Source: Thermococcus piezophilus
Lineage (GTDB): Archaea > Methanobacteriota_B > Thermococci > Thermococcales > Thermococcaceae
Direction of reading: 5' to 3'
Length of the DNA: 64,000 nucleotides
Assembly (NCBI RefSeq): GCF_001647085.1
Contig: NZ_CP015520.1
Coordinates: 496,001 to 560,000, forward strand
The notes below the pieces were generated by a model. The model did not search any database and was not told the DNA's origin. It saw nothing but the letters and a program-made list of their open reading frames with translations. The translations under genes and the position numbers were made by a program. Positions 1 through 64,000 of this stretch are shown piece after piece. Numbering within the stretch: position 1 is the first letter of the stretch; each line of letters begins with the position of its first letter.

Positions 1-2
1 TG

Positions 3-485
3 AACTTCGCCGCTCTACGTGGCGAATACTCCCGCTGGCCGCTGAGCTGGGGGGAGCTCATACCTCTCCAGTTTCTCGAAAGGAAACCACTGGTTATCAT
101 AACCCCTGCCAGAAACGTAAGCCGGGAAACGCTCGTCAAGTTTGGAGAAGTCCTCGGTGATGTCATCGATACTGACAAGAGAAGGATAGCCCTGATAATC
201 AGCGCCGACCACGGTCATGCCCACGACGAGGACGGACCCTACGGTTACAGGAAAGAAAGTGAAGAGTACGACAGGCTCATCATGAGGCTAATCAACGAGA
301 ACCGCCTCGAGGAACTGCTCAAAATCCCAGAGAAACTCGTGAAGAATGCCTTAGTGGACAGCTACTGGCAGATGCTGATAATGCTCGGAGCCATGAGGAA
401 GGCGGAATTTGAGCTGGAAGGTTCAGCATACGCATGTCCAACCTACTTCGGCATGGCTGGGGCACTGTGGGTGAGGAAAAACTAA
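3..485 (+). CDS. LigB-type extradiol dioxygenase family protein, 5' end outside window
   Basis: The reading frame is already open at the window edge and ends with TAA at 483-485, so only about 160 C-terminal residues are visible. The segment contains [17 protein letters not shown], followed by a region ending in a YFGMAGALW-like tail, as in archaeal class III (LigB/DODA-type) extradiol ring-opening dioxygenase family proteins. That family uses a non-haem metal bound by His and Glu residues; the conserved His-rich stretch is consistent with this, but the N-terminal ligands lie outside the window. The true substrate in Thermococcales is not known. Its 3' end overlaps that of the convergent AlaX gene by four bases. 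Confidence 0.7.
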
Positions 486-928
486 ATGACCTCAAAGCTC
501 ACCTCAAGCAACCCCTTGCTTTTCCTGAACCTGACCTTTCTGATTCTTATCTCCCCGATTTCGCCCGTAGTTGCCGTGTGCTCCCCCTTACAGGCGTTCA
601 CGTTCCAGTTTTCAATGACGACGACTCTGAGGGTTTTGATTTCCGGAGGGATTGGAAAAAGGTCGTACATATCCTCGCCGAAGCATCTCTCCGCTTCCTC
701 GCGAGGGGAATTGTATACCTAGACAGGGACGTTCTCCTTAACCTTCTCATTGGCAAGGCGCTCTATCTCGGTGATCTCCTCTTCACTTGGCTTTCTGTTG
801 AACTTGACGACGAGCACTCCTCGGTTCCCCTTAACGTAGGTTGAGGCCATCCACTTTGCTCTCTCTCCGGGAACCTTAACAACGGCGCCCTTGACGATGT
901 GCAGAGCGGTGTGAGTTCTCACCTCCAT
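482..928 (-). pseudogene. AlaX-type alanyl-tRNA editing protein, interrupted by an in-frame TAG
   Basis: Two consecutive open segments in the same frame (from 952 and from 670) are separated by one TAG at 719-721. Read through, the protein is about 148 residues, the size of a short AlaX, which hydrolyses mischarged Ser- or Gly-tRNA(Ala) in trans. The zinc-site motifs are present on both sides of the stop: HTALH near the start and NVNACKGEH near residue 100. A Lys codon (AAG) to TAG change would explain the lesion. The start at 928 ([10 protein letters not shown]) is preferred over the upstream ATG at 952. Downstream sequence shows no other damage, so the mutation is recent or a sequencing error. 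Confidence 0.8.
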
Positions 929-1049
929 GACGATTCCCGAAACTAACTTCAAAGATCATTTATTAACATGACGGGTAATCCCGAAGCGGCGGAAGTTTGG
1001 CCTTTTCTGTGAGTTTTTCGGAATAAGGCTCAAGATTCCAAAAAGCATA

Positions 1050-1130
1050 CGTGAAAGCCTTTCACGGGTAAACAAAAAGTGTTATAAGTCCTGACACTTG
1101 ATACACTGATGGACAAAGTTTTAGGGGTGA
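1050..1130 (+). promoter_or_regulatory. Promoter region of cpgS with a palindrome
   Basis: A perfect inverted repeat CGTGAAA-GCC-TTTCACG lies at 1050-1066, a TATA-like GTTATAAG at 1081-1088, and a strong ribosome binding site GGGGTGA at 1124-1130 before ATG 1137. The palindrome is placed where an upstream operator could sit; no regulator is identified. Confidence 0.5.
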
Positions 1131-1136
1131 ACAAAA

Positions 1137-2483
1137 ATGGCCGAGAAAAAAAAGAAAAGGGTTCTCATTCTTGGAGCGGCTGGAAGGGACTTCCACAATT
1201 TCAACGTCTTCTTCAGGGACAACCCCGAGTACGAGGTCGTTGCCTTCACCGCAACCCAGATTCCCGACATAGAGGGCAGGCTTTATCCGCCCGAGCTTGC
1301 CGGCGAGCTCTACCCGAACGGAATACCGATATGGAGCGAGGACGACCTTGAGAAGATAATCAAGGAGCATGACATTGATATCGTTGTCTTCGCCTACTCG
1401 GACGTCCCCCACGAGCACGTCATGCACCTCGCTTCTCGCGCTCACTCCGCTGGCGCTGACTTCTGGCTCCTCGGCCCGAAGAGCACCATGCTCAAGTCCA
1501 GCAAGCCGGTCATAGCGGTTACCGCCGTCAGAACCGGCTGTGGAAAGAGCCAGACCAGCAGAAAGGTCGCCCAGCTCCTCCAGGAGATGGGTTACAAGGT
1601 CGTCGCCATAAGACACCCAATGCCCTACGGTGACCTCAGGAAGCAGGTCGTCCAGAGGTTCGCGACCTTCGAGGACCTCGACAAGCACGAGTGCACCATC
1701 GAAGAGAGGGAGGAGTACGAGCCATACATCGAGAGAGGCATGGTCGTCTACGCGGGCGTTGACTACGAGAAGATCCTTCGCGAGGCCGAGAAAGAAGCTG
1801 ACATAATCCTCTGGGACGGCGGAAACAATGACTTCCCGTTCTACGAGCCCGACCTCTGGATAGTCGTTACCGACCCCCACAGGCCAGGCCACGAGCTCAA
1901 GTACCACCCCGGTGAGACCAACTTCAGGGCTGCTGATGTCATAATCATCAACAAGATAGACACCGCCAACAGGGACGACATCCAGAAGGTCCGCGAGAGC
2001 ATCGAGAAGGTCAACCCGAACGCCACTGTAATCGACGCCGCATCACCAATATTCGTTGACAACCCCGAGCTCATCAAGGGCAAGCGCGTTTTAGTGGTTG
2101 AGGATGGTCCGACCCTCACTCACGGCGGCATGAAGTACGGAGCTGGTTACGTTGCAGCTAAGAAGTTCGGTGGCAAGGAGATAATCGACCCGAGGCCCTA
2201 CGCCGTCGGCTCAATCGTCGAGACCTACAAGAAGTACCCGCACCTCGACCTCATCCTTCCGGCGATGGGCTACGGCAAGAAGCAGATTAAGGAGCTCGAG
2301 GAGACCATCAACAGGGCCGACGCAGATGTGGTCATCATGGGTACACCAGTTGACCTCAGGCGCTTCATGAACCTCAACAAGCCGGCCGTCCGCGTCCGCT
2401 ACGAACTCGAAGAAATCGGCCAGCCCAAGCTCAAGGACATCCTCAAGGAGTTCGTCGAAAAGTGCGAGAAGCTCAAGAAGTGA
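1137..2483 (+). CDS. cpgS: Cyclic 2,3-diphosphoglycerate synthetase family protein
   Basis: This 448-residue protein matches the archaeal family that makes the thermoprotectant cyclic 2,3-diphosphoglycerate from 2,3-diphosphoglycerate with ATP. The N-terminal part has a Rossmann-like start (VLILGAAGRDFHNFN), and a P-loop GCGKS sits near residue 138 inside AVTAVRTGCGKSQTSRK. A DGGNNDFPF segment near residue 225 and an IIINKIDTA segment near residue 268 resemble the GTPase-like core that led to annotation as a predicted GTPase in some genomes. Length agrees with the family (about 450-460). It stands alone with its own promoter. Whether Thermococcus actually uses it for this compound is inferred from the family. 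Confidence 0.85.
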   Translation: MAEKKKKRVLILGAAGRDFHNFNVFFRDNPEYEVVAFTATQIPDIEGRLYPPELAGELYPNGIPIWSEDDLEKIIKEHDIDIVVFAYSDVPHEHVMHLASRAHSAGADFWLLGPKSTMLKSSKPVIAVTAVRTGCGKSQTSRKVAQLLQEMGYKVVAIRHPMPYGDLRKQVVQRFATFEDLDKHECTIEEREEYEPYIERGMVVYAGVDYEKILREAEKEADIILWDGGNNDFPFYEPDLWIVVTDPHRPGHELKYHPGETNFRAADVIIINKIDTANRDDIQKVRESIEKVNPNATVIDAASPIFVDNPELIKGKRVLVVEDGPTLTHGGMKYGAGYVAAKKFGGKEIIDPRPYAVGSIVETYKKYPHLDLILPAMGYGKKQIKELEETINRADADVVIMGTPVDLRRFMNLNKPAVRVRYELEEIGQPKLKDILKEFVEKCEKLKK

Positions 2484-2530
2484 GCTTCTTAATCTCCCGT
2501 TTTCTTTTCCATACTATTAGCCAAAAGTAA

Positions 2531-2540
2531 TCTTTTTATA
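2531..2540 (+). promoter_or_regulatory. TATA box for the small PLDc_N membrane gene
   Basis: TCTTTTTATA at 2531-2540, preceded by a purine-rich BRE-like stretch (2522-2530). It puts transcription start near 2562, ten bases before ATG 2573, and so argues for the ATG rather than the TTG/GTG codons at 2561/2564. Confidence 0.5.
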
Positions 2541-2572
2541 AAAAGAGACCCACTCAATCTTTGGTGAATGCC

Positions 2573-2794
2573 ATGACGGGGTCAGGAATATTTTTTGCAC
2601 TATGGGGATTTGGATGGATTTTGGGCATTTTAGGCCTTGTCGCGATTGTGTGGGTGATCTACGACGTGCTGGTTAACCAGAAACGTATGCCCGACGTTGA
2701 GAAGGTGGTATGGATCATTGTAGCGCTCTTTCTCGGAATAATAGGCGCGATAATCTACTACGTTATCGTTAAGTCCAGCCACAAGTACGAGTAG
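2573..2794 (+). CDS. Small membrane protein with PLD nuclease N-terminal-like (PLDc_N) fold
   Basis: The protein has 73 residues with two hydrophobic helices (about residues 6-30 and 45-65) joined by a short charged loop, YDVLVNQKRMPDVEKVVW. This is the pattern of the PLDc_N domain: two transmembrane helices with no catalytic residues. The ATG at 2573 is chosen because GGTGA at 2563-2567 gives a good ribosome binding site. It lies alone between cpgS and a transposon remnant. The function of the family is unknown; an inner-membrane accessory role is only a guess. Confidence 0.75.
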   Translation: MTGSGIFFALWGFGWILGILGLVAIVWVIYDVLVNQKRMPDVEKVVWIIVALFLGIIGAIIYYVIVKSSHKYE

Positions 2795-2830
2795 CCGAGA
2801 GAGGAAAGTCCCTAATCCAACGATGACATT

Positions 2831-2846
2831 CCGGTTTACTGACCGG
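2831..2846 (-). repeat. Hairpin downstream of the broken tnpB
   Basis: CCGGT-TTACTG-ACCGG forms a short hairpin 25 bases after the tnpB stop codon, where the right-end hairpin of IS200/IS605-type elements normally lies. A further pair of GC-rich inverted repeats sits at 2890-2945, within the 3' end of tnpB. Confidence 0.4.
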
Positions 2847-2870
2847 AAGCCTTTTAGGTATGACAACCAA

Positions 2871-4105
2871 CTACCTCTGCCCGGGGAGCACCGCCGAAGG
2901 CGGAGTCAATGAACTTGGGCGGGTTATTACCGTCCCGCCGACTCCTTCCCTTTTTGTTACGGAAGAAGCCAGCTTCCCCGCCCTTGTCTTCATTGCGGGG
3001 CTTTCGAGTGGAACAGAAACTCCCCACATCTTCAGGGCTTTTAAACGAATATTCCAGGAGCCAACAACATCCCTGTCTGATTCAAACCCGCACTTGCAAC
3101 TCAAAACCCTGTGCCCATTCGGGCTTAACTTACCCCCACATACCGGGCACAGGGAGGAAGTAAAAGCAGGATTAACAAAAACAACCTTAACACCCTTTAG
3201 TTTAGCCTTGTACTCAATAATACTCTGAAGCTTCCTAAAACTCCACCTGTGAAGACGACCATTCATCTTGAAGAATACCGTATCGAATTCCCTATTTCAC
3301 TCAAATCCTCAAGAGCAATACCACCATATTCTTCAGCTAACTCAACAATCTTGTTAGCCAGCTTGTGATACAAGTCGTTAAACATGTCCCTCTCACGCTC
3401 GCCGTATTTTCTAAGCAACTTCTTCCTCCTCTTGCCAGTCTTAAGCTTTTTCTGGATTTTCCGTCTTTTCAAGTAATAACCAGTCCTGATTTCTCTCTCA
3501 TGAGTGATAATTTGTACAAACTCCCCGTTTGGCAAGGCGAGGGTTACATTATTCTCGTTCAAATCAACGCCAACGAAAGCTTTAGGCTCTCAAATTTCAA
3601 CCCCCTTCGAGAAGACAACGTTCAGAAAAACACCCTTCGGTGTTCTCCCTAACCAAGCCTGGCCAACTTTCCAGCCCTTGAACCGCTCATAATACTTGGC
3701 AGGATAAAACTCCAATTGGACTCTTCCCTGTGGGGTGGAGAGTTTGATTATTCCAGCCTCAACGCTGAGTTTGAAGAGATGGTCGTCCAACATGATGACT
3801 TCCTTCTTGAAGACGGGTTTACCATTGGCCTTTCCCTTCTTTTTCCTCTTCCTAAAGCTTTTGAAGATGGCTGTCGCCATTTGACAGGCCGTGTAAAGGT
3901 AATGGCTCGGAAGTTCCGGATACTCCTTCCGAAGGCTTTTGTATGTTTCTTTCTTCAGCCGGTAAAAGCTTGTTACATTGTTCTCAAACGCGTAAGTGAT
4001 TAGGAAGTTCACAATTTCCCGGTAAGTGGAGAAGAGACTATCTAATCCGGCAGGAGTTTCTTTGAGCTTGAATTTTGCAGTCAGCTTAACCGTCTCTTTT
4101 TTCAT
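2871..4105 (-). pseudogene. tnpB: TnpB RNA-guided nuclease, broken by a stop and a frameshift
   Basis: Three segments together match the intact TnpB at 10643-11824 along its length. The first (4105-3590) ends in TGA where the intact copy has an Arg codon (VEI*EPKAF versus VEVREPKAF). The second (3589-3263) carries the first RuvC Asp (GVDLNENN) and the IALEDL Glu, then loses one base at about 3267. The third (3266-2871) has a CPVC zinc half-site and ESDRDVVGSWN with the last RuvC Asp. The second zinc half-site is CKC rather than the CENC of the intact copy. No recombinase gene is attached. It is an inactive copy, not identical to the 10.6 kb one. Confidence 0.9.
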
Positions 4106-4357
4106 TTCTCACTACCAAAATATAGAGATATTGTATTAACACTCAAAGTGGTCATTTGGATATTTAAATGTTGCGGAAGTCATAACCAGTGTTCAATACG
4201 CATCCAAGGTATGAAGGTTCCTAGTATTATACCCTCCGGGAGGAGGGATGAATCTCCATGAATAATTAATACCGGGGAATATTTGGTAACCCTTCTAGAT
4301 CACGTGAAGGTTGAGGGTATCTATGACTAATTAGCTAGTACAAACAAAAGGGTAATT

Positions 4358-4678
4358 ATGTTCAATACAGCTAAATCAGGCCTTTTAAGAAAAAAGTCCA
4401 CTGAAATAACTTCTCCAAAGTCATTTCCTTTAGAAGGCATTAAGGAAATATCCATTCAAATAACAAACGATACCTTTTCGCTATATTATATTCGAATGCG
4501 TGCAAGGGATGCAAATCATGATATAGTCTTTAGTATTGGGATAAACCCAAAAATTGGCAGAAGTGACTTGAGAAAAGTTTACAGCATCCTCTGGACGACA
4601 TTTGAAGGACTATCCAAACGATACAAAACAGATGCCAAAAGGAATAGCAACATTCTATTTCTAGACCAATATCAATGA
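4358..4678 (+). CDS. Hypothetical 106-residue protein in an AT-rich patch
   Basis: I do not recognise this protein. It is basic at the N-terminus (KSGLLRKKSTE) and has a mixed alpha/beta look, with a central stretch rich in Ile/Phe/Tyr and no membrane segment. The whole 4110-4700 stretch is much more AT-rich than its neighbours and directly follows the tnpB remnant, so the gene may be imported. A purine-rich AAAGGGTAATT precedes the ATG, a weak ribosome binding site. It may be a virus- or plasmid-derived gene or a chance frame. Confidence 0.35.
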   Translation: MFNTAKSGLLRKKSTEITSPKSFPLEGIKEISIQITNDTFSLYYIRMRARDANHDIVFSIGINPKIGRSDLRKVYSILWTTFEGLSKRYKTDAKRNSNILFLDQYQ

Positions 4679-4711
4679 AATCCCCTTTAAAGGAGCGAGA
4701 GCCGGGAGTTC

Positions 4712-5125
4712 TCACTCCCCCATGACCTGAACAACGACCTTTCTCCTCCTCGGCCTCACATCCAGCTCGACGAAGAATATCTGCTGCCATATCCCCCGGA
4801 CGAGCTTTCCATCAACCACAGGAAAGCCCTCGCTCGCCCCGAGGAGCGTGGCCCTTATATGGGAGTGGGCGTTGTCGTCGATTCTGTCGTGAAGGTAGCC
4901 CTTGCCTTTGAGTATGAGCTCTCCCAGGACCCTCTTGAAGTCCTCCAAGAGACCTGACTCGTGCTCTATCGTAACTATCGCCCCAGTAGCGCCAGGAACG
5001 AAGACGAGGACCTGGCCGTTATTTATTCCCGACTCCTCGACAATTCTCTCAACCTCATGAGTTATGTCCACGAGATCAATCTCGCCCTTCGTTGTGAAGT
5101 GAAGCTCCTTCGTGACGACCTCCAT
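4712..5125 (-). CDS. YjbQ/UPF0047 family protein (possible thiamine-phosphate synthase-like)
   Basis: The 137-residue product has the family signature: VFVPGATGAIVTIEHE near the centre, NAHSHIRATLLG with paired His, and a GIWQQIFFVELD strand with an RRRKVVVQVMGE end. The family forms trimers with a His/Glu pocket and has been linked to a secondary thiamine phosphate synthase activity. The start at 5125 (MEVVTKELHF) is chosen because GGGGTGGT precedes it; an upstream ATG at 5155 lies inside the neighbour. The first 50 bases overlap the vanZ-like gene, and thiR lies upstream in the same direction, which supports a thiamine-related role. Confidence 0.8.
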   Translation of the reverse strand: MEVVTKELHFTTKGEIDLVDITHEVERIVEESGINNGQVLVFVPGATGAIVTIEHESGLLEDFKRVLGELILKGKGYLHDRIDDNAHSHIRATLLGASEGFPVVDGKLVRGIWQQIFFVELDVRPRRRKVVVQVMGE

Positions 5126-5405
5126 ACCACCACCCCAGAAGAACTCCAAAGCCAAATCCTATTAGATTTGCGGCCATGTCGTATGGCGAGAAGGTCCTGC
5201 CCGGGACGAATAGCTGGAGAAACTCGAGAAGGAAAGGCAGGGGAAGGAGGTAAAGAAAAGCCGGCCATCCGAGGAAACCTAAAGTGAGGAACTCCAAGAA
5301 ATGGACCACCTTATCACCGTGGGCAACGGGGGCAGAGGGTGTTCTAGGGGAGAGATTGAGAATGAAAAGCAGAAGGATATAAAGGACGAGTAGCTTCCGC
5401 CTCAA
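5076..5405 (-). CDS. VanZ-like small membrane protein
   Basis: This 109-residue protein starts with a membrane helix (LLVLYILLLFILNL). The VanZ-type HGDKVVHFLEFLTLGFLG segment, two more helices and the DMAANLIGFGFGVLLGWW end typical of VanZ-like domains follow. The start codon overlaps the thiR stop by four bases (ATGA), so the two are translationally coupled, and its 3' end overlaps the yjbQ-like start. VanZ-like proteins are of unknown function outside the glycopeptide-resistance case; nothing here shows a link to antibiotics. Confidence 0.7.
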   Translation of the reverse strand: MRRKLLVLYILLLFILNLSPRTPSAPVAHGDKVVHFLEFLTLGFLGWPAFLYLLPLPFLLEFLQLFVPGRTFSPYDMAANLIGFGFGVLLGWWYGGRHEGASLHNEGRD

Positions 5406-6292
5406 AGGCCATTCACCAGCCTCTTGAGCTTCTCCACGACCTCAAAGGGATCCCTCCCAAAGAGGTAAACCACAGGCTCAACCCCAAAGCCACCCTCGTC
5501 CACCACGGCATCGTGGGTTCCATCCCTGAATGCATCTGCGATTATCTTAACGGCCTCGTCTTCCTCCAGCCCCCCGGTCTTAACCCTTGCAACTTTGAAA
5601 CCCGCCCGTTCCAAGGCTAATTCAATGTCACTACCATAACGTATGTTCAGGACGCTCCTGACCTCTAGCCGAACCTTTCCAAGTTCCACGAGTATGCCAG
5701 CGGTGAAGCTGCTCGCGCCGAACTCGGGTGGCAAAGCGAAGGCCTTCCCCTTAACTGCCGTGATTCTCCCCGGAATGGCCGCGACGTCCTCAGAGCCTCC
5801 GGGGTTTGGAAGGGAATACGCGAAGTTGCTCCTGACCTCTGGAATAAGTGAGGGGAAAGCCTCGTTTCTAAGAAGCTCGTTGAGGGCCAAGTTAAGTCTC
5901 TCCAGTATCTCACCCCTTGCGGGTTGAGCTGAAAACAGCGACTTGCAAGCTTTCTCACTTATCCCGGCGTAGTCCGAATAAAACCTGCACAGAAAACCGC
6001 TCTGGAGGAGTTCGAAGAGCCTGCGGGAGGTCAAAACTATGGCGTCCTCTTTAGTTCCACCGAAGAGGATTAGCTTCGACACTTCGGAGGCGAGCTTTTC
6101 GAGCTCATCGGCGACCTCCTTTGGGGGAACCTTGTATTTCCCTGCAAGATACTTGCTCACCATAGCTTGGGTTATGCCGAGATACCCAGCTATCTGGGCC
6201 TGCTTCATGCCACTCTTATAAAGGTTCTCAGCTATCTTGGCCCTGATGAAAGGCATGAGCTCCTCGGCAACGTAGAGGCTCGGCGTCCTCAT
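5402..6292 (-). CDS. thiR: ThiR-type thiamine-phosphate-responsive transcription regulator (HTH + ThiN)
   Basis: The 296-residue protein has an N-terminal helix-turn-helix (about residues 25-60, QAQIAGYLGITQAMVSKYL). A middle region with several Cys residues follows, and then a C-terminal ThiN-type domain (about 125-296, with IPGRITAVKG and FRDGTHDAVVDEGGFG). HTH-ThiN fusions without the catalytic activity of ThiDN act as thiamine phosphate-sensing repressors of thiamine genes in archaea (ThiR). It is first in a three-gene run, thiR-vanZ-yjbQ. The divergent intergenic space to pyrB (6293-6411) contains a near-palindrome TTGAATATTCGAA at 6318-6330 that could be its own operator; this is inference. 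Confidence 0.85.
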   Translation of the reverse strand: MRTPSLYVAEELMPFIRAKIAENLYKSGMKQAQIAGYLGITQAMVSKYLAGKYKVPPKEVADELEKLASEVSKLILFGGTKEDAIVLTSRRLFELLQSGFLCRFYSDYAGISEKACKSLFSAQPARGEILERLNLALNELLRNEAFPSLIPEVRSNFAYSLPNPGGSEDVAAIPGRITAVKGKAFALPPEFGASSFTAGILVELGKVRLEVRSVLNIRYGSDIELALERAGFKVARVKTGGLEEDEAVKIIADAFRDGTHDAVVDEGGFGVEPVVYLFGRDPFEVVEKLKRLVNGL

Positions 6293-6372
6293 AGCATCAC
6301 CCTAAAACCTGGTTATTGAATATTCGAACTGGGGTTTAAAGCGTTACTGTCAACAAGTTTATGTCAAAAAAT

Positions 6373-7338
<966 letters not shown>

Positions 7339-7506
7339 GTGGCCTCTTTAACCAAGCATCCCCCTCAGAACATATGGAGTGGGGATGCGTTTGAAGGGGA
7401 GCCCGTAGTGGAGACTCCCGAACTTCTGCCATCCATTAAAGACGCTCGAACGAGAGTAAGAGAGGCGCTTGCGAAGGCAAGGGCTGAAGTCCTGGGGGTG
7501 CTGTGA
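7339..7506 (+). CDS. Small 55-residue ORF wedged between pyrB and pyrI
   Basis: A GTG codon immediately after the pyrB stop opens a frame ending right before the pyrI ATG. It has a GGGGGTG ribosome binding site 6-7 bases before the GTG. The product ends in ALAKARAEVLGVL, echoing the pyrB C-terminus LGLTLGVL, and the pyrB/ORF and ORF/pyrI junctions have near-identical sequence (GGGGGTGTTATGAGTG versus GGGGGTGCTGTGAATG). I do not recognise it. It may be a real small protein, a remnant of an inserted or duplicated piece, or a spacer. The duplicated junction favours an insertion between two genes that are normally adjacent. Confidence 0.4.
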   Translation: MASLTKHPPQNIWSGDAFEGEPVVETPELLPSIKDARTRVREALAKARAEVLGVL

Positions 7507-7962
7507 ATGGCCGAGCTCAAGGTTACCGCGATTAAGGAAGGAACCGTTATAGACCATATTCCGGCCGGAAAGGGCCTCAAGGTCATCGAGATACTCCACC
7601 TAAACATGCTTAAAGGGGGAGTTTTGCTCCTTGCCTCAAACGTCCACAGCAAAAAACTCGGCAAGAAGGACATCGTCAAGGTTGAAGGCCGCTTCCTGAG
7701 CGAAGAGGAGGTCAACAAGATAGCTCTGATAGCTCCAACGGTCACAGTAAACATAGTGAGGAACTACAAGGTAACCGAGAAGTTCAAGGTCGAGATTCCG
7801 GAGGAGATAAGCGGAATCCTCCGCTGCGCCAATCCCAATTGCGTCAGCAACCACGAATACGTCACTTCAAAGTTCTACGTCGTCTCAAGGGAGCCTCTGA
7901 AGGTGCGCTGCCATTACTGCGAGAGGACAATGGAGGAAAGTGAAATTCTGAGCAACCTCTAA
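7507..7962 (+). CDS. pyrI: Aspartate carbamoyltransferase regulatory subunit
   Basis: The 151-residue protein has the N-terminal allosteric nucleotide-binding domain (KEGTVIDHIPAGKGLKV at residues 9-25). The C-terminal zinc domain has four Cys ligands in CANPNC and CHYC (about residues 112-141). It binds PyrB through the zinc domain and transmits ATP/CTP control. Start and length fit the family; a GGGGGTG ribosome binding site precedes the ATG. Confidence 0.97.
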   Translation: MAELKVTAIKEGTVIDHIPAGKGLKVIEILHLNMLKGGVLLLASNVHSKKLGKKDIVKVEGRFLSEEEVNKIALIAPTVTVNIVRNYKVTEKFKVEIPEEISGILRCANPNCVSNHEYVTSKFYVVSREPLKVRCHYCERTMEESEILSNL

Positions 7963-8007
7963 GAACGGCTTATAATCCCCCACCCCTTATTTTTAATTGT
8001 GGGTGGT

Positions 8008-8865
8008 ATGAAAAGAGCCATCGCTGTGTTAGTAATTGCGTTCATTCTTATCGTGAGCATAGTAGGATTCGTTTACGGGGAGAGCCCATCAAAGACAGGC
8101 CCATTGGAACTCAGATCACAAAAAACAAGGAGGGCGTTAGGATATATGCAATGATCGAAAACAAAAATGCCGCCTTTGAGGTGGCTCTTTTTAATCATCA
8201 AGATTGGTGAGGTAAAGATAAACGAGACCAACGTTTCAATGCTGGCTTACATAGGAGCGCCCGGGAGGGTTATGTTCAAGATTAAAGGATGGACAATCAA
8301 CTGGAACAGCATTGAATTCGACGTCAGTGGAAAAGTAACCGTAAACACAGAGGCTGGAAAGACCTACCTGGTAACGCTGGAGCCCGTCCACGAGCCAGGC
8401 ATCTTTGTTATGAGACTCGACGAAAAGCTCAGCGGCGTCATCGGCCGGGACGTATCAACCATCAGATTTCTCGATGATTCCACAGCTGTAGTGGATATCC
8501 TTGCGCAGGCAGGCTTTCCCACCGAGCTCACTGTCAACAAAGAGCTGAGGGAGAAGTACTTTAACCTATGGAAGGAAACCGGGAACCTGAGCTACCTCCG
8601 GGCATACGGGGATTTAAGCTACCACATCAAAACACTCGGCCTGATGGCCAAGCTTGGCAACCTCGATGGGCCCTCAGTCAGGACTTTAGTTCTGGACCTC
8701 AGGGCCACGGATTATTACTACTACCACTGAAGCGAGCAGGAAAGGAAAGACCTGATCCTTGTCTTCTTCAATGACTTCCCATACTACGATGCGCTCAAAG
8801 TCCATGACGGCCCGATTTGGAGCAGGCTGCCCTTCATCTACTACACCGCGAGTGCTGTTTCGTAG
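8008..8865 (+). pseudogene. Secreted hypothetical protein, broken by two frameshifts and a TGA
   Basis: A good ribosome binding site (GGTGGT) and ATG 8008 start a signal peptide (MKRAIAVLVIAFILIVSIVG, then FVYG). The frame then shifts near 8100 into GTQITKNKEGVRIYAMIENK and again near 8205 into the long segment ending at 8730. There TGA interrupts a Tyr-rich stretch, and the same frame continues (SEQERKDLILVFFNDFPYY) to TAG at 8863-8865. Joined, the product is about 285 residues, exported, with no family I recognise. Each lesion leaves recognisable continuation, so the decay is fairly recent. Confidence 0.65.
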
Positions 8866-8900
8866 GTAGTAACGAGTGAAATATTTGGTAATTTTTGTTT

Positions 8901-8917
8901 TTCGAAATTTTTAAATG
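8901..8917 (+). promoter_or_regulatory. Promoter-like sequence ahead of the solo IS607 end
   Basis: TTCGAAATTTTTAAATG contains a TATA-like TTTTTAAATG (8908-8917) with a BRE-like purine/CGAAA stretch. It predicts transcription from about 8939, ten bases before the solo element begins. Confidence 0.4.
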
Positions 8918-8947
8918 GTTTTGGAGGATAAGTGGTAGTGATGTAAC

Positions 8948-9089
8948 TCGATATGTGGGGTTGTAAGCCCGAATGGGGGCCGTTGACTGAAGATGTGCCC
9001 CCGCTCCCCCGAAAGCCAGCCGATGAGCAGAGGCTGGAAGGTTACCCGCTACAATCACAGGTCCCAAAAGTAGCGGGTAACCAGAACGG
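8948..9089 (+). mobile_element. Solo right end of an IS607-type element (tnpB 3' end with omega-RNA-like stems)
   Basis: This stretch matches the tnpB 3' end and right end of the intact element at 10636-12483, read on the opposite strand. It starts at the zinc-finger codons (CGATATGTGGGG, GCCCGAATGGG) and lacks about 80 internal bases. It resumes at CTGAAGATG and runs to ...CCAGAACGG, the same terminal bases that border the intact element. Two stems are kept: CCAGCC/GGCTGG and the long GGTTACCCGCTAC/GTAGCGGGTAACC. The second is a perfect 13-base-pair stem here, whereas the intact copy has one A-C mismatch. No TnpB coding capacity remains. TnpB guide RNAs are made from exactly this part of such elements. 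Confidence 0.75.
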
Positions 9090-9121
9090 TTACCCGTCTT
9101 CTGAACATCCTGCATGTTCAT

Positions 9122-9667
9122 TCAATTTCTCATCTCCTCCAGCAGTTCTTCGAGGGTTCTTGTATATATTCCCTCTCCCAAGGCGTCAGCAATAACCTGC
9201 TCGATTATTGCCAGCCTGTACCCTCCTATGTCTATCGTATAGCTAAAAACATCCTCATCATAGGAGTAGAACCTGATTGGGTAACCCTCCCGTTTGATTC
9301 CAATTCGTTTCAGCTTTTCAAAGTCTTCCCTTTTGATGTAAGCCGTTCCAAAGCTCGGCTCCAGAACCTTTCCAAGAACCCATAACGCCGACGTACCAGA
9401 GAACACCACAAAGTCTCTGACATTTTTCGGCCTCACCCTGTAGGTTACCCCCTTAATGACCTGGAATATCTTCCTCTTTTCCTCTCCCCAGGTATAGAGG
9501 AGAGCTTTTTTATCGACAACCCTTATTTTCCCCGTCTCCAAAATTATCGCACCGTTGCTCTCCAATGATCTGAGAATTCTGTAAAGATAAGGCCTGTTAA
9601 CCTTAAATTTGGCCAGAAGCTCTTTGACAGAAATTTCTTCTTTAACCGCCAGCTCTCTCAATAACAT
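9122..9667 (-). CDS. Orphan AbiEi-like antitoxin/regulator
   Basis: The 181-residue protein has an N-terminal winged helix (ISVKELLAKFKVNRPYLYRILRSL) and a C-terminal domain with DFVVFSGTSALWVLGKV. The clear relative is the 14452-15054 protein (DLVLFSGNSALWLLGKV). Both fit AbiEi, the DNA-binding antitoxin of type IV AbiE toxin-antitoxin systems. No AbiEii gene follows. After the stop, a new ATG (9121, MNMQDVQKT) runs only nine codons before it meets the solo IS607 end. This suggests that the toxin gene was destroyed there. It may survive as a regulator or be on its way out. A TATA-like TTTATAAT lies just upstream of the start. Confidence 0.65.
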   Translation of the reverse strand: MLLRELAVKEEISVKELLAKFKVNRPYLYRILRSLESNGAIILETGKIRVVDKKALLYTWGEEKRKIFQVIKGVTYRVRPKNVRDFVVFSGTSALWVLGKVLEPSFGTAYIKREDFEKLKRIGIKREGYPIRFYSYDEDVFSYTIDIGGYRLAIIEQVIADALGEGIYTRTLEELLEEMRN

Positions 9668-10254
9668 GCAGATTTCGATTATAAAGGAGGGCGATATTGC
9701 CCCGCTATAGAGGAGCTAAAACAAAAGTTGTGGAGGGCACAAAAAGAAAAAGACGTTATGATGCAGAAACAAATCGAGAGAGAACTGGAGTACTATCTAC
9801 AGAGGAAAATCCTGATAACAATAGCCGATAATTATGTTAATCTCAGAAGAAGGGGAATAAAACATTAAAAAGAGAACCGGAGACACACCCACTCATCCGC
9901 CCCCTCCTGTCATCGGACGGGCTTCACAGGGGAGCGGGTGGAATGAGTTGTTTTCTAACATCAATTACTGTTCCCAATAGTTCGTATTGATTTCAACCTT
10001 TTTAACACTTTCGGAGTCGTGTTATCAAACCTAATATGTACCCAACCCATAGTGCCTTTCAGCGATTTCAACCATAATTCTCAGACTTTTTCCTGCCCTT
10101 TCTTCAATCCAACCGTGCCAAACTTTCCAATAAAACATTACTATCCTTAGTAGCCCTTCTTTTTACCTACCATCACAGCTTTACTCAAAAACCGGAAGAA
10201 CATCGCGCAAAGATAATCCCAGTCCCCCTTGCAATCCTCTGCAGAGCATAACTT
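9668..10254. other. Long gene-poor stretch with a protein remnant and a large hairpin
   Basis: A plus-strand frame without start (9672-9868) encodes a charged helix-rich tail (EELKQKLWRAQKEKD... ending RRRGIKH), perhaps the C-terminal end of a deleted gene; I do not recognise it. At 9892-9947 lies a long imperfect hairpin. The rest, 9950-10254, is AT-rich with no clear gene on either strand. On the minus strand it follows the motif copy at 10255-10285, from which a 26-codon frame starting MSESSYALQRIARG opens and stops. Confidence 0.4.
9892..9947. repeat. Long imperfect hairpin
   Basis: CTCAT and CCGCCCCCTCCTGT at 9892-9910 pair with ACAGGGGAGCGGG and ATGAG at 9925-9947, around a 14-15 base loop. 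The stem is GC-rich, unlike the AT-rich flanks. It could be a transposon end, a small MITE-like palindrome, or a structured RNA. Confidence 0.45.
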
Positions 10255-10285
10255 GATTCGCTCATGAAATCACCCTTTGACTCAT
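10255..10285 (-). repeat. Module-border motif, copy E
   Basis: Reads on the minus strand as tandem TGAGTCAAA units followed by GGGTGATTTCATGAGCGAATC. The ATG opens a short frame (MSESSYALQRIARG). It lies directly downstream of the Schlafen gene's C-terminal part. Confidence 0.6.
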
Positions 10286-10290
10286 TTGAC

Positions 10291-10635
10291 TCATGGTTGA
10301 CTCATATTTGACTCATGATGAGTCTTTAGTTTATACCTGCCTTTTTCAACACGCTTGAAAATTCCCAATTTAACCAGATCACTAAGATCCCTTGTCGCTG
10401 TTTGTCTTGAAACGCTGAACAGATTTTGATATTCTTTATTTGTTATGCTGCCTTTCTCCTTCACATAGAGCACTGCTTTAATCTGCCTTTCATTCAAACC
10501 CAGCTTTCTCAGGTAATCCTCCGTATAGATGTCCTTTCTCAAAAGAACCACGAAACCTCCAGCCTCTTCACTAAACTCAGGCTCGGGTAAACCATTCTCC
10601 AGACAGAGGCGCACCATCTTAAACGTTCCAGTACC
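10291..10635 (-). pseudogene. Schlafen/AlbA ATP-binding protein, C-terminal part severed by IS607
   Basis: This frame begins without a start at the right end of the IS607 element (GTGTFKMVRLCLENGLPEPEF). It contains a winged helix (residues following NERQIKAVLY) with VSRQTATRDLSDLVKLG, the usual C-terminus of AlbA_2/Schlafen-type proteins. Joined to the VERW end of the 12484-13485 part, it restores the family's VERWGTGTFK junction in frame (TGG then GGT). The last codons (HHESNMSQP) run into the tandem TGAGTCAAA repeat. Alone it could be expressed from ATG 10617 as an HTH fragment, but the whole gene is inactivated. Confidence 0.85.
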
Positions 10636-10642
10636 GTTCTGG

Positions 10643-11824
10643 TTACCCGCTACTTTTGGAACATATAAAACTATCGTAGTGGGTAACCTTCCAGCCTCCC
10701 ATCTTCATTGGCTGGCGTTCGGGGGGAGCGGAGACTCCCCACATCTTCAGGGCTCTCAAGCGAATGTTCCAGCTACCAACTACATCCCTATCTGATTCAA
10801 AGCCACAATTTTCACAATGCAGAACCCTGCACCCATTCGGGCTTAGCCTACCCCCACATATCGGGCACAGGGAGGAAGTAAAAGCGGGATTAACGAAGAC
10901 AACTTTAATACCCTTCAACTTGGCCTTGTATTCAATAATTGACTGGAGTTTGCAAAAACTCCAGCGGTGCAAACGACCATTCATCTCGGCTGAATACCTA
11001 ATCGAATCCCTGATTTCACTCAAATCCTCCAAGGCAATTCCACAGTATTCCTCCGCCAGCTCGACGATTTTATTGGCTATTTTATGGTAGAGATCATTAA
11101 GCCTGTTCTTTTCCCTCTGCCCGTATTTTTCGAGGAGTTCTTTCCTTTTCTTACCAGCTCGAATTTTCCGCTGGATTTTCCTCCGCTTTAGGAAGTAACC
11201 AGTCCTGATTTCACGTTCGTGAGTGATGATTTGGAGAAACTCACCATTCGGGAGGGAAAGAGTTACATTGTTCTCGTTCAAGTCCACGCCGATGAAAGCT
11301 TTCGGCTCTCTAACCTCAACCGCCCTTGAGAAAACAACGTGAAGAAAGACGCCCTTAGGCGTTCTGACCAACCAAGCCTGTCCAACCTTCCAGTCCCCAA
11401 ACTTCTCGTGGTATTTTGCAGGATAAAACTCCAATTGAATTCTCCCGTTTGGAGTGGAGAGCTTGATTAAGCCCTTCTCCAGATCCAGCTTAAACAGGTG
11501 GTCGTCCAGCATTATGACTTCTTTCTTAAAAATAGGCTTTCCGTTAGCTTTTCCCTTCCTCTTCCTTTTCCTGTAGCTTTTGAAAATTGATGTGGCCATT
11601 TGACAGGCCGTGTAAAGGTAATGACTCGGTAGTTGTGAGTATTTCTCCCTTAACTCTCTGTAGGTTTCCTTTTTGAGCCTGTAAAAGCTCGTAACGTTGT
11701 TCTCGAAGGCGTAAGTTATGAGAAAGTTCACAATTTCACGGTAAGTGGAGAAGAGACCGTCTAACCCTTCAGGAATTGTCTTGAGCTTGAATTTTGCCGT
11801 GAGTTTAACCGTCACGGAGGGCAT
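10643..11824 (-). CDS. tnpB: TnpB RNA-guided endonuclease of the IS607 element
   Basis: The protein has 393 residues with a basic N-terminal nucleic-acid-binding half. The RuvC-like nuclease half has GVDLNENNVTL (first Asp, about residue 180), GIALEDLSEI (Glu, about 267), a zinc ribbon with CPIC and CENC, and ESDRDVVGSWN (last Asp). All catalytic positions are present. TnpB proteins are guided by an RNA made from the element's own right end and cut the empty donor site, which helps keep the transposon. The last 30 codons overlap the region that also forms the right-end stems. A second, broken copy is at 2871-4105. Confidence 0.93.
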   Translation of the reverse strand: MPSVTVKLTAKFKLKTIPEGLDGLFSTYREIVNFLITYAFENNVTSFYRLKKETYRELREKYSQLPSHYLYTACQMATSIFKSYRKRKRKGKANGKPIFKKEVIMLDDHLFKLDLEKGLIKLSTPNGRIQLEFYPAKYHEKFGDWKVGQAWLVRTPKGVFLHVVFSRAVEVREPKAFIGVDLNENNVTLSLPNGEFLQIITHEREIRTGYFLKRRKIQRKIRAGKKRKELLEKYGQREKNRLNDLYHKIANKIVELAEEYCGIALEDLSEIRDSIRYSAEMNGRLHRWSFCKLQSIIEYKAKLKGIKVVFVNPAFTSSLCPICGGRLSPNGCRVLHCENCGFESDRDVVGSWNIRLRALKMWGVSAPPERQPMKMGGWKVTHYDSFICSKSSG

Positions 11825-12413
11825 TCTTTACCGCCTCAACGAGGCGTTTTTTCCTGTGAGAACGCATACCATAAAGCTTTCCAGCAAATGAGGTTACGAT
11901 GGCTAATAAATCCTCAACGAGTTCTTTTTCTGGTGTTTTATCCTCGTCATCGAAGAGTACTTCAATCTCAACGCCGTGAGAGTTGAAGTATTGTTCGAGG
12001 TATTTGAAGCCAAAACGGGTTAACCTGTCCCTGCATGTTATTATTACCTTGGTTGTCTCTCCACTTTCCACAAGTTTAAAAAGCTCTTTTAAGCCCTTCC
12101 TGTTCTCGTTCAAGCCTGATGAGATGTCCGTGAGGGTTTTTGTTACTTGATACCCTTTGGTGGAGCAGTAGTTTTTGAGGTATTCAACCTGTCTTTCCAA
12201 GTCCTCCTTCTGGTCTCTGCTCGAGACCCTGGCGTAAATGACTACTTTATCAGGGATTTTGCCTTCAAGAAGTCTTAGAACTTCGCTTTCTGGAATTCTA
12301 AACTCTTTCCCAATTTGATATGCCTTTATTTTCCCTGCCCTGATCCAGCGCCGCACTGTCATTGTTGAAACTCCAAGTTTCTTTGCAACTTCACCAGTCC
12401 GATAAAGCCTCAT
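11805..12413 (-). CDS. IS607-type serine recombinase with MerR-like HTH
   Basis: From ATG 12413 (GGGGGGAGTT as ribosome binding site) the protein has 202 residues. The N-terminal MerR-like helix-turn-helix is GEVAKKLGVSTMTVRRWIRAG (split over residues 6-26), followed by the serine recombinase domain with YARVSSRDQ, where the second-position Ser of the ARVSS motif is the expected nucleophile. SGLNENRKGL and ITCRDRLTRFG are also typical. It moves the element through a circular intermediate into GG dinucleotides. It ends inside the tnpB start, so the two are coupled. Confidence 0.93.
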   Translation of the reverse strand: MRLYRTGEVAKKLGVSTMTVRRWIRAGKIKAYQIGKEFRIPESEVLRLLEGKIPDKVVIYARVSSRDQKEDLERQVEYLKNYCSTKGYQVTKTLTDISSGLNENRKGLKELFKLVESGETTKVIITCRDRLTRFGFKYLEQYFNSHGVEIEVLFDDEDKTPEKELVEDLLAIVTSFAGKLYGMRSHRKKRLVEAVKNALRDG

Positions 12414-12483
12414 AACTCCCCCCAATTGCAATTATGTACGGAAAATATTTAAATGTTTCGCTTGTTTCAATCTATAAAACAGC

Positions 12484-13485
12484 CCATCTCTCAACCAGCC
12501 CGGCATAGTAGAAAACCTGAGCAATTTTGGGGTTTCTCAGCTTGGATGGGTGCATCTCCTTTTTCAGGTCTTCAAGGCTAATCCCCTCCGGCAACTTCCC
12601 GGGATTCCATATCCAGATGAAGTCATCAAAGATTTTAATCTGCACGTTGCTCGGGTCGGTGTAGTCTCTATGAATCAGGGTGTTTATTATAGCTTCTCTG
12701 AGGGCATCTAAGGGATAATCCCAAATTTCCTTTCTCCTCAGCCCTCCCTCAAACTCGTACCTGACTCCAATATGGCTCATTATAATCTTCATTGCTTCTT
12801 CAACCTGGGTGAAGAGAGTTCCTCCAATCTCCTTGTCGTCTATGATTGTTACCGGATCCTTAAAGCGCCCTATTCCGACCTTAGCCTGGATATAATATTT
12901 TTGAGGCTCTTTTCCAAAGAGAAGAAGAGCAGCGTTGGTTATCTTGCCATCCTCTAGAAGCCCAAGCTTATCTAGAATTGACTCAACGTCCTCGTTTTCA
13001 TTGATGTACGGCAACCTGTTCCTAGCCATACGGACAAACTTTCTGATCGTTTCCTCATCAAGATCTTCCAGAGTTGCAGGAGACGGTAGAGAATCCCATG
13101 TGGCCCCAGATTTCTGAAGGAAGAACCTCCGCAAATCCTCCCAGCCCATCTCAACGGTCTGGGCACCGACCCTCCTGTAGTACCTCCCTCTAAAAGAAAC
13201 TGGAACAGGGGATTGGGGAACTTCAATGATGACGATTTTCTTTCCATCAATATCTTCAACTTTTATGGAGGGGTTTATTCCAAGGTTGTGCCTTATTGAT
13301 CTGGCTAAGCTGTCCAAGTCTCCAGAGAAGCCATAAACCTTTCCATCATCGCCAACACCTAGGAGCAGAATTCCACCGTGGGTGTTAGCAAATGCCGACA
13401 GCGTCTTATACACGGAATCATTCAGCTCCCTCTTAAACTCACTAGTTTCGCTCTTGCCTTTCTTAAGCAGGTCACTAACATTCAT
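12484..13485 (-). pseudogene. Schlafen/AlbA ATP-binding protein, N-terminal part interrupted by IS607
   Basis: The first 334 residues of an AlbA_2/Schlafen-type protein are intact. The AlbA_2 domain has KSETSEFKRELN near the N-terminus, ANTHGGILLLGVGDDGKVYG, and RGRYYRRVGAQTVEM. The middle part has REAIINTLIHRDY and NPGKLPEGIS, and the frame ends at FYYAGLVERW. There the IS607 element begins and adds only AVL before a stop. Start ATG 13485 has TAGGTGGGCTGT before it. Archaeal members are putative transcriptional regulators or ATP-dependent nucleic-acid enzymes; the role here is unknown. Confidence 0.85.
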
Positions 13486-13576
13486 ACAGCCCACCTAACA
13501 TTTTGAGGGAGTAATTAGTTAATAAGCTTTTCAGCATAATGGGAAACACTCCCCGTTCCTCTTGTAATCTTCTGCC

Positions 13577-13609
13577 GTTCGCCTCGCTCATGGGGGTTCA
13601 CCCTTCACT
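13577..13609 (-). repeat. Module-border motif, copy D
   Basis: Minus strand: GTGAAGGGTGAACCCCCATGAGCGAGGCGAAC. It overlaps the end of the abiEii gene and opens a short frame, MSEANGRRLQEERGV. The Schlafen gene follows. Confidence 0.6.
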
Positions 13610-14465
13610 GTGACCCGTCAGCGTTTTTGAGGGCATCCTCAAGTTCTTTTAATTTCCTCTCAAATAGCCTCTCCTCAAAGACTTTGAAGCCGACGTAGTC
13701 AGCCAGCATTACCCTAATGTCCTCCCGGTACTGACTTCCCTTTAAAATCTCATAAACTGAAGTCGGACGATAGCTCTTAGCCCTGTAGAGCTCCCTTAAA
13801 ACATCCTTCCTGAGATAGAAGTCCCCTCCGCGCCACGCATCTCTTTTCTTGTAGAAGCCCATTAAGAGAGAATAAACGTCAATCACGTCCTTCCAGTGCT
13901 TATCCCTCTTGTCGTCTGGATAATCTCCGGCATTGGTGTAAATGTCGAACTTTAGGGCCAGAACTGCCTCAGGAAAAGCCACGTCAACGTCCCCTTCAGC
14001 GATTGTATTTCCATTAAAATCACGAAATTCAAAGTGAACCTCCGAATAATACCGATTTCTGAAAATTGATGAAGCGAACGGAGTGTCAAAGCTGAGATGA
14101 GAGGGCTTTTTGTCAAAGAGAAAATCCACCTTCACATCTTCCCTAATGATTAAGCTGCTTTTGACAGGTTTTGCAAACCTGAAGCCCGCACTTTGAAATC
14201 CAAGGTTTTTCATAACTTCTCTTATTTTCTCAAAGCTTTCAGCCCTTGAGAGGAAATCAATGTCAATTGACGGAACTCCGTTGTAGCCCAAAACGTTATC
14301 CACCCAGTAATACACACTCCAGCCACCAATAAGGATGACCTTCCCCTTTAGTTCTTCAGTAATTTTGAACATTGCATCTATTGACTCCCTGATAACCTCG
14401 TTGTTGTGGCTCCTCAAATCATAAACCTCAAGGGATATATCATCAGAAAGTTTAGACCCCTTCAT
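13605..14465 (-). CDS. AbiEii-type nucleotidyltransferase toxin
   Basis: The 286-residue protein has the nucleotidyltransferase signature of AbiEii: LIGGWSVYYW followed by PSIDIDFLS, giving the GG-W/S and DxD metal-binding residues, and EDVKVDFLFD with a further Asp. AbiEii toxins transfer nucleotides to targets such as tRNA acceptor ends. Start ATG 14465 (MKGSKLSDD) overlaps the antitoxin end by 14 bases; an upstream ATG at 14513 lies deeper within the antitoxin gene. The pair with AbiEi is complete. Confidence 0.85.
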   Translation of the reverse strand: MKGSKLSDDISLEVYDLRSHNNEVIRESIDAMFKITEELKGKVILIGGWSVYYWVDNVLGYNGVPSIDIDFLSRAESFEKIREVMKNLGFQSAGFRFAKPVKSSLIIREDVKVDFLFDKKPSHLSFDTPFASSIFRNRYYSEVHFEFRDFNGNTIAEGDVDVAFPEAVLALKFDIYTNAGDYPDDKRDKHWKDVIDVYSLLMGFYKKRDAWRGGDFYLRKDVLRELYRAKSYRPTSVYEILKGSQYREDIRVMLADYVGFKVFEERLFERKLKELEDALKNADGSQ

Positions 14466-15054
14466 TCTTCCCACCTTCAATTGTGGAAACGATGGTCTCA
14501 AAAACATCGTCAAAGAGCCTCGTATACGTCCCCTGAGCGAGCATGTCCGCCAGAATCATTCCCCAGCTTGGAATGTAGTAACCGTTGAGCTCCCTCCTAA
14601 TCTTGAAGTAGAAGTCATCGTAGATGTAGACCTTGAAGGGGTAGCCTTCAGGATCCCTGAACTTCATGAGCTCTTTGAAGGTTTTTTCACTTGCGTAGAG
14701 AATTCCACCTGCAGGGCTGATTACCTTGCCGAGCAACCAGAGGGCTGAGTTTCCGGAGAAGAGAACCAGATCCCTCAGGTCGTAATCCGGGATAAGCTTC
14801 ATGGTTACTGGACTCAAAGAATTCAGTATTATCCCCTTATCCTTTGCCCACTTGAATATCAGCCCTTTTCTATCGATAATCATCAGCTTCCCGCTTGGCG
14901 TCGTTGTTAGATAATTCTCCTTCCTTAGAGTCCTGACAACCTGGAAAACATACTTGTAGTTCATCCCGGTGACTCTGGAGATTTCAGGAACTGAAATTGG
15001 GGCGTGATCAAAAAGCAGGCTGTAAACTTTCTCCCTCGAAGTTGGAGGTTTCAC
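14452..15054 (-). CDS. AbiEi-type antitoxin (winged-helix regulator)
   Basis: About 200 residues. The N-terminal winged helix (ISVPEISRVTGMNYKYVFQV) is followed by the AbiEi C-terminal domain with DLVLFSGNSALWLLGKV. GTG 15054 is preferred because GGTGG at 15060-15064 precedes it; GTG 15063 or TTG 15066 would add a few residues. It neutralises the following nucleotidyltransferase and represses the operon. A 13-base-pair inverted repeat around the TATA box just upstream is the expected operator. It is a paralogue of the orphan at 9122-9667. Confidence 0.85.
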   Translation of the reverse strand: MKPPTSREKVYSLLFDHAPISVPEISRVTGMNYKYVFQVVRTLRKENYLTTTPSGKLMIIDRKGLIFKWAKDKGIILNSLSPVTMKLIPDYDLRDLVLFSGNSALWLLGKVISPAGGILYASEKTFKELMKFRDPEGYPFKVYIYDDFYFKIRRELNGYYIPSWGMILADMLAQGTYTRLFDDVFETIVSTIEGGKNEGV

Positions 15055-15070
15055 TCTCTCCACCAATCTA

Positions 15071-15109
15071 CAATATCAACAAATGTTTAAAAGTCTTTTG
15101 TTGATATTG
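15071..15109. promoter_or_regulatory. Perfect 13-bp inverted-repeat operator around the abiE TATA box
   Basis: CAATATCAACAAA (15071-15083) and TTTGTTGATATTG (15097-15109) are exact inverted repeats separated by 13 bases that contain the minus-strand TATA-like TTTAAACA. The layout fits autorepression by AbiEi, which is known to bind inverted repeats in its own promoter. Confidence 0.75.
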
Positions 15110-15135
15110 ATGATAACAAAACATGACCGATTTCG

Positions 15136-15170
15136 ACTCGTCTCGCTCACGGGATTCACCTTTTGTTCAT
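15136..15170 (-). repeat. Module-border motif, copy C
   Basis: Minus strand: ATGAACAAAAGGTGAATCCC then GTGAGCGAGACGAGT. It opens a short frame, MSETSRNRS, just upstream of the abiE operator. Confidence 0.6.
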
Positions 15171-15183
15171 CACCACTACCCGC

Positions 15184-15382
15184 TCATCTCGCCTTTAGAT
15201 ATAGAGGCAGTCTCTCCGCAGCGTACCTGTAAACCGGATCCGAAAACCTGTAGACCCCTATGTCGTCCCTGACCACTGCGAACAGCTTCCCTGTGGCACA
15301 GTAGGTCAGTCTCTTCGCCGCTCCGATACCTCCCGAACCAGTTCGGGGAGTATTTTCTGCAAAGCCTGGCTCGCCTCGCCAC
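15184..15382 (-). pseudogene. Remnant of an archaeal ATPase gene (start fused to C-terminus)
   Basis: Reading across frames, the first part gives (M)SEASQALQKILPELVREV, the usual start of one group of archaeal ATPases. Two frame changes later it gives LFAVVRDDIGVYRFSDPVY and RYAAERLPLYLKAR before a stop, the usual end of such ATPases. The whole catalytic middle, including the P-loop, is missing. So a large internal deletion joined the two ends. The remnant is bordered by motif copies B and C. Confidence 0.55.
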
Positions 15383-15421
15383 GGGGTTCACCTTTTGACT
15401 CATATTTGACTCACGATGAGT
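15368..15421 (-). repeat. Module-border motif, copy B, with tandem TGAGTCAAA units
   Basis: Minus strand: GACTCATCGTGAGTCAAATA then TGAGTCAAAAGGTGAACCCC and GTGGCGAGGCGAGCC. The 30 bases before the GGTGAA (15392-15421) are nearly identical to those before copy E (10296-10325). Compared with the other copies one A is lost after GTG. Confidence 0.65.
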
Positions 15422-15456
15422 CTTTAGCCTTCGAAATGGACATATTCAGAGTTTTC

Positions 15457-16821
15457 TTATTTGAAATTCAAATTCTCGAAGTCCCCCAGATCCCACAGGA
15501 GCCAGCCCTCACCCCTGAGGGTTTCCTTGCTTTCAATGCCCTTCGCTATCAACCCGTAATACTTCTGCCAGTTTTCTAACCCGACAAGCCCACTTTTACG
15601 CTCTAAACCTTTTAAAACTCCCCTCGCCTCTTTCTCGCTCAACTCCTTCCACTTTACCTCCACCAGCAGAGCCGTATTTTCCCTTTTGTCCAGTGCAACG
15701 AGATCAATTTCCTCATTTTTATGCCACCACTTTCCGATCTTCGTAAACTTAAACGGCAGCTCCCCATGCTTGTTAAGTTCTATTAGAAACTCTTTGGCTG
15801 CTTTTTCGAAGGTCTTTCCAAGGTAAGTGTTAAAGTTCCTCAGGAAATCCTGAATTGCTGGCTCAGGGTTGAGGGAGTCTATCTCCTCATAATGCGGACT
15901 GACGAAGCGGTGGTAAAAACGGAAGTATTCATCTTCTATAACATAAATCCCCCTCTTGGCTTTCCTCTCTGTTATTGGAACCTCACGACTCACAATTCCA
16001 AGATTCGAGAGCACCCTAAGATATGCAGATAGGTCTTTGGCCTCCATCCCAACGTACTGAGCGATCTCGTTAAGCCGGGTTTTTCCCATGGCTATGGCCT
16101 CGATGATCTGCATGTATCTGGTTGGATTCCTCAGTTCCTCCATGAGGAGAAGCCTCGCCTCGTTGAAAAGAAATGCACTCGGGTCAAAGAAGTTGTTGAT
16201 AATCTCATCATCGCTCCCCGTTTTGAAGAATTCCATGTATTTAGGAATCCCCCACGTGACCCCATAGAGTCTTAAAAGCCCCTCAAAGTCCTTTCCAAAC
16301 CATTCGACCATATCGAAGAAGCGGAATGGTTTGACCTTCAGAACCCCACTTGCCCGCCCATAGAGGGGGCTCTTGTAGCTGAGAACCTCACGCTCCATCA
16401 TTCCAACGCTCGAACCGCAGAGGACAATGGTGATATCCGAACCCTCAAGCACTATGTCCACTACCTCCTGAAACTCGGATGTAACACCTCTATCTGCCTC
16501 TATTAAGTAAGGGAACTCATCAAAAACTACCAAAAGCCTTCCTTGGCTCCTTAGAAACTCAAATGCGTCCCTAAAGCTTTCGAATCTTACCGGAGCACCA
16601 ATAAAAGAGCTTATCTCGTGAGAAAATCTCTCAAGGTCTTTCTCATACCCTCTCTGGGAACAGAGGAAATATACGCCCCTTTTATTCTCCAGGAATTTCC
16701 TCAAAAGGGCGGTCTTTCCTACTCTTCGCCTCCCATAGACCACAAAAAGTCGAAAGCCTACCCTCCACACCCTCTCTAGGACTTCGAGCTCTCTCTTCCT
16801 ATTTACAAATTTTCGAATCAT
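15457..16821 (-). CDS. Archaeal AAA ATPase with DUF234/PD-(D/E)XK-like C-terminus
   Basis: The protein has about 454 residues. The P-loop is GRRRVGKTALL near residue 29 and the Walker B-like LLVVFDEFPYL near residue 99. A CGSSVGMMEREVL sensor region and a winged-helix part (LNEIAQYVGMEAKDLSAYL) follow. The C-terminal nuclease-like motif is EEIDLVAL...ALLVEVKW. Start ATG 16821 (MIRKFVNRKREL) is chosen because a TATA box TTTAAATA at about 16846-16853 would start transcription next to it; ATG 16869 is less likely. This family is abundant in hyperthermophilic archaea and suspected to act in mobile-element or conflict functions, without proof. A related gene lies at 22584-23935. Confidence 0.85.
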   Translation of the reverse strand: MIRKFVNRKRELEVLERVWRVGFRLFVVYGRRRVGKTALLRKFLENKRGVYFLCSQRGYEKDLERFSHEISSFIGAPVRFESFRDAFEFLRSQGRLLVVFDEFPYLIEADRGVTSEFQEVVDIVLEGSDITIVLCGSSVGMMEREVLSYKSPLYGRASGVLKVKPFRFFDMVEWFGKDFEGLLRLYGVTWGIPKYMEFFKTGSDDEIINNFFDPSAFLFNEARLLLMEELRNPTRYMQIIEAIAMGKTRLNEIAQYVGMEAKDLSAYLRVLSNLGIVSREVPITERKAKRGIYVIEDEYFRFYHRFVSPHYEEIDSLNPEPAIQDFLRNFNTYLGKTFEKAAKEFLIELNKHGELPFKFTKIGKWWHKNEEIDLVALDKRENTALLVEVKWKELSEKEARGVLKGLERKSGLVGLENWQKYYGLIAKGIESKETLRGEGWLLWDLGDFENLNFK

Positions 16822-16923
16822 GATTATAATAAACATGACTCGAATATTTAAACATTTTGGTTTTAGCAACCTGACCTCCTCCTTGCCTGAAGGGCGAGGC
16901 TTTCAAAGAAAAATGTAAAGCAT

Positions 16924-16997
16924 AACCTCCCTCGCTCATAGGATTCGCCTTTTTTTTGCATCTTTTGCATCATTCTTGCTTCATTTTTGCATCATAT
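16924..16997 (-). repeat. Module-border motif, copy A, with tandem GATGCAAAA units
   Basis: Minus strand: three GATGCAAAA-like units (about 16955-16997), then AGGCGAATCCTATGAGCGAG. It opens a frame MSEGGYALHFSLKAS that runs toward the ATPase gene at 16821. The spacer units differ from those of copies B and E, but the layout is the same. Confidence 0.6.
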
Positions 16998-17076
16998 AAT
17001 ACGTGCGGCGCGTAAGCGCCGAGATAAAGAGGATAAAACGGGGTTCAAGGGGCGGAGCTCCTTTATCCAAAGACAT

Positions 17077-17940
17077 CTAGAGATACCCCTTCTCTCCCAA
17101 ATACTCTCTCAATGCCTCTCTCCAATGTTTCATCTTCATCCCAATTCTCTCCAACATCCCATTCCCCAGCGCAGAGAACTTCGGCCGCCTCGCCAGTCTG
17201 TTCAGCTCGCTCGACTTTATAGGCTTCACTTCAACGTCCCAGCCCAGGATTTCAAAGACGGCCTTTGTGAACTCGTACCACGAGCAGTAACCCTCGTTCA
17301 CCATGTGGTATATGCCCCACTCCGGCCCAATCTCCAGGAACTTTTTCAGAGTTCTGGCAACGTCAATCGTGTAGGTGGGGCTCATGAACTGGTCGTTCAC
17401 AATTTTCAGCTCCTCTCCGTGCCTTGCCTTCTCGATGACCCAGTTGACGAAATTTCCACCCTTTCCACTCGCACCGACCTTCCCATAAAGGCTCGCGACC
17501 CGAATGATGTAGTACTTCCGAGAATAGTTCCTCGTGAAGATCTCTCCAGCATACTTGCTTACGCCATAGACGTTTATCGGGTTCGGAACATCTTCTTCAG
17601 TGTAGGGTTCTCCCTTAGTTCCATCGAAGACGTAGTCAGTGCTGATGTAAACATTAACGGCATCAATTTCATTAGCAATCTCTGCAACGTTTAAAGCCCC
17701 AATTGCATTGACGGCGAAGGCTTTATCAGGGTAGAGCTCGGCATCATCAACCCTAACATAGGCGGCGGTATTGATGATGACGTCGGGCTTCAGATCTTTC
17801 AGCACCTTCAAGGTCTCTGGAACGGTAACGTCTAAGTCTTTGTGGGTCAGCGGGATGACCTCAAAAGACGGGTCTTCCCCAAAGACCTTCACCAGGTCGG
17901 TTCCAAGCTGGCCGTGGGCACCGATTACAGCGACCTTCAT
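17077..17940 (-). CDS. rfbD: dTDP-4-dehydrorhamnose reductase
   Basis: The 287-residue SDR-type reductase has the NADP-binding GAHGQLGTDLV at the start. INTAAYVRVDDAE and YISTDYVFDG follow, with the catalytic YGVSKYAGE (Tyr and Lys) near residue 127. It makes dTDP-L-rhamnose in the last step of the pathway. The start overlaps the stop of a PIN-like remnant. It is last in the run rfbA-rfbB-rfbC-rfbD on the minus strand. Confidence 0.93.
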   Translation of the reverse strand: MKVAVIGAHGQLGTDLVKVFGEDPSFEVIPLTHKDLDVTVPETLKVLKDLKPDVIINTAAYVRVDDAELYPDKAFAVNAIGALNVAEIANEIDAVNVYISTDYVFDGTKGEPYTEEDVPNPINVYGVSKYAGEIFTRNYSRKYYIIRVASLYGKVGASGKGGNFVNWVIEKARHGEELKIVNDQFMSPTYTIDVARTLKKFLEIGPEWGIYHMVNEGYCSWYEFTKAVFEILGWDVEVKPIKSSELNRLARRPKFSALGNGMLERIGMKMKHWREALREYLGEKGYL

Positions 17941-18122
17941 TTTGAACCACCGGAACCAATTATTTCACCCAGCTTTTCCTTGCTATCAATCAAAATAATT
18001 CCATCTCCCCCACATGCCAGGATTATGGCATCATTGGGTAGACCATAAATGTCCATTGATGCCACTGCAGGATGTTAAGCTCAATGGCGATTTTTCCCAT
18101 ATCCAACCACCGTTTTTATCAT
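17937..18122 (-). pseudogene. PIN-like toxin remnant
   Basis: A frame reading DIYGLPNDAIILACGGDGII and LIDSKEKLGEI ends in TGA overlapping the rfbD ATG. The pattern (small loop, PNDA, then an Asp near the end) recalls the C-terminal half of PIN-domain VapC toxins. The upstream part, from ATG 18122, is in other frames (MIKTVV, MGKIAIELNILQWHQ). A TATA-like TTTTATAAC at about 18132-18142 precedes it. It is too short and shifted to be functional. Confidence 0.35.
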
Positions 18123-18154
18123 GGCGTTATAAAATGTTTTGCGATAGTAGTGTC

Positions 18155-18712
18155 TCAGAACACCCATCCCCTATCAATGACCTCCTTTAAGGTTGGCCAC
18201 TTTCTGTCCTTCTCCGAGACTATGGGGTCATCAACCGGCCAGTCTATGCCTATATCCGGGTCGTTCCATATTATTCCACCCTCATAGTCAGGGGCGTAGA
18301 CGTTGTTCACCTTGTAAACCACTTCCGCAACGTCGCTCAGTACGAGAAAGCCGTGGGCGAAGCCCCTCGGGATGTAGAGCTGCCACTTGTTGTACTCTGA
18401 AAGAATAACCCCCACATATTTTCCAAAGGTCGGTGAGTTCTTCCTCAAATCAACGGCAACATCGTAGATAATCCCTCTAATGCACCTCACTATCTTTGCC
18501 TGGGCGTAAGGATTTCTCTGAAAGTGCAAACCCCTAAGAACACCGTACTTTGATTTTGAATGGTTGTCCTGAATGAATTCCCCTTTGATTCCGGCCTTCT
18601 CAAAATCCGATTTCTTGTAAGTTTCCATGAAGAAGCCCCTCTCGTCCTCGAAGACCTTGGGCTTGATTAAAATAACATCGGGAATTTCCAGACTTTTAAA
18701 TTCGAACGGCAT
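18155..18712 (-). CDS. rfbC: dTDP-4-dehydrorhamnose 3,5-epimerase
   Basis: This 185-residue cupin-type epimerase has the full family signature: PKVFEDERGFFMETY, FIQDNHSKSKYGVLRGLHFQ (split, with the catalytic His), VAVDLRKNSPTFGK and IPRGFAHGFLVLSD. It converts dTDP-4-dehydro-6-deoxyglucose to the 4-dehydrorhamnose form. Its ribosome binding site GAGGTGATG overlaps the end of the upstream antitoxin-like gene, so the two are coupled. Confidence 0.95.
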   Translation of the reverse strand: MPFEFKSLEIPDVILIKPKVFEDERGFFMETYKKSDFEKAGIKGEFIQDNHSKSKYGVLRGLHFQRNPYAQAKIVRCIRGIIYDVAVDLRKNSPTFGKYVGVILSEYNKWQLYIPRGFAHGFLVLSDVAEVVYKVNNVYAPDYEGGIIWNDPDIGIDWPVDDPIVSEKDRKWPTLKEVIDRGWVF

Positions 18713-18716
18713 AACA

Positions 18717-18926
18717 TCACCTCATCGCCTGAAATGGCGTAACCTTACCGACATCGGTTGCATCAAAATCAGAATCGTACTTCTTCCTGAGCTCCTTCAG
18801 CCCCCCGTGCCATCCAAGGGAGCGTCTCCTGCGCGCGTTCCTCTCCAGGAGGAACTCGATGTGGTCCAGCACCTCATCCTTGAGGTCATCTGGGAGCTGC
18901 TGAAAGAACTTGTAAGCGTTCCTCAT
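18717..18926 (-). CDS. DUF2281-like antitoxin without a toxin
   Basis: The 69-residue protein has FQQLPDDLKDEVLDHIEFLL followed by a basic linker and GWHGGLKELRKKYDS, the layout of DUF2281-type antitoxins that normally precede PIN toxins. Start ATG 18926 has GGTGA five bases before it. The gene after it is rfbC, not a toxin. It may be a leftover kept because it supplies translation coupling to rfbC. Confidence 0.6.
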   Translation of the reverse strand: MRNAYKFFQQLPDDLKDEVLDHIEFLLERNARRRRSLGWHGGLKELRKKYDSDFDATDVGKVTPFQAMR

Positions 18927-18962
18927 CACGTTCACCATCCTAAACATTCTCGCGGAACTTAA

Positions 18963-19150
18963 TTACCTTTTGCTTACTGCCAAGTGATTAATAACCATAT
19001 CATTCAACCAGTTCGAGTCTGAGCTCGGGGGCAACATTGCAACGGCAACAACTATAGTCCCGGCTTTCACGAGTTTCTCGGAAAGCTTAAGGGTCAGAGC
19101 GTACTCTTTGGGCGAGGGCATAAAGTTTTCTACGGTATTCTCCGTAAGTC
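18963..19150 (-). pseudogene. PIN-like toxin C-terminal remnant
   Basis: A frame reading KEYALTLKLSEKLVKAGTIV and DMVINHLAVSKR then stop resembles the region of VapC around its last acidic residues, with the N-terminal half missing. It directly follows the broken antitoxin at 19154-19330. Confidence 0.35.
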
Positions 19151-19153
19151 CCG

Positions 19154-19330
19154 TCAGAAATCGACTCCATCTTCCCCCAAAAGTTCCCTAAACTCGGGCA
19201 TGGACATCCCGGTTCGGGAGTTCTCAAGCTCACTGAGGTGCTCGGCTATGGCTTTTCTCACAACTTCGCTTCATTTAATTTCCGGATGCCTTTTCATCCG
19301 GCGGTAGAGTTCCGGATTATGTGTATGCAC
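19154..19330 (-). pseudogene. VapB-like antitoxin with an in-frame TGA
   Basis: From GTG 19330 the frame reads HNPELYRRMKRHPEIK, TGA, then SEVVRKAIAEHLSELE and on to MPEFRELLGEDGVDF. Ribbon-helix-helix antitoxins of this type usually have HPEIKWSEVVRKA, so a TGG to TGA change broke the gene. A TATA-like TATTTAAAC lies just upstream. With the PIN remnant after it, this is a dead VapBC pair. Confidence 0.6.
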
Positions 19331-19344
19331 GTATTTAAACCTCC

Positions 19345-20349
19345 TCACCACCCCAGCTTCCAGGGCGTTGGATGAAGGACTTTTTCATTAACCAAAGGCC
19401 TCCACCACCATTCACTGTTCAGATACCACTCGACCGTCTTTTTGATTCCCTCCTCAAAGCTGTATTTTGGGCGCCATTTAAGGTCGCGCGTTATCTTCCA
19501 GGAGTCGAGCGAATACCTCAAGTCGTGACCGGGCCTGTCCTCAACAAACTCTATAAGCGACTCGTCCTTGCCCATGAGCTCAAGGATCGTCTTAACGACC
19601 TCCAGGTTAGTCTTTTCCTCGCCGGCTGAAATGTTGTAGATTTCCCTGGGCTTCCCTTTGAGCAGAACGGCCTCGATTGCCCTCACGTGGTCTTCGACGT
19701 AGAGCCAGTCCCTGATGTTCTGGCCAGTGCCGTATATCGGTATCTTGAGCCCCATGCTTGCCCTGATTATCGTCTTGGGGATGAGCTTTTCCGGGAACTG
19801 ATAGGGACCGTAGTTGTTTGTGCAGCGTGTTATGGAGGCGTTCAGACTGTAAGTCCGCGTCCAGCCAAGCACGAGAACATCACTGGCAGCTTTAGTAGCG
19901 GAGTACGGAGATGATGGCATAAGCGCGTCTTTTTCGGTGAACGAGCCTTCCTTTATATCGCCGTAGACTTCATCGGTGCCCACGTGAACTAGTCTAACTT
20001 CGGGGTTGAACTTCCTTATGGCCTCGAGTATCGTGTACACACCGATGACATTGCTCTTCAGAAAGTGCTCTGGGCTTGAAATGCTCCTGTCCACGTGGCT
20101 CTCAGCAGCGAAGTTAACCACTGCATCAACTTTCTTGATTAGCTCCTTAACAAGTTCAAAGTCCGCTATGTCTCCCTTAACGAACGTGTAGCGCGGGTCG
20201 TCCTCGATGTCTTTCAAATTCGCCGGATTCGAGCCGTAGCCGAGCTTGTCGAGATTTATCACTTCCCAGTCGGGATGCTTTTCTATGATGTAGCGGATGA
20301 AGTTGCTGCCTATGAATCCCATTCCACCGGTCACCAAGAGCCTCATCAT
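19345..20349 (-). CDS. rfbB: dTDP-glucose 4,6-dehydratase
   Basis: The 334-residue SDR enzyme has the NAD-binding TGGMGFIGSNFIRYI at the start, NFAAESHVDRSI, a GTDEVYGDI loop, and the catalytic SPYSATKAASD (Tyr and Lys). NNYGPYQFPEKLIP is also diagnostic. It makes dTDP-4-dehydro-6-deoxyglucose. GAGGTGG precedes two possible ATGs (20349, 20346); the difference is one residue. It follows rfbA by six bases. Confidence 0.96.
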   Translation of the reverse strand: MMRLLVTGGMGFIGSNFIRYIIEKHPDWEVINLDKLGYGSNPANLKDIEDDPRYTFVKGDIADFELVKELIKKVDAVVNFAAESHVDRSISSPEHFLKSNVIGVYTILEAIRKFNPEVRLVHVGTDEVYGDIKEGSFTEKDALMPSSPYSATKAASDVLVLGWTRTYSLNASITRCTNNYGPYQFPEKLIPKTIIRASMGLKIPIYGTGQNIRDWLYVEDHVRAIEAVLLKGKPREIYNISAGEEKTNLEVVKTILELMGKDESLIEFVEDRPGHDLRYSLDSWKITRDLKWRPKYSFEEGIKKTVEWYLNSEWWWRPLVNEKVLHPTPWKLGW

Positions 20350-20355
20350 TCCACC

Positions 20356-21414
20356 TCACAGCATCAACTGGGAATTGTCACCCACGACCAGCTTCCTTCC
20401 AATGGGATGGTTATTCCCCTCCAGTATCTTCACGTTCTTCCCTATCAGGCTTTCAACGATCCTCCCGCCGCACCTGATTTCGCTTCCCTCAAGGATTACC
20501 GAGTCCTCAATCTCCGTGTTCTCGATGATGCAGTTATCGCCGATACTCGTGTAGGGGCCGATGTAGGCGTTCCTGATGATACAGTTCTTTCCAATTATCA
20601 CAGGGCCCTTTATGACGGTGTTCTCATCGATCTGGGTGCCCTCTTCAATAACCACCCTTCCATGGATTCTGGCCTTCGTCTCAACCCGTATGTCCCTCTC
20701 GATATCGTCCAGGATCAATCTGTTGGCGTCCAGAATGTCCTCGGGCTTTCCGGTGTCCTTCCACCAGCCGGTGACCTTCGTCCAGCCAACGCGGTAGCCG
20801 TGGTCGATGAGCCACTGAATAGCGTCGGTTATCTCGAGCTCGTTCCTCCAAGAGGGCTTTATGTTCTCGACCGCCTCATGAATCACCGGTTTGAAGAAGT
20901 AAACCCCCACCAGAGCAAGGTTGCTCGGCGGTACCTTGGGTTTCTCAATTAAACGTTTGATTGTCTTTCCGTCCTCGCTCAGCTCGGCAACTCCAAACTG
21001 CTGGGGATTTGGGACTTCACAAAGCAAAATGCTCGCATCGAAATTTCCCCGTTTAAAGTGCTCCAGGTGCCTCACAATGCCCTCCCTGAGTATGTTGTCG
21101 CCGAGGTACATCACAAAATCATCGTCACCGAGGTAATCCCCTGCAACTTTTATCGCATGGGCCAAACCTTTCGGCTCGCCCTGGTAGATGAACTCAATGC
21201 TTGCATCCCAATCAACGCTCTTAACTGCTTCGATAACCTGTTCTTTGTTTGGGCCTACGATAATACCAATCTCGTGAATGCCGGCCTCGATGACATCCTC
21301 GATAGCGTAGAACAGGACGGGCTTGTTTGCGACTGGGGTGAGCTGTTTCTGCTGGGAGTAAGTTAAAGGCCTCAGCCTGGTTCCGTGGCCGCCCGAAAGG
21401 ATTAAAGCCTTCAT
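20356..21414 (-). CDS. rfbA: Glucose-1-phosphate thymidylyltransferase (long form with beta-helix domain)
   Basis: The 352-residue protein has the nucleotidyltransferase start LILSGGHGTRLRPLT, the sugar-binding FVMYLGDNIL, and a C-terminal left-handed beta-helix of hexapeptide-like repeats (about residues 240-352, for example GPVIIGKNCIIRNAYIGPYT). It activates glucose-1-phosphate with dTTP. ATG 21414 is chosen over TTG 21420 because GGTGGG lies six bases before it. A TATA-like TTTTTATT (about 21448-21457) lies upstream, so the rhamnose operon likely starts here. Confidence 0.93.
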   Translation of the reverse strand: MKALILSGGHGTRLRPLTYSQQKQLTPVANKPVLFYAIEDVIEAGIHEIGIIVGPNKEQVIEAVKSVDWDASIEFIYQGEPKGLAHAIKVAGDYLGDDDFVMYLGDNILREGIVRHLEHFKRGNFDASILLCEVPNPQQFGVAELSEDGKTIKRLIEKPKVPPSNLALVGVYFFKPVIHEAVENIKPSWRNELEITDAIQWLIDHGYRVGWTKVTGWWKDTGKPEDILDANRLILDDIERDIRVETKARIHGRVVIEEGTQIDENTVIKGPVIIGKNCIIRNAYIGPYTSIGDNCIIENTEIEDSVILEGSEIRCGGRIVESLIGKNVKILEGNNHPIGRKLVVGDNSQLML

Positions 21415-21537
21415 ATCCAACCCACCGCCGTCAATACTATCCCAGAAAATAAAAACTTATCGTGGCCGTCGTAACGGCCAACATCCTCAGAGGGTGGATG
21501 AATAGGATTCCAAATGTAACGTTATGCTCAGGCCGGT

Positions 21538-22180
21538 TCACCCAATCGCCGCCTTCATCCCCCCGAGCATCTTAACAACCCTATCAATCAGATCTCCGAG
21601 GCCCATCTCCTCCGGCGTCGTCTCGATGGCGAGGTTCATCTTAATCGGAACGATCAGCGTCTCGTCTATTGGCATAACAACCGTCTGGTTTATCGGCACC
21701 TCAAGGGTCATGTTGAGCGGCACTGTGGTGTCTACAACGTCCTTGAACCTAACCCTAACCGTCGTGACTATCGGGACATCGACGTAGGTATCAAGCGGAA
21801 TTATCACCGTCTCCTGCTTGCCGTTAACTTCGACGGTAGTGTTATGTTCTGGGCGATGTGCACTTTCACAGTCCTGTTTACGGGAACGTCAACGTAGGTA
21901 TCGAGAGGAACCTTCACGGCAATCTCCTCATTTACCGGAACCCTCGCCACCATGGAAACGGGAACACTGAGGTTCATCTGGAGAGGGACCTGTATCTCCT
22001 GGTCGAACGGATACTGGATTGTTATCCTCTCGCTCTTCATGCCATCCACAAGGGTTATGACACCCTCTATCTCCTCCAGCGCTATGCTCCTGGCTTGAGT
22101 GCACCGTAGACCATGCCGATGTGGAAGACAAGCAGAACAACCACGAGAACCGTCAGCACCTTAATTAATTTCTTACCCAT
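21538..22180 (-). pseudogene. Membrane-anchored beta-repeat protein, broken by two frameshifts
   Basis: The N-terminal anchor MGKKLIKVLTVLVVVLLVFH (from ATG 22180) is followed by a shift near 22090 into ALEEIEGVITLVDGMKSE. That part runs to about 21840, where a second shift leads into TVEVNGKQETVIIPLDTYVD. The middle is built of repeated strands with the phrase PLDTYVDVP occurring twice and many (I/V)P(I/V/L) pairs. It ends with a short helix (LGDLIDRVVKMLGGMKAA). Joined length is about 213 residues. I do not recognise a characterised family. Confidence 0.65.
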
Positions 22181-22390
22181 TACCCACACCCCATCATTAA
22201 CTTTTGGTTCTCGAAGAATTTAAGGGTTGGGTTTGAAAAAGCAGGAAATTCCATTTCTCCGTCTTTTCAATGTACGATTCGATTTCCATTTTAGCTAACT
22301 ACTAAACACTCCATCTCAAACCAAATTCCCAACCTGATTGAAATTATCTCGGAAAGTTGCCAAAAAATTTTGATTTAAATAAAAGTAAAG

Positions 22391-22400
22391 ATTTATATAG
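22391..22400 (+). promoter_or_regulatory. TATA box for the putative structured RNA
   Basis: ATTTATATAG preceded by the purine-rich AAAAGTAAAG. Transcription would start near 22418, just before the closing stem of the RNA at 22424. Confidence 0.5.
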
Positions 22401-22423
22401 TTAAAGCACCTAAGGGTATATGT

Positions 22424-22580
22424 GGAGCGCCTGCGGGGGAGACTGAAGCGAAAGCTTCACCCCAGGCAGATCTAACCCGAACAGTGATTCCGTGATCCGA
22501 GAGGGTTATGGGCCACTATTACGCAGGGAAAGGTCTGTCAAGAGTGAAACTTCACTCCAGACTCGTCTGTATGACGCTCC
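22424..22580 (+). ncRNA. Putative structured non-coding RNA of about 160 nt
   Basis: The ends pair (GGAGCG 22424-22429 with CGCTCC 22575-22580). Inside, CCTGCG (22430-22435) pairs with CGCAGG (22522-22527). Within that arm are GGGG/CCCC (22436-22439/22460-22463) topped by TGAAGC-GAAA-GCTTCA, a stem with a GAAA tetraloop. TAACCC/GGGTTA (22473-22478/22503-22508) follows. The third arm is GTCTG/CAGAC (22533-22537/22558-22562) with an inner GAGTG/CACTC hairpin. The stretch is GC-rich in an AT-rich spacer, has its own TATA box and no coding frame. It may be one of the GC-rich RNAs reported in Pyrococcus (hgc-type); I cannot confirm which. Confidence 0.6.
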
Positions 22581-22583
22581 TCA

Positions 22584-23935
22584 CTATTCTACCGCTCCGT
22601 TTCTAAACGGTGTGGCCATTGCCAGCATCTCATTTAAATCTTCCAAATCATACACCATACCCCCTATCCTTTCTTTACTCCCAATCCTCTTCGCAACGAG
22701 CACTAAATGAATCCTCCGCTTATCCCCCACAGCTTCGGCTTTTTTGGACAGCAATTTGAGCTCCTTTTTGGCCTCGCCAAAGCTCAGCTCCTCCCACTTC
22801 ACCTCAAAAAACGCAATGTCTTCCCTTCCGAGGGCGACCACATCAATCTCAAAGGAATCCTTACCCTTCTCCTTGCCTTTGAACTTCCCCCAGAGCTTGC
22901 CCGTTCTGATGACCCCAAAAGGCACAAGTTTTGGAACAAGCAGCTCCACCAGACTCTCAAACTTACGGCCAACGTAAGCGTTGAAATCGTTTTTATCAAA
23001 GCTCAGCTCGCTCCTCTCGAGCTTGGAATAATTCCGCCACAGAAACCTGAACCAGAAGTCAACCAGGTTTTGGGTTATGTAATACCTGTTTCTCCCCCGC
23101 TCAAAGACATCTTTCCGCTTTGTGACTAGTTCATACTCCCTCTCAAGGGCTACGAGATACTTGGTGAGGCTCGTGCTATTGACGGACAGATAAGAGGAAA
23201 TCTCCCCTAGCATGTTCTTGCCCTCGCTTATCGCTTGGAGGATGCTGAAGTAAGTCCTGTACTCCTTACCTAGCTCCTCCTTGAGCATCATGAGGACTTC
23301 AGGAAACATTGGATAAAGCTCCTCAAAGAACATCATACGGATGAAGTCCTCAACCGGCATACTGAATCTCTCAAGCGTCTCGTAGTACTTGGGCAAGCCG
23401 CCAAAGACTGCCCACATCACAACGGCGTCCTCGATGCTGTAACCCAAATCGCGCATTATTTCCGTCACTGTCCAAAAACCCAGCTCCCGGAGTTTTATAA
23501 TGTAATCAAACCTACCATAAAGCGGGTCTTGATAGTCTTCAACAAGCTTCTTGCTCATACTAATGAGTGAACCCGTAACGACGAGCTTTGCATCGCGGTA
23601 CTTGTCGAGGAGCCTTTGGAGATCATAAAGAAAGGAGGGATTTACCTTGAGGGCATTCTGGAGTTCATCAATGAATATCGTCTCCCCTTCCCTCATTAAG
23701 AACTCAACGATTTCCTTCATAGAGTTGAGCGTTGGAATGTATCTCCTCTCGCGAATTTCTTCGCTCCAACCTCGGCATATTAAGGCCTCGTTCTTTTCGG
23801 CCGGGATGAAGAGCGTTATAGGGTTGAGAGTCTCCTCGACCAATCTAGTCTTTCCCACTCTGCACCGTCCGATTATGGCAATCTCTTGCCCCTTCTGAGG
23901 AGTTCAATCTCCCGCTCACGGTCATAAAACTTCAT
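22584..23935 (-). pseudogene. Archaeal AAA ATPase (DUF234-type), one-base shift before the P-loop
   Basis: ATG 23935 gives MKFYDREREIELLRRG, then the frame breaks at about 23888. In the next frame IAIIGRCRVGKTRLVEE supplies the P-loop and 424 residues follow without damage: TIFIDELQNAL (Walker B), VTGSLISMSKKLVEDY, a winged helix (GEISSYLSVNSTSLTKYL), and FEIDVVALGREDIAFFEVKW (nuclease-like). Only a single base is out of place, so the gene may be intact in the organism. It is a relative of the 15457-16821 protein. Confidence 0.8.
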
Positions 23936-23949
23936 TTTTTATACCCCAT

Positions 23950-23978
23950 AGGTATTATACCTTGACAGGTATAAAAAG
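23950..23978 (-). promoter_or_regulatory. Overlapping palindromes between TATA box and start of the ATPase gene
   Basis: AGGTAT-T-ATACCT (23950-23962) and TATACC-TTGACA-GGTATA (23956-23973) overlap, next to a minus-strand TATA box CTTTTTATA (23970-23978). The placement suggests an autoregulatory operator. Confidence 0.5.
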
Positions 23979-24035
23979 TTGCAGATGCTCTAGTGGGGAA
24001 TGGCCGTTCAAAGATGCAAAAAATATGTAGAGATC

Positions 24036-25031
24036 TTACTCACCCCTCTGTATCTTTGCATGCCCTCCAACGAGGCTCTTCCTGAGCTCGAGGTTCCTTA
24101 TCTCGCACTTCTCATCGATGATGGAGCGCCATATCGTCGAGTTCCTGATAATGGTCTTCCTGAATATTATCGAGTCGCTGATGTCGGAGTTCTCTATGAC
24201 GCACTCCTCGCCTATGTAGGCGTAGGGCCCTATTATCGACCTGCCGAGTATTTTGGCGCCCTTCTTTATGACCACCGGCGGGATTATCTTGGCGTAGGGG
24301 CTTATTTGAATCTCCTCAACGTAGCTCTCCCTGAGGAGAGTCTTGAGGGCCTCCAGGTAGCTGTCCGCACTTCCTATGTCGTACCAGTACTCGGAGAAGC
24401 GGTAGGCCCTGATGTCCTCACCGTTCTCCAGGAGCCACTGGATGAAGTAGCCCGGTGAATCCCTGTTTCCGTCGGAGAGGTACTCGTCGATTTTCTCCAT
24501 CACCCTTCTCGGGAAGACGTAAACGCCCGTGCTGACAAGGGTCGACTTCGGCTCGGCCGGCTTCTCCTGGAAGGAGATGACCCTGTCGCCTTCAAGAACG
24601 ACCACACCGTAGCGCTTGGCCAGCTCCAGGTCGCCGACGTCGTAGACCGCTATGAGGGTTCTCCCGTCGTAGGCCCCGAGGAAGTCGGCCAAACTGAAGG
24701 AGAACAGGTTGTCGCCGGCTATGACGAGGTAGTCATCTGAACCGAGCTCCTCCACAGCCTTTTTCATGGCTCCTATCGTTCCGAGCTTCTCCTCCTCGTG
24801 GAGGGTGTCCTCTACGATGAGGTTCAGACCCTTCCTCTCGGCGTAGGGGCGGAAGTGCATCTCAAAGAACCTGTTGGTCGATATGTAGGCTTCGAAGCCA
24901 AGTCCCTCGACTTTCTCCAGGATGTAGTCGAGTATCACCTTGTTCCCAACAGGGAGTAAAGCTTTAGGATTATCTTTGGTTATGGGCCAGAGCCTCGTCG
25001 CGTAGCCGCCGGCCATTATTAGAACCTTCAT
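24036..25031 (-). CDS. Sugar-1-phosphate nucleotidyltransferase with beta-helix domain
   Basis: From ATG 25031 (MKVLIMAGGYATRLWPIT) the protein has 331 residues. The nucleotidyltransferase domain has LPVGNKVILDYIL, the LGTIGAMKKA loop and YLVIAGDNLFSF. A C-terminal left-handed beta-helix (about 235-331, e.g. GPYAYIGEECVIENSDISDS) follows. Archaeal enzymes of this type activate glucose, mannose or GlcNAc phosphates; the exact sugar cannot be read from sequence. The upstream ATGs back to 25103 lie in the promoter. It is divergent from the epimerase gene at 25118, with a shared TTTAAATAATT stretch between them. Confidence 0.88.
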   Translation of the reverse strand: MKVLIMAGGYATRLWPITKDNPKALLPVGNKVILDYILEKVEGLGFEAYISTNRFFEMHFRPYAERKGLNLIVEDTLHEEEKLGTIGAMKKAVEELGSDDYLVIAGDNLFSFSLADFLGAYDGRTLIAVYDVGDLELAKRYGVVVLEGDRVISFQEKPAEPKSTLVSTGVYVFPRRVMEKIDEYLSDGNRDSPGYFIQWLLENGEDIRAYRFSEYWYDIGSADSYLEALKTLLRESYVEEIQISPYAKIIPPVVIKKGAKILGRSIIGPYAYIGEECVIENSDISDSIIFRKTIIRNSTIWRSIIDEKCEIRNLELRKSLVGGHAKIQRGE

Positions 25032-25117
25032 GGCACTCACCGTTTGAACGTACTTCAACCGCATAGTTATCCTAAACATATTTAAATAATTTTGCTTCAT
25101 CATTGGTGGTGGTATGA

Positions 25118-26071
25118 ATGAAGGTTCTAGTCACGGGCGGTGCAGGGTTCATAGGCTCTCACCTCGTGGACAGGCTTATGGAGCTCTGGCAAGAGGTCAG
25201 GGTTCTTGACGATTTAAGTGCCGGGAGCTTGGACAACATTGGGCGCTGGCTGAACCACGAGAGGTTCGAGTTCATCAAAGGGGATATGAGGAAAATGGAA
25301 ATCGTGGAGAAGGCCGTTGAAGACGTAGAGGTCGTTTTCCATCTCGCCGCTAATCCGGAGGTTAGAATCGGCTCCCAGAGTCCTGAGCTGCTCTACGAGA
25401 CCAACGTCGTTATAACCTACAACCTTCTTGAAGCGATGAGAAAAACCGGGGTCAAATACTTGGTTTTCACCTCGTCATCGACGGTCTACGGCGACGCTGA
25501 GGTTATCCCCACTCCCGAGGACTATGCTCCACTCGAGCCGATAAGCGTCTACGGGGGAGCGAAGCTCGCGGCTGAAGCCCTGATAAGCGGCTACGCCCAC
25601 ACCTTCGACTTCAGAGCTCTCGTCTTCAGGCTGGCCAACATAATAGGCGAGCGCTCCAACCACGGCGTCATCTACGACTTCATCAACAAGCTCAGGAAGA
25701 ACCCCGATGAGATGGAAATCCTGGGCGACGGAACCCAGAGGAAGAGCTACCTCCACATGAGCGACACCGTTGATGGGATGCTCCACATCTTCGAGCACTT
25801 CAGGAAGGAAGGCAAAACCTACGACGCTTACAACCTCGGAAACAACGACTGGATAACCGTCAGGGAAATCGCCGAGATGGTCAGCGAGGAGATGGGGCTG
25901 AATCCAGCCTTCAGGTTCATAGGTGGAGTCGACGGCGGCCGCGGCTGGAAGGGCGACGTCAAGTTCATGCGCCTGAGCATAGAGAAAGCGAAGAAAACCG
26001 GCTGGGAGCCGAGGCTGAACAGCTACGAGGCCGTGAGGAGAACGGTTAGGGAGCTTCTCTCAACCATCTAA
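25118..26071 (+). CDS. NAD-dependent sugar epimerase/dehydratase (UDP-glucose 4-epimerase-like)
   Basis: The 317-residue SDR protein has the NAD-binding VTGGAGFIGSHLVDRL at the N-terminus, HLAANPEVRIG, the catalytic Ser region FTSSSTVYGDA and YGGAKLAAEA (Tyr and Lys). ANIIGERSNHGVIYDFI and LGDGTQRKSYLHM are typical of archaeal GalE-like enzymes. GGTGGTGG at 25105-25112 is the ribosome binding site. With the divergent nucleotidyltransferase it probably supplies sugars for surface glycans. Confidence 0.88.
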   Translation: MKVLVTGGAGFIGSHLVDRLMELWQEVRVLDDLSAGSLDNIGRWLNHERFEFIKGDMRKMEIVEKAVEDVEVVFHLAANPEVRIGSQSPELLYETNVVITYNLLEAMRKTGVKYLVFTSSSTVYGDAEVIPTPEDYAPLEPISVYGGAKLAAEALISGYAHTFDFRALVFRLANIIGERSNHGVIYDFINKLRKNPDEMEILGDGTQRKSYLHMSDTVDGMLHIFEHFRKEGKTYDAYNLGNNDWITVREIAEMVSEEMGLNPAFRFIGGVDGGRGWKGDVKFMRLSIEKAKKTGWEPRLNSYEAVRRTVRELLSTI

Positions 26072-26072
26072 C

Positions 26073-26306
26073 TCATTTTATCACTTCATACACTTTTCTC
26101 GCCACTATGAAGGCAAAGGTGAGAAGGAGCAGATAGGCAGAGAGCTTCAGAGAGCTTTTGACGTCCCTCGGCAGATAAAACTCACCTATCTCAAGGGTTA
26201 TCAATATCCCAATAAGGGCTATGGTCAAGAATATCTCCACCGACGGGCTCACGAGTGCGGCCGTGATTATCCACAGCGCAAGGAACAGGACGACGTTTTC
26301 CCTCAT
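26073..26306 (-). CDS. Small membrane protein, coupled to the gene before it
   Basis: A 77-residue hydrophobic protein with three helices (about residues 5-20, 22-40, 50-70) separated by FYLPRDVKSSLK. ATG 26306 overlaps the stop of the upstream gene (CTATGA), so the two are coupled. No known family recognised. It sits back to back with the epimerase gene. Confidence 0.65.
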   Translation of the reverse strand: MRENVVLFLALWIITAALVSPSVEIFLTIALIGILITLEIGEFYLPRDVKSSLKLSAYLLLLTFAFIVARKVYEVIK

Positions 26307-27022
26307 AGCCATCTCTCGATCCCACCGAGCCGCTTAAGGGTTACCTTGATGTAGTCCTTCACGTTCTCAACGGATTCTATCCTCATGAGTTCTTCCATCC
26401 CGGCGGCGATTCCGAGGAGAACGGCCGAGGCAACGGGGTCAGCGTAGACAGGGCCGTCGCAGAGGGGCTTCACGAAGACCTCTATCGTCCCGTCCTCACT
26501 CTCAAAGGCCTCCGCTGAACCGAGGCCCAGGGCGCTTAAGCCGGAGGAGACAGCCGAGGAGGCGTATCCGAGGCCCGTTCCGGAGAATCCGCCGACGTTC
26601 TCCTCGATGTAGTTCACAAGCGCCCATCCAGCAGGAGGACTTATCAGAACGCCGCTCTCCTCCTCGGTGCCCGTAACAAAGACGGTTCCCTCGTCGAACT
26701 TTCCAAGGCTAAGTGAGACAGTCCTGGACTTGGGGAAAAAGATGCCGCCTTTGGGGAGGTTCTCGTAGGGCGGTATGATTAGGGGCTTCCCCCTGAGCTC
26801 GAGGTCATTTCTTAGCTTTTCAACGAACTCACAGGAAGGCTCGCACGTTAGGAAAAGGGCTTCCCTGTCAACGTGGCCCCGGGAAGGCATGGCCGCTATT
26901 ACCAGACCGAGAATTATCGCTCCTATCCCCAGGTTGACCAGAGATGTTCTTCCAGATACGCCCCCGTGGTACCATAGGACGATTCCAGCCGCTAAAAGGA
27001 TACTTCCTAAAATCCTCCCCAT
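26303..27022 (-). CDS. Membrane protein of unknown function, divergent from the MoxR operon
   Basis: The 239-residue protein has two N-terminal helices (ILGSILLAAGIVLWY and IGAIILGLVIAAM). A soluble domain with CEPSCEFVEKL, FFPKSRTVSLSLG and a Gly/Ser-rich segment (about 145-170) follows, and then a charged C-terminal helix. I recognise no enzyme motif. It is coupled to the small membrane gene and divergent from the DUF4129 gene. Confidence 0.65.
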   Translation of the reverse strand: MGRILGSILLAAGIVLWYHGGVSGRTSLVNLGIGAIILGLVIAAMPSRGHVDREALFLTCEPSCEFVEKLRNDLELRGKPLIIPPYENLPKGGIFFPKSRTVSLSLGKFDEGTVFVTGTEEESGVLISPPAGWALVNYIEENVGGFSGTGLGYASSAVSSGLSALGLGSAEAFESEDGTIEVFVKPLCDGPVYADPVASAVLLGIAAGMEELMRIESVENVKDYIKVTLKRLGGIERWL

Positions 27023-27073
27023 TCTAACACCGGAATGAATAAACTTAAAAGGTTTTTATGCCTTATGGATGTG

Positions 27074-28822
27074 ATGGCGATGAGGAGAGAGTTGCTTTTA
27101 ATAATAACCCTAATTCTAATCGTCGGCTCCGTTCCACTCGCCTCCGGGAAGGCCGTTGAAGAGCCGACCCAAAGGGATGTTTTTCTCTATGAGTACTTCT
27201 CCAAGATTATCCTCCGCTTTGAAGACTCCCTGGAGTATGCCCTGGTTAACGAGAGCTACGGCCTAACGCTCGCCAACACCACCCTAAACGAGCTGGAGCT
27301 CATCCACCTGGAGGCGCTGTACTACAGAGAGAAAGGGGTTAACTCCACGGTGATGAAAGTCATCCCGCCGTTCTACGAGTTCTCCCGGGAGCTGGTGGTT
27401 CTGAACGAGCTCATGCTTGAGTTCCGCAAAAATCCGACACCCGCGGTTACAGCCGGGATCCGGGGCACAGTCCTCAACATGGAGTCCCTCCTGGATGAGA
27501 TAGACTCTCTGGGACTGATGAACGGGACCAAAATCCTGAAGTTCAACACGGAGAAGGTCAGAAAGTACCTCGGCGAGATAGATAAAATTGTCTCCAGGAC
27601 TCCCTCCAGCGGGAAGTTCGAGATAGGGATCTCGGATTCAGAGCCGATGCTCTACCAGTCAGTCACGATCTTCGGCTCCTGTCCGGGCAACGAGACCGTC
27701 ACCGTGATCATCACAAAAGGGAACTTCACATCCTTCCTCATAGTCACCCCCCAGAACGGGCTCTTTGCCACCATGTACCAGTTCAGGGAGCTCGGGACTT
27801 ACGCGGTGTACGCCACCCAAGGAGGGCTCAGGTCGAACACCATCAACGTGACGGTGAGGAAGATACCCTCCGTCTTTCTGGTCGAAAACGTCTACAGCGC
27901 CTTTCTGAACCAGAGCCTCACCGTCTCCGGAAAGCTCGTTGACTACTACGGCAACCCCCTGGGGGAAAGGGAGATAACGGTTGGAGACGAAACGCTCGTC
28001 ACCGGATCCGATGGAGGCTTCGCAAAGAGCTATCACTCCTCAGAGGCCGTAACGTTCCAGGTGCCGCTGGAATTCGCCGGCGACGGAACCCACACCGGAA
28101 CCTCAAAGATAGTCACGGTTGAGTTCAGGCGCTTCCCGGTTGCGATAACCCTCAACGGGCCAGAGAGAATAACCCTCGGGGAAAAAGCCGCGTTCACAGG
28201 AAGGGTGAAGCCGAACATGACCTTCCCCCTCATCGTCTATGTCAACGACACCCCTCAGTTCAACATTACGGCCGAGAATGGAACCTTCTCCTTCGCCCTG
28301 GAGCCGCAGAGTCCCGGTCGGCTGAAGGTCTACGTGGCCTTCGCCGGTAGCGAGGTGTACGAGGGAGCCACCTCCAATGTGGTCCTCCTCACCGTCGTCC
28401 CGCCGGAGAACACACTGCCGAGGTACATCGCAATCGTTGTCCTGGCGATGCTCCTCGCGGCTGGCATCCTAACCAGGAGAAAGAAAGACCAAACAACACC
28501 TCAAGCATCCCAGAAGACGGTCTTCAAGTACGCGGTAGGGGGGAATGAAACGTCCGGAGAGTTCCTTGAAATCCCCGAAGACATTGGTGAGGCTTATAAG
28601 CTCCTCAGAGAAAGGTTGAGGAAGATGTTCGGAATAAGCGAGAGCCTGACTCCGAGGGAAGTCCTGAGGATTCTCCGCGACTGGGAGCTGTATCCAGACC
28701 TTGAGGCCGTAACAAAGCTCCACGAGAAAGCCGTTTACGGGGAAATCCCCCTGGGTGGAAAGGAGCTAACCGAGTTCAGGGCGAGCATCGAGAGGCTGCT
28801 TCGGGGTGAGAGAAGTGAATAA
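27074..28822 (+). CDS. Cell-surface protein with Ig-like repeats, C-terminal helix and DUF4129
   Basis: About 582 residues. A signal helix (LLLIITLILIVGSVPLASG) is followed by a helical stalk. Beta-rich Ig-like repeats span about residues 190-450 (for example PSVFLVENVYSAFLNQSL, FPVAITLNGPERITLGEK). A membrane helix follows (YIAIVVLAMLLAAGILT), then a cytoplasmic DUF4129 domain with SLTPREVLRIL and LHEKAVYGE. The start is 27074 or 27080; the upstream ATG 27035 lies before a likely TATA box. It opens the operon of DUF4350, MoxR and DUF58 genes, which usually travel together and are thought to serve envelope-protein processing or chaperoning. Confidence 0.8.
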   Translation: MAMRRELLLIITLILIVGSVPLASGKAVEEPTQRDVFLYEYFSKIILRFEDSLEYALVNESYGLTLANTTLNELELIHLEALYYREKGVNSTVMKVIPPFYEFSRELVVLNELMLEFRKNPTPAVTAGIRGTVLNMESLLDEIDSLGLMNGTKILKFNTEKVRKYLGEIDKIVSRTPSSGKFEIGISDSEPMLYQSVTIFGSCPGNETVTVIITKGNFTSFLIVTPQNGLFATMYQFRELGTYAVYATQGGLRSNTINVTVRKIPSVFLVENVYSAFLNQSLTVSGKLVDYYGNPLGEREITVGDETLVTGSDGGFAKSYHSSEAVTFQVPLEFAGDGTHTGTSKIVTVEFRRFPVAITLNGPERITLGEKAAFTGRVKPNMTFPLIVYVNDTPQFNITAENGTFSFALEPQSPGRLKVYVAFAGSEVYEGATSNVVLLTVVPPENTLPRYIAIVVLAMLLAAGILTRRKKDQTTPQASQKTVFKYAVGGNETSGEFLEIPEDIGEAYKLLRERLRKMFGISESLTPREVLRILRDWELYPDLEAVTKLHEKAVYGEIPLGGKELTEFRASIERLLRGERSE

Positions 28823-29813
28823 AACCATAAAGTACCTCGTTCTTATCCTACTAATCTTCACCCTCATCACCATGCCGCTGACGGTACCCCTGTTCAAGAG
28901 CTCCACCCAGTACAGTATGTTCAACACAAACTGGGACGGGATTTCAAACTTCGTCAAGCTTGCCTACGGAGAGGGGAAACGGGTCGCTCCCATCTTCGAA
29001 TCCTTCGACATGGCCAGCATCAGCGAGAATAGCGGTGTTCTAGTCATAGTCGGCCCCAACATGGCCTTCACTGATGCCGAGATAGAGCAGATTAAGACCT
29101 TCCTGGAGCGTGGAAATACCCTCTTCATAGCCGACGACTTCGGCACGGGCAACGAGATACTAAGGGCCCTCAACTTGTCAGTGAGCATATCCAACTATCC
29201 TCTCCGCGACTTCTTCTACGAGAAGGATGATAGGATCATAGTCTCCGTTAGGATAGAGAACCCCCTTCTGGCAAGAAACGTCACGAGAATAGTCACAAAT
29301 GAGCCCTCAGCAGTTTTCGTGACGGGAGGCAGTGAGGTCTACGCAAGCAAGGTGGCTATGATAAAATTCCAGAGGAGGCAGTACCCGCTCATGACTGAAG
29401 TCGAATACGGGAATGGAAGGGTCGTAATCCTGGCAGACCCGGATATACTGATAAACCAGCTCTACGGCGAGAACGAGCCTTTCCTAAGGAACCTCATCGA
29501 GTACCTCGGAGGAGATACCTTCTACATAGACGAGGCCCATCACCCGGACTTCAACCTGTATACCGCTGGAACAGTCACGATAAAGAGGCTGCTGCCCAAG
29601 GACATTGTAATCAGGCTGATACTCGTCATCGGTATTCTAATACTCCTCAAGGAGCTGGGCATCTTCAGAGCGGTGGGAAGGCTGCTCTGGAAGCCTGTCT
29701 CGCGCTTCTTCAGAAGGAAGGAAAGCCCCGAAGAGCTCGCCCTGGCTCTGGCAAGGGAGCGGGGCTGGGATGAAAAAGAGATAATTGAGATGCTCGAAAG
29801 GATGGGTGGTTGA
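28815..29813 (+). CDS. DUF4350 membrane protein
   Basis: About 332 residues with one N-terminal helix (LVLILLIFTLITMPLTVPL). An extracytoplasmic DUF4350-type domain has GVLVIVGPNMAF, TLFIADDFGTGNEIL and VVILADPDILIN with IDEAHHPD. A second helix (IRLILVIGILILL) and a charged tail with PEELALALARERGW follow. GTG 28815 with GGTGAGAG upstream is preferred; GTG 28806 is the alternative. The gene overlaps the end of the DUF4129 gene, and the MoxR gene follows. Confidence 0.78.
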   Translation: MNKTIKYLVLILLIFTLITMPLTVPLFKSSTQYSMFNTNWDGISNFVKLAYGEGKRVAPIFESFDMASISENSGVLVIVGPNMAFTDAEIEQIKTFLERGNTLFIADDFGTGNEILRALNLSVSISNYPLRDFFYEKDDRIIVSVRIENPLLARNVTRIVTNEPSAVFVTGGSEVYASKVAMIKFQRRQYPLMTEVEYGNGRVVILADPDILINQLYGENEPFLRNLIEYLGGDTFYIDEAHHPDFNLYTAGTVTIKRLLPKDIVIRLILVIGILILLKELGIFRAVGRLLWKPVSRFFRRKESPEELALALARERGWDEKEIIEMLERMGG

Positions 29814-29814
29814 T

Positions 29815-30735
29815 ATGATACTCAAGAAGATTAAGGCCGAGATTGGAAAGGCAATAGTCGGAATGGACGATGTGATCGAGCTGATGACAATAGCCATTAT
29901 ATCCAACGGGCACGTGCTCCTGGAAGGAGTCCCGGGAATAGCGAAAACGACCCTGAGCAAGAACTTCGCACAGACCATTGGACTGAAGTTCTCGAGGATA
30001 CAGATGACGCCAGACATACTCCCGGCAGACATAATCGGCCACACCTTTTACGACATGCGAACCGGGGAGTTCAAGATAAGAAAGGGCCCCATCTTTGCCA
30101 ACGTCGTTCTCGTCGATGAGATAAACCGTGCCTCTCCAAAGACACAGTCAGCTCTCCTCGAGGCGATGGAGGAGCGACAGGTCACCATAGAGGGCCTCCC
30201 CCTCAAGCTCCCGGAGCCGTTCATAGTCCTCGCGACAATGAACCCTGTGGAAATGGAGGGCGTCTACGAGCTCCCTACCGCGCAGATTGACAGGTTTATG
30301 ATGAAGATAGACCTCACTTACCTCCCCGAGGAGAGCGAGAAGGCAATGCTCAGGATGAAGAGCCTAGGGCAGTTCTCGGAAGCAAACCAGGTCGTCCTCG
30401 GGAGCGAGCTGGCCAGGGCCAGAAGAGAGGCCATGAGAGTCCACGTGAGTGAGGCAGCAATCGACTATATATACGCCATCGTCAAGGAGACGAGGCTCGA
30501 CGAGAGGGTGATCCTTGGAGCCTCGCCGAGGGCTGGCGAGCATCTCCTCTACACCGCCAAGGTTAAGGCCTACCTAGAAGGGAGGAGCTACGTCATCCCG
30601 GATGACGTTAAATGGCTGGCTATTCCAGTCATCTCCCACAGGATCATCGTCAAGCCTGAGTACGAGGTGGACGGCATCGACGGAAAGACCATTGTAAGGG
30701 AAGTCCTCGAAAGGGTAGAGGTGCCAATGGAATGA
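29815..30735 (+). CDS. MoxR-type AAA ATPase
   Basis: The 306-residue protein has Walker A GVPGIAKTTL, ADIIGHTFYD, Walker B VVLVDEINRASPKTQ, an EAMEERQVTIEG loop and ATMNPVEMEGVYELP (sensor 1). The C-terminal lid has SPRAGEHLL. MoxR ATPases act as chaperones with partner proteins of the DUF58 and VWA types. ATG 29815 immediately follows the DUF4350 stop. It overlaps the DUF58 start by four bases. Confidence 0.93.
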   Translation: MILKKIKAEIGKAIVGMDDVIELMTIAIISNGHVLLEGVPGIAKTTLSKNFAQTIGLKFSRIQMTPDILPADIIGHTFYDMRTGEFKIRKGPIFANVVLVDEINRASPKTQSALLEAMEERQVTIEGLPLKLPEPFIVLATMNPVEMEGVYELPTAQIDRFMMKIDLTYLPEESEKAMLRMKSLGQFSEANQVVLGSELARARREAMRVHVSEAAIDYIYAIVKETRLDERVILGASPRAGEHLLYTAKVKAYLEGRSYVIPDDVKWLAIPVISHRIIVKPEYEVDGIDGKTIVREVLERVEVPME

Positions 30736-32014
30736 AAAGGGCAGAAGTCTTGCTCTCCCTCGCGGCAGTCCTTTCGGCCGCCGCCTACCTGATGGGCAAC
30801 CCAGCGGCGGCGCTGATGGCGGTCGGGATAATGGCCCACTACGCCCTGGCAAGGTTAAGCTTTGAGCCCAGTGTAAGGATCGAGAGAACCGTTCCGGAGA
30901 GAGGAACCGAGAGGGAGCCTGTAAAGGCCAGGATCAAAGTCGAGAATCTCTCCGGGGTTACGGGCGTACTGAGGATAAGGGAAACATCGAAGAGCGTCTT
31001 CGCTAGAGAACTCAGGACCTTCCTGAATCCCGGCGATAAGAAATATCTCGAGCAGACGATAGTTCCCCAGGCTAAGGGCAGGATAGTGATCAAAGCAGAG
31101 GCGACTTTCGAGGATGAGCGCGGGCTCTTTAAGAAGGACTTCCCTGTGATAGAACACGGAGAGATGACTATCTTCCCATCACCCAGAAGCATAAAAGAGG
31201 CCATGAGGGAGAGGCGCCAAGTCGAGGCCTTGGCCGAGGTCGAGAGGGCCCTTGGAATCGGGGCAGAGACCCTTGACTTCGAGGAGCTCAGGGAGTTCCT
31301 TCCAGGGGATGATATAACCAAAATCGACTGGAAGGCCACCTCAAGGCTCAACACGCTTATAGTCAGAGTCTTCAGGAGGGAAAGCCTCGCTGATGTTTAC
31401 CTGCTCGTCAACGTCGACCGCAAGTTCCGCAGGGAGCTAAAGTCTGGCAAGATAGACTACCTCGTCCTTATCATAGCACAGCTTTCCGCCTACTTCAGGA
31501 GATTCGGCCACAGCGTGAAGGTTGTAGCCTATGACGAGGCGGGCATTGTCAGGGTAATAGAGCACGCAAGTGACCCGCTGACACTCGTCTCCGAGCTCGA
31601 CTCAGGGGCGAGAAAGGTTTACCCCCGCTGAAGCCATCCGGCCTGTCGTCCCCATCGACGATAGGAAGACTGGTACTGAAGATGAAGCGCGGCTCCAGCG
31701 CCTCAGGTCCCCTCAAAGCGGCAATGGAAGTCAAGAGCGGGGCGTACGTGATAATGGTCGATGACCTCGGCCTCCACCCGAGGGAGATAATCAAAGCAGC
31801 GAGGATGCTCGAGAGAAAAGGCTCAAAGGCCGTCCTCCTGTATCTAAACCCGGTATTCTTCGTCAGCAAAGAGGGGCTGACCGAGAGAGAGCTGGAGACC
31901 CTCTACCGTGGCTACCGCGAGAGGAAGGAGGTCATGAGGAAAGTCAGGGGCTGGATAAAGGTCATTGAAGTCGGCCCCCGAGACGTGCTTCCAAGGGTGG
32001 TGGGTAGGCTGTGA
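30732..32014 (+). pseudogene. DUF58 protein, one-base frameshift near residue 290
   Basis: The first segment (to 31631) has two helices, an Ig-like part and the DUF58 core REFLPGDDITKIDWKATSRL plus VFRRESLADVYLLV. It ends early in VYPR. In the next frame the sequence continues GLPPLKPSGLSSPSTIGRLV and then the region from 31682 (AYVIMVDDLGLHPREIIKAA) to 32014, the expected C-terminal third. Joined length is about 427 residues, normal for DUF58. Only one base is out of step (about 31605-31620) and the operon around it is clean, so a sequencing error is possible. Confidence 0.8.
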
Positions 32015-32565
32015 TAGGGCTGATAGCGAACATCCTAACTGGAATAGTGCTCAAAAACTACGTCTTCCTCCTGATCATGCTGGCTTATCTGCTGAGGTTA
32101 AAGAGCAGGAATGCCTCACTGGCCGCTTTCTACCTCTATGTCCTCTCCATAGCGGTATCACTTCCCAGTACTTCCATCTACACATGGGAAGGACTCAAGC
32201 TTGCCGTGTTTGTGGCCCTCTCCACGATCCTCGCGCTCGACGACGTTCTCAGAGGAATCAGGGTCGAAGGGGAAGAGCTTATCCTCTCAGCGGTTCTAAT
32301 AGTCTCGGCCGTGACGGACTACACATTCCTGATAGTCCTCATAGCAGTAGTTCTCTACTCATCCTACAGGCACTTCGGGAAAGCGACTGCATACCTCGCC
32401 GGCTGGCTGGGACTTTCAGCGGCGGTGATGTACCTAACAAGGGACAGCCTCACCGACCCCGTGGCTCAGGCCTTCGTCATCATCGGCCTGGGACTGCTCT
32501 TCATCCTCTTCGCCGAGCGGAAGGATGTTGAGTTCCTCGAGGTGAAGCTGTTTGAGGGGGAGTGA
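32011..32565 (+). CDS. Polytopic membrane protein of the MoxR operon
   Basis: The 184-residue protein has about six hydrophobic helices and few charged residues, ending in a short cytoplasmic tail KDVEFLEVKLFEGE. GTG 32011 overlaps the DUF58 stop (GTGA). No known family recognised; the position suggests a membrane partner of the MoxR/DUF58 system. Confidence 0.7.
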   Translation: MIGLIANILTGIVLKNYVFLLIMLAYLLRLKSRNASLAAFYLYVLSIAVSLPSTSIYTWEGLKLAVFVALSTILALDDVLRGIRVEGEELILSAVLIVSAVTDYTFLIVLIAVVLYSSYRHFGKATAYLAGWLGLSAAVMYLTRDSLTDPVAQAFVIIGLGLLFILFAERKDVEFLEVKLFEGE

Positions 32566-32636
32566 ATGTCCAGCCCGACGTGCTCAAGGACGGCTGCACA
32601 GGTACTCCCAATCTATTCTATGTTCCGGAGGAAAAG

Positions 32637-32647
32637 GGTTTTAAACC
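32637..32647 (+). promoter_or_regulatory. TATA-like site ahead of the DUF1616 gene
   Basis: GGTTTTAAACC at 32637-32647 is 30 bases before ATG 32677, with GGGGGGAAG upstream of the ATG as ribosome binding site. It suggests a second promoter within the operon. Confidence 0.35.
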
Positions 32648-32676
32648 GGGCGAAGACGCCCAAAGGGGGGAAGTGA

Positions 32677-33666
32677 ATGAAGCTCAAGAACTACTGGGAC
32701 CTGCTCACAATCATCGCCCTGTCGTTGATCCTCGACCTTCTGATTTTCTACGCACCGGACAGCCTTCTTAGAAAAGCCCTTGGATTAGCCTTTGTACTCT
32801 TCTTCCCGGGCTACGTCTTCATAACTGCCCTCTTTCCCAACAGGAAGGAGCTCGACAACCTCGAAAGGCTCGCCCTCAGCTTTGGCCTCAGCATAGCCAT
32901 TGTTCCACTCATAGGCCTCGGCCTCAACTACACCCCCTGGGGTATAAGGCTCATCCCAATACTCGTCAGCCTGACGATTTTCAACATTGCTTTTTCAATC
33001 ATCGCCATCTACCGCAGAGCAAAGGCCTTCGAGCCGTGGATTCCATGGATAACGCTCGAGGACGTGAAGAAAGAACTTGAATGGGAGGAGTCGAGCAAGC
33101 TCGACAAGGCCCTCACGGTGATCCTGATAATCGCCATCATAACATCCATTGGAACGCTGGGCTACGTCATAACCCACCCGAAGCCCGGCGAGGCCTTCAC
33201 AGAGTTCTACATTCTCGGGCCAGAGGGCAAGGCCGCCGATTACCCAACCGAACTGAGGGTAGGCCAGGAAGGTAGGGTTATAATAGGCATAGTGAACCAC
33301 GAGCACAGGAACGTAACATACTATGTCCAGATATGGCTCGTCAACCTGACGTGGGACAGCACGACCAACACGACGATAATATACGAGATGTACCCCATGC
33401 CGGGCTGGTTCAATGTCACCCTGCCAGACGTTCCCGTCAACATCGAGGGCAACTGGACGCCCCAGTTCGAGACCAACTACACCTTCAGCATAGACAGGCC
33501 GGGCCAGTGGCAGGTCTGGTTCCTCCTCTTCAAGGACGAACCGCCAGAGCTTCCGCCGGCACCGCCGGACGGGAACTACGCCGAAACCGATGCTAGAAAC
33601 CTCATCCTTGAGGCGATAAACGGCACGGTGCAGAGCCTCAAGCTCAACGTGAAGGTAATCCCCTGA
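32677..33666 (+). CDS. DUF1616 membrane protein
   Basis: The 329-residue protein has four N-terminal helices (LTIIALSLILDLLIFY, LGLAFVLFFPGYVFITALF, LALSFGLSIAIVPLIGLGL, LIPILVSLTIFNIAF). A loop, a fifth helix (TVILIIAIITSIGTLGYV) and an extracellular beta domain with the DUF1616 phrase FTEFYILGPEGKAADYPTEL come next. It has several N-glycosylation-type NxT/S sites (NVTYY, NLTW, NTTI). It lies at the end of the MoxR operon; the function of DUF1616 is unknown. Confidence 0.82.
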   Translation: MKLKNYWDLLTIIALSLILDLLIFYAPDSLLRKALGLAFVLFFPGYVFITALFPNRKELDNLERLALSFGLSIAIVPLIGLGLNYTPWGIRLIPILVSLTIFNIAFSIIAIYRRAKAFEPWIPWITLEDVKKELEWEESSKLDKALTVILIIAIITSIGTLGYVITHPKPGEAFTEFYILGPEGKAADYPTELRVGQEGRVIIGIVNHEHRNVTYYVQIWLVNLTWDSTTNTTIIYEMYPMPGWFNVTLPDVPVNIEGNWTPQFETNYTFSIDRPGQWQVWFLLFKDEPPELPPAPPDGNYAETDARNLILEAINGTVQSLKLNVKVIP

Positions 33667-33695
33667 GTCTCACTTCTTACTATTTTGAGAGAAAA

Positions 33696-33704
33696 CTTTA
33701 TAAG
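33696..33704 (+). promoter_or_regulatory. TATA box of the TasA-like gene
   Basis: CTTTATAAG, 47 bases before ATG 33751, with GGTGGTGG (33741-33748) directly ahead of the start. Confidence 0.5.
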
Positions 33705-33750
33705 TCCATCTCACGTAATCACTAGTTGAATACTATCGCTGGTGGTGGAA

Positions 33751-34347
33751 ATGAGACGTAGAGAAGTTGTGCTGAGTGCGGTCCTTCTGCTGCTGGCTGC
33801 GCTCGCGGGGCTCTCCAGCTCCCTATTCACGGACATAGCCCTCTCTGAGAACAACGAGATATCCTCTGGGGAGTTCGACATAGGCATAAGCAAGGGCGGG
33901 GAAAGATTCTATAATGACCTCAAGCTCTTCGACTTCTCGAATTTAAAGCCGGGCGACGAGAAAACCGTAACCTTTTACGTGAAAAACCGCGGGGACCTCG
34001 AGGTTTCGAGGATTACTATGACCATTTACGTTAACGACCTGGAGGACGGTGCCCTCTCCCCCGCCGAGAAGGAAGTCGACAACACCACAGAGAGAGGCGA
34101 ACTGAGCGGCTACCTCGTGATAACGGGCCTCTCGGTACAGCACGGAGGCACAACCACCGACCTGACGGAGGTGGCGGGCAGAACACTGAGGGAACTTGAC
34201 GGGAAGGAGATAGAGCTCTTCAAAGGCTCCCTGGAAGAGGGCGAGGTGCTAAAGGTCGTTATGAAGGTAAAGTTCTCACCAGAAGCGGGTAACGAGTGCC
34301 AGACCGACAAAGTGGAGGTAAACATGAAAATAAACGCCGAGCAGTGA
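33751..34347 (+). CDS. TasA/camelysin-like secreted protein with SipW-type signal
   Basis: The 198-residue protein begins with a basic and hydrophobic signal (RRREVVLSAVLLLLAAL) followed by SSSLFTDIALSENNEISSG, the pattern of SipW-dependent signal peptides. A beta-sandwich region FDFSNLKPGDEKTVTFYVKN follows, as in TasA/CalY proteins, which form extracellular fibres in Bacillus and have archaeal relatives. A Cys occurs only near the end (ECQTDK). No SipW-type peptidase gene is next to it. Fibre formation here is an inference from the family. Confidence 0.72.
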   Translation: MRRREVVLSAVLLLLAALAGLSSSLFTDIALSENNEISSGEFDIGISKGGERFYNDLKLFDFSNLKPGDEKTVTFYVKNRGDLEVSRITMTIYVNDLEDGALSPAEKEVDNTTERGELSGYLVITGLSVQHGGTTTDLTEVAGRTLRELDGKEIELFKGSLEEGEVLKVVMKVKFSPEAGNECQTDKVEVNMKINAEQ

Positions 34348-34491
34348 GCTTTTAAACTCCTCAACATTTAATTACCAGCATAACAAAGCTCAAACTAGAA
34401 ACATGGAATAAATAACTGCTAAAATCTAAATCACTCCGGCTACGTACCTATTATCCTAAAAACAACGCCGAAAACTAAAGGTTCAATAAGG

Positions 34492-34593
34492 CTATCCCGT
34501 TTCGAGAATCGTGATTTTATCCCCCGGGCTAAATCCGTTGGTATCCTGGGAAGTCAATTTCGCAACGTCGATTACAGTGTTGTCATTCTCTTC
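34492..34593 (-). pseudogene. S-layer-type C-terminal domain remnant
   Basis: A frame without start reads NTVIDVAKLTSQDTNGFSPG and then DKITILETG before TAG. It matches the ends of the S-layer-type domains at 47135 (DTSGFSAGDSITIV) and 61423 (DDSGFSAGDTITIV). Only about 33 codons survive. It lies between the TasA-like gene and the broken AglB. Confidence 0.55.
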
Positions 34594-34599
34594 TCATTT

Positions 34600-35551
34600 C
34601 CCCACAAGGTATTTGGTGTTCTGGTATTTGAGAAACAGATTCGGGTACACCTCTTCAACGAAGTCATTCCAATGGAAACGATATTGTTCTCACCTGGTGG
34701 GATCAAGGATATTGGGTTACCTACTACTCATGGAGAGCCCCAGTCACCCAAGGAGTTCCAAACGAGTTCGTGGCTAAGTACTACTTGGGTATGATCACCA
34801 AGGAGGAGCTTATGAGTCTGGGTGTGGATTACGTCATTGTGTCATATGACACCATCCTAAAATTCCCATCTGTCTTAAATACCGCCGAAGTTCCTGTTAA
34901 GGACTACCCCATGATACCCATCCCCTGGTAGCAAAACAGGGGGATGTATTCATATTCTCTGTGGATTCATATTCAATAGCTGCACGTCCTATTAATGGAG
35001 GCTAGGAGATATTTGTAAACGTTGCCGGAACCGTATTTTCTCCCGAGAGGGCCTTTATTGAAGTGGGGAGTGATGTGAACGAAGTCAACATCACTGGAAC
35101 AACCAAAGCGAATGCATACGTTTATATAAACCTGAATTACGGATATGCCGTTCTAATGAACGATAACTCATTCCAGACAACATTGGCAAAACTCATGTTT
35201 ACCAATGAGTACCCACATTATACCCTCATCTATTCCGATGGTGGATATATTAAGATCTTTAAATTCAACCATCCAAATGTCCATGTCATCAAAAATGACA
35301 GCGACATAACATTAAAATTCATCAATGCCACGGGGACAGATTTAATCCTGGAGGGCTTCCTAGATAATGGCACCCTCGTTTTTGAGAAAAGGTACGATGT
35401 GGACGGCGTGGAGTACTTCAAGCTTCCATCAGAGCTTAACGGAAGTGTTGTAATAAGGTATTCATACCTCAAAGATGGTACTGTGCTTGACAGAGGAATT
35501 TTTAGGATAAACGAGACGACAACTACCTCGTACCCCCTAAAAAGATCCTGA
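34600..35551 (+). pseudogene. STT3/AglB oligosaccharyltransferase, C-terminal part, broken
   Basis: A frame from 34677 reads NDIVLTWWDQGYWVTYYS, holding the WWDxG motif of archaeal STT3/AglB enzymes that transfer glycan from dolichol carriers to Asn. It continues GVPNEFVAKYYLGMITKEE and MSLGVDYVIVSYDTILKF, then stops at 34929. The next frame goes on (AKQGDVFIFSVDSYSIAARP), has an in-frame TAG at 35003, and runs to 35551 with the beta-rich end HYTLIYSDGGYIKIFKF. The N-terminal membrane half is missing. A GT39-like gene, also broken, follows. Confidence 0.7.
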
Positions 35552-35576
35552 TCTCATCCCAGAAAGGTGTACTCCC

Positions 35577-37664
35577 TTGAATCAGTCAGAAGGAACAAGA
35601 GTCCGTCCAAACATCAAAGTACCTGATAGATATACAGGCATACTTATCCTCGTCACTGTGGGGCTCATAATTGTGATGGCATACAAATTGTTCCTGCAGG
35701 ATACTCCTCCCCTCATATGGGACGCAGCGACACACTTCACGGACAGTGTGAGATACTACTTCGCCATCGTACAGTTCAACCTCCCGTATATCAATAGGTA
35801 CTGGCCCCCGCTGGGGTCCTTGTTTCCTCTACCGGCATATGCCATCTTTGGAGTCTCCCCACAGATAGGAACATTCGCAGAGAACGGTCTGTCGATAGTT
35901 ATACTCGTTTTTGCACTCTACAAGCTGTCAAAGTACTTCGGAAAAATCGCGGCAGTTGCTTCCACGTTCATCGTTCTCACAGCCCCGATTATCCTCGATC
36001 AGTCCATAACCTTCATGATAGACATCCTCCTCACTGCAACCGTAATGATGACCTGGTATCTCCTGATGGAATCGAAGGGGCTCTCCAGAAGGAAGTACAC
36101 AGTCCTGGAGGCCGTGTTTTTTGGGCTCGGCCTCCTCGCCAAGTGGACGTTTGTGTTATTTGTGCTGGTAGTCTTACTCTACGAACTAGCAATCGCCTTT
36201 GGTTTAGAGGCAAAGGGGCATATGGTAAAGCTGAAGCACAACATGAAAGCCGTAGAAAACCTCGCTCTCTTCGAGATTGTGGCCACCTTCGTAGCGGGAT
36301 GGTGGTACATACCCAATCTCAAGATACTGCTGAACTTGGTTCTGTACAACAGCAGTGTTTCTGGCGCCATAGAAGGGGACCCACCAGTATTCACAGTGCA
36401 GTCCACCCTCTACTAAACGTACACGATGATAAACTTTTACCTGAATCCGATACTGTTCGCCTTGTTCGTGGACATAGTACTGCTGCTCCGCAGGGCCAAG
36501 AACATTTCCGTGTACATAAAGCTAGTCCTCATCCAAATCCTGCTCGCATACATGATCTTCACCCTGACACGCAATAAAGACCCAAGATTCCTAATGCCGG
36601 TCATACCTTTCATTGGCCTCGTGATGGGCTCCGGCGTGGAGCTGGCAACAAGAATAGAAAATGAAGCAAAGATAGCTTCCGCTCTCATGGTCTGCATAGT
36701 GCTTGGAGGAGCACTCAATGTGGCTACTTTCTTGAGGGTGATACCCCAAACAGAGATCTACAAAAATCCCGACCTTATACCCATCTCAGGCGGCAGCCTG
36801 TATCTGTCAGGGAACTACTGGTCGTTTAATCTGGACACGACGGAGGAAGAATGGGAAATTAACAGAATACTCTCCACAGTAGAAGAACTAGGAGGAGACA
36901 ACGGCATCTTGTATATACTCTCGAATAACCCCATTATAGTGTATCCACTGAAATACAGAGCGCTAATCAACGGAAGTGACCTAAAAGTCGTTAAACCCAA
37001 TACCAGCCAGCTCATTCCCCTCGTGTTCTCCGCGGACTACGTTCTGTACACCACCAGCGAATACTACTCAGCACGCTGGAAGGTCAAGTACTCTACCTTG
37101 GCCAGAAAGCTATTCATAACGTACAACAACATCACTGGAGTCTTCGTTCCCATTGAGAAGTTTGAATTCCCTGATGGAACCATAGGCATTCTCTACAGGC
37201 ACGAAAAAGATGAGACACTTTTCTCCAACATATCCAAGGAGAACGTCAGGGTAATGTGCAAAAAAGAAAACGTAACCTTCGAGGGCAAGATTCAGCTTAC
37301 GGTCATCTGTGTGTACTGGATTGAAGGGATTAGCCTTATAGAGTACCGCTGGAAAGTCCTCAAGGGAATAGGGACAGACTATACAATATTCGTCCACTTA
37401 ACCGATGAGAATGGAAACACACTCTTCCAAATGGACCATAAGCCCTGCAACGGCCTGTGCCCCACATCAAAATGGAAGCCGGGGAACCATCGTGGAAGCA
37501 TACTACTTCCCTCCCCAGGATGCTATCGGATTAGACTGGGATTCTGGGACCCCACAAACAGGGTCAGAGTGTCAGTAAAAGATAAAGATAAAAACGATGG
37601 GCACAACCGAGCTGTGGTTGGACAGCTGTGTTACAAAGCTACCACCATCATTGATCTAAGGTAG
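35577..37664 (+). pseudogene. GT39-like membrane glycosyltransferase with an in-frame TAA
   Basis: Two segments in one frame are joined only by TAA at 36414-36416 (STLY*TYTMINFY). The first part (279 residues) has many membrane helices, an acidic PLIWDAATHFTDSVRYY in the first loop and RYWPPLGSLFPL, typical of Pmt/ArnT-type transferases that use dolichol-linked sugars. The second part (412 residues) adds four helices, then a large soluble C-terminal domain with NxT/S sites. Full length would be about 695 residues. A TAC to TAA change would be enough. Start ATG 35577 directly follows the AglB remnant. Confidence 0.7.
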
Positions 37665-37720
37665 TGGTGCAAAGGAACGATGGGCTTTAAAACCCACCAC
37701 CATTTTTTATCCCGGTGCTC

Positions 37721-38530
37721 ATGATGATTGGTATAATATTTGACATGGACGGCGTGATGTATCGGGGCAAGAAGCCCATAGATGGAGCGCGGGAGGTAAT
37801 AAACTTCCTGAAAGAAAACGGCATCCCCTTCGCCTTCCTCACCAACAACTCCACCAAGAACGCCCGAATGTACCGTGAGAAGCTCCTCGAGATGGAAATA
37901 GACGTTGAGAAAGAGCGAATCATCACCTCAGGCTACGCTACTGCCAGATACCTTGAGACCCACTTTGAGGAGGGGCCGATTTTCGTCATCGGTGGGAAAG
38001 GGCTCCAAGAGGAAATAAAGAAGATAGGCTGGCCGATGATAAGCCTCGAGGAAGCAAGGGAGGGGTGGAGGGAGATCAAATACGTTGTGGTCGGCCTTGA
38101 CCCGGCCCTAACCTACGAGAAGCTCAAGTACGGAACGCTCGCCATAAGGAACGGGGCGCACTTCATCGGGACCAACCCCGACACAACTTACCCCACTGAG
38201 GAGGGCCTCTACCCTGGAGCTGGCTCGGTAATAGCGGCACTGAAAGCCTCAACCGAAAGGGAGCCCCTGATAATCGGCAAGCCCAACGAGCCTGCCTACA
38301 ATGTAGTTATGGAGAAGCTTGGAGATGTGGACGAGGTCTGGATGGCCGGGGACAGGCTCGATACAGACATAGCCTTTGCCAAGAGATTCGGCATGAAAGC
38401 GGTGATGGTTTTAACCGGTGTCAGCACGCTGAAGGACGTCGAGAAGAGCGAGGTAAAACCCGACCTGATCATCCCGAGCGTGGAGGAGCTCCTCGAATAC
38501 CTGAAAGTCAAAGTGGAGGCTTCCAAATGA
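37721..38530 (+). CDS. HAD-superfamily hydrolase of the NagD/p-nitrophenyl phosphatase type
   Basis: The 269-residue protein has HAD motif I IFDMDGVMYRG (nucleophile Asp), motif II FLTNNSTK, motif III Lys in IIGKPN, and motif IV MAGDRLDTDIAFAK. A substrate cap lies between motifs II and III, as in NagD-like phosphatases that act on small phosphate esters. ATG 37721 with GGTG at 37714-37717 is preferred; ATG 37724 is next. It overlaps the following gene by four bases. Confidence 0.92.
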   Translation: MMIGIIFDMDGVMYRGKKPIDGAREVINFLKENGIPFAFLTNNSTKNARMYREKLLEMEIDVEKERIITSGYATARYLETHFEEGPIFVIGGKGLQEEIKKIGWPMISLEEAREGWREIKYVVVGLDPALTYEKLKYGTLAIRNGAHFIGTNPDTTYPTEEGLYPGAGSVIAALKASTEREPLIIGKPNEPAYNVVMEKLGDVDEVWMAGDRLDTDIAFAKRFGMKAVMVLTGVSTLKDVEKSEVKPDLIIPSVEELLEYLKVKVEASK

Positions 38531-38961
38531 ACCTTGGGGAGCTGCTCGAAAAGCTCATCTGGCAGGAGAACGAGCTCTACAACCTGTACAAGCTCGGCGA
38601 AACGTTTGCCACCTACGAAAGGTCCGAGTTCGTTGAGACGTTCCGTCTTATAGCAGAGGAGGAACTGAGGCACAGGAAGACCCTCGAGGACATGCTCTCA
38701 GGGGGAACCCTTGAAGGAACGGCCGTGATAGACTACCTCGACTCCCTGAGCCTTGAACCCATGCTGAGCGACGAGAGGGCCGAGCCAGAAAGCCTTGAAG
38801 AGCTGATACTGGAAGCCCTCGTGAGAGAAAAGCACTCTTACGAGCTCTACACAAAGCTCTCTGAAATCCTGGACGGTTCCCTGAGTCAGATCTTCCGAAT
38901 GATGGCCAGCGAGGAGCTCAAGCACGCCTACAGGCTCAGGCTGGTCTACGAGGGGCTTTGA
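38527..38961 (+). CDS. Ferritin-like/rubrerythrin-type diiron protein
   Basis: The 144-residue all-helical protein has two E...ExxH pairs: ENELYNLY with EEELRHRK in the first half and EKHSYELY with SEELKHAYR in the second, as in the four-helix diiron fold of rubrerythrin relatives. It has no C-terminal rubredoxin zinc domain. Such proteins handle peroxide or store iron. It is coupled to the HAD gene by an ATGA overlap. Confidence 0.8.
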   Translation: MNLGELLEKLIWQENELYNLYKLGETFATYERSEFVETFRLIAEEELRHRKTLEDMLSGGTLEGTAVIDYLDSLSLEPMLSDERAEPESLEELILEALVREKHSYELYTKLSEILDGSLSQIFRMMASEELKHAYRLRLVYEGL

Positions 38962-39015
38962 CGTTTGGATAATTTATCCGACATCATCCTTTTCTACTCC
39001 CTTACCCCAAAGGCA

Positions 39016-41884
<2,869 letters not shown>

Positions 41885-41896
41885 AGCCCTTTTCTC

Positions 41897-42289
41897 TCAG
41901 ATTTTATACCCCATTTCCCCGAGGCGTATTTTGTAAGTCGTATAGAGGAAGAAGACCGTCACAATGATAATTAAAGGCAGAGCATACCGAAAAGGCACCG
42001 GAAGGAAGGCCACCAGGGCCACGGAGAGTATGTAATATGCCATAGTCCTCTTGCTACGACGATACTTCTCGGCGATTTTCCTCTGTCTTGGATTCCGTAT
42101 CAGGGCAAAGTATATTGCCAAGTAAAGGCCTGCTCCATAGATAAAATTTCGAACACCTTCCCAACTAAAACCCGGAAACCTTTCCGAAACTGGAGTTGCA
42201 ATTACATAAATGACGAACACGACAGGTATAAAGAGATAAATAAAGAGAAATTCTGCCCAAAACTCACTCAGGACTTTCCTCATGCTCAT
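41897..42289 (-). CDS. Four-helix membrane protein of unknown function
   Basis: A 130-residue protein with helices at about residues 14-30, 48-64, 82-100 and 104-118 and a basic loop IRNPRQRKIAEKYRRSKRT. It overlaps the upstream gene by four bases. No known family recognised. It probably forms a unit with the 42286-43290 gene, whose product also appears to be exported or membrane-associated. Confidence 0.6.
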   Translation of the reverse strand: MSMRKVLSEFWAEFLFIYLFIPVVFVIYVIATPVSERFPGFSWEGVRNFIYGAGLYLAIYFALIRNPRQRKIAEKYRRSKRTMAYYILSVALVAFLPVPFRYALPLIIIVTVFFLYTTYKIRLGEMGYKI

Positions 42290-43290
42290 TCATTGATCCC
42301 TCCAACGCTCAATGCACCCGGAGGCCAATAGTCAGGTAATTGTATTGTGGCTTTTATAGGATCAGTAGCCCCCATTCCATCTCTGACAATTCCAAAATAC
42401 TCTACAGCTTCTTCCACAGCTTTATCCACTGCAAACTGAATAACGGTACCAACAATAGTACCTGCAATGGGATCTTTTAGTAAGAGTGCCGTTGCTCCTC
42501 CAGCAATAAGGCCTGCCGGTTTAGAGATGACGTCTGATAACCATTTATTCCCAAAGGTATGTATATAAGTCACATAGGTAGCAATAGCCCCACCTTTTCC
42601 TAGAAGATATTCCGCGTTTATATCGTACATGACCTGGATAAAGCCCCGTTTTATCTGATCCCCCACTTTAAAGCTCAAATGATGCTCAAGAACCCCACTC
42701 TGCCAGTCAAAGCTGGTATTGTCTGCAGTTTTTACAACATCATGATTACCAAATACACTACCCTGCTCCAGCTGGCCACCCCACACATCCACTGGCTCTA
42801 CAAGAACATTTTCACTAGCCTTTCCAACTACAGTCGTTATTGATATGACATCCATGTCCCCACTGTCAGCCAGATCCTCAGTCAAATCCCATTCCCAGTA
42901 ATAGTCAATAAACAAAGTGGCATATTGTTGCTGAATAGGAATAGTCAAAGTAAGGTCACTTTGTGAAACCCATGTGTCAGGATGAGGTAGGCCCTTACCA
43001 AATTTTTGAGACTCTACTGAAGAAATTCCCCTCGATACATGAATACTGAAAGTCTTTTTGATTTCTCCAAGTTTAACAATTCCATATTTCTCTAACAGCA
43101 TATCTGCTTCCCTCGTCCGTTCTTGTGCTTTTAGCGTTACATATTCCTTCATAACTTGCTTTAAAATATCCCTTGTAATCTTTGGTCCCTATCCTTGCAT
43201 ACCCGATGCCTCAACGGGTATGGCACTAATACCAAACACTAGTAGTACTAATATCATGCTACCCAAGATCTGGTGTTTTATATAGACCAC
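42286..43290 (-). pseudogene. Secreted hypothetical protein with TAG after the signal peptide
   Basis: From GTG 43290 (or ATG 43257) a signal peptide ILGSMILVLLVFGISAIPVE is followed by TAG at 43185-43187, then the same frame goes on (GPKITRDILKQ). It continues into the 288-residue part from ATG 43152. That part is beta-rich (SDLTLTIPIQQQYATLFIDY) with a glycine-rich hydrophobic segment (AGLIAGGATALLL). No known family recognised. The long part could still be made from 43152 but would lack its export signal. AT content is higher than in the neighbours. Confidence 0.6.
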
Positions 43291-43613
43291 CCCCCAACAT
43301 TTTCATTACATTTGTTGATGATCCAACATATAAGTTTTTCTTTTTTGTCAAAAGTAATTTCTTTTTTTAGTAGTGTTTCTTTCTAATCATGATTTATCTG
43401 AGACTTTGGGACAAAAGAAAGAGGAATAAGCTGATGAACAAATTAGCACAACTATCCATTAATTCAAAACATGTTCTCAGATATCACCAAAAATTGATTT
43501 TAACATCTTCCTGCTAACGGAGGTTTTTTAAGTCTACGGCTTTAACTTCTCCCCATCGGACGAAAGCCTTAAAGTAAGGGCCTTTCAAACCTGCGCTATT
43601 TGGAGGTGGTAGC
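43291..43613. other. AT-rich intergenic stretch
   Basis: About 320 bases with no supported gene. It holds the divergent promoters: a minus-strand TATATAAA-like site near 43279-43285 and, for the phosphoribosyltransferase, CCTTAAAGTAAGG near 43568 with the ribosome binding site GGAGGTGG at 43601-43608. Confidence 0.5.
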
Positions 43614-44078
43614 ATGGACAAGGTTTACTTAACCTGGTGGCAGATAGATAGGGCCGTCTTCGCGCTCGCCGAAGAGATGAGGAAGAAATTCATGCCTGAC
43701 CTCATAGTCGGCGTCGCCAGGGGCGGCCTTATTCCAGCTGTAAGGCTCAGCCACATCCTCGGTGACGTTGACGTCAAGGTCATAGCCGTCAAGTTCTACA
43801 AGGATATAGAGGAGCACATGGAGAAACCCGTGGTGACCATACCGCTGCACGGCTCACTGGATGGAAAGAGGGTCGTCATAGTGGACGACGTCAGCGATAC
43901 TGGGAAGACCCTCGAGGTGGTCATTGAGGAGGTCAAGAAGCTCGGCGCCAAGGAAGTAAAGGTCGCATGTTTGAGTATGAAGCCCTGGACAAAGATCGTT
44001 CCGGACTTCTACGTCTTCAGGACCGACAAGTGGATAGTCTTCCCCTGGGAAGAGTTCCCTGTTGTTGTGAGGGAGTGA
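43614..44078 (+). CDS. Purine phosphoribosyltransferase (xanthine/guanine type)
   Basis: The 154-residue type I PRTase has the PRPP loop VVIVDDVSDTGKTLE (about residues 86-100), a pyrophosphate loop ARGGLIPAVRL near residue 38 and the C-terminal WIVFPWEE, all typical of archaeal XGPRT/HPRT-like enzymes. It salvages a purine base with PRPP; which base is not readable. Strong Shine-Dalgarno; monocistronic. Confidence 0.88.
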   Translation: MDKVYLTWWQIDRAVFALAEEMRKKFMPDLIVGVARGGLIPAVRLSHILGDVDVKVIAVKFYKDIEEHMEKPVVTIPLHGSLDGKRVVIVDDVSDTGKTLEVVIEEVKKLGAKEVKVACLSMKPWTKIVPDFYVFRTDKWIVFPWEEFPVVVRE

Positions 44079-44169
44079 GGTTTCTTTTTTTACTTTCCGC
44101 TAGAAAGTCAGATTCCATATCCAAAGAGTTTTAAGCTTTCACTTCCAAGAAATTCAAGGGGTGGTTCTA

Positions 44170-47135
44170 GTGAAAAAACTACACGCAATCCTAATTCTGG
44201 CCGTGCTTACTTTTTCGTTGTTTTTCGTCAACGCGGCGCCAAGAACCCCAGAGACCACAGGGAAAGGTTCCACGCCAGCACAGAAATACTCACCGGGAGC
44301 CCTGTACGTCTCTCCGTAGGAATACGCAAGAGTTACAGGATTCGAGCCCAAGCGGCTAACGCCGCAGAAGTACCGAGAGCTCATTGAGAACGCTCCAGGA
44401 TATCCTGGAAGGACGGGCGCGCTGAAGGAGAACCTCAAGAACCTTGCGTATCCCGACGTCTTCTCACTGGACAGCCTGCCGGCGAAGGTCGTGAATGGCC
44501 TCTACCTGCCACCGATTAGAAGCCAGGGAGCAGTGGGTTCGTGCGTCGGCTGGGCTTCCACATATTATACATGGACTTATATGATAAACTGGTTCCGGAA
44601 CAATCCTACGCCGTCCACGGACGGGGAGATAATGAATCCCACCTTCACCTACAACCTAATAAACTATGGAACCGACAGCGGCAGCTACATGCTGGACGCG
44701 ATGAATCTAATCTCGACGATCGGAGCCGTTCCCCTGAACGTGTTTCCCCTATTCGTCCACGGGCCCTATGGAGACCCCGACAACTACGCCTGGCTATGGC
44801 CTAACGACACCCAATGGCGCAGTGCCCCCTACAACCGCGGGGTTGATGGAATGGCATCTCCTGTAGGATATCCTTGGGACATCTACATGCTCGATCTGAT
44901 GAACAGTACACAGTTCACGTACCTGAAGGGACTGCTTGCCTACGGTTACGTTGCGTACACTGGAATCAACGTATACGACGAGTTCTACGGATTCAACTCC
45001 ACCCACAACGTGTACGCCCTAAACCAGACCCGCGGGAACTACGAAGGCGGTCACGCCGTGACCATAGTGGGGTACGACGACACAATCCAGACCCCAGACG
45101 GTCAGGGAGCGCTCCTGCTCCTGAACTCGTGGGGCGAGAGCTGGGGCGACAACGGCTAATTCTGGCTCACCTACCATGCCGCCCAGGACCCCAACCACGA
45201 GATAAGTCAGGGCTATGCCTTCGTGATGGTACCAAAGTATCCCCAACCGTACCAGCCCAAGATTCTCGCGGGCTTCAAAATCAATCACCCACTCAGGGGA
45301 GAGATAATCGGCGGGGTGTGGAACCAGGAGTCCGGCGGAATAGAGATAGGAATTGGAAACCCCGACTCTCCCACGTGGAGCAGGCGGTACTTCAACTTCT
45401 ACATGGGCTATCAATCCTCTCCTCAGGATCTGGCCAGCTACCAGGCCCACCCGTTTCCGAACACTACAATCTACCCGGACATCACCGACGCCATAGAAGT
45501 TGCCGCTCAAGTTGCGGACTCACCGGTGGTGCCAGTGTACATCAAGGGTAGGGACAAGTACCAGGACGGGATCACCGGAACCCTCGAGTATTTTGGAGCT
45601 AAAATATCCGAACTTAACATAAAAACATGGACCTACATCAATTCCCAAATTCCAGAGGGGAACGACATCGTAGCCTTGATAGACATTCCGCTGGCCGAGT
45701 ACGTGTCTCCAACACCCTCCGATGGTGATATCCTGGCCCAGTCGTAGCTCTACGTGGGGGTAAAGAGCATCGTCGATGTGAACAACGCCGAGTTCGTACT
45801 CACAAATCTCGGAAAGGATAGGCCCATCCAATGGTACTCGGTCGGTCAGCCGCAGGCTATTGAGGGTACCGACTGGATTGTTACCGTCCTTGACATAAAC
45901 ATCATTGACCAGAGGGCCATTATCACAGTTAAAAACGCCGCCACGGGGGTTGAAAGCGACCCAATAACACTTGAAAAGAGCGTACCCGTCTATCTGTACC
46001 CAGTCAACGGCCCACTTCAGTACGGAACTGCCTATCCTGGTCGGGCTGACCTCGTGCTGACCCTGGTGGACACGTTCATAGGCATCAACAACAATCCCTA
46101 CGCGACGATACAGGCCGTGACGGACAGAGAGACCGAGACGTACTGGATGTGGAGAGGGAAGAATAATTTCAAGATTAACGCAACAGGACTCGAACCAGGC
46201 AACTACACCTATCAGGTTCTCCTGAACCTGACCAATGGGAACGAAATAAGGCTGCCCGAGAGGAGGGTAACCCTCCTGGGAGAACCCGTAGCAACCCTCA
46301 AGATCCTCTCCAGGCCCTCGAACGCCAGCGTCTACATCGACGGGAACTACAGGGGAATGACCCCGTTAACCCTGGAAATTCCGTCGGGGAACCACCCATT
46401 GCACTCGCGAGAACGGGATACGAAACTTACACCACAGCAGTAACGCTTGGATTCCAGGAGAGCAGGGTGATCGACATGGTGCTAACCCCATCAGGTGACT
46501 ACGCCCTCTTCCCCATCGGGGACTACCCCAGCTCGGTGGGGAACGCGAGCAGGTTGTTCTTCGTGTTCAACAACCTCGGAACTCCAGATGCCTTCTCAAC
46601 GGCCCTTTACGTCTCACCGACCGTGGCGTCCGGAAACAGCGTTAGGAGAACCGCAAGATTAGCCAGCACCTTCGACCTGAACGAGGTGTCTCCAGGGGAC
46701 ACAGTGGTGTCGGTCGGTGGACCCCTCGTCAATCCAATAACCGCAAGATACGATAACGTTTCAATGGTTCACATGGAAATCTTTGGGGGAACCATAACGA
46801 TAGTAACGCCCCAGGGCAACGTCACATGGACCGCTCCGAAACCGGGGTGGAACGTCACACCGGGATACTTCGTCATTCAGAGCTTTGCGGACAGAGCTCT
46901 CAATGCCACAGTGTTCACGATATACGGCACGGACGCCGATAGCACCGCTGCCGGAGCCTACTACTTCCTAACCACAATCTATCCAAACATCGACAGATAT
47001 AGGGGTATTCACTACATTGTCAGTCTCTGGCAGGATACTGAACCGGGCGCTGACATTCCACTCCCCGGAGCCAGCCAGGGAGACACCAGCGGCTTTAGTG
47101 CGGGCGACAGTATAACAATAGTATTTATGAGATGA
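44170..47135 (+). pseudogene. Secreted papain-family (C1A) peptidase with PEGA and S-layer-type domains, broken by three stops and a shift
   Basis: GTG 44170 starts a signal peptide (AILILAVLTFSLFFVNAAP). In-frame stops occur at TAG 44317, TAA 45157 and TAG 45745, and a frameshift at about 46395. The C1A peptidase domain has SQGAVGSCVGWAS (catalytic Cys), GGHAVTIVGYDD (His) and LLLNSWGESWGDNG (Asn). A beta-rich region follows, then a PEGA domain (RPSNASVYIDGNYRGMTPL) that the shift cuts. The C-terminal S-layer-type domain has VVSVGGPLVNPITARYD and DTSGFSAGDSITIV. The full protein would be about 985 residues. All three catalytic residues survive, so decay is not old. Confidence 0.85.
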
Positions 47136-47273
47136 TCAGCATTCTTTTCTTTTGTTTTGAGGTACCAACACGTCATCTTAAGCTTATGAAATTCTCCCAA
47201 GGTCTACCTATTGTTCCAATCACTCAGGAAAACTGATTTAACTTCCCAATTCTTTCTGGTATCAGGTGGTGTT

Positions 47274-47828
47274 ATGAGGGCGTTCATAGCAATTGAAGTG
47301 AGTGACAATGTGAGGGACAACCTCCTGAAAGCTCAGGAAAGGATTGGAAATAAAGCGGCGAAGATAAAGTTCGTTGAGAGGGAGAACTTCCACGTCACGC
47401 TCAAGTTCCTCGGCGAGATCGACGAGGCAACCGCCGAAGAAGTGAAGAGGGCTTTGGCAGAAATAGCGAAGAAGCACAAGAAGCACCGCATTAGGGTAAA
47501 GGGCATTGGCCTCTTCCCCAACCCGAACTACGTTCGCGTCATCTGGGCGGGAATAGAGAACGATGAGGGCATAAAGGCGATAGCCCAGGACGTAGAGAAG
47601 GCCATGAGGAGGCTGGGCTTCAAGAAGGATAAGGACTTCGTCGCCCACATCACAATCGGTCGCGTCAAGTTCGTGAGGGACAAGCTGGAGCTGGCGATGG
47701 CGCTCAAAGATCTGGCAAACGAGGACTTCGGAGAGTTTGAGGTCGAGGCCATAGAGCTCAAGAAGAGCACGCTCACCCCCAAGGGCCCGATTTACGAGAC
47801 CGTGGCGAGGTTTGAACTGGCGGAGTGA
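47274..47828 (+). CDS. thpR: RNA 2',3'-cyclic phosphodiesterase (2'-5' RNA ligase family)
   Basis: The 184-residue 2H-family enzyme has both HxT motifs, [12 protein letters not shown] near residue 40 and [10 protein letters not shown] near residue 124. It opens 2',3'-cyclic phosphates; the old name is 2'-5' RNA ligase. ATG 47274 with AGGTGGT ahead is the start; an upstream in-frame ATG at 47211 lies in the spacer. It overlaps the CCA-adding enzyme region, which suggests a tRNA 3'-end or repair link. Confidence 0.9.
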
Positions 47829-47833
47829 TGATA

Positions 47834-49198
47834 ATGGTTCAAGAAGTTATTGGGGAAGTCCTCATCAGGATCAGGCCGAACGAAGAGGAGAGAGCTTTTA
47901 TTGAAGGCCTGATGCGAGAGATCGAGAACATAGCCCGTGGAAGGGCTGAAGAGCTTGGCCTTGACATTAAACCTTATTTTGTTGGTTCCCTCGCCAAGGA
48001 CACTTACCTAACCGGCGACCACGACGTTGACCTCTTCATGGCCTTTCCCCTCGACACTCCCCTCGAAGAGCTCCGCGGGAAAGGCCTCGAGCTTGGTAAG
48101 GCCATAGCGGAGAGGCTCGATAGCTACGAAGTTGCCTACGCGGAGCACCCCTACGTGAGAGCCCGCTATAAAGGGGTCAAAGTTGATATAGTCCCCTGCT
48201 ACGACGTCGACAGCTGGAAGGACGTCAGAACGGCAGTTGATCGCTCCATACTCCACACGAAGTGGGTGCTTGAAAACCTCCACCGCAGAAACGACGATGT
48301 CAGGCTTTTGAAGCGCTTCCTCAAGGGAATAAACGCCTACGGCAGCGAGATTTACGTGAGGGGCTTTTCGGGCTACCTTGCCGAAATCCTGATTATCAAG
48401 TACGGCTCATTCCTAGATGTTCTGGAGAAGGCCGACTTCATGCTGAGGCAGAAGATAATAGACCCTGCCGGCTGGCTCAAGAGTGAACCAGAAATAGCCA
48501 TGAAGACCATTAAGAGGGAAGCTGAAGGGGACAAGCCGCTCATCGTCATAGACCCCGTTGACCCGAGGAGGAACGTCGCCGCAAATCTGGGCTGGGAGAA
48601 GTTCGGGAGGTTCTACTTCAAGGCCCACCAATTTCTGGAAGAGCCCCTCGTAGAGTTCTTCTTCCCGACGGAGAGCACGGGAGAGAACTACCTCGGAGAG
48701 CTCAGAAGAAAGAGAACACACCTCGTCACGCTCCTCTTCAAAAAGCCCCAGCTTGTTGATGACCTGATCCTCCCGCAGCTGGAGAGGAGTGCCAGAGGCT
48801 TCGAGAAAGCGTTGAGAAGGGAGAACTTCAAGGTTCTCGGCTGGGACTACGGCTACGTTGGAGAGGAAGCGTTCATCATGCTGGAGCTGGACAGAATAGT
48901 GCGCGAGAAGATAACCATAAAGCCCGGCCCGGAGTTCTTCACTGAGAGGGGCTGGGACTTCTACCGGAAGAACGAGAGCGTCTGGCTGATTGGAAAGAGG
49001 CTGTACGCGGAGAAAAGGGTTAAGGAGAGCATCGTCGACGTCATTGTAGAGCTCCTGGAGAAGAATCAAGTTGCCTTGGGCAAGCAGGTAAGAGAGTTCA
49101 TCCACTCCGCTGATATTCTGGTGGATTACGTTCCAGGGGAGCTCAAGAGAGAGGCATACCTCTTCCTGAGCAGGAAAAAGTGGAATTTGAAGGGCTAA
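47834..49198 (+). CDS. cca: CCA-adding enzyme (class I tRNA nucleotidyltransferase)
   Basis: The 454-residue archaeal enzyme has the nucleotidyltransferase motif FVGSLAKDTYLTGDHDVDLF (GS and DxD), KVDIVPCYDV with the third acidic residue, and RNDDVRLLKRFLKG. It ends in VREFIHSADILVDYVPGEL-like tail elements. It adds CCA to tRNA 3' ends without a template. ATG 47834 is chosen since GGAGTGAT lies just before it; GTG 47825 and ATG 47828 are in frame. Confidence 0.95.
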   Translation: MVQEVIGEVLIRIRPNEEERAFIEGLMREIENIARGRAEELGLDIKPYFVGSLAKDTYLTGDHDVDLFMAFPLDTPLEELRGKGLELGKAIAERLDSYEVAYAEHPYVRARYKGVKVDIVPCYDVDSWKDVRTAVDRSILHTKWVLENLHRRNDDVRLLKRFLKGINAYGSEIYVRGFSGYLAEILIIKYGSFLDVLEKADFMLRQKIIDPAGWLKSEPEIAMKTIKREAEGDKPLIVIDPVDPRRNVAANLGWEKFGRFYFKAHQFLEEPLVEFFFPTESTGENYLGELRRKRTHLVTLLFKKPQLVDDLILPQLERSARGFEKALRRENFKVLGWDYGYVGEEAFIMLELDRIVREKITIKPGPEFFTERGWDFYRKNESVWLIGKRLYAEKRVKESIVDVIVELLEKNQVALGKQVREFIHSADILVDYVPGELKREAYLFLSRKKWNLKG

Positions 49199-49338
49199 GG
49201 CGGAAGTTGTCGTTCATCGAACAGCTTTTCAATCTTCTCCAGTATTCGTTTCAACTTCAAGTACTCCTCTCCATTCAGGGTTCCAAATATCAGCTCCAGT
49301 ATGAAAGAGTTCCCTCCAGAGGATTTGGACTCCTTCAT
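49195..49338 (-). CDS. Small 47-residue hypothetical protein
   Basis: From ATG 49338 (MKESKSSGGNSFILELIFG) to a stop overlapping the 3' end of cca by four bases. AAGGTGGTG just before the ATG is a strong ribosome binding site. The product is a helix with a coiled pattern (YLKLKRILEKIEKLFDE). No known family; it may be an antitoxin-like or regulatory small protein. Confidence 0.45.
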   Translation of the reverse strand: MKESKSSGGNSFILELIFGTLNGEEYLKLKRILEKIEKLFDERQLPP

Positions 49339-49489
49339 TCAGCACCACCTTTGTGATAGGGAGCGGTTTTCTTTTGCCAGCATCTTTCCAATCTCCGCAA
49401 TGATTGCTTGCGTCAATAAAGAAAATTTGAAGTCAGAATATTCAGTCTCTGTGCTCGCACCACTCCTGATTCTCCCATTGGCCGTGCCT

Positions 49490-51157
49490 CTAGCCCGGAA
49501 TGTGGCCGGTGTCGGCAACGACCCACTCGAGGTTGTAGGATCCGATCAGGGCCTTAAGCTCGCCCTTCATGTCCCCCCTCCGACGTAGAGTGCGGCCCTC
49601 GTCACCATGTTGTAGCCGCTGTTAGGTACCTCTGGCTTCAGCGCGCTATTCCACGCTTTCTCGCTTGTTTCCCAGCCTTCGAGAGCCGGTAATGAGCCGA
49701 AGTTCCAAAGGTGGTAGAGTCTACCGAAGTTCCGGAGCTTCAGGTAGGCCTCGACGAAGATGTTTCTCCCCTCGTCGTTGAAGTACTCCATAAGCTCAAT
49801 GAAGGCCTTAGCCATTACCGAGACGTTGCCGAAAGCCACGCGCGTGTCGAGGTTCTCCCAGAATCTCGGGCAGGAGTGATTTGCCAGAAGCATGAGGTAA
49901 TAAATCCTTCCGAGCTTCAGGGCCTTCTTCTCGCCGTTCGCTGGCTCGAGGACGTAGTCCATTGAAGTTTCAATGCCGAAGTAGTCATAGTAATCCTTGA
50001 AGAAAATCCTCGCATATCTAACGAGGAACTCCTCGACGTTGGCGTTGAAATCCTTCAAACCTTCAAGCACGCCCAATCTCACAGTCCTATTTAGCTCCTC
50101 AAAAAGGCGCGTGAAAGCGACTTCCAGAGCTGACTTATCCTCCTCCCCTCCACCTCACGGGCAAAGACCTTTCCATCGGCCCTTCTGTAGCCCAGCCACC
50201 TCGAATCGCTCGTCTTTCCGTCGAGGCTTAAGTCGAAGTAGTCGCTCCAGGCAGAGTAGTCCCTGACGCCCATCTCAAACTCGCATTCTCCCTCGAGGCG
50301 CTTGAACTCATCAGTGAGCTTTTTCTTAACGAACTCCATGGCAGAACTCTCTCGACACCATTCCCTTCGAGGCCCTCCATCCATGCTGTAAACCTGTCGA
50401 GCTGGGCTGGATTCCCGAGGAGGCTCTCAAGGTCGCTGGCAGTAAAAACTAAGTACGGAACTCCCAGGCTCTCCTTATAGTCGTCCCACCGTCTGAGGGT
50501 TCCCTCTATCAGTTCCGAGACGTTGAGGGTGTTAAAAGCGAAGGCGTCGCTCAGTCCCCACTCGCGACCGAAGACAAAGGAGTTAGAATAGCGATTGCAG
50601 GAGTATTTGGCCTGAGGAAAGTCGTAGAAGAGCTGCCTCTCGTCGAGGAGGAAGACGAGCCTTTTATCCGTTGAGGACTCGACTATCTCGGCGCTCCCCA
50701 ATGTTATGACAGCCTCGGGAAGCCAGTAGCCAACGACGGGCTTGCTCCCTGTAAGTGGGGCGTAGAAGTCAAAGGAAACCCTCGCCAGAATCCGCTGCTC
50801 GAACTCGTCGAGGTGCGGGACAATTGGATGGAATGGTGTGGTAGGGACAGCGTCAAACTTCTCCAAGAGGGAAACCGTCTCCTCGAAGGCCTTCCCGTGG
50901 TAGCGGAGGAGCATTAGAAAGGTGAACGGCTCAATGTCTATGCTTATTCCCTTCATCCGCGAGAGTGTATCGGCTATGTGCTCGTAGGAATAGAGCATTG
51001 CCCTCGTCCAGTTCTCCCCCCTGACTTCCTCCCCGTGGATTTTCATGGCAACAGAACTCCTTCGCTCCTCATACTCTATAGGCTTACTTCCATCGCCGTT
51101 CTTAACATAAACTATGTCGCCCGGCTGGTAGGCGTGAAAATGGTGTGAGTACTTCAT
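49490..51157 (-). pseudogene. GH57-family glycoside hydrolase-like protein, broken by frameshifts
   Basis: From MKYSHHFHAYQPGDIVYV (start 51157; ATG 51175 also possible) the first segment has PFHPIVPHLD and GYWLPEAVITLGS, holding the WLPE motif of GH57 enzymes. Frame changes occur near 50360, near 50110 and near 49575, each with clear continuation. The continuations are FVKKKLTDEFKRLEGE, then FTRLFEELNRTVRLGVLEG, then MKGELKALIGSYNLEWVV ending at TAG 49490. Full length would be about 550 residues. GH57 enzymes act on alpha-glucans; the substrate of this group is not known. Confidence 0.75.
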
Positions 51158-51291
51158 AAAACACTTCTTGAACATGGTCTCACCAAGAGTGATACATCAT
51201 CTCTCTTTATTGACCTTTCGAAGGTGCATTTCTACCCATATATGGCCGATAAGTTAATAAAGCTGTGCATTGAACTTAGACCGGTGGGAGA

Positions 51292-51600
51292 ATGGAACGT
51301 GAGTTCCGGAAGATTCTGGGCGAAGATCTGGCTAATTACCTTGAGCTTCTTCGAGCCAAGTTAGCCTTTGCCGAAGAGCTCTATGGCGTTAAGATGAACT
51401 ACGTCCCGCTTATAACCGAGGGGGAAATAGTAATCCTCGACAAGAACGACGGCAAGATTAAGTGGCTAAAAACCAAGAGACCGCTCACTCTCGAAGAATT
51501 CGAGCGACTGGCCGGGAAAGTAAAGGAAAATCTCGAATCTGGTTACGTCGAGATGCTCCTTGCAATGAACATGTCCTGCGTCCATGGGCCAGGGGAGTGA
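51292..51600 (+). CDS. Conserved hypothetical protein of 102 residues
   Basis: Small soluble alpha/beta protein (KILGEDLANYLELLRAKLAF, then VPLITEGEIVILDKNDGKI). I do not recognise a domain. A TTAATAAA-like TATA site lies at about 51255-51262 and GGTGGGAG directly before the ATG. It converges on the OsmC gene with no gap. Confidence 0.65.
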   Translation: MEREFRKILGEDLANYLELLRAKLAFAEELYGVKMNYVPLITEGEIVILDKNDGKIKWLKTKRPLTLEEFERLAGKVKENLESGYVEMLLAMNMSCVHGPGE

Positions 51601-52032
51601 TCAAGCTTTTTCGACTTCTATCTTGAGTGGTGTCATGTTGAGGAGATTGTCGCTGATGGGACAGCGCTCGTCTACCTTTTCAATCCACTCTTTAAGCTTC
51701 TCCTCATCCGCATCAGCCTTGACTTTTATCTTTACACTTATCCCCTTGAAGCCGGCCCTGCCACCGTTTCCAGTCATGAACTTCTCAGGATTAAAGATAC
51801 CCTTTACCTCAACGGTTAGACTTTCGATGTTTATTCCCATGTCCTTGGCAACGAGGGTTCCGACTATGTTGAGGCATCCCGCCAAGGCAGCGAGCTGGTA
51901 GTCTAGCGGACATGGGTACTCCCCACCAAGCTTGTCTATGAGGATTTCAAAACCCTCGGCCCTGACCCTCATCTTGGTTGGAGAGAGTCTTTCTCCCACG
52001 GCCTTTATCTCCAAGTCTTTGTATCCAGGCAT
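51601..52032 (-). CDS. OsmC-family peroxide reductase-like protein
   Basis: The 143-residue protein has the OsmC fold marks: EYPCPLDYQLAALAGCLNI with two Cys, one near residue 42 and one near residue 54, and the C-terminal DERCPISDNLL. OsmC/Ohr proteins reduce organic hydroperoxides through two Cys residues. Promoter sequence AAACTCTTGTGTATAATAAG lies upstream at about 52045-52065 (minus strand). Confidence 0.85.
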   Translation of the reverse strand: MPGYKDLEIKAVGERLSPTKMRVRAEGFEILIDKLGGEYPCPLDYQLAALAGCLNIVGTLVAKDMGINIESLTVEVKGIFNPEKFMTGNGGRAGFKGISVKIKVKADADEEKLKEWIEKVDERCPISDNLLNMTPLKIEVEKA

Positions 52033-52105
52033 TCAAATCACCCAAAAACTTATTATACACAAGAGTTTAAAAGAAACTCCCAAACTGAAAGTTTAAAACA
52101 ATGAG

Positions 52106-52327
52106 CTAACCCCCATAAATCACTGGAAGAACCTTAACAACGTCACCATCCTTCAAGACACAACTATGATCGACCTTTCTTTCGTTCACAAGTATATGGT
52201 GTTCAACGGCGCTTATCCCCAGTTCCCGTAGAAGCTCACCTACGGTTGTTCTTTCCTCAAGCTCAAGCTCCATCCGCGGTGAGAAGCGAAGGGCCACCTC
52301 GCCATAGAGAATCAGTATGACCTTCAT
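52106..52327 (-). CDS. MoaD/ThiS-family sulfur carrier protein
   Basis: The 73-residue ubiquitin-like protein ends in VLPVIYGG, the C-terminal Gly-Gly that is adenylated and thiocarboxylated. ALRFSPRMELELEERTTVGE and HILVNERKVDHS are typical of MoaD. It lies directly after the tungsten oxidoreductase gene, so it probably supplies sulfur for the tungstopterin of that enzyme. Confidence 0.85.
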   Translation of the reverse strand: MKVILILYGEVALRFSPRMELELEERTTVGELLRELGISAVEHHILVNERKVDHSCVLKDGDVVKVLPVIYGG

Positions 52328-52351
52328 TGAACCACCTCCGAAAAATAAAGG

Positions 52352-54223
52352 TTAGAGGCCGAGGCGCTTCCTTATACGCTTAACCTCGCGCTTCGCTTCA
52401 CCTATGCCAAGCTCTTCAAGGACTTCCTCCTTCGGGATGCCGTGCTCGTCGTAGCCGACCTCATCGTAGTATTGTCTCACCTTCGCACGTATCTCCTCTC
52501 TGCTTGGGGCCTTGCCTTTAACAGGGCCACTCGGCAGGGGTTCGTAGAAGCGCTGTGGATTGTCGTCGTCTCTCCTTGGATCCCAGTAAACGTCAGGTCC
52601 GCCGAGGAGAAGGAGTATTCTCTGGAGATGGATTATTCTCAGACCGGTCTCGTTGAACCACTTCTCCGATGTCAGATCGAAGCCCGTGATGGCGTTTCCA
52701 AACTCGAGTATTCTCTCAAAGCCCGGTCTGGTGGTGAACATGCAGATGACGGCCGAGTCGTAGAAAGCATTCACCAGCTCACCCTCGTAGCTCCTCGCAG
52801 GAAGTCCTGCCGTCGCTGTGTGGTCGCCGCCCTGAACGGAAACGGCATAGCTTATGTCTCTGGTGTAGTCGAGGTCGCTCCTTATCCCGTGCGCTCCGAT
52901 GCCTATGCCCTTGATGTGGACGGCGTACTTCATGGCATCAACGCCTTTCATCTCGGAAATCTTGAGCGCGGCCCTGTAGGTTCCTTCCGCGAGGATTTCA
53001 CCTATCCCTTCCCTCTCGACTATCAGTTCAAGGAGCCTCGCAAAGGCCTTCTCATCGTCCCACTCAAGCCTGAAGCCGATGTCCTCCTCCGTGAGGATGC
53101 CCCTCTGATAGAGCTCGGCAGCAAAGCCGAGGACGTTGCCGGCGTTTATACCATCCAACCCCAGCTCATCCACGAGGTATGAGAGGTAGACTATCTTCTC
53201 AGGCTCGAAGATGCCGAGGTTGGTTCCCATGTAGGCCATCAGCTCGTAGTCAGGGGCATCTGTGATGGCTCCCTTATACGGCCCGTAGCGGAGGTAGGAA
53301 ATCTTCATGCAGTTGACGGGACAGCCGTAGTCTGCCCAATACTTCTTGACCCATGTCCTGAGCTCGAAGTTAACTACACTTATCCTCTCGTCGTCGTGAT
53401 ACTCCTCCTGCCAGTTCCTCACCGGCTGGCTCGAGCGATCCTTTCCGACGCTGTAACCGCCAGATCCGGTTCCCCACTGCCTGAATGTCGTGAGGGTTAA
53501 CAGTTCGCGCTGGAACTCCCGGAGCATGGCCTTGAACTTCATTGAATCATGAACTTCAGGCAGAGGTCCGTTACCCTTCACGAGGACTGCTTTAAGGTTC
53601 TTGCTGCCCATCACCGCTCCAAAGCCACCGTAGCCAGCGGCGTGCATCATCTTCGCCATTATCGCAGCGAAGCGGACTTTGTTCTCCCCACCCCTCCCGA
53701 TGTACATCATAGCTGGCTCCTTGGGGACACCCCTGAGCTTCGCCCGTTTCCTCAGCTCGTCATGAACTTCCTTAAGGAGTGTCTTGTGAAGCTCAACACC
53801 ACCCATTCCCCAGTACTTCGAGGCGTCGCGTATCTCTATGGTTTCATCGTTTATGAATAGATATACTGGCTCTTTTGCCCTCCCGCGGATTATTATTCCG
53901 TCATAGCCAGAGGCTTTGAGCTCGATTCCAATCTCGCTACTCAGGACGCTGCCAACGATACCGTTGCTCTCGGGGGACTTTGCAACGACAGAGGTTTTGA
54001 TACCCGGATAGTAGCCAGTCAGCGGGCCCGTGAGGATGAGTAGAAGGTTCTCCTCACCAAGTGGATCAATATCTTCCCATCTCTCTCCCAGCTCCTTCCA
54101 GAGGAGGTAAGTCCCCAGTCCCCTGCCACCGTAGAACCGCAGCATCTCCTCGTCGAGCTCAACGAATTTCACTGTCTCGGTGCTAAGATCAACGTCTATC
54201 AGCTTTCCAGCGTATCCCTTCAT
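52352..54223 (-). CDS. Tungsten-containing aldehyde:ferredoxin oxidoreductase family (WOR-type), Cys-to-Asp at the cluster site
   Basis: From ATG 54223 (MKGYAGKLIDVDLSTE) the 623-residue protein has GGRGLGTYLLWKEL, SPESNGIVGSVLSSEIG and GYDGIIIRGRA in the N-terminal pterin domain. DAPDYELMAYMGTNLGIF and DGINAGNVLGFA lie in the middle. The iron-sulfur motif reads DYGCPVNC, where the usual CxxCxxxC has Asp for the first Cys; a later Cys is in SAVICMF. Pyrococcus WOR4 is reported to have a similar replacement with a [3Fe-4S] cluster. Genes for a ferredoxin subunit and MoaD flank it. Substrate unknown. Confidence 0.88.
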   Translation of the reverse strand: MKGYAGKLIDVDLSTETVKFVELDEEMLRFYGGRGLGTYLLWKELGERWEDIDPLGEENLLLILTGPLTGYYPGIKTSVVAKSPESNGIVGSVLSSEIGIELKASGYDGIIIRGRAKEPVYLFINDETIEIRDASKYWGMGGVELHKTLLKEVHDELRKRAKLRGVPKEPAMMYIGRGGENKVRFAAIMAKMMHAAGYGGFGAVMGSKNLKAVLVKGNGPLPEVHDSMKFKAMLREFQRELLTLTTFRQWGTGSGGYSVGKDRSSQPVRNWQEEYHDDERISVVNFELRTWVKKYWADYGCPVNCMKISYLRYGPYKGAITDAPDYELMAYMGTNLGIFEPEKIVYLSYLVDELGLDGINAGNVLGFAAELYQRGILTEEDIGFRLEWDDEKAFARLLELIVEREGIGEILAEGTYRAALKISEMKGVDAMKYAVHIKGIGIGAHGIRSDLDYTRDISYAVSVQGGDHTATAGLPARSYEGELVNAFYDSAVICMFTTRPGFERILEFGNAITGFDLTSEKWFNETGLRIIHLQRILLLLGGPDVYWDPRRDDDNPQRFYEPLPSGPVKGKAPSREEIRAKVRQYYDEVGYDEHGIPKEEVLEELGIGEAKREVKRIRKRLGL

Positions 54224-54227
54224 GTTA

Positions 54228-54755
54228 TCACCCCAACAACTCCCCGTACATCTTTCTCGAGAGTTCCTCGCTCTTCTCCACAGGGTCTTTGGCGAACGTC
54301 CTGTAGATCGAGCGGTAGTCACCCTTCACGAGGGTTAGGGCGTCGTGACCAGCCTCGTGGCATACCTCGACGCATTTCGGGTTTCCGCCACAGAGGTCGC
54401 AGATGACCACGCTTCTCTTACTGGGGAGAATCCTTGGGACGTTACCGGGGCAGGCAAGGAAACAGGCGCCGCACTCGGTGCAGTTGTCTTCGTTCACGAG
54501 AACCGCTCCAGTTCTCTCATTCACGCCCAAGGCATCAAAGTTGCATGCCTCAACGCACGGATAATCAGGACACTGAACGCAGGTGTGCGGGACGTTAACT
54601 CCGGGCAGAAGCTCGTATATTCTTATGCGCGAAGCTTCCGGCCATATTATCCCCTCATGCTCCAGTGAGCAAGCTATTTCGCAGAGTCTGCAGCCGCTGC
54701 ACTTGTCAGGCGTTATCAGAATCCATATCCTCTCTTTGGTAGCATTGTCACTCAT
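54228..54755 (-). CDS. Polyferredoxin electron-transfer subunit of the tungsten enzyme
   Basis: From ATG 54755 (MSDNATKERIWILI) the 175-residue protein has four [4Fe-4S]-type Cys groups: CSGCRLCEIAC, CVQCPDYPCVEAC, CTECGACFLACP and CDLCGGNPKCVEVC. This is the layout of ferredoxin subunits that partner oxidoreductases of this family (as with WOR5). It ends four bases before the oxidoreductase start. Electrons from aldehyde oxidation would pass to it. Confidence 0.9.
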   Translation of the reverse strand: MSDNATKERIWILITPDKCSGCRLCEIACSLEHEGIIWPEASRIRIYELLPGVNVPHTCVQCPDYPCVEACNFDALGVNERTGAVLVNEDNCTECGACFLACPGNVPRILPSKRSVVICDLCGGNPKCVEVCHEAGHDALTLVKGDYRSIYRTFAKDPVEKSEELSRKMYGELLG

Positions 54756-54868
54756 CGGGAACACCTAGTACCATAGTTGGAATTCAGACTATATAACCAT
54801 TATGAAAACGCACAGACGTGAGTCTATGCGGGGAAGTTCTTATAAATTAAAGGGGACAACACACGGCG

Positions 54869-55699
54869 ATGAACCGCTCCGAACTAATACTATTAGGCAT
54901 CACGGCAATATGGGGCTTCACGTTTCCAGCTATGAAGGCGAGCCTAGATTACCTTCCCCCAATCCTGTTCCTCGCCTATCGCTTCGGAATCGCCTCGCTC
55001 CTCATGCTCATCATCTTCCGCTCTCGCGTCTTCAAAAGGGAGACACTGAAAGAGGGGTTTGTCTTAGGCCTAACCCTCTTCTTCGGCCACGGCTTCCAGA
55101 TAGTGGGGCTGAAGTACACCACCGCCTCGAACTCGGCCTTCATCACGTCGCTCTACGTCGTCTTCACGCCGTTTATAGCCTATTTCATCCTCGGAGACAG
55201 GTTGAGAGGAAGGGACGTTCTTTCCCTGATCGTGGCGCTGACCGGCCTTTACCTTATATCCAGGGCCAGTCTAAACTTTAACTACGGAGATTTGCTGACC
55301 GTCCTCAGCGCGCTGAGCTTTGCTTTCCAGATAGTCCTCGTCCAAAAGTTTGGGGAGCAAGATTACCTGAGCTTGGCCTTCTGGCAGATACTCTGGAACT
55401 TCGTTTTCTCCTCGGCCTTCGCGCTCACCTTCGAGCCTTTGGTGATTCCAAGAGACCCGATGCCTTGGATGGGCATTCTCTACACGGCGATATTCGCAAC
55501 GGTTGTGGCCTTCACGCTCCAAGTCAAGTACCAGAGGGACACAAAGGCCCACAGAGCAGCATTGATATATTCCGCTGAGCCTATATTCGGCCACATAGCG
55601 GCTTTCCTGACGATAGGCGAGATACTGAGCCCCAAGGGCTACCTCGGTGCGGCGCTGATTATGGCAAGCATATGGAACGAGGTCAGAAAAGAGAGCTGA
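54869..55699 (+). CDS. EamA/DMT-family transporter
   Basis: The 276-residue protein has ten membrane helices in two EamA halves, with the typical repeats ITAIWGFTFPAMKASLDYL and PILFLAYRFGIASLL in the first, and LTVLSALSFAFQIVLVQKF and AEPIFGHIAAFLTIGE in the second. DMT transporters export metabolites or amino acids; the substrate is not readable. It diverges from the ferredoxin gene. Confidence 0.88.
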   Translation: MNRSELILLGITAIWGFTFPAMKASLDYLPPILFLAYRFGIASLLMLIIFRSRVFKRETLKEGFVLGLTLFFGHGFQIVGLKYTTASNSAFITSLYVVFTPFIAYFILGDRLRGRDVLSLIVALTGLYLISRASLNFNYGDLLTVLSALSFAFQIVLVQKFGEQDYLSLAFWQILWNFVFSSAFALTFEPLVIPRDPMPWMGILYTAIFATVVAFTLQVKYQRDTKAHRAALIYSAEPIFGHIAAFLTIGEILSPKGYLGAALIMASIWNEVRKES

Positions 55700-55762
55700 G
55701 AGGTATTTACCAACAAAAAGTTAATAAATTTTTTGAAGTACACTCTTCTGGAGGTGATGAAG

Positions 55763-56137
55763 ATGGTCCACGCATACATTAAGGAAAAGGCCAGAGAGTT
55801 CCCAAAGGAGGAGAAGGAGAAGCGCTACAAGTATCTGGGCAAGGAAGTCCTCGATGTCGGAGATCCCGGACTGGACAGCATCCCCGAGTTCTACGGCATA
55901 GCCAACGCCATCTGGCGCGACTGGAAGGAGGGAGAGATAAGCACCAAGACTGCACTGGGAAGGCTCGCACTTCTCAAGCTCCTTACGTACAAGACGAAGA
56001 ATAAGAAAATCCAGAACATCCCCGAAGAAGACCTCGAAGAGGTCAGGAAGTTCATAGACTACGTAATTCAGGTCATCAAGAATGAGAGCAGAAGAAAGGG
56101 CGAGCCAGAGGAAGAGAGGCAGGTGAAGACGGAGTAA
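55763..56137 (+). CDS. Conserved hypothetical basic helical protein
   Basis: From ATG 55763 (MVHAYIKEKAREFPKEEKEK) about 124 residues, charged and helical, with LGKEVLDVGDPGLDSIPEFY and IPEEDLEEVRKFIDYVIQVI. GGAGGTGA at 55750-55757 favours this ATG over 55757 or 55733. I know of relatives only as uncharacterised Thermococcales proteins. A TATA-like TTAATAAATTT lies upstream near 55722. Confidence 0.65.
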   Translation: MVHAYIKEKAREFPKEEKEKRYKYLGKEVLDVGDPGLDSIPEFYGIANAIWRDWKEGEISTKTALGRLALLKLLTYKTKNKKIQNIPEEDLEEVRKFIDYVIQVIKNESRRKGEPEEERQVKTE

Positions 56138-56245
56138 GCCCCTTTCGATTTTCTAATCCCCTCTTTTGACACAAGCCAAGTAAACAAGCTTCCGGAGGAC
56201 CCCCCAATTCTCACAGTGCTCTTCACGTCACCCAGTTCTCCGTGA

Positions 56246-56256
56246 GGTTTAAATTC
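56246..56256 (+). promoter_or_regulatory. TATA box of the H/ACA sRNA candidate
   Basis: GGTTTAAATTC, centred about 26 bases before 56277, exactly where the RNA is expected to begin. Confidence 0.5.
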
Positions 56257-56277
56257 TCTAGAGAGATAATCATCACC

Positions 56278-56336
56278 GCGCCCTCCCCCTCACGCCCCTG
56301 GGAGAAGTGACCTGGGGTCGGTCGGGGAGGGCACAC
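56278..56336 (+). ncRNA. Candidate H/ACA guide RNA
   Basis: A lower stem GCCCTCCCC/GGGGAGGGC (56280-56288/56324-56332) is followed directly by ACA at 56333-56335. A pocket of six bases on each side (CTCACG and TCGGTC) leads to an upper stem CCCC/GGGG. It is capped by GG-GA-GAAGT-GA-CC, whose tandem GA pairs look like the K-loop bound by L7Ae. The distance from pocket to ACA (about 14-15 bases) fits archaeal H/ACA RNAs that guide pseudouridylation. The TATA box sits at the right distance. The target is not identified. Confidence 0.6.
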
Positions 56337-56420
56337 TTCTCTCCACTAGTCTCCAGCAAGCCCAAAATCAAGAGGGAACGTCTGGAAAATGAGAGACGCG
56401 TAGCGCTTCCCATCCAAAAA

Positions 56421-56511
56421 CCTTATAAGGAAAGTTCCCAATTTTGCCCCGATGCCAATGAGGGGGGAGTGTTTTATCCTTCGCTCTGCTCGTTTCGAGT
56501 AAAACCCCTCA
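56421..56511 (+). promoter_or_regulatory. ileS promoter and hairpin leader
   Basis: CCTTATAAGG (56421-56430) is a TATA box. The leader carries nested inverted repeats: GAGGGG/CCCCTC (56460-56465/56105+400, i.e. 56505-56510), GTTTTA/TAAAAC (56471-56476/56500-56505) and CTCG-TTT-CGAG (56489-56499). They may regulate IleRS synthesis or form a separate small RNA. Confidence 0.4.
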
Positions 56512-56568
56512 CTGTTCTGAGCTAGTTAGTTCTAACTTTCCTTTCAAAGACCACAGGGAGGTTTTGAA

Positions 56569-59500
56569 ATGATAAGGGAGCCAGAGTTTAGGGAGTATTC
56601 TCCAGGGAAGCTGGAAGAGAAAGTCGAGCACTTTTGGAAGGAGAACAACATCTATGAGAAGGCGAAGGCCAGCAGAGCAAACGGCCCGAAGTACTACTTC
56701 CTCGACGGGCCGCCCTACGTCAGCGGTGCCATACACCTCGGGACAGCCTGGAACAAGATAATCAAGGACATGGTGATAAGGTTCAGGATCATGCAGGGCT
56801 ACAACGTTCGCAGGCAGCCAGGCTTCGACATGCACGGCCTGCCCATAGAGGTCAAGGTCGAGCAGGCTCTCGGCCTGAAGACCAAGAAGGACATAGAGAC
56901 CGAGATAGGCGTTGACGAGTTCATAAGAAAGTGTAAGGAGTTCGCCCTCAACAACCTCAAGGTGATGACCGAGCAGTTCAAGATGCTCGGCATATGGATG
57001 GACTGGGACAACCCCTATATGACCATAAAGAACGAGTACATAGAATCGGGCTGGTTCACTCTCAAGCGCGCCTGGGAGAAGGGCCTCCTCGAGAAGGACA
57101 AGAGGGTTCTGCACTGGTGTCCGCGCTGTGAGACGGCTCTCGCTGAACACGAGGTTCGCGGTGAGTACAAGATAAGGAAGGACCCGAGCATATACGTCAA
57201 GTTTCCGGTTGAGGGGAAAGACAACGAGTACCTTCTCGTCTGGACAACCACGCCGTGGACTCTTCCGGCCAACCTCGCGGTTGCAGTTCATCCCGAATAC
57301 GACTACGTCAAAGTCAGGGTCGAGACCGAGAACGGCGAGGAGTGCTGGATAATGGCGAAGGCCCTTGTCGAGAGGGTTCTTGCCGAGGTCGGCGTTAAGG
57401 GAGAGATAGTCGAGGAGTTCAAGGGTGAAGACCTCGAGGGACTCCACTACAGGCACATACTCATGGAGGAGTACCCAACTCAGAAGGAGTTCCGCGAGAG
57501 GTACGAGTGGGCCCACCGCGTTATTCTCGGCGAGCACGTGACGCTTGAGGGCGGTACCGGACTGGTTCACACCGCACCGGGCCACGGTGAGGAGGACTTC
57601 GAAGTCGGAAGGGAGTACGGCCTTCCGGCATATTCACCAGTTGATGACCAGGGCAGATACGTGGAGGGCAGATGGAATGGAGTCTACGTCAAAGACGCCG
57701 ACCCCGAGATTATAGAACACCTCAAGGAGAAGGGCTACCTCGTCAAGGCCGGAACGATAGAGCACAAATATCCGCACTGCTGGCGCTGTAAGACGCCGCT
57801 TATATTCCGCGCCACCGACCAGTGGTTCCTCAAGGTCAGCAAGGTCAAAGACCAGATAATCAAGGAGAACGACGAGAAGGTGACCTGGTACCCCGACTGG
57901 GTGAAGGTCAGGTACGACAACGGCGTCATGAACTCCGGAGATTGGGTCATAAGCAGACAGCGCTACTGGGGAATACCTCTGCCGATATGGCAGAGTGAGG
58001 ACGGCGAAATATACGTCGTTGGAAGCTTTGAGGAGCTTGTCAAGCTTTCCGTGGCCATAGAAGTGAACGGCGAGAGGATAGACCTCCCGGAGGACTACAG
58101 CGAGAAGCTCAGGGTCATCGAAGAGAAGCTCGGCCCGGAGGACCTCCACAGGCCCTACGTGGATGCATTCATCATAAAGGTCAACGGCAAGGAGATGCGC
58201 CGCGTTAAGGACGTCGTTGACGTCTGGTTTGACAGCGGAATAGCCAGCTGGGCTTCCCTCGACTACCCGAGAAACGAGGAGCTCTTCAAGGAGCTCTGGC
58301 CGGCAGACTTCATAGTTGAGGGTGAAGACCAGGTAACCAAGTGGTTCTACTCCCAGCAGGCAGCCAGCGTTATAGCCTTCGACACAGTCCCCTACAGGAA
58401 GGTCGCCATGCACGGCTACGTCCTCGACGAAAAGGGCGACAAGATGAGCAAGAGTCTCGGCAACATCATAAGGCCAGAAGAGGTCGTCCAGAAGGAAGGA
58501 AGGGACCCCTTCAGGTTCTACATGCTCTGGGCCACCAACCCCTGGGAGAACCTCAAGTTCAGCTGGAAGGGCCTGGCTCAGGTCAAGAGGATGCTCAACA
58601 TACTCTGGAACGTCTACGTTTTGAGCGCCACCTACATGAGCCTAGATAAATTTGACCCGACGAGAGTCAACCCCGAGGAGCTGCCCTTCCGCGAGGAGGA
58701 CAGGTGGATACTAAGCAGGGTCAACAGCCTCATCGGAGAAGTCACGGAGGGCATAGAGACCTTCAGGCTTACCAAGGCAACGAGGGCGATATACAACTTC
58801 GTCGTCGAGGACCTGAGCAGGTGGTACATCAGGCTGATCAGGAAGCGCATGTGGGTTGAAGGCGACGACCCGGACAAGTTAGCTGCCTACTACACCGTCT
58901 GGAAGGTCTTCAACGTCCTCCTGAGGCTTATGGCACCGTTTACACCATACATAGCCGAGGAGATTTATCAGAACCTCCTCAAACCGTTCCTTGGCGTTGA
59001 GAGCGTCCACATGCTTGACTGGCCAAGGGCTGATGAGAAGGCCATTGATGAAGAGCTCGAGAAGGAGATGGAAGCCGTAAGGAAGATAGTCGAGGCCGGC
59101 TCAAGTGCCAGACAGAAGGCAAAGATAAAACTCCGCTACCCGGTTAGGAGGATAATCATAGAGACCGAGGATGAAACCGTAAAGAGGGCTGTCGAGAGGC
59201 TTAACAGACTGCTCAGGGATCAACTCAACGCCAAGGAGGTCGTCGTTGGAAGGGTCGAGCGCGAGCTCATCATAAAGCCGAACTTCGCGAGGGTTGGGCC
59301 GGAGTTCAAGGGCGACGCCAGGCTCATCTCCCAGTGGATAGTCGAGCACGGTAGGGAACTCTACGAGGCCGGCGAGATGGACGTCGAGATCGAAGGAAAG
59401 ACCTTCCACCTCACAAGGGAGCACCTCAGAATAGAGGAGAAGCTACCAGACTTCTTCGTCAGCGAAGACTTCGACGGAGGAAGGATCTTCGTGGACAAGA

Positions 59501-59766
59501 CCCTCACCAGGGAGCTCCTTGCTGAGGGCCTCGCGAGGGAGTTCGTCAGGAGAATACAGGAGATGAGGAAGCGCCTCGATTTGGACGTCAACGACAGGAT
59601 AATCGTCACCATAGAGACCACCGACGAGAACCGTGAGCTCCTTCATGAGAACCTCGACTACGTAAAGAAGGAGACGAGGGCAACTGAGGTAATCTTCGGC
59701 GAAGCCAGGGGCTACGTCGTTGAATGGCCCGAAGTTCAGGCAAAGATAGGGATTGAGCTGGTCTAA
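56569..59766 (+). CDS. ileS: Isoleucyl-tRNA synthetase
   Basis: The 1065-residue class I synthetase has the first signature GAIHLGTAWNKI (HIGH-type), the editing domain with TTTPWTLPANLAVAVHPEY, zinc Cys pairs (HWCPRCETA and CWRCKTP), and KMSKSLGNIIRPEEVV. The C-terminal anticodon-binding part runs intact to 59766. It charges tRNA(Ile) and edits Val. GGGAGGTTTTGAA precedes ATG 56569. No damage anywhere, a good internal control against general sequence error. Confidence 0.98.
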   Translation: MIREPEFREYSPGKLEEKVEHFWKENNIYEKAKASRANGPKYYFLDGPPYVSGAIHLGTAWNKIIKDMVIRFRIMQGYNVRRQPGFDMHGLPIEVKVEQALGLKTKKDIETEIGVDEFIRKCKEFALNNLKVMTEQFKMLGIWMDWDNPYMTIKNEYIESGWFTLKRAWEKGLLEKDKRVLHWCPRCETALAEHEVRGEYKIRKDPSIYVKFPVEGKDNEYLLVWTTTPWTLPANLAVAVHPEYDYVKVRVETENGEECWIMAKALVERVLAEVGVKGEIVEEFKGEDLEGLHYRHILMEEYPTQKEFRERYEWAHRVILGEHVTLEGGTGLVHTAPGHGEEDFEVGREYGLPAYSPVDDQGRYVEGRWNGVYVKDADPEIIEHLKEKGYLVKAGTIEHKYPHCWRCKTPLIFRATDQWFLKVSKVKDQIIKENDEKVTWYPDWVKVRYDNGVMNSGDWVISRQRYWGIPLPIWQSEDGEIYVVGSFEELVKLSVAIEVNGERIDLPEDYSEKLRVIEEKLGPEDLHRPYVDAFIIKVNGKEMRRVKDVVDVWFDSGIASWASLDYPRNEELFKELWPADFIVEGEDQVTKWFYSQQAASVIAFDTVPYRKVAMHGYVLDEKGDKMSKSLGNIIRPEEVVQKEGRDPFRFYMLWATNPWENLKFSWKGLAQVKRMLNILWNVYVLSATYMSLDKFDPTRVNPEELPFREEDRWILSRVNSLIGEVTEGIETFRLTKATRAIYNFVVEDLSRWYIRLIRKRMWVEGDDPDKLAAYYTVWKVFNVLLRLMAPFTPYIAEEIYQNLLKPFLGVESVHMLDWPRADEKAIDEELEKEMEAVRKIVEAGSSARQKAKIKLRYPVRRIIIETEDETVKRAVERLNRLLRDQLNAKEVVVGRVERELIIKPNFARVGPEFKGDARLISQWIVEHGRELYEAGEMDVEIEGKTFHLTREHLRIEEKLPDFFVSEDFDGGRIFVDKTLTRELLAEGLAREFVRRIQEMRKRLDLDVNDRIIVTIETTDENRELLHENLDYVKKETRATEVIFGEARGYVVEWPEVQAKIGIELV

Positions 59767-59874
59767 CCTCATTTCTTTTCTATCTTTCCAGCAAAACCCT
59801 AACAACTTATGCCCCCATAAGTAACTTACGCCACCAGAACCAACAACTTAAAAGAGTAAAAGTTTGATTTAGGC

Positions 59875-60957
59875 TCAAGGCAGCGGAACCCTTTCCACCT
59901 CTATCCTGTCCCAGGTCGGGTATTCCTCGACGATGAAGAACCTGATGTCGCCTTCTATCGCCTCGGCAAGCTCCAGAGCTACCTCCTCAGGCATCTCTAT
60001 CCTGCCCCTCTCGCGGTTTACGTAAAGCCACTCCTCGGGAACCTCTGCCTCCTCCACGAGGAGGGTATAGAGCTCGTCTAAGTCCTCGTACTCTGCTATG
60101 CCAAAGCGAAGCGTTCCGTCCTCGGTTATCTCCATGTAAGGCTTAGCGACGTTTCTCGCCATCTTTTTCAGCCTGTTCTTGAGCTGAACCGCGTCCTTGA
60201 GCTTGGCGGTGCAGAGGTGGTAGTTCAGTGAGGTGTTCTCCTCGCCCCAGCGGAGAATTTCGAGGCCAAGCTCTAAGCTGCCCTTAATCGCTGAACTCTC
60301 ATCGCTGATGGGCAGGTACCCTCTATCCAGGAGGTTCCTCAGGTTGGTCTCGCTGAACTCCAGCTCGTTGATGTTGAAGAACTTCGCTCCAAGTCCGTCC
60401 AAAAACTCCGCGAACCACTTAATCCTCTCACCCTGACCAGGAACGGCGGGAACCTCTCCTCCAACGCCCCAGTCGAAGTCGAATGCGTTCTTTATGTTCT
60501 CAATCTCCACCCTGAAGAGCCTTGAGTTTGGATTGAAGAGGTCTGGGTGGAAGCGTATCTCGTCCAAACCTGCATCGTAGAGCTTTTCGAGGTTCTTCTT
60601 TGTTGCCAAAGCCCCAGTCGTGTAGAGGTGAACGTGAAAGCCCTCGCCGAAGGTTTCCTTTAAGGCCCTGATGTACTCAGCGGTTCTGTCGAGCCTCACC
60701 ATCGGGTCGCCACCGGTGACCCCTGCTCCCCTTGCCTCCTGAATTTTGGCCTCCTCAATAATGTCGTCTACCCTCTTAACCGGTCTCTCGTTGGCGTAAA
60801 CGACATCCTCCCTCCTCCAAGGGCTCAGCGGGCAGTAGAAGCAATCCCTCGGACATGCGCCCGTGGTGAAGAGAACAAGCTTCTCTCCTCTAACGCACAT
60901 CTGGCAGCCCTTCGGCAGTTCTCTCACGGCGTATGAAAAGTAAGGGGTCTCCCACAT
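59875..60957 (-). CDS. Radical SAM protein
   Basis: The 360-residue protein has CPRDCFYC, a CxxxCxxC cluster motif binding [4Fe-4S] and S-adenosylmethionine, preceded by KGCQMCVRGEKLVLFTTG. GAGVTGGDPMVR is the GGE-like loop. A further zinc/iron pair may be formed by the first CxxC. ATG 60957 (MWETPYFSYAVREL) has GGAGTTGG before it. Relatives are annotated only as radical SAM; the substrate is unknown. It is divergent from Pop5. Confidence 0.88.
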   Translation of the reverse strand: MWETPYFSYAVRELPKGCQMCVRGEKLVLFTTGACPRDCFYCPLSPWRREDVVYANERPVKRVDDIIEEAKIQEARGAGVTGGDPMVRLDRTAEYIRALKETFGEGFHVHLYTTGALATKKNLEKLYDAGLDEIRFHPDLFNPNSRLFRVEIENIKNAFDFDWGVGGEVPAVPGQGERIKWFAEFLDGLGAKFFNINELEFSETNLRNLLDRGYLPISDESSAIKGSLELGLEILRWGEENTSLNYHLCTAKLKDAVQLKNRLKKMARNVAKPYMEITEDGTLRFGIAEYEDLDELYTLLVEEAEVPEEWLYVNRERGRIEMPEEVALELAEAIEGDIRFFIVEEYPTWDRIEVERVPLP

Positions 60958-61039
60958 CCAACTCCCTCCAGCTCTCGATAACACAACCAGAGGAGCAGAC
61001 CTTAAAAAGGTTGGTCACCAAATCTGAGAAGGTGTTGAA

Positions 61040-61402
61040 ATGAGGGAAAGACCCAAGACACTGCCGCCGACACTGAGGGACAAGCACCGCTATATTGCCT
61101 TTCAGGTCATCGGTGAGAGGACCTTCACAAAGGACGAGATAAAGAGGGCTATCTGGGAGGCGAGCCTCTCGACCCTCGGGACGCTCGGCTCCGCTCGGGC
61201 CAAGCCCTGGTTCATAAAGTTCGACGAGAAGAGCCAGACTGGTATAATGCGCGTTGATAGAAAGCACGTGGAAGAGCTTCGCTTCGCCCTGACGCTCGTC
61301 ACTCACATAAACGGCTCTAAGGTGATTTTCAGGACGCTTGGCGTTTCTGGGACGATAAAGAGGCTGAAGAGAAAGTTCCTGAGTGAATTCGGATGGAAAT
61401 AA
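61040..61402 (+). CDS. rnp2: RNase P protein subunit Pop5
   Basis: The 120-residue protein has [17 protein letters not shown] at the start and the conserved [17 protein letters not shown] and [15 protein letters not shown], all typical of archaeal Pop5. It works with Rpp30 on the catalytic domain of RNase P RNA to trim tRNA 5' ends. Confidence 0.93.
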
Positions 61403-61422
61403 GAAAAATGAATTAATTCCGT

Positions 61423-61990
61423 TCATCCCTGAGCGACAATGGTTATTGTGTCGCCAGCGCTGAATCCGCTGTCGTCTCCAAGGCTCGAGCCAGACAGTGG
61501 AATGTCCGCACCAAGCTCAGTGTCCTCCCAGAGACCAACGATGTAGCTGATGCCGTTGTAGTCGGCGATATTCGGATAGACCTGGGTGAGGAAGTAGTAA
61601 GCTCCAGCGGCAGTACTGTAGGCATCCGTACCGTATATCGTCACCACAAGGGCACCAGTTGTTCTATCGTTAAAGAGCTGGATAACGAAGTAGCCCTCTG
61701 TGACGTTCCACCACGGAACTGGAGCCGTCCACGTGAAGTTGCCCTCTGGGGTCACTATGGTTATAGTTCCGTCGATTGCCATGTGGACGAGGGCTATACC
61801 GTCGTATTTTGCCGTTACTGGATTAACCAGAGGCCCGCCAACGGAGACAACAACAGCATTGGTAGTTACGGTGCTCATGTTAAACTCGCCGACTGATCTC
61901 GAAATCGTCCTAGTGCCCAAGGGTATCGTACGTGAGACGTACTGGGCGGTCGAGAATGCATCAGGGGTTCCAAGACCCTGTTGATGAGCC
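61423..61990 (-). pseudogene. S-layer-type C-terminal domain, fused upstream to a foreign fragment
   Basis: The part from GLGTPDAFSTAQYVSRTIPL to GFSAGDTITIVAQG is intact over about 185 codons. It is a close relative of 46560-47135: the phrases LGTPDAFSTA, VVVSVGGPLVNPVTAKYD and VTIYGTDAYSTAAGAYYFL recur in both. It has no start of its own. Just upstream at about 61980 the reading frame becomes the peptide-binding protein fragment. It is therefore the last third of a lost S-layer-type protein gene. Confidence 0.7.
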
Positions 61991-62685
61991 AGTTCATGGC
62001 AAACCTGACTTCCCTGATGGCGAACGGGTTGAAGTAAACCTGGTCACCAACGGTGACAATCGGAGCATCCTTGTCTGGGTCATGGTAAGTGTTGAAGGTC
62101 AGCTCATTGTAGGAGCTGGCACTCCTGTAGAGATTGAGGTTAGACAGAACGTCAGAATCAAAGTAGTAATACCAGCCTTTAGTAAACCTGAAGAGACCAA
62201 AGTCATATATGCCCTGGGAGATAGTGAGAATGGCACCGGTCACGTCCTGGGTGCCATAAAACTCTATTACGTTGGAGTTTCCATCCCTCTGGAGGGAGTC
62301 TGTATAAACGGTTCTTGAACCGTTGAACTTCTCAAGCTTGAGGTGGGGGCTATCTAGGGGGTACGTAGCAAGAAGGTACGGACCGTTACTTATGACGAGA
62401 TGCCCGCGTTCATTGTAGAATTGCAAATCCGCGTTTATCCTGGCGACCACAGCTGTCCAGTTAATGCCCGGGAAAGTTTCCACAACGTTACCTACAGAGA
62501 TAGCATCCATAATTGCAGCCAGATCAGAAGTATGGGTGCCGTTGAGAAGGTCGAGCCAGAGGACTCCCTCTGCACCGCTGCTGAAGGAGTAGGTTCTGTT
62601 GATGCCGTACTCCTTGCTCTTAGCGACGAGCTCGCCCATGGCCCAATAGAGCTCCCACGGCATCTGGGAGTAGAAAGGGTCTCGT
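61975..62685 (-). pseudogene. Peptide ABC transporter substrate-binding protein, internal fragment
   Basis: About 235 residues with PWELYWAMGELVAKSKEYG, HLVISNGPYLLATYPLDSP, EFYGTQDVTGAILTISQG and VYFNPFAIREVRFAMNWLIN. These match substrate-binding proteins of the oligopeptide type (SBP_bac_5) from Thermococcales. The ends are cut. Upstream (62690) it joins glgA, where its frame is out of phase, and downstream (61980) it joins the S-layer domain. Internal ATG 62663 opens the frame but is not a natural start. Confidence 0.6.
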
Positions 62686-62689
62686 CGTC

Positions 62690-63895
62690 AAGCTCTTTGG
62701 CCCATATCATCGCCCTCGCTAGGGCAAAGGCGTCCCTTGGGGGGACGAGCATCCCTGTGGCATGCTCCGGATCGCTGCTGAGGTCTATTATCGTGTCCTT
62801 TAATCCCCCAACAGCGAAAGCTATTGGAACGGCACCAAGGCACATTGCCTCGAGCTGAACCAGGCCGAAAGGCTCGAAGTACGATGGGATTACAACAAAG
62901 TCCACGGAGCCGTAGAGCTCCCTAACGACCTCCCTGCTGAGAAGTTTGGTAAGTGTCCTCACGTTCTCAGGGAAATGGTTTTCCATGGCCCTTACCCACG
63001 CTCCCAGCTCCGGATCCCCTTGCCGATGATGAACCTCATTTCACTGAAAGAGGGGTCAGTATAGAGGAGCTCTATCCATACAGCAGGGTGTCCACACCCT
63101 TCTGTGCCCTATCAAAACGCCCTATGAACATAAAGACCTTTCCATCGCGCAATCCAATGCCCTCAAGAATCTTCTCCTGCGTTCCTCCCGAGGGAGGCCT
63201 CTCGTCTCTATCGGCTTCTCGTTCCAGAAGGAGCAGTCTATACCATTGAAGACGTGCGTAACTTTGCCCTCGAAGAACCCTAAGAAGTCCCATTCCTCCC
63301 AGAGGTAGCTCCTGCTGACGGTCGTTACTGCGTCGGCTATGTAAGCTGCGGTATGCTCGGGGTCGATGTCCGGATAGGGGACGAGCTCATCGAGGTTGGC
63401 CTCATGGAAGTAGCACGCTGGAACCTTGGCCTTGTTGAGCCTGTGGACGGTGAAGACGCTCCTCAAACCAAAGTATTTTCTGAGAAGACCGAGCGCGAAG
63501 ACCGTGTGCCAGTCATGAGCGTGGAGGACATCGGGCTTGAACTTACCTATCAGTTCGTTCATGATTCCAACACTGGCCTTGCCGAAAAGAACGGCCTTCT
63601 TCAGCAGGCCGTCCCAGCCGGGACCGTAGATGTCAGGACTGTCAAGAACACCACCGCCAAGAGAATAAACCACGACACCATTCTGCTCTCTCTTTTTTAC
63701 AGTTACCCCCATTCTCTCCCCAAGGCCGAAACCCTGAAGGAGGTGAAAGGTTCGCCCACTTCTTCCCCGTGGCTCGGGGTAAAGACCACCACTTCGTGGC
63801 CGAGATTCGAGAGGCCCTCGGCTATGCTGGTTAAGGCCTCGGCAAGCCCCCAACCTTCACGGGCAGGTACTCAAATCCCAATATCAGAATCTGCA
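62690..63895 (-). pseudogene. Glycogen synthase (glgA), 5' part, broken by several frameshifts
   Basis: From ATG 63895 (MQILILGFEYLPVKVGGL) the fragments read SIAEGLSNLGHEVVVFTPSH, then SLGGGVLDSPDIYGPGWDG, VLHAHDWHTVFALGLLRKYFG, NGIDCSFWNEKP, GKVFMFIGRFDRAQKGVDTL and YFEPFGLVQLEAMCLGAVPI. Together these are the GT5 starch/glycogen synthase fold with its ADP-glucose site. Shifts occur at about 63845, 63750, 63200, 63090 and 63020. The gene ends in ELDDETLS, short of the usual C-terminus, and runs into the transporter fragment. Confidence 0.75.
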
Positions 63896-64000
63896 TTGCG
63901 GTCATCTCCTTTTTAAAATAGGGAAAGAGCAAAAAATCACTCCAAAAGTATGAACTTCTCACCCTCAACCTCTTCGAAGTAACTCCCTATTCCGCCGATC

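Follow-up and report, generated by a model that had tools for sequence, protein, structure and literature searches.

The 64,000-nucleotide stretch of Thermococcus piezophilus DNA analyzed here (the window, to which all positions refer) holds in all probability a genuine structured RNA gene on its forward strand (Table 1). The locus lies between an upstream gene that is broken into overlapping frames and a convergent gene for a DUF234-type ATPase. The broken gene looks like a pseudogene, and the corresponding gene of a relative (L035, cluster 24) is intact and encodes 226 amino acids. That the RNA gene stands alone, has its own promoter, is non-coding and is absent from Rfam is well supported by the sequence, from which its transcription is deduced as well. 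The initial annotation had placed a probable structured RNA at 22391-22580, and these limits proved right; they run from the TATA box to the 3' half of the helix that closes the RNA.

Table 1. Positions of the RNA gene, its parts and other features in the window
Feature	Positions	Strand	Remarks
Overlapping broken frames, apparent pseudogene	21538-22140	-	
Conserved upstream promoter region	22341..22391	+	column conservation 0.868 versus 0.45 in flank
A/T-rich element	22368-22391	+	
TATA box TTTATATA	22392-22399	+	invariant across 22 aligned copies
Structured RNA, inferred transcript of ~163-172 nt	22421..22583	+	start at or beside 22421; fold z, match to model R1, covariation
Match to model R1	22421-22592	+	
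P1 terminal helix, 5' strand	22421..22443	+	3' partner 22560-22583; cells paired to 94.6%, both-side changes in 10 pairs
P2 hairpin UGAAGC-GAAA-GCUUCA	22444..22459	+	95.7% paired; sequence almost invariant, near-identical in second type
P3 long variable arm with internal loops	22467..22537	+	helices 3-5 of pair count; 12 pairs changed on both sides
P3 apical stem	22490-22511	+	GAGA cap (GNRA-type loop)
P4 hairpin with conserved loop (G/A)AACUU	22541..22558	+	83% paired in alignment A4
P1 terminal helix, 3' strand	22560..22583	+	partner of 22421-22443
Pyrimidine-rich tail CTATTCTACC, likely termination region	22584..22594	+	similar CTATTCT / TTCTTCT / TTGTTCT tails in relatives
Convergent DUF234-type ATPase gene	22584-23858	-	
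Frame of 162 aa resembling AglB C-terminal part	35063-35551	+	
Pab91 H/ACA guide RNA	56280-56335	+	

Promoter and extent of the RNA gene

When copies from relatives were aligned together with their flanks, conservation extended from about position 22341 to 22594, with values of 0.87 for the upstream element, 1.0 for the TATA box and 0.78 for the RNA, and fell to 0.45 and 0.43 on the two sides. The upstream region contains an A/T-rich element, TTTTG(C/A)TTTAAATAAAAG(C)AAA, and also covers the expected position of the BRE. Across 44 loci, the element started 24 bp before the TATA box in genes of the Thermococcus type and 34 bp before it in most genes of a second type described below. This difference in spacing amounts to about one turn of DNA, as for a bound regulator. 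The spacing between the TATA box and the start of the terminal helix was 28 or 29 nt in 41 of the 42 copies that bear a TATA box; the lone exception, with 27 nt, is a copy in which the box is mutated. As this distance is fixed, transcription should begin at the helix. The own TATA box proposed for the RNA was thus present, at a fixed distance from the RNA and conserved together with it. For comparison, TATA boxes in T. onnurineus were found between -30 and -20, and differential RNA-seq in that species listed 57 intergenic ncRNAs (PMC5316973).

The minimum free energy of the plus strand was -72.4 kcal/mol, compared to -53.0 ± 4.3 for dinucleotide shuffles (n = 200), which corresponds to a z of -4.56, and none of the 200 shuffles folded as well. 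The sequence is roughly self-complementary and its reverse strand folds too (z of -4.3); covariance model R1 scored 152.6 bits on the plus strand and 50.1 on the minus strand. The stretch had been described as GC-rich and free of reading frames. The former holds relative to the AT-rich flank (0.55 versus 0.27) but hardly sets the RNA apart from the surrounding coding DNA at about 0.5. As to the latter, a 72-aa frame with a GTG start does overlap the 3' half, but the observed conservation is accounted for by substitutions that follow base pairing.

Secondary structure and covariation

The fold consists of a terminal helix, P1, which joins both ends of the RNA, and of three arms, P2, P3 and P4. 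All elements of the fold drawn by hand in the initial annotation were recovered, namely the 6-bp closing helix GGAGCG/CGCTCC, the hairpin capped by GAAA and a third hairpin, which is P4. That fold was refined in two respects: the closing helix is longer, with about 20 bp and bulges, and the long arm P3 had not been described.

Two types of the RNA were distinguished, the Thermococcus type (alignment A4) and a second type (alignment A5) with members from genera g2 and g4 and from one g1 genome. In the second type, a 7-bp helix, GCCUCAG/CUGAGGC, occupies the position of P4. In A4, 91% of the cells were paired and 22 pairs had changed on both sides, compared to 14.1 ± 2.1 in shuffles; the covariation score was 0.304 versus 0.230 ± 0.008, and slid controls reached 0.116 at most. 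A5 was paired to 98%, with 12 both-side changes versus 3.9 ± 1.5. The second-type model was then applied to eight sequences of genera g5 and g6 that had not been used in building it. They were paired to 91%; both-side changes numbered 25, compared to 12.4 ± 2.2 in shuffles, and the score was 0.385 versus 0.237. This alignment was fitted to the model, which somewhat favors pairing, but the excess is large. Compensatory changes thus went beyond both shuffled and slid controls, as expected of a structured non-coding RNA, and covariation in the helices, a check named in the initial annotation, bore out its reading of the locus as a structured RNA. The covariation is located in P1 and P3 and extends across genera. 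P2 and P4 are too uniform for covariation to tell much about them; the two have the motif AGYGRAA(G)CUUCA in common. G-U pairs outnumbered A-C mismatches by 166 to 59 and by 86 to 7, an excess that identifies the plus strand as the RNA.

For the Thermococcus-type alignment, RNAalifold favored a rod in which P2 pairs with P4, and which likewise has 91% of its cells paired. The rod covaried no better than shuffles (2 pairs versus 1.7), and the four-helix model was preferred. In the second type P2 and P4 fold as hairpins, whereas in the Thermococcus type they pair with each other equally well in the rod. The RNA may conceivably switch between the two folds. Inspection of P2 and P4 by eye gave no convincing kink-turn motif.

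Distribution, copy number and decay

The two covariance models, R1 and R2, detected the RNA in 41 of 94 Thermococcaceae genomes and in all six genera, at one or two copies each; a plain DNA search gave matches in 33 of the 94. Neither model matched in 21 further genomes of the phylum outside this family. In genus g3, which is probably Pyrococcus, only one of nine genomes carries the RNA. One genome of the genus Thermococcus (G046) has the second type, with 153 bits for R2 and 64 for R1, a sign that the locus was transferred between genera. Elsewhere in the T. piezophilus genome itself, only chance matches of 16-23 nt were found in the search for direct copies, and no second copy of the promoter. 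Viral contigs and plasmids gave no match, and phages only a weak A/T-rich one of 45 nt. A sequence-pattern scan of named genomes returned only metagenome assemblies, two of which are probable chance matches in Bacteria.

Three genomes have two copies in direct orientation, with 28 kb between them in G042, 22 kb in G039 and 15 kb in G087; the copies flank an island of glycan and sulfation genes or lie within it. In G042 the two copies (L039, L040) have identical 159-nt RNA cores and one TATA box is damaged (TTTACATG), which points to gene conversion or recombination. In G040, G038 and G026 (L035, L036 and L034), a degenerate second copy lies in tandem just upstream, with a gap of about 150 bp.

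Next to aglB, remnants of the RNA gene persist at its usual site in several genomes that neither model matched. A remnant of the promoter is fused to the 3' part of the RNA in G022 (L157, 3170-3276), the middle being deleted, and G060 and G062 have kept the 3' part alone. G080, too, has only the 3' part, and G027 has lost the promoter. Such remnants indicate that the RNA is old at this locus and dispensable, and their occurrence in genomes that retain aglB means that aglB and genes of this kind can do without it.

Genomic neighborhood

Within 6 kb of the RNA, surface-glycan genes occur at 39 of 44 loci and sulfate-activation genes at 24; 43 loci have one or the other, and a single one has neither. 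The downstream gene is convergent at 37 of the 44 loci and the upstream gene divergent at 34. The divergent upstream operon is often that of aglB or sat, and the RNA is often found at the edge of the island. Pfam names of the neighbors include ATP-sulfurylase, APS kinase, DHH phosphoesterase, phosphodiesterase, TauE/SafE, nucleotidyl transferase and epimerase. ATPases of the DUF234 / ATPase_2 family are frequent neighbors at many related loci. The label aglB rests on our reading of the sequence, that of an STT3-like membrane protein with WWDQGHWVTYYS, and a Pfam search with a truncated piece of the product gave no match. Putative aglB genes lie within 6 kb at 17 loci; often they are on the opposite strand, with a start some 200 bp away from the RNA. 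ATP sulfurylase was present in 38 of 41 carriers and 22 of 53 non-carriers (Fisher p of 1e-7, with genomes counted as independent despite their relatedness).

In T. piezophilus itself, sat is 130 kb away from the RNA and aglB does not adjoin it. A 162-aa frame further downstream in the window resembles only the C-terminal part of an AglB-like protein (59.6% identity), and an AglB N-terminal query found no match at E <= 1e-30 in the whole genome. This species may have lost aglB or have it in a truncated or very divergent form.

Interpretation and proposed role

The conserved element could matter mainly as DNA, as a border repeat that serves homologous recombination in the exchange of glycan islands, with an RNA that may be real being carried along. 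The direct copies around or within the island in G042, G039 and G087, the identical cores in G042 despite one damaged TATA box, the movement of the second type into G046 and the patchy presence would all suit such a repeat. However, a recombination site needs neither compensatory changes, nor an excess of G-U pairs on one strand, nor an invariant promoter at a fixed distance, and most carriers have a single copy; we therefore regard this explanation as unlikely, though it deserves to be kept in mind. A non-autonomous mobile element, either a transposon-derived RNA of the HgcC/omega-RNA type or a MITE, is the least probable of the readings considered. TnpB-like genes near three loci and the tandem degenerate copies in G026, G038 and G040 speak for it, but TnpB is encoded on the opposite strand and is absent from nearly all loci, the HgcC model (RF00062, transposon-linked) is negative in the T. 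piezophilus genome, copies never exceed two in a neighborhood that is nearly always the same, and plasmids, viral contigs and phages lack a credible match.

Two further explanations, both very improbable in our view, would tie the structure to the adjoining operons. It might be a cis-acting leader or riboswitch-like element of the operon downstream, since in G042 and G039 one copy precedes a glycosyltransferase operon on the same strand. That operon, however, has its own intervening TATA-like sequence, CGAAAA(A/G)CTTATTA, and a pyrimidine-rich tail terminates the RNA; the mostly convergent downstream genes together with the pairing of the RNA ends make a leader in cis unlikely. A bidirectional terminator or insulator between neighboring operons, with a structure effective either way, would explain the mostly convergent arrangement, in which the stop codon of the downstream operon is often only tens of bases away, as well as the rough self-complementarity and the folding and 50-bit score of the reverse strand. 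Termination in archaea does not depend on hairpins, though, an invariant promoter would make no sense for a terminator, and the G-U pairs are biased to one strand.

Our preferred reading, to which we give an even chance of being correct as a whole, is that of a new family of trans-acting structured RNA, transcribed from its own promoter, tied to glycan and sulfation genes, and forming a ribonucleoprotein that would control its neighbors. Function in general, and the regulatory step with it, is read from the neighborhood; the genes of the island are generally clustered, so that the neighborhood may reflect shared history and not function. The position of sat and aglB away from the RNA in T. piezophilus and the remnants in genomes that retain aglB also count against this reading. 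The near-invariance of P2 and P4 and the motif they have in common suggest a common binding partner. As a compact ribonucleoprotein acting in trans, the RNA would offer P2 (GAAGC-GAAA-GCUUC) and P4 (GRAACUU loop) as putative docking sites for one protein, which would either be held for regulation or be bound to the RNA as a scaffold, and the complex would control expression of the neighboring glycan and sulfation genes. The promoter of the RNA would itself be regulated, with the A/T-rich element that starts 24 or 34 bp ahead of the TATA box as the putative regulator site. More tentatively, and with some doubt, the RNA could represent a new class of trans-acting RNA in archaea. Such an RNA would have two hairpins for protein docking and a regulated promoter, would control how surface N-glycans are assembled and sulfated, and would travel with the variable glycan island, often marking its border. 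To our knowledge, little of how Thermococcales regulate their surface glycans has been explored. Should the RNA act on the neighboring genes for AglB, sugar nucleotides and sulfate activation, it would provide a concrete example of an archaeal cell surface controlled by RNA. With the two covariance models and the carriers listed, this can be tested directly in strains with genetics.

Relation to known RNA families

Rfam 15 gave no match at the RNA locus at gathering score, none at E <= 5 in the region 22300-22700, and none on the copies of relatives either. A tRNA scan was empty, in agreement with the earlier view that the RNA resembles neither tRNA nor RNase P RNA nor SRP RNA. With SRP RNA, RNase P RNA and bacterial 6S RNA it has an analogous architecture, with a long helix that joins the ends, GNRA loops and an own promoter, but it lacks similarity to their models and is absent from about half of the genomes.

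Of the two identities suggested for the RNA at the outset, a known hgc-type RNA of Pyrococcus is not supported and something new fits; Rfam, another of the checks named, returned no family. The hgc and ssc RNAs (HgcC RF00062, HgcE, HgcF, HgcG and SscA) are likewise GC-rich structured intergenic RNA genes of Pyrococcus and Thermococcus, but the present RNA matches no Rfam model at E <= 5, and it is carried by the one genome alone among the nine of g3. Several HgcC RNAs are transcribed from transposase genes (PMC4247193), unlike the present RNA.

Similar in description are sRk48 and sRk52 of Pyrococcus abyssi, which are also repeated Thermococcales RNAs of 130-190 nt with a BRE/TATA promoter and several stems, among them one with a highly conserved sequence (PMC3124441). 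They are reported to have six copies in P. abyssi and further ones in P. furiosus, P. horikoshii and T. kodakarensis, and their architecture is described as P0-P3 with a K-loop in P2 (PMC3124441). By these descriptions the two would differ, as P2 of the present RNA has a GAAA tetraloop instead of a K-loop, and as most g3 genomes lack the present RNA, unlike sRk48/sRk52 as described. The RNA thus resembles the hgc RNAs and sRk48/52 in kind and differs from them in model match, distribution and context. Its kind, an orphan structured RNA of archaea, is known and, judged by open PubMed Central papers, the family appears to be new, though supplementary tables may contain it as an unnamed entry. 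Structured RNAs with such strong covariation that are nevertheless outside Rfam are uncommon in well-sampled archaea.

Archaeal H/ACA guide RNAs such as Pab91 are small structured RNAs of Thermococcales as well. As a candidate, this class was rejected: the 3' end, CUCCUCAC-UAUUCU, has no ACA box, no H/ACA family matched, and the ends are paired in the long terminal helix. Pab91 itself is encoded further downstream and was the sole Rfam match in the window.
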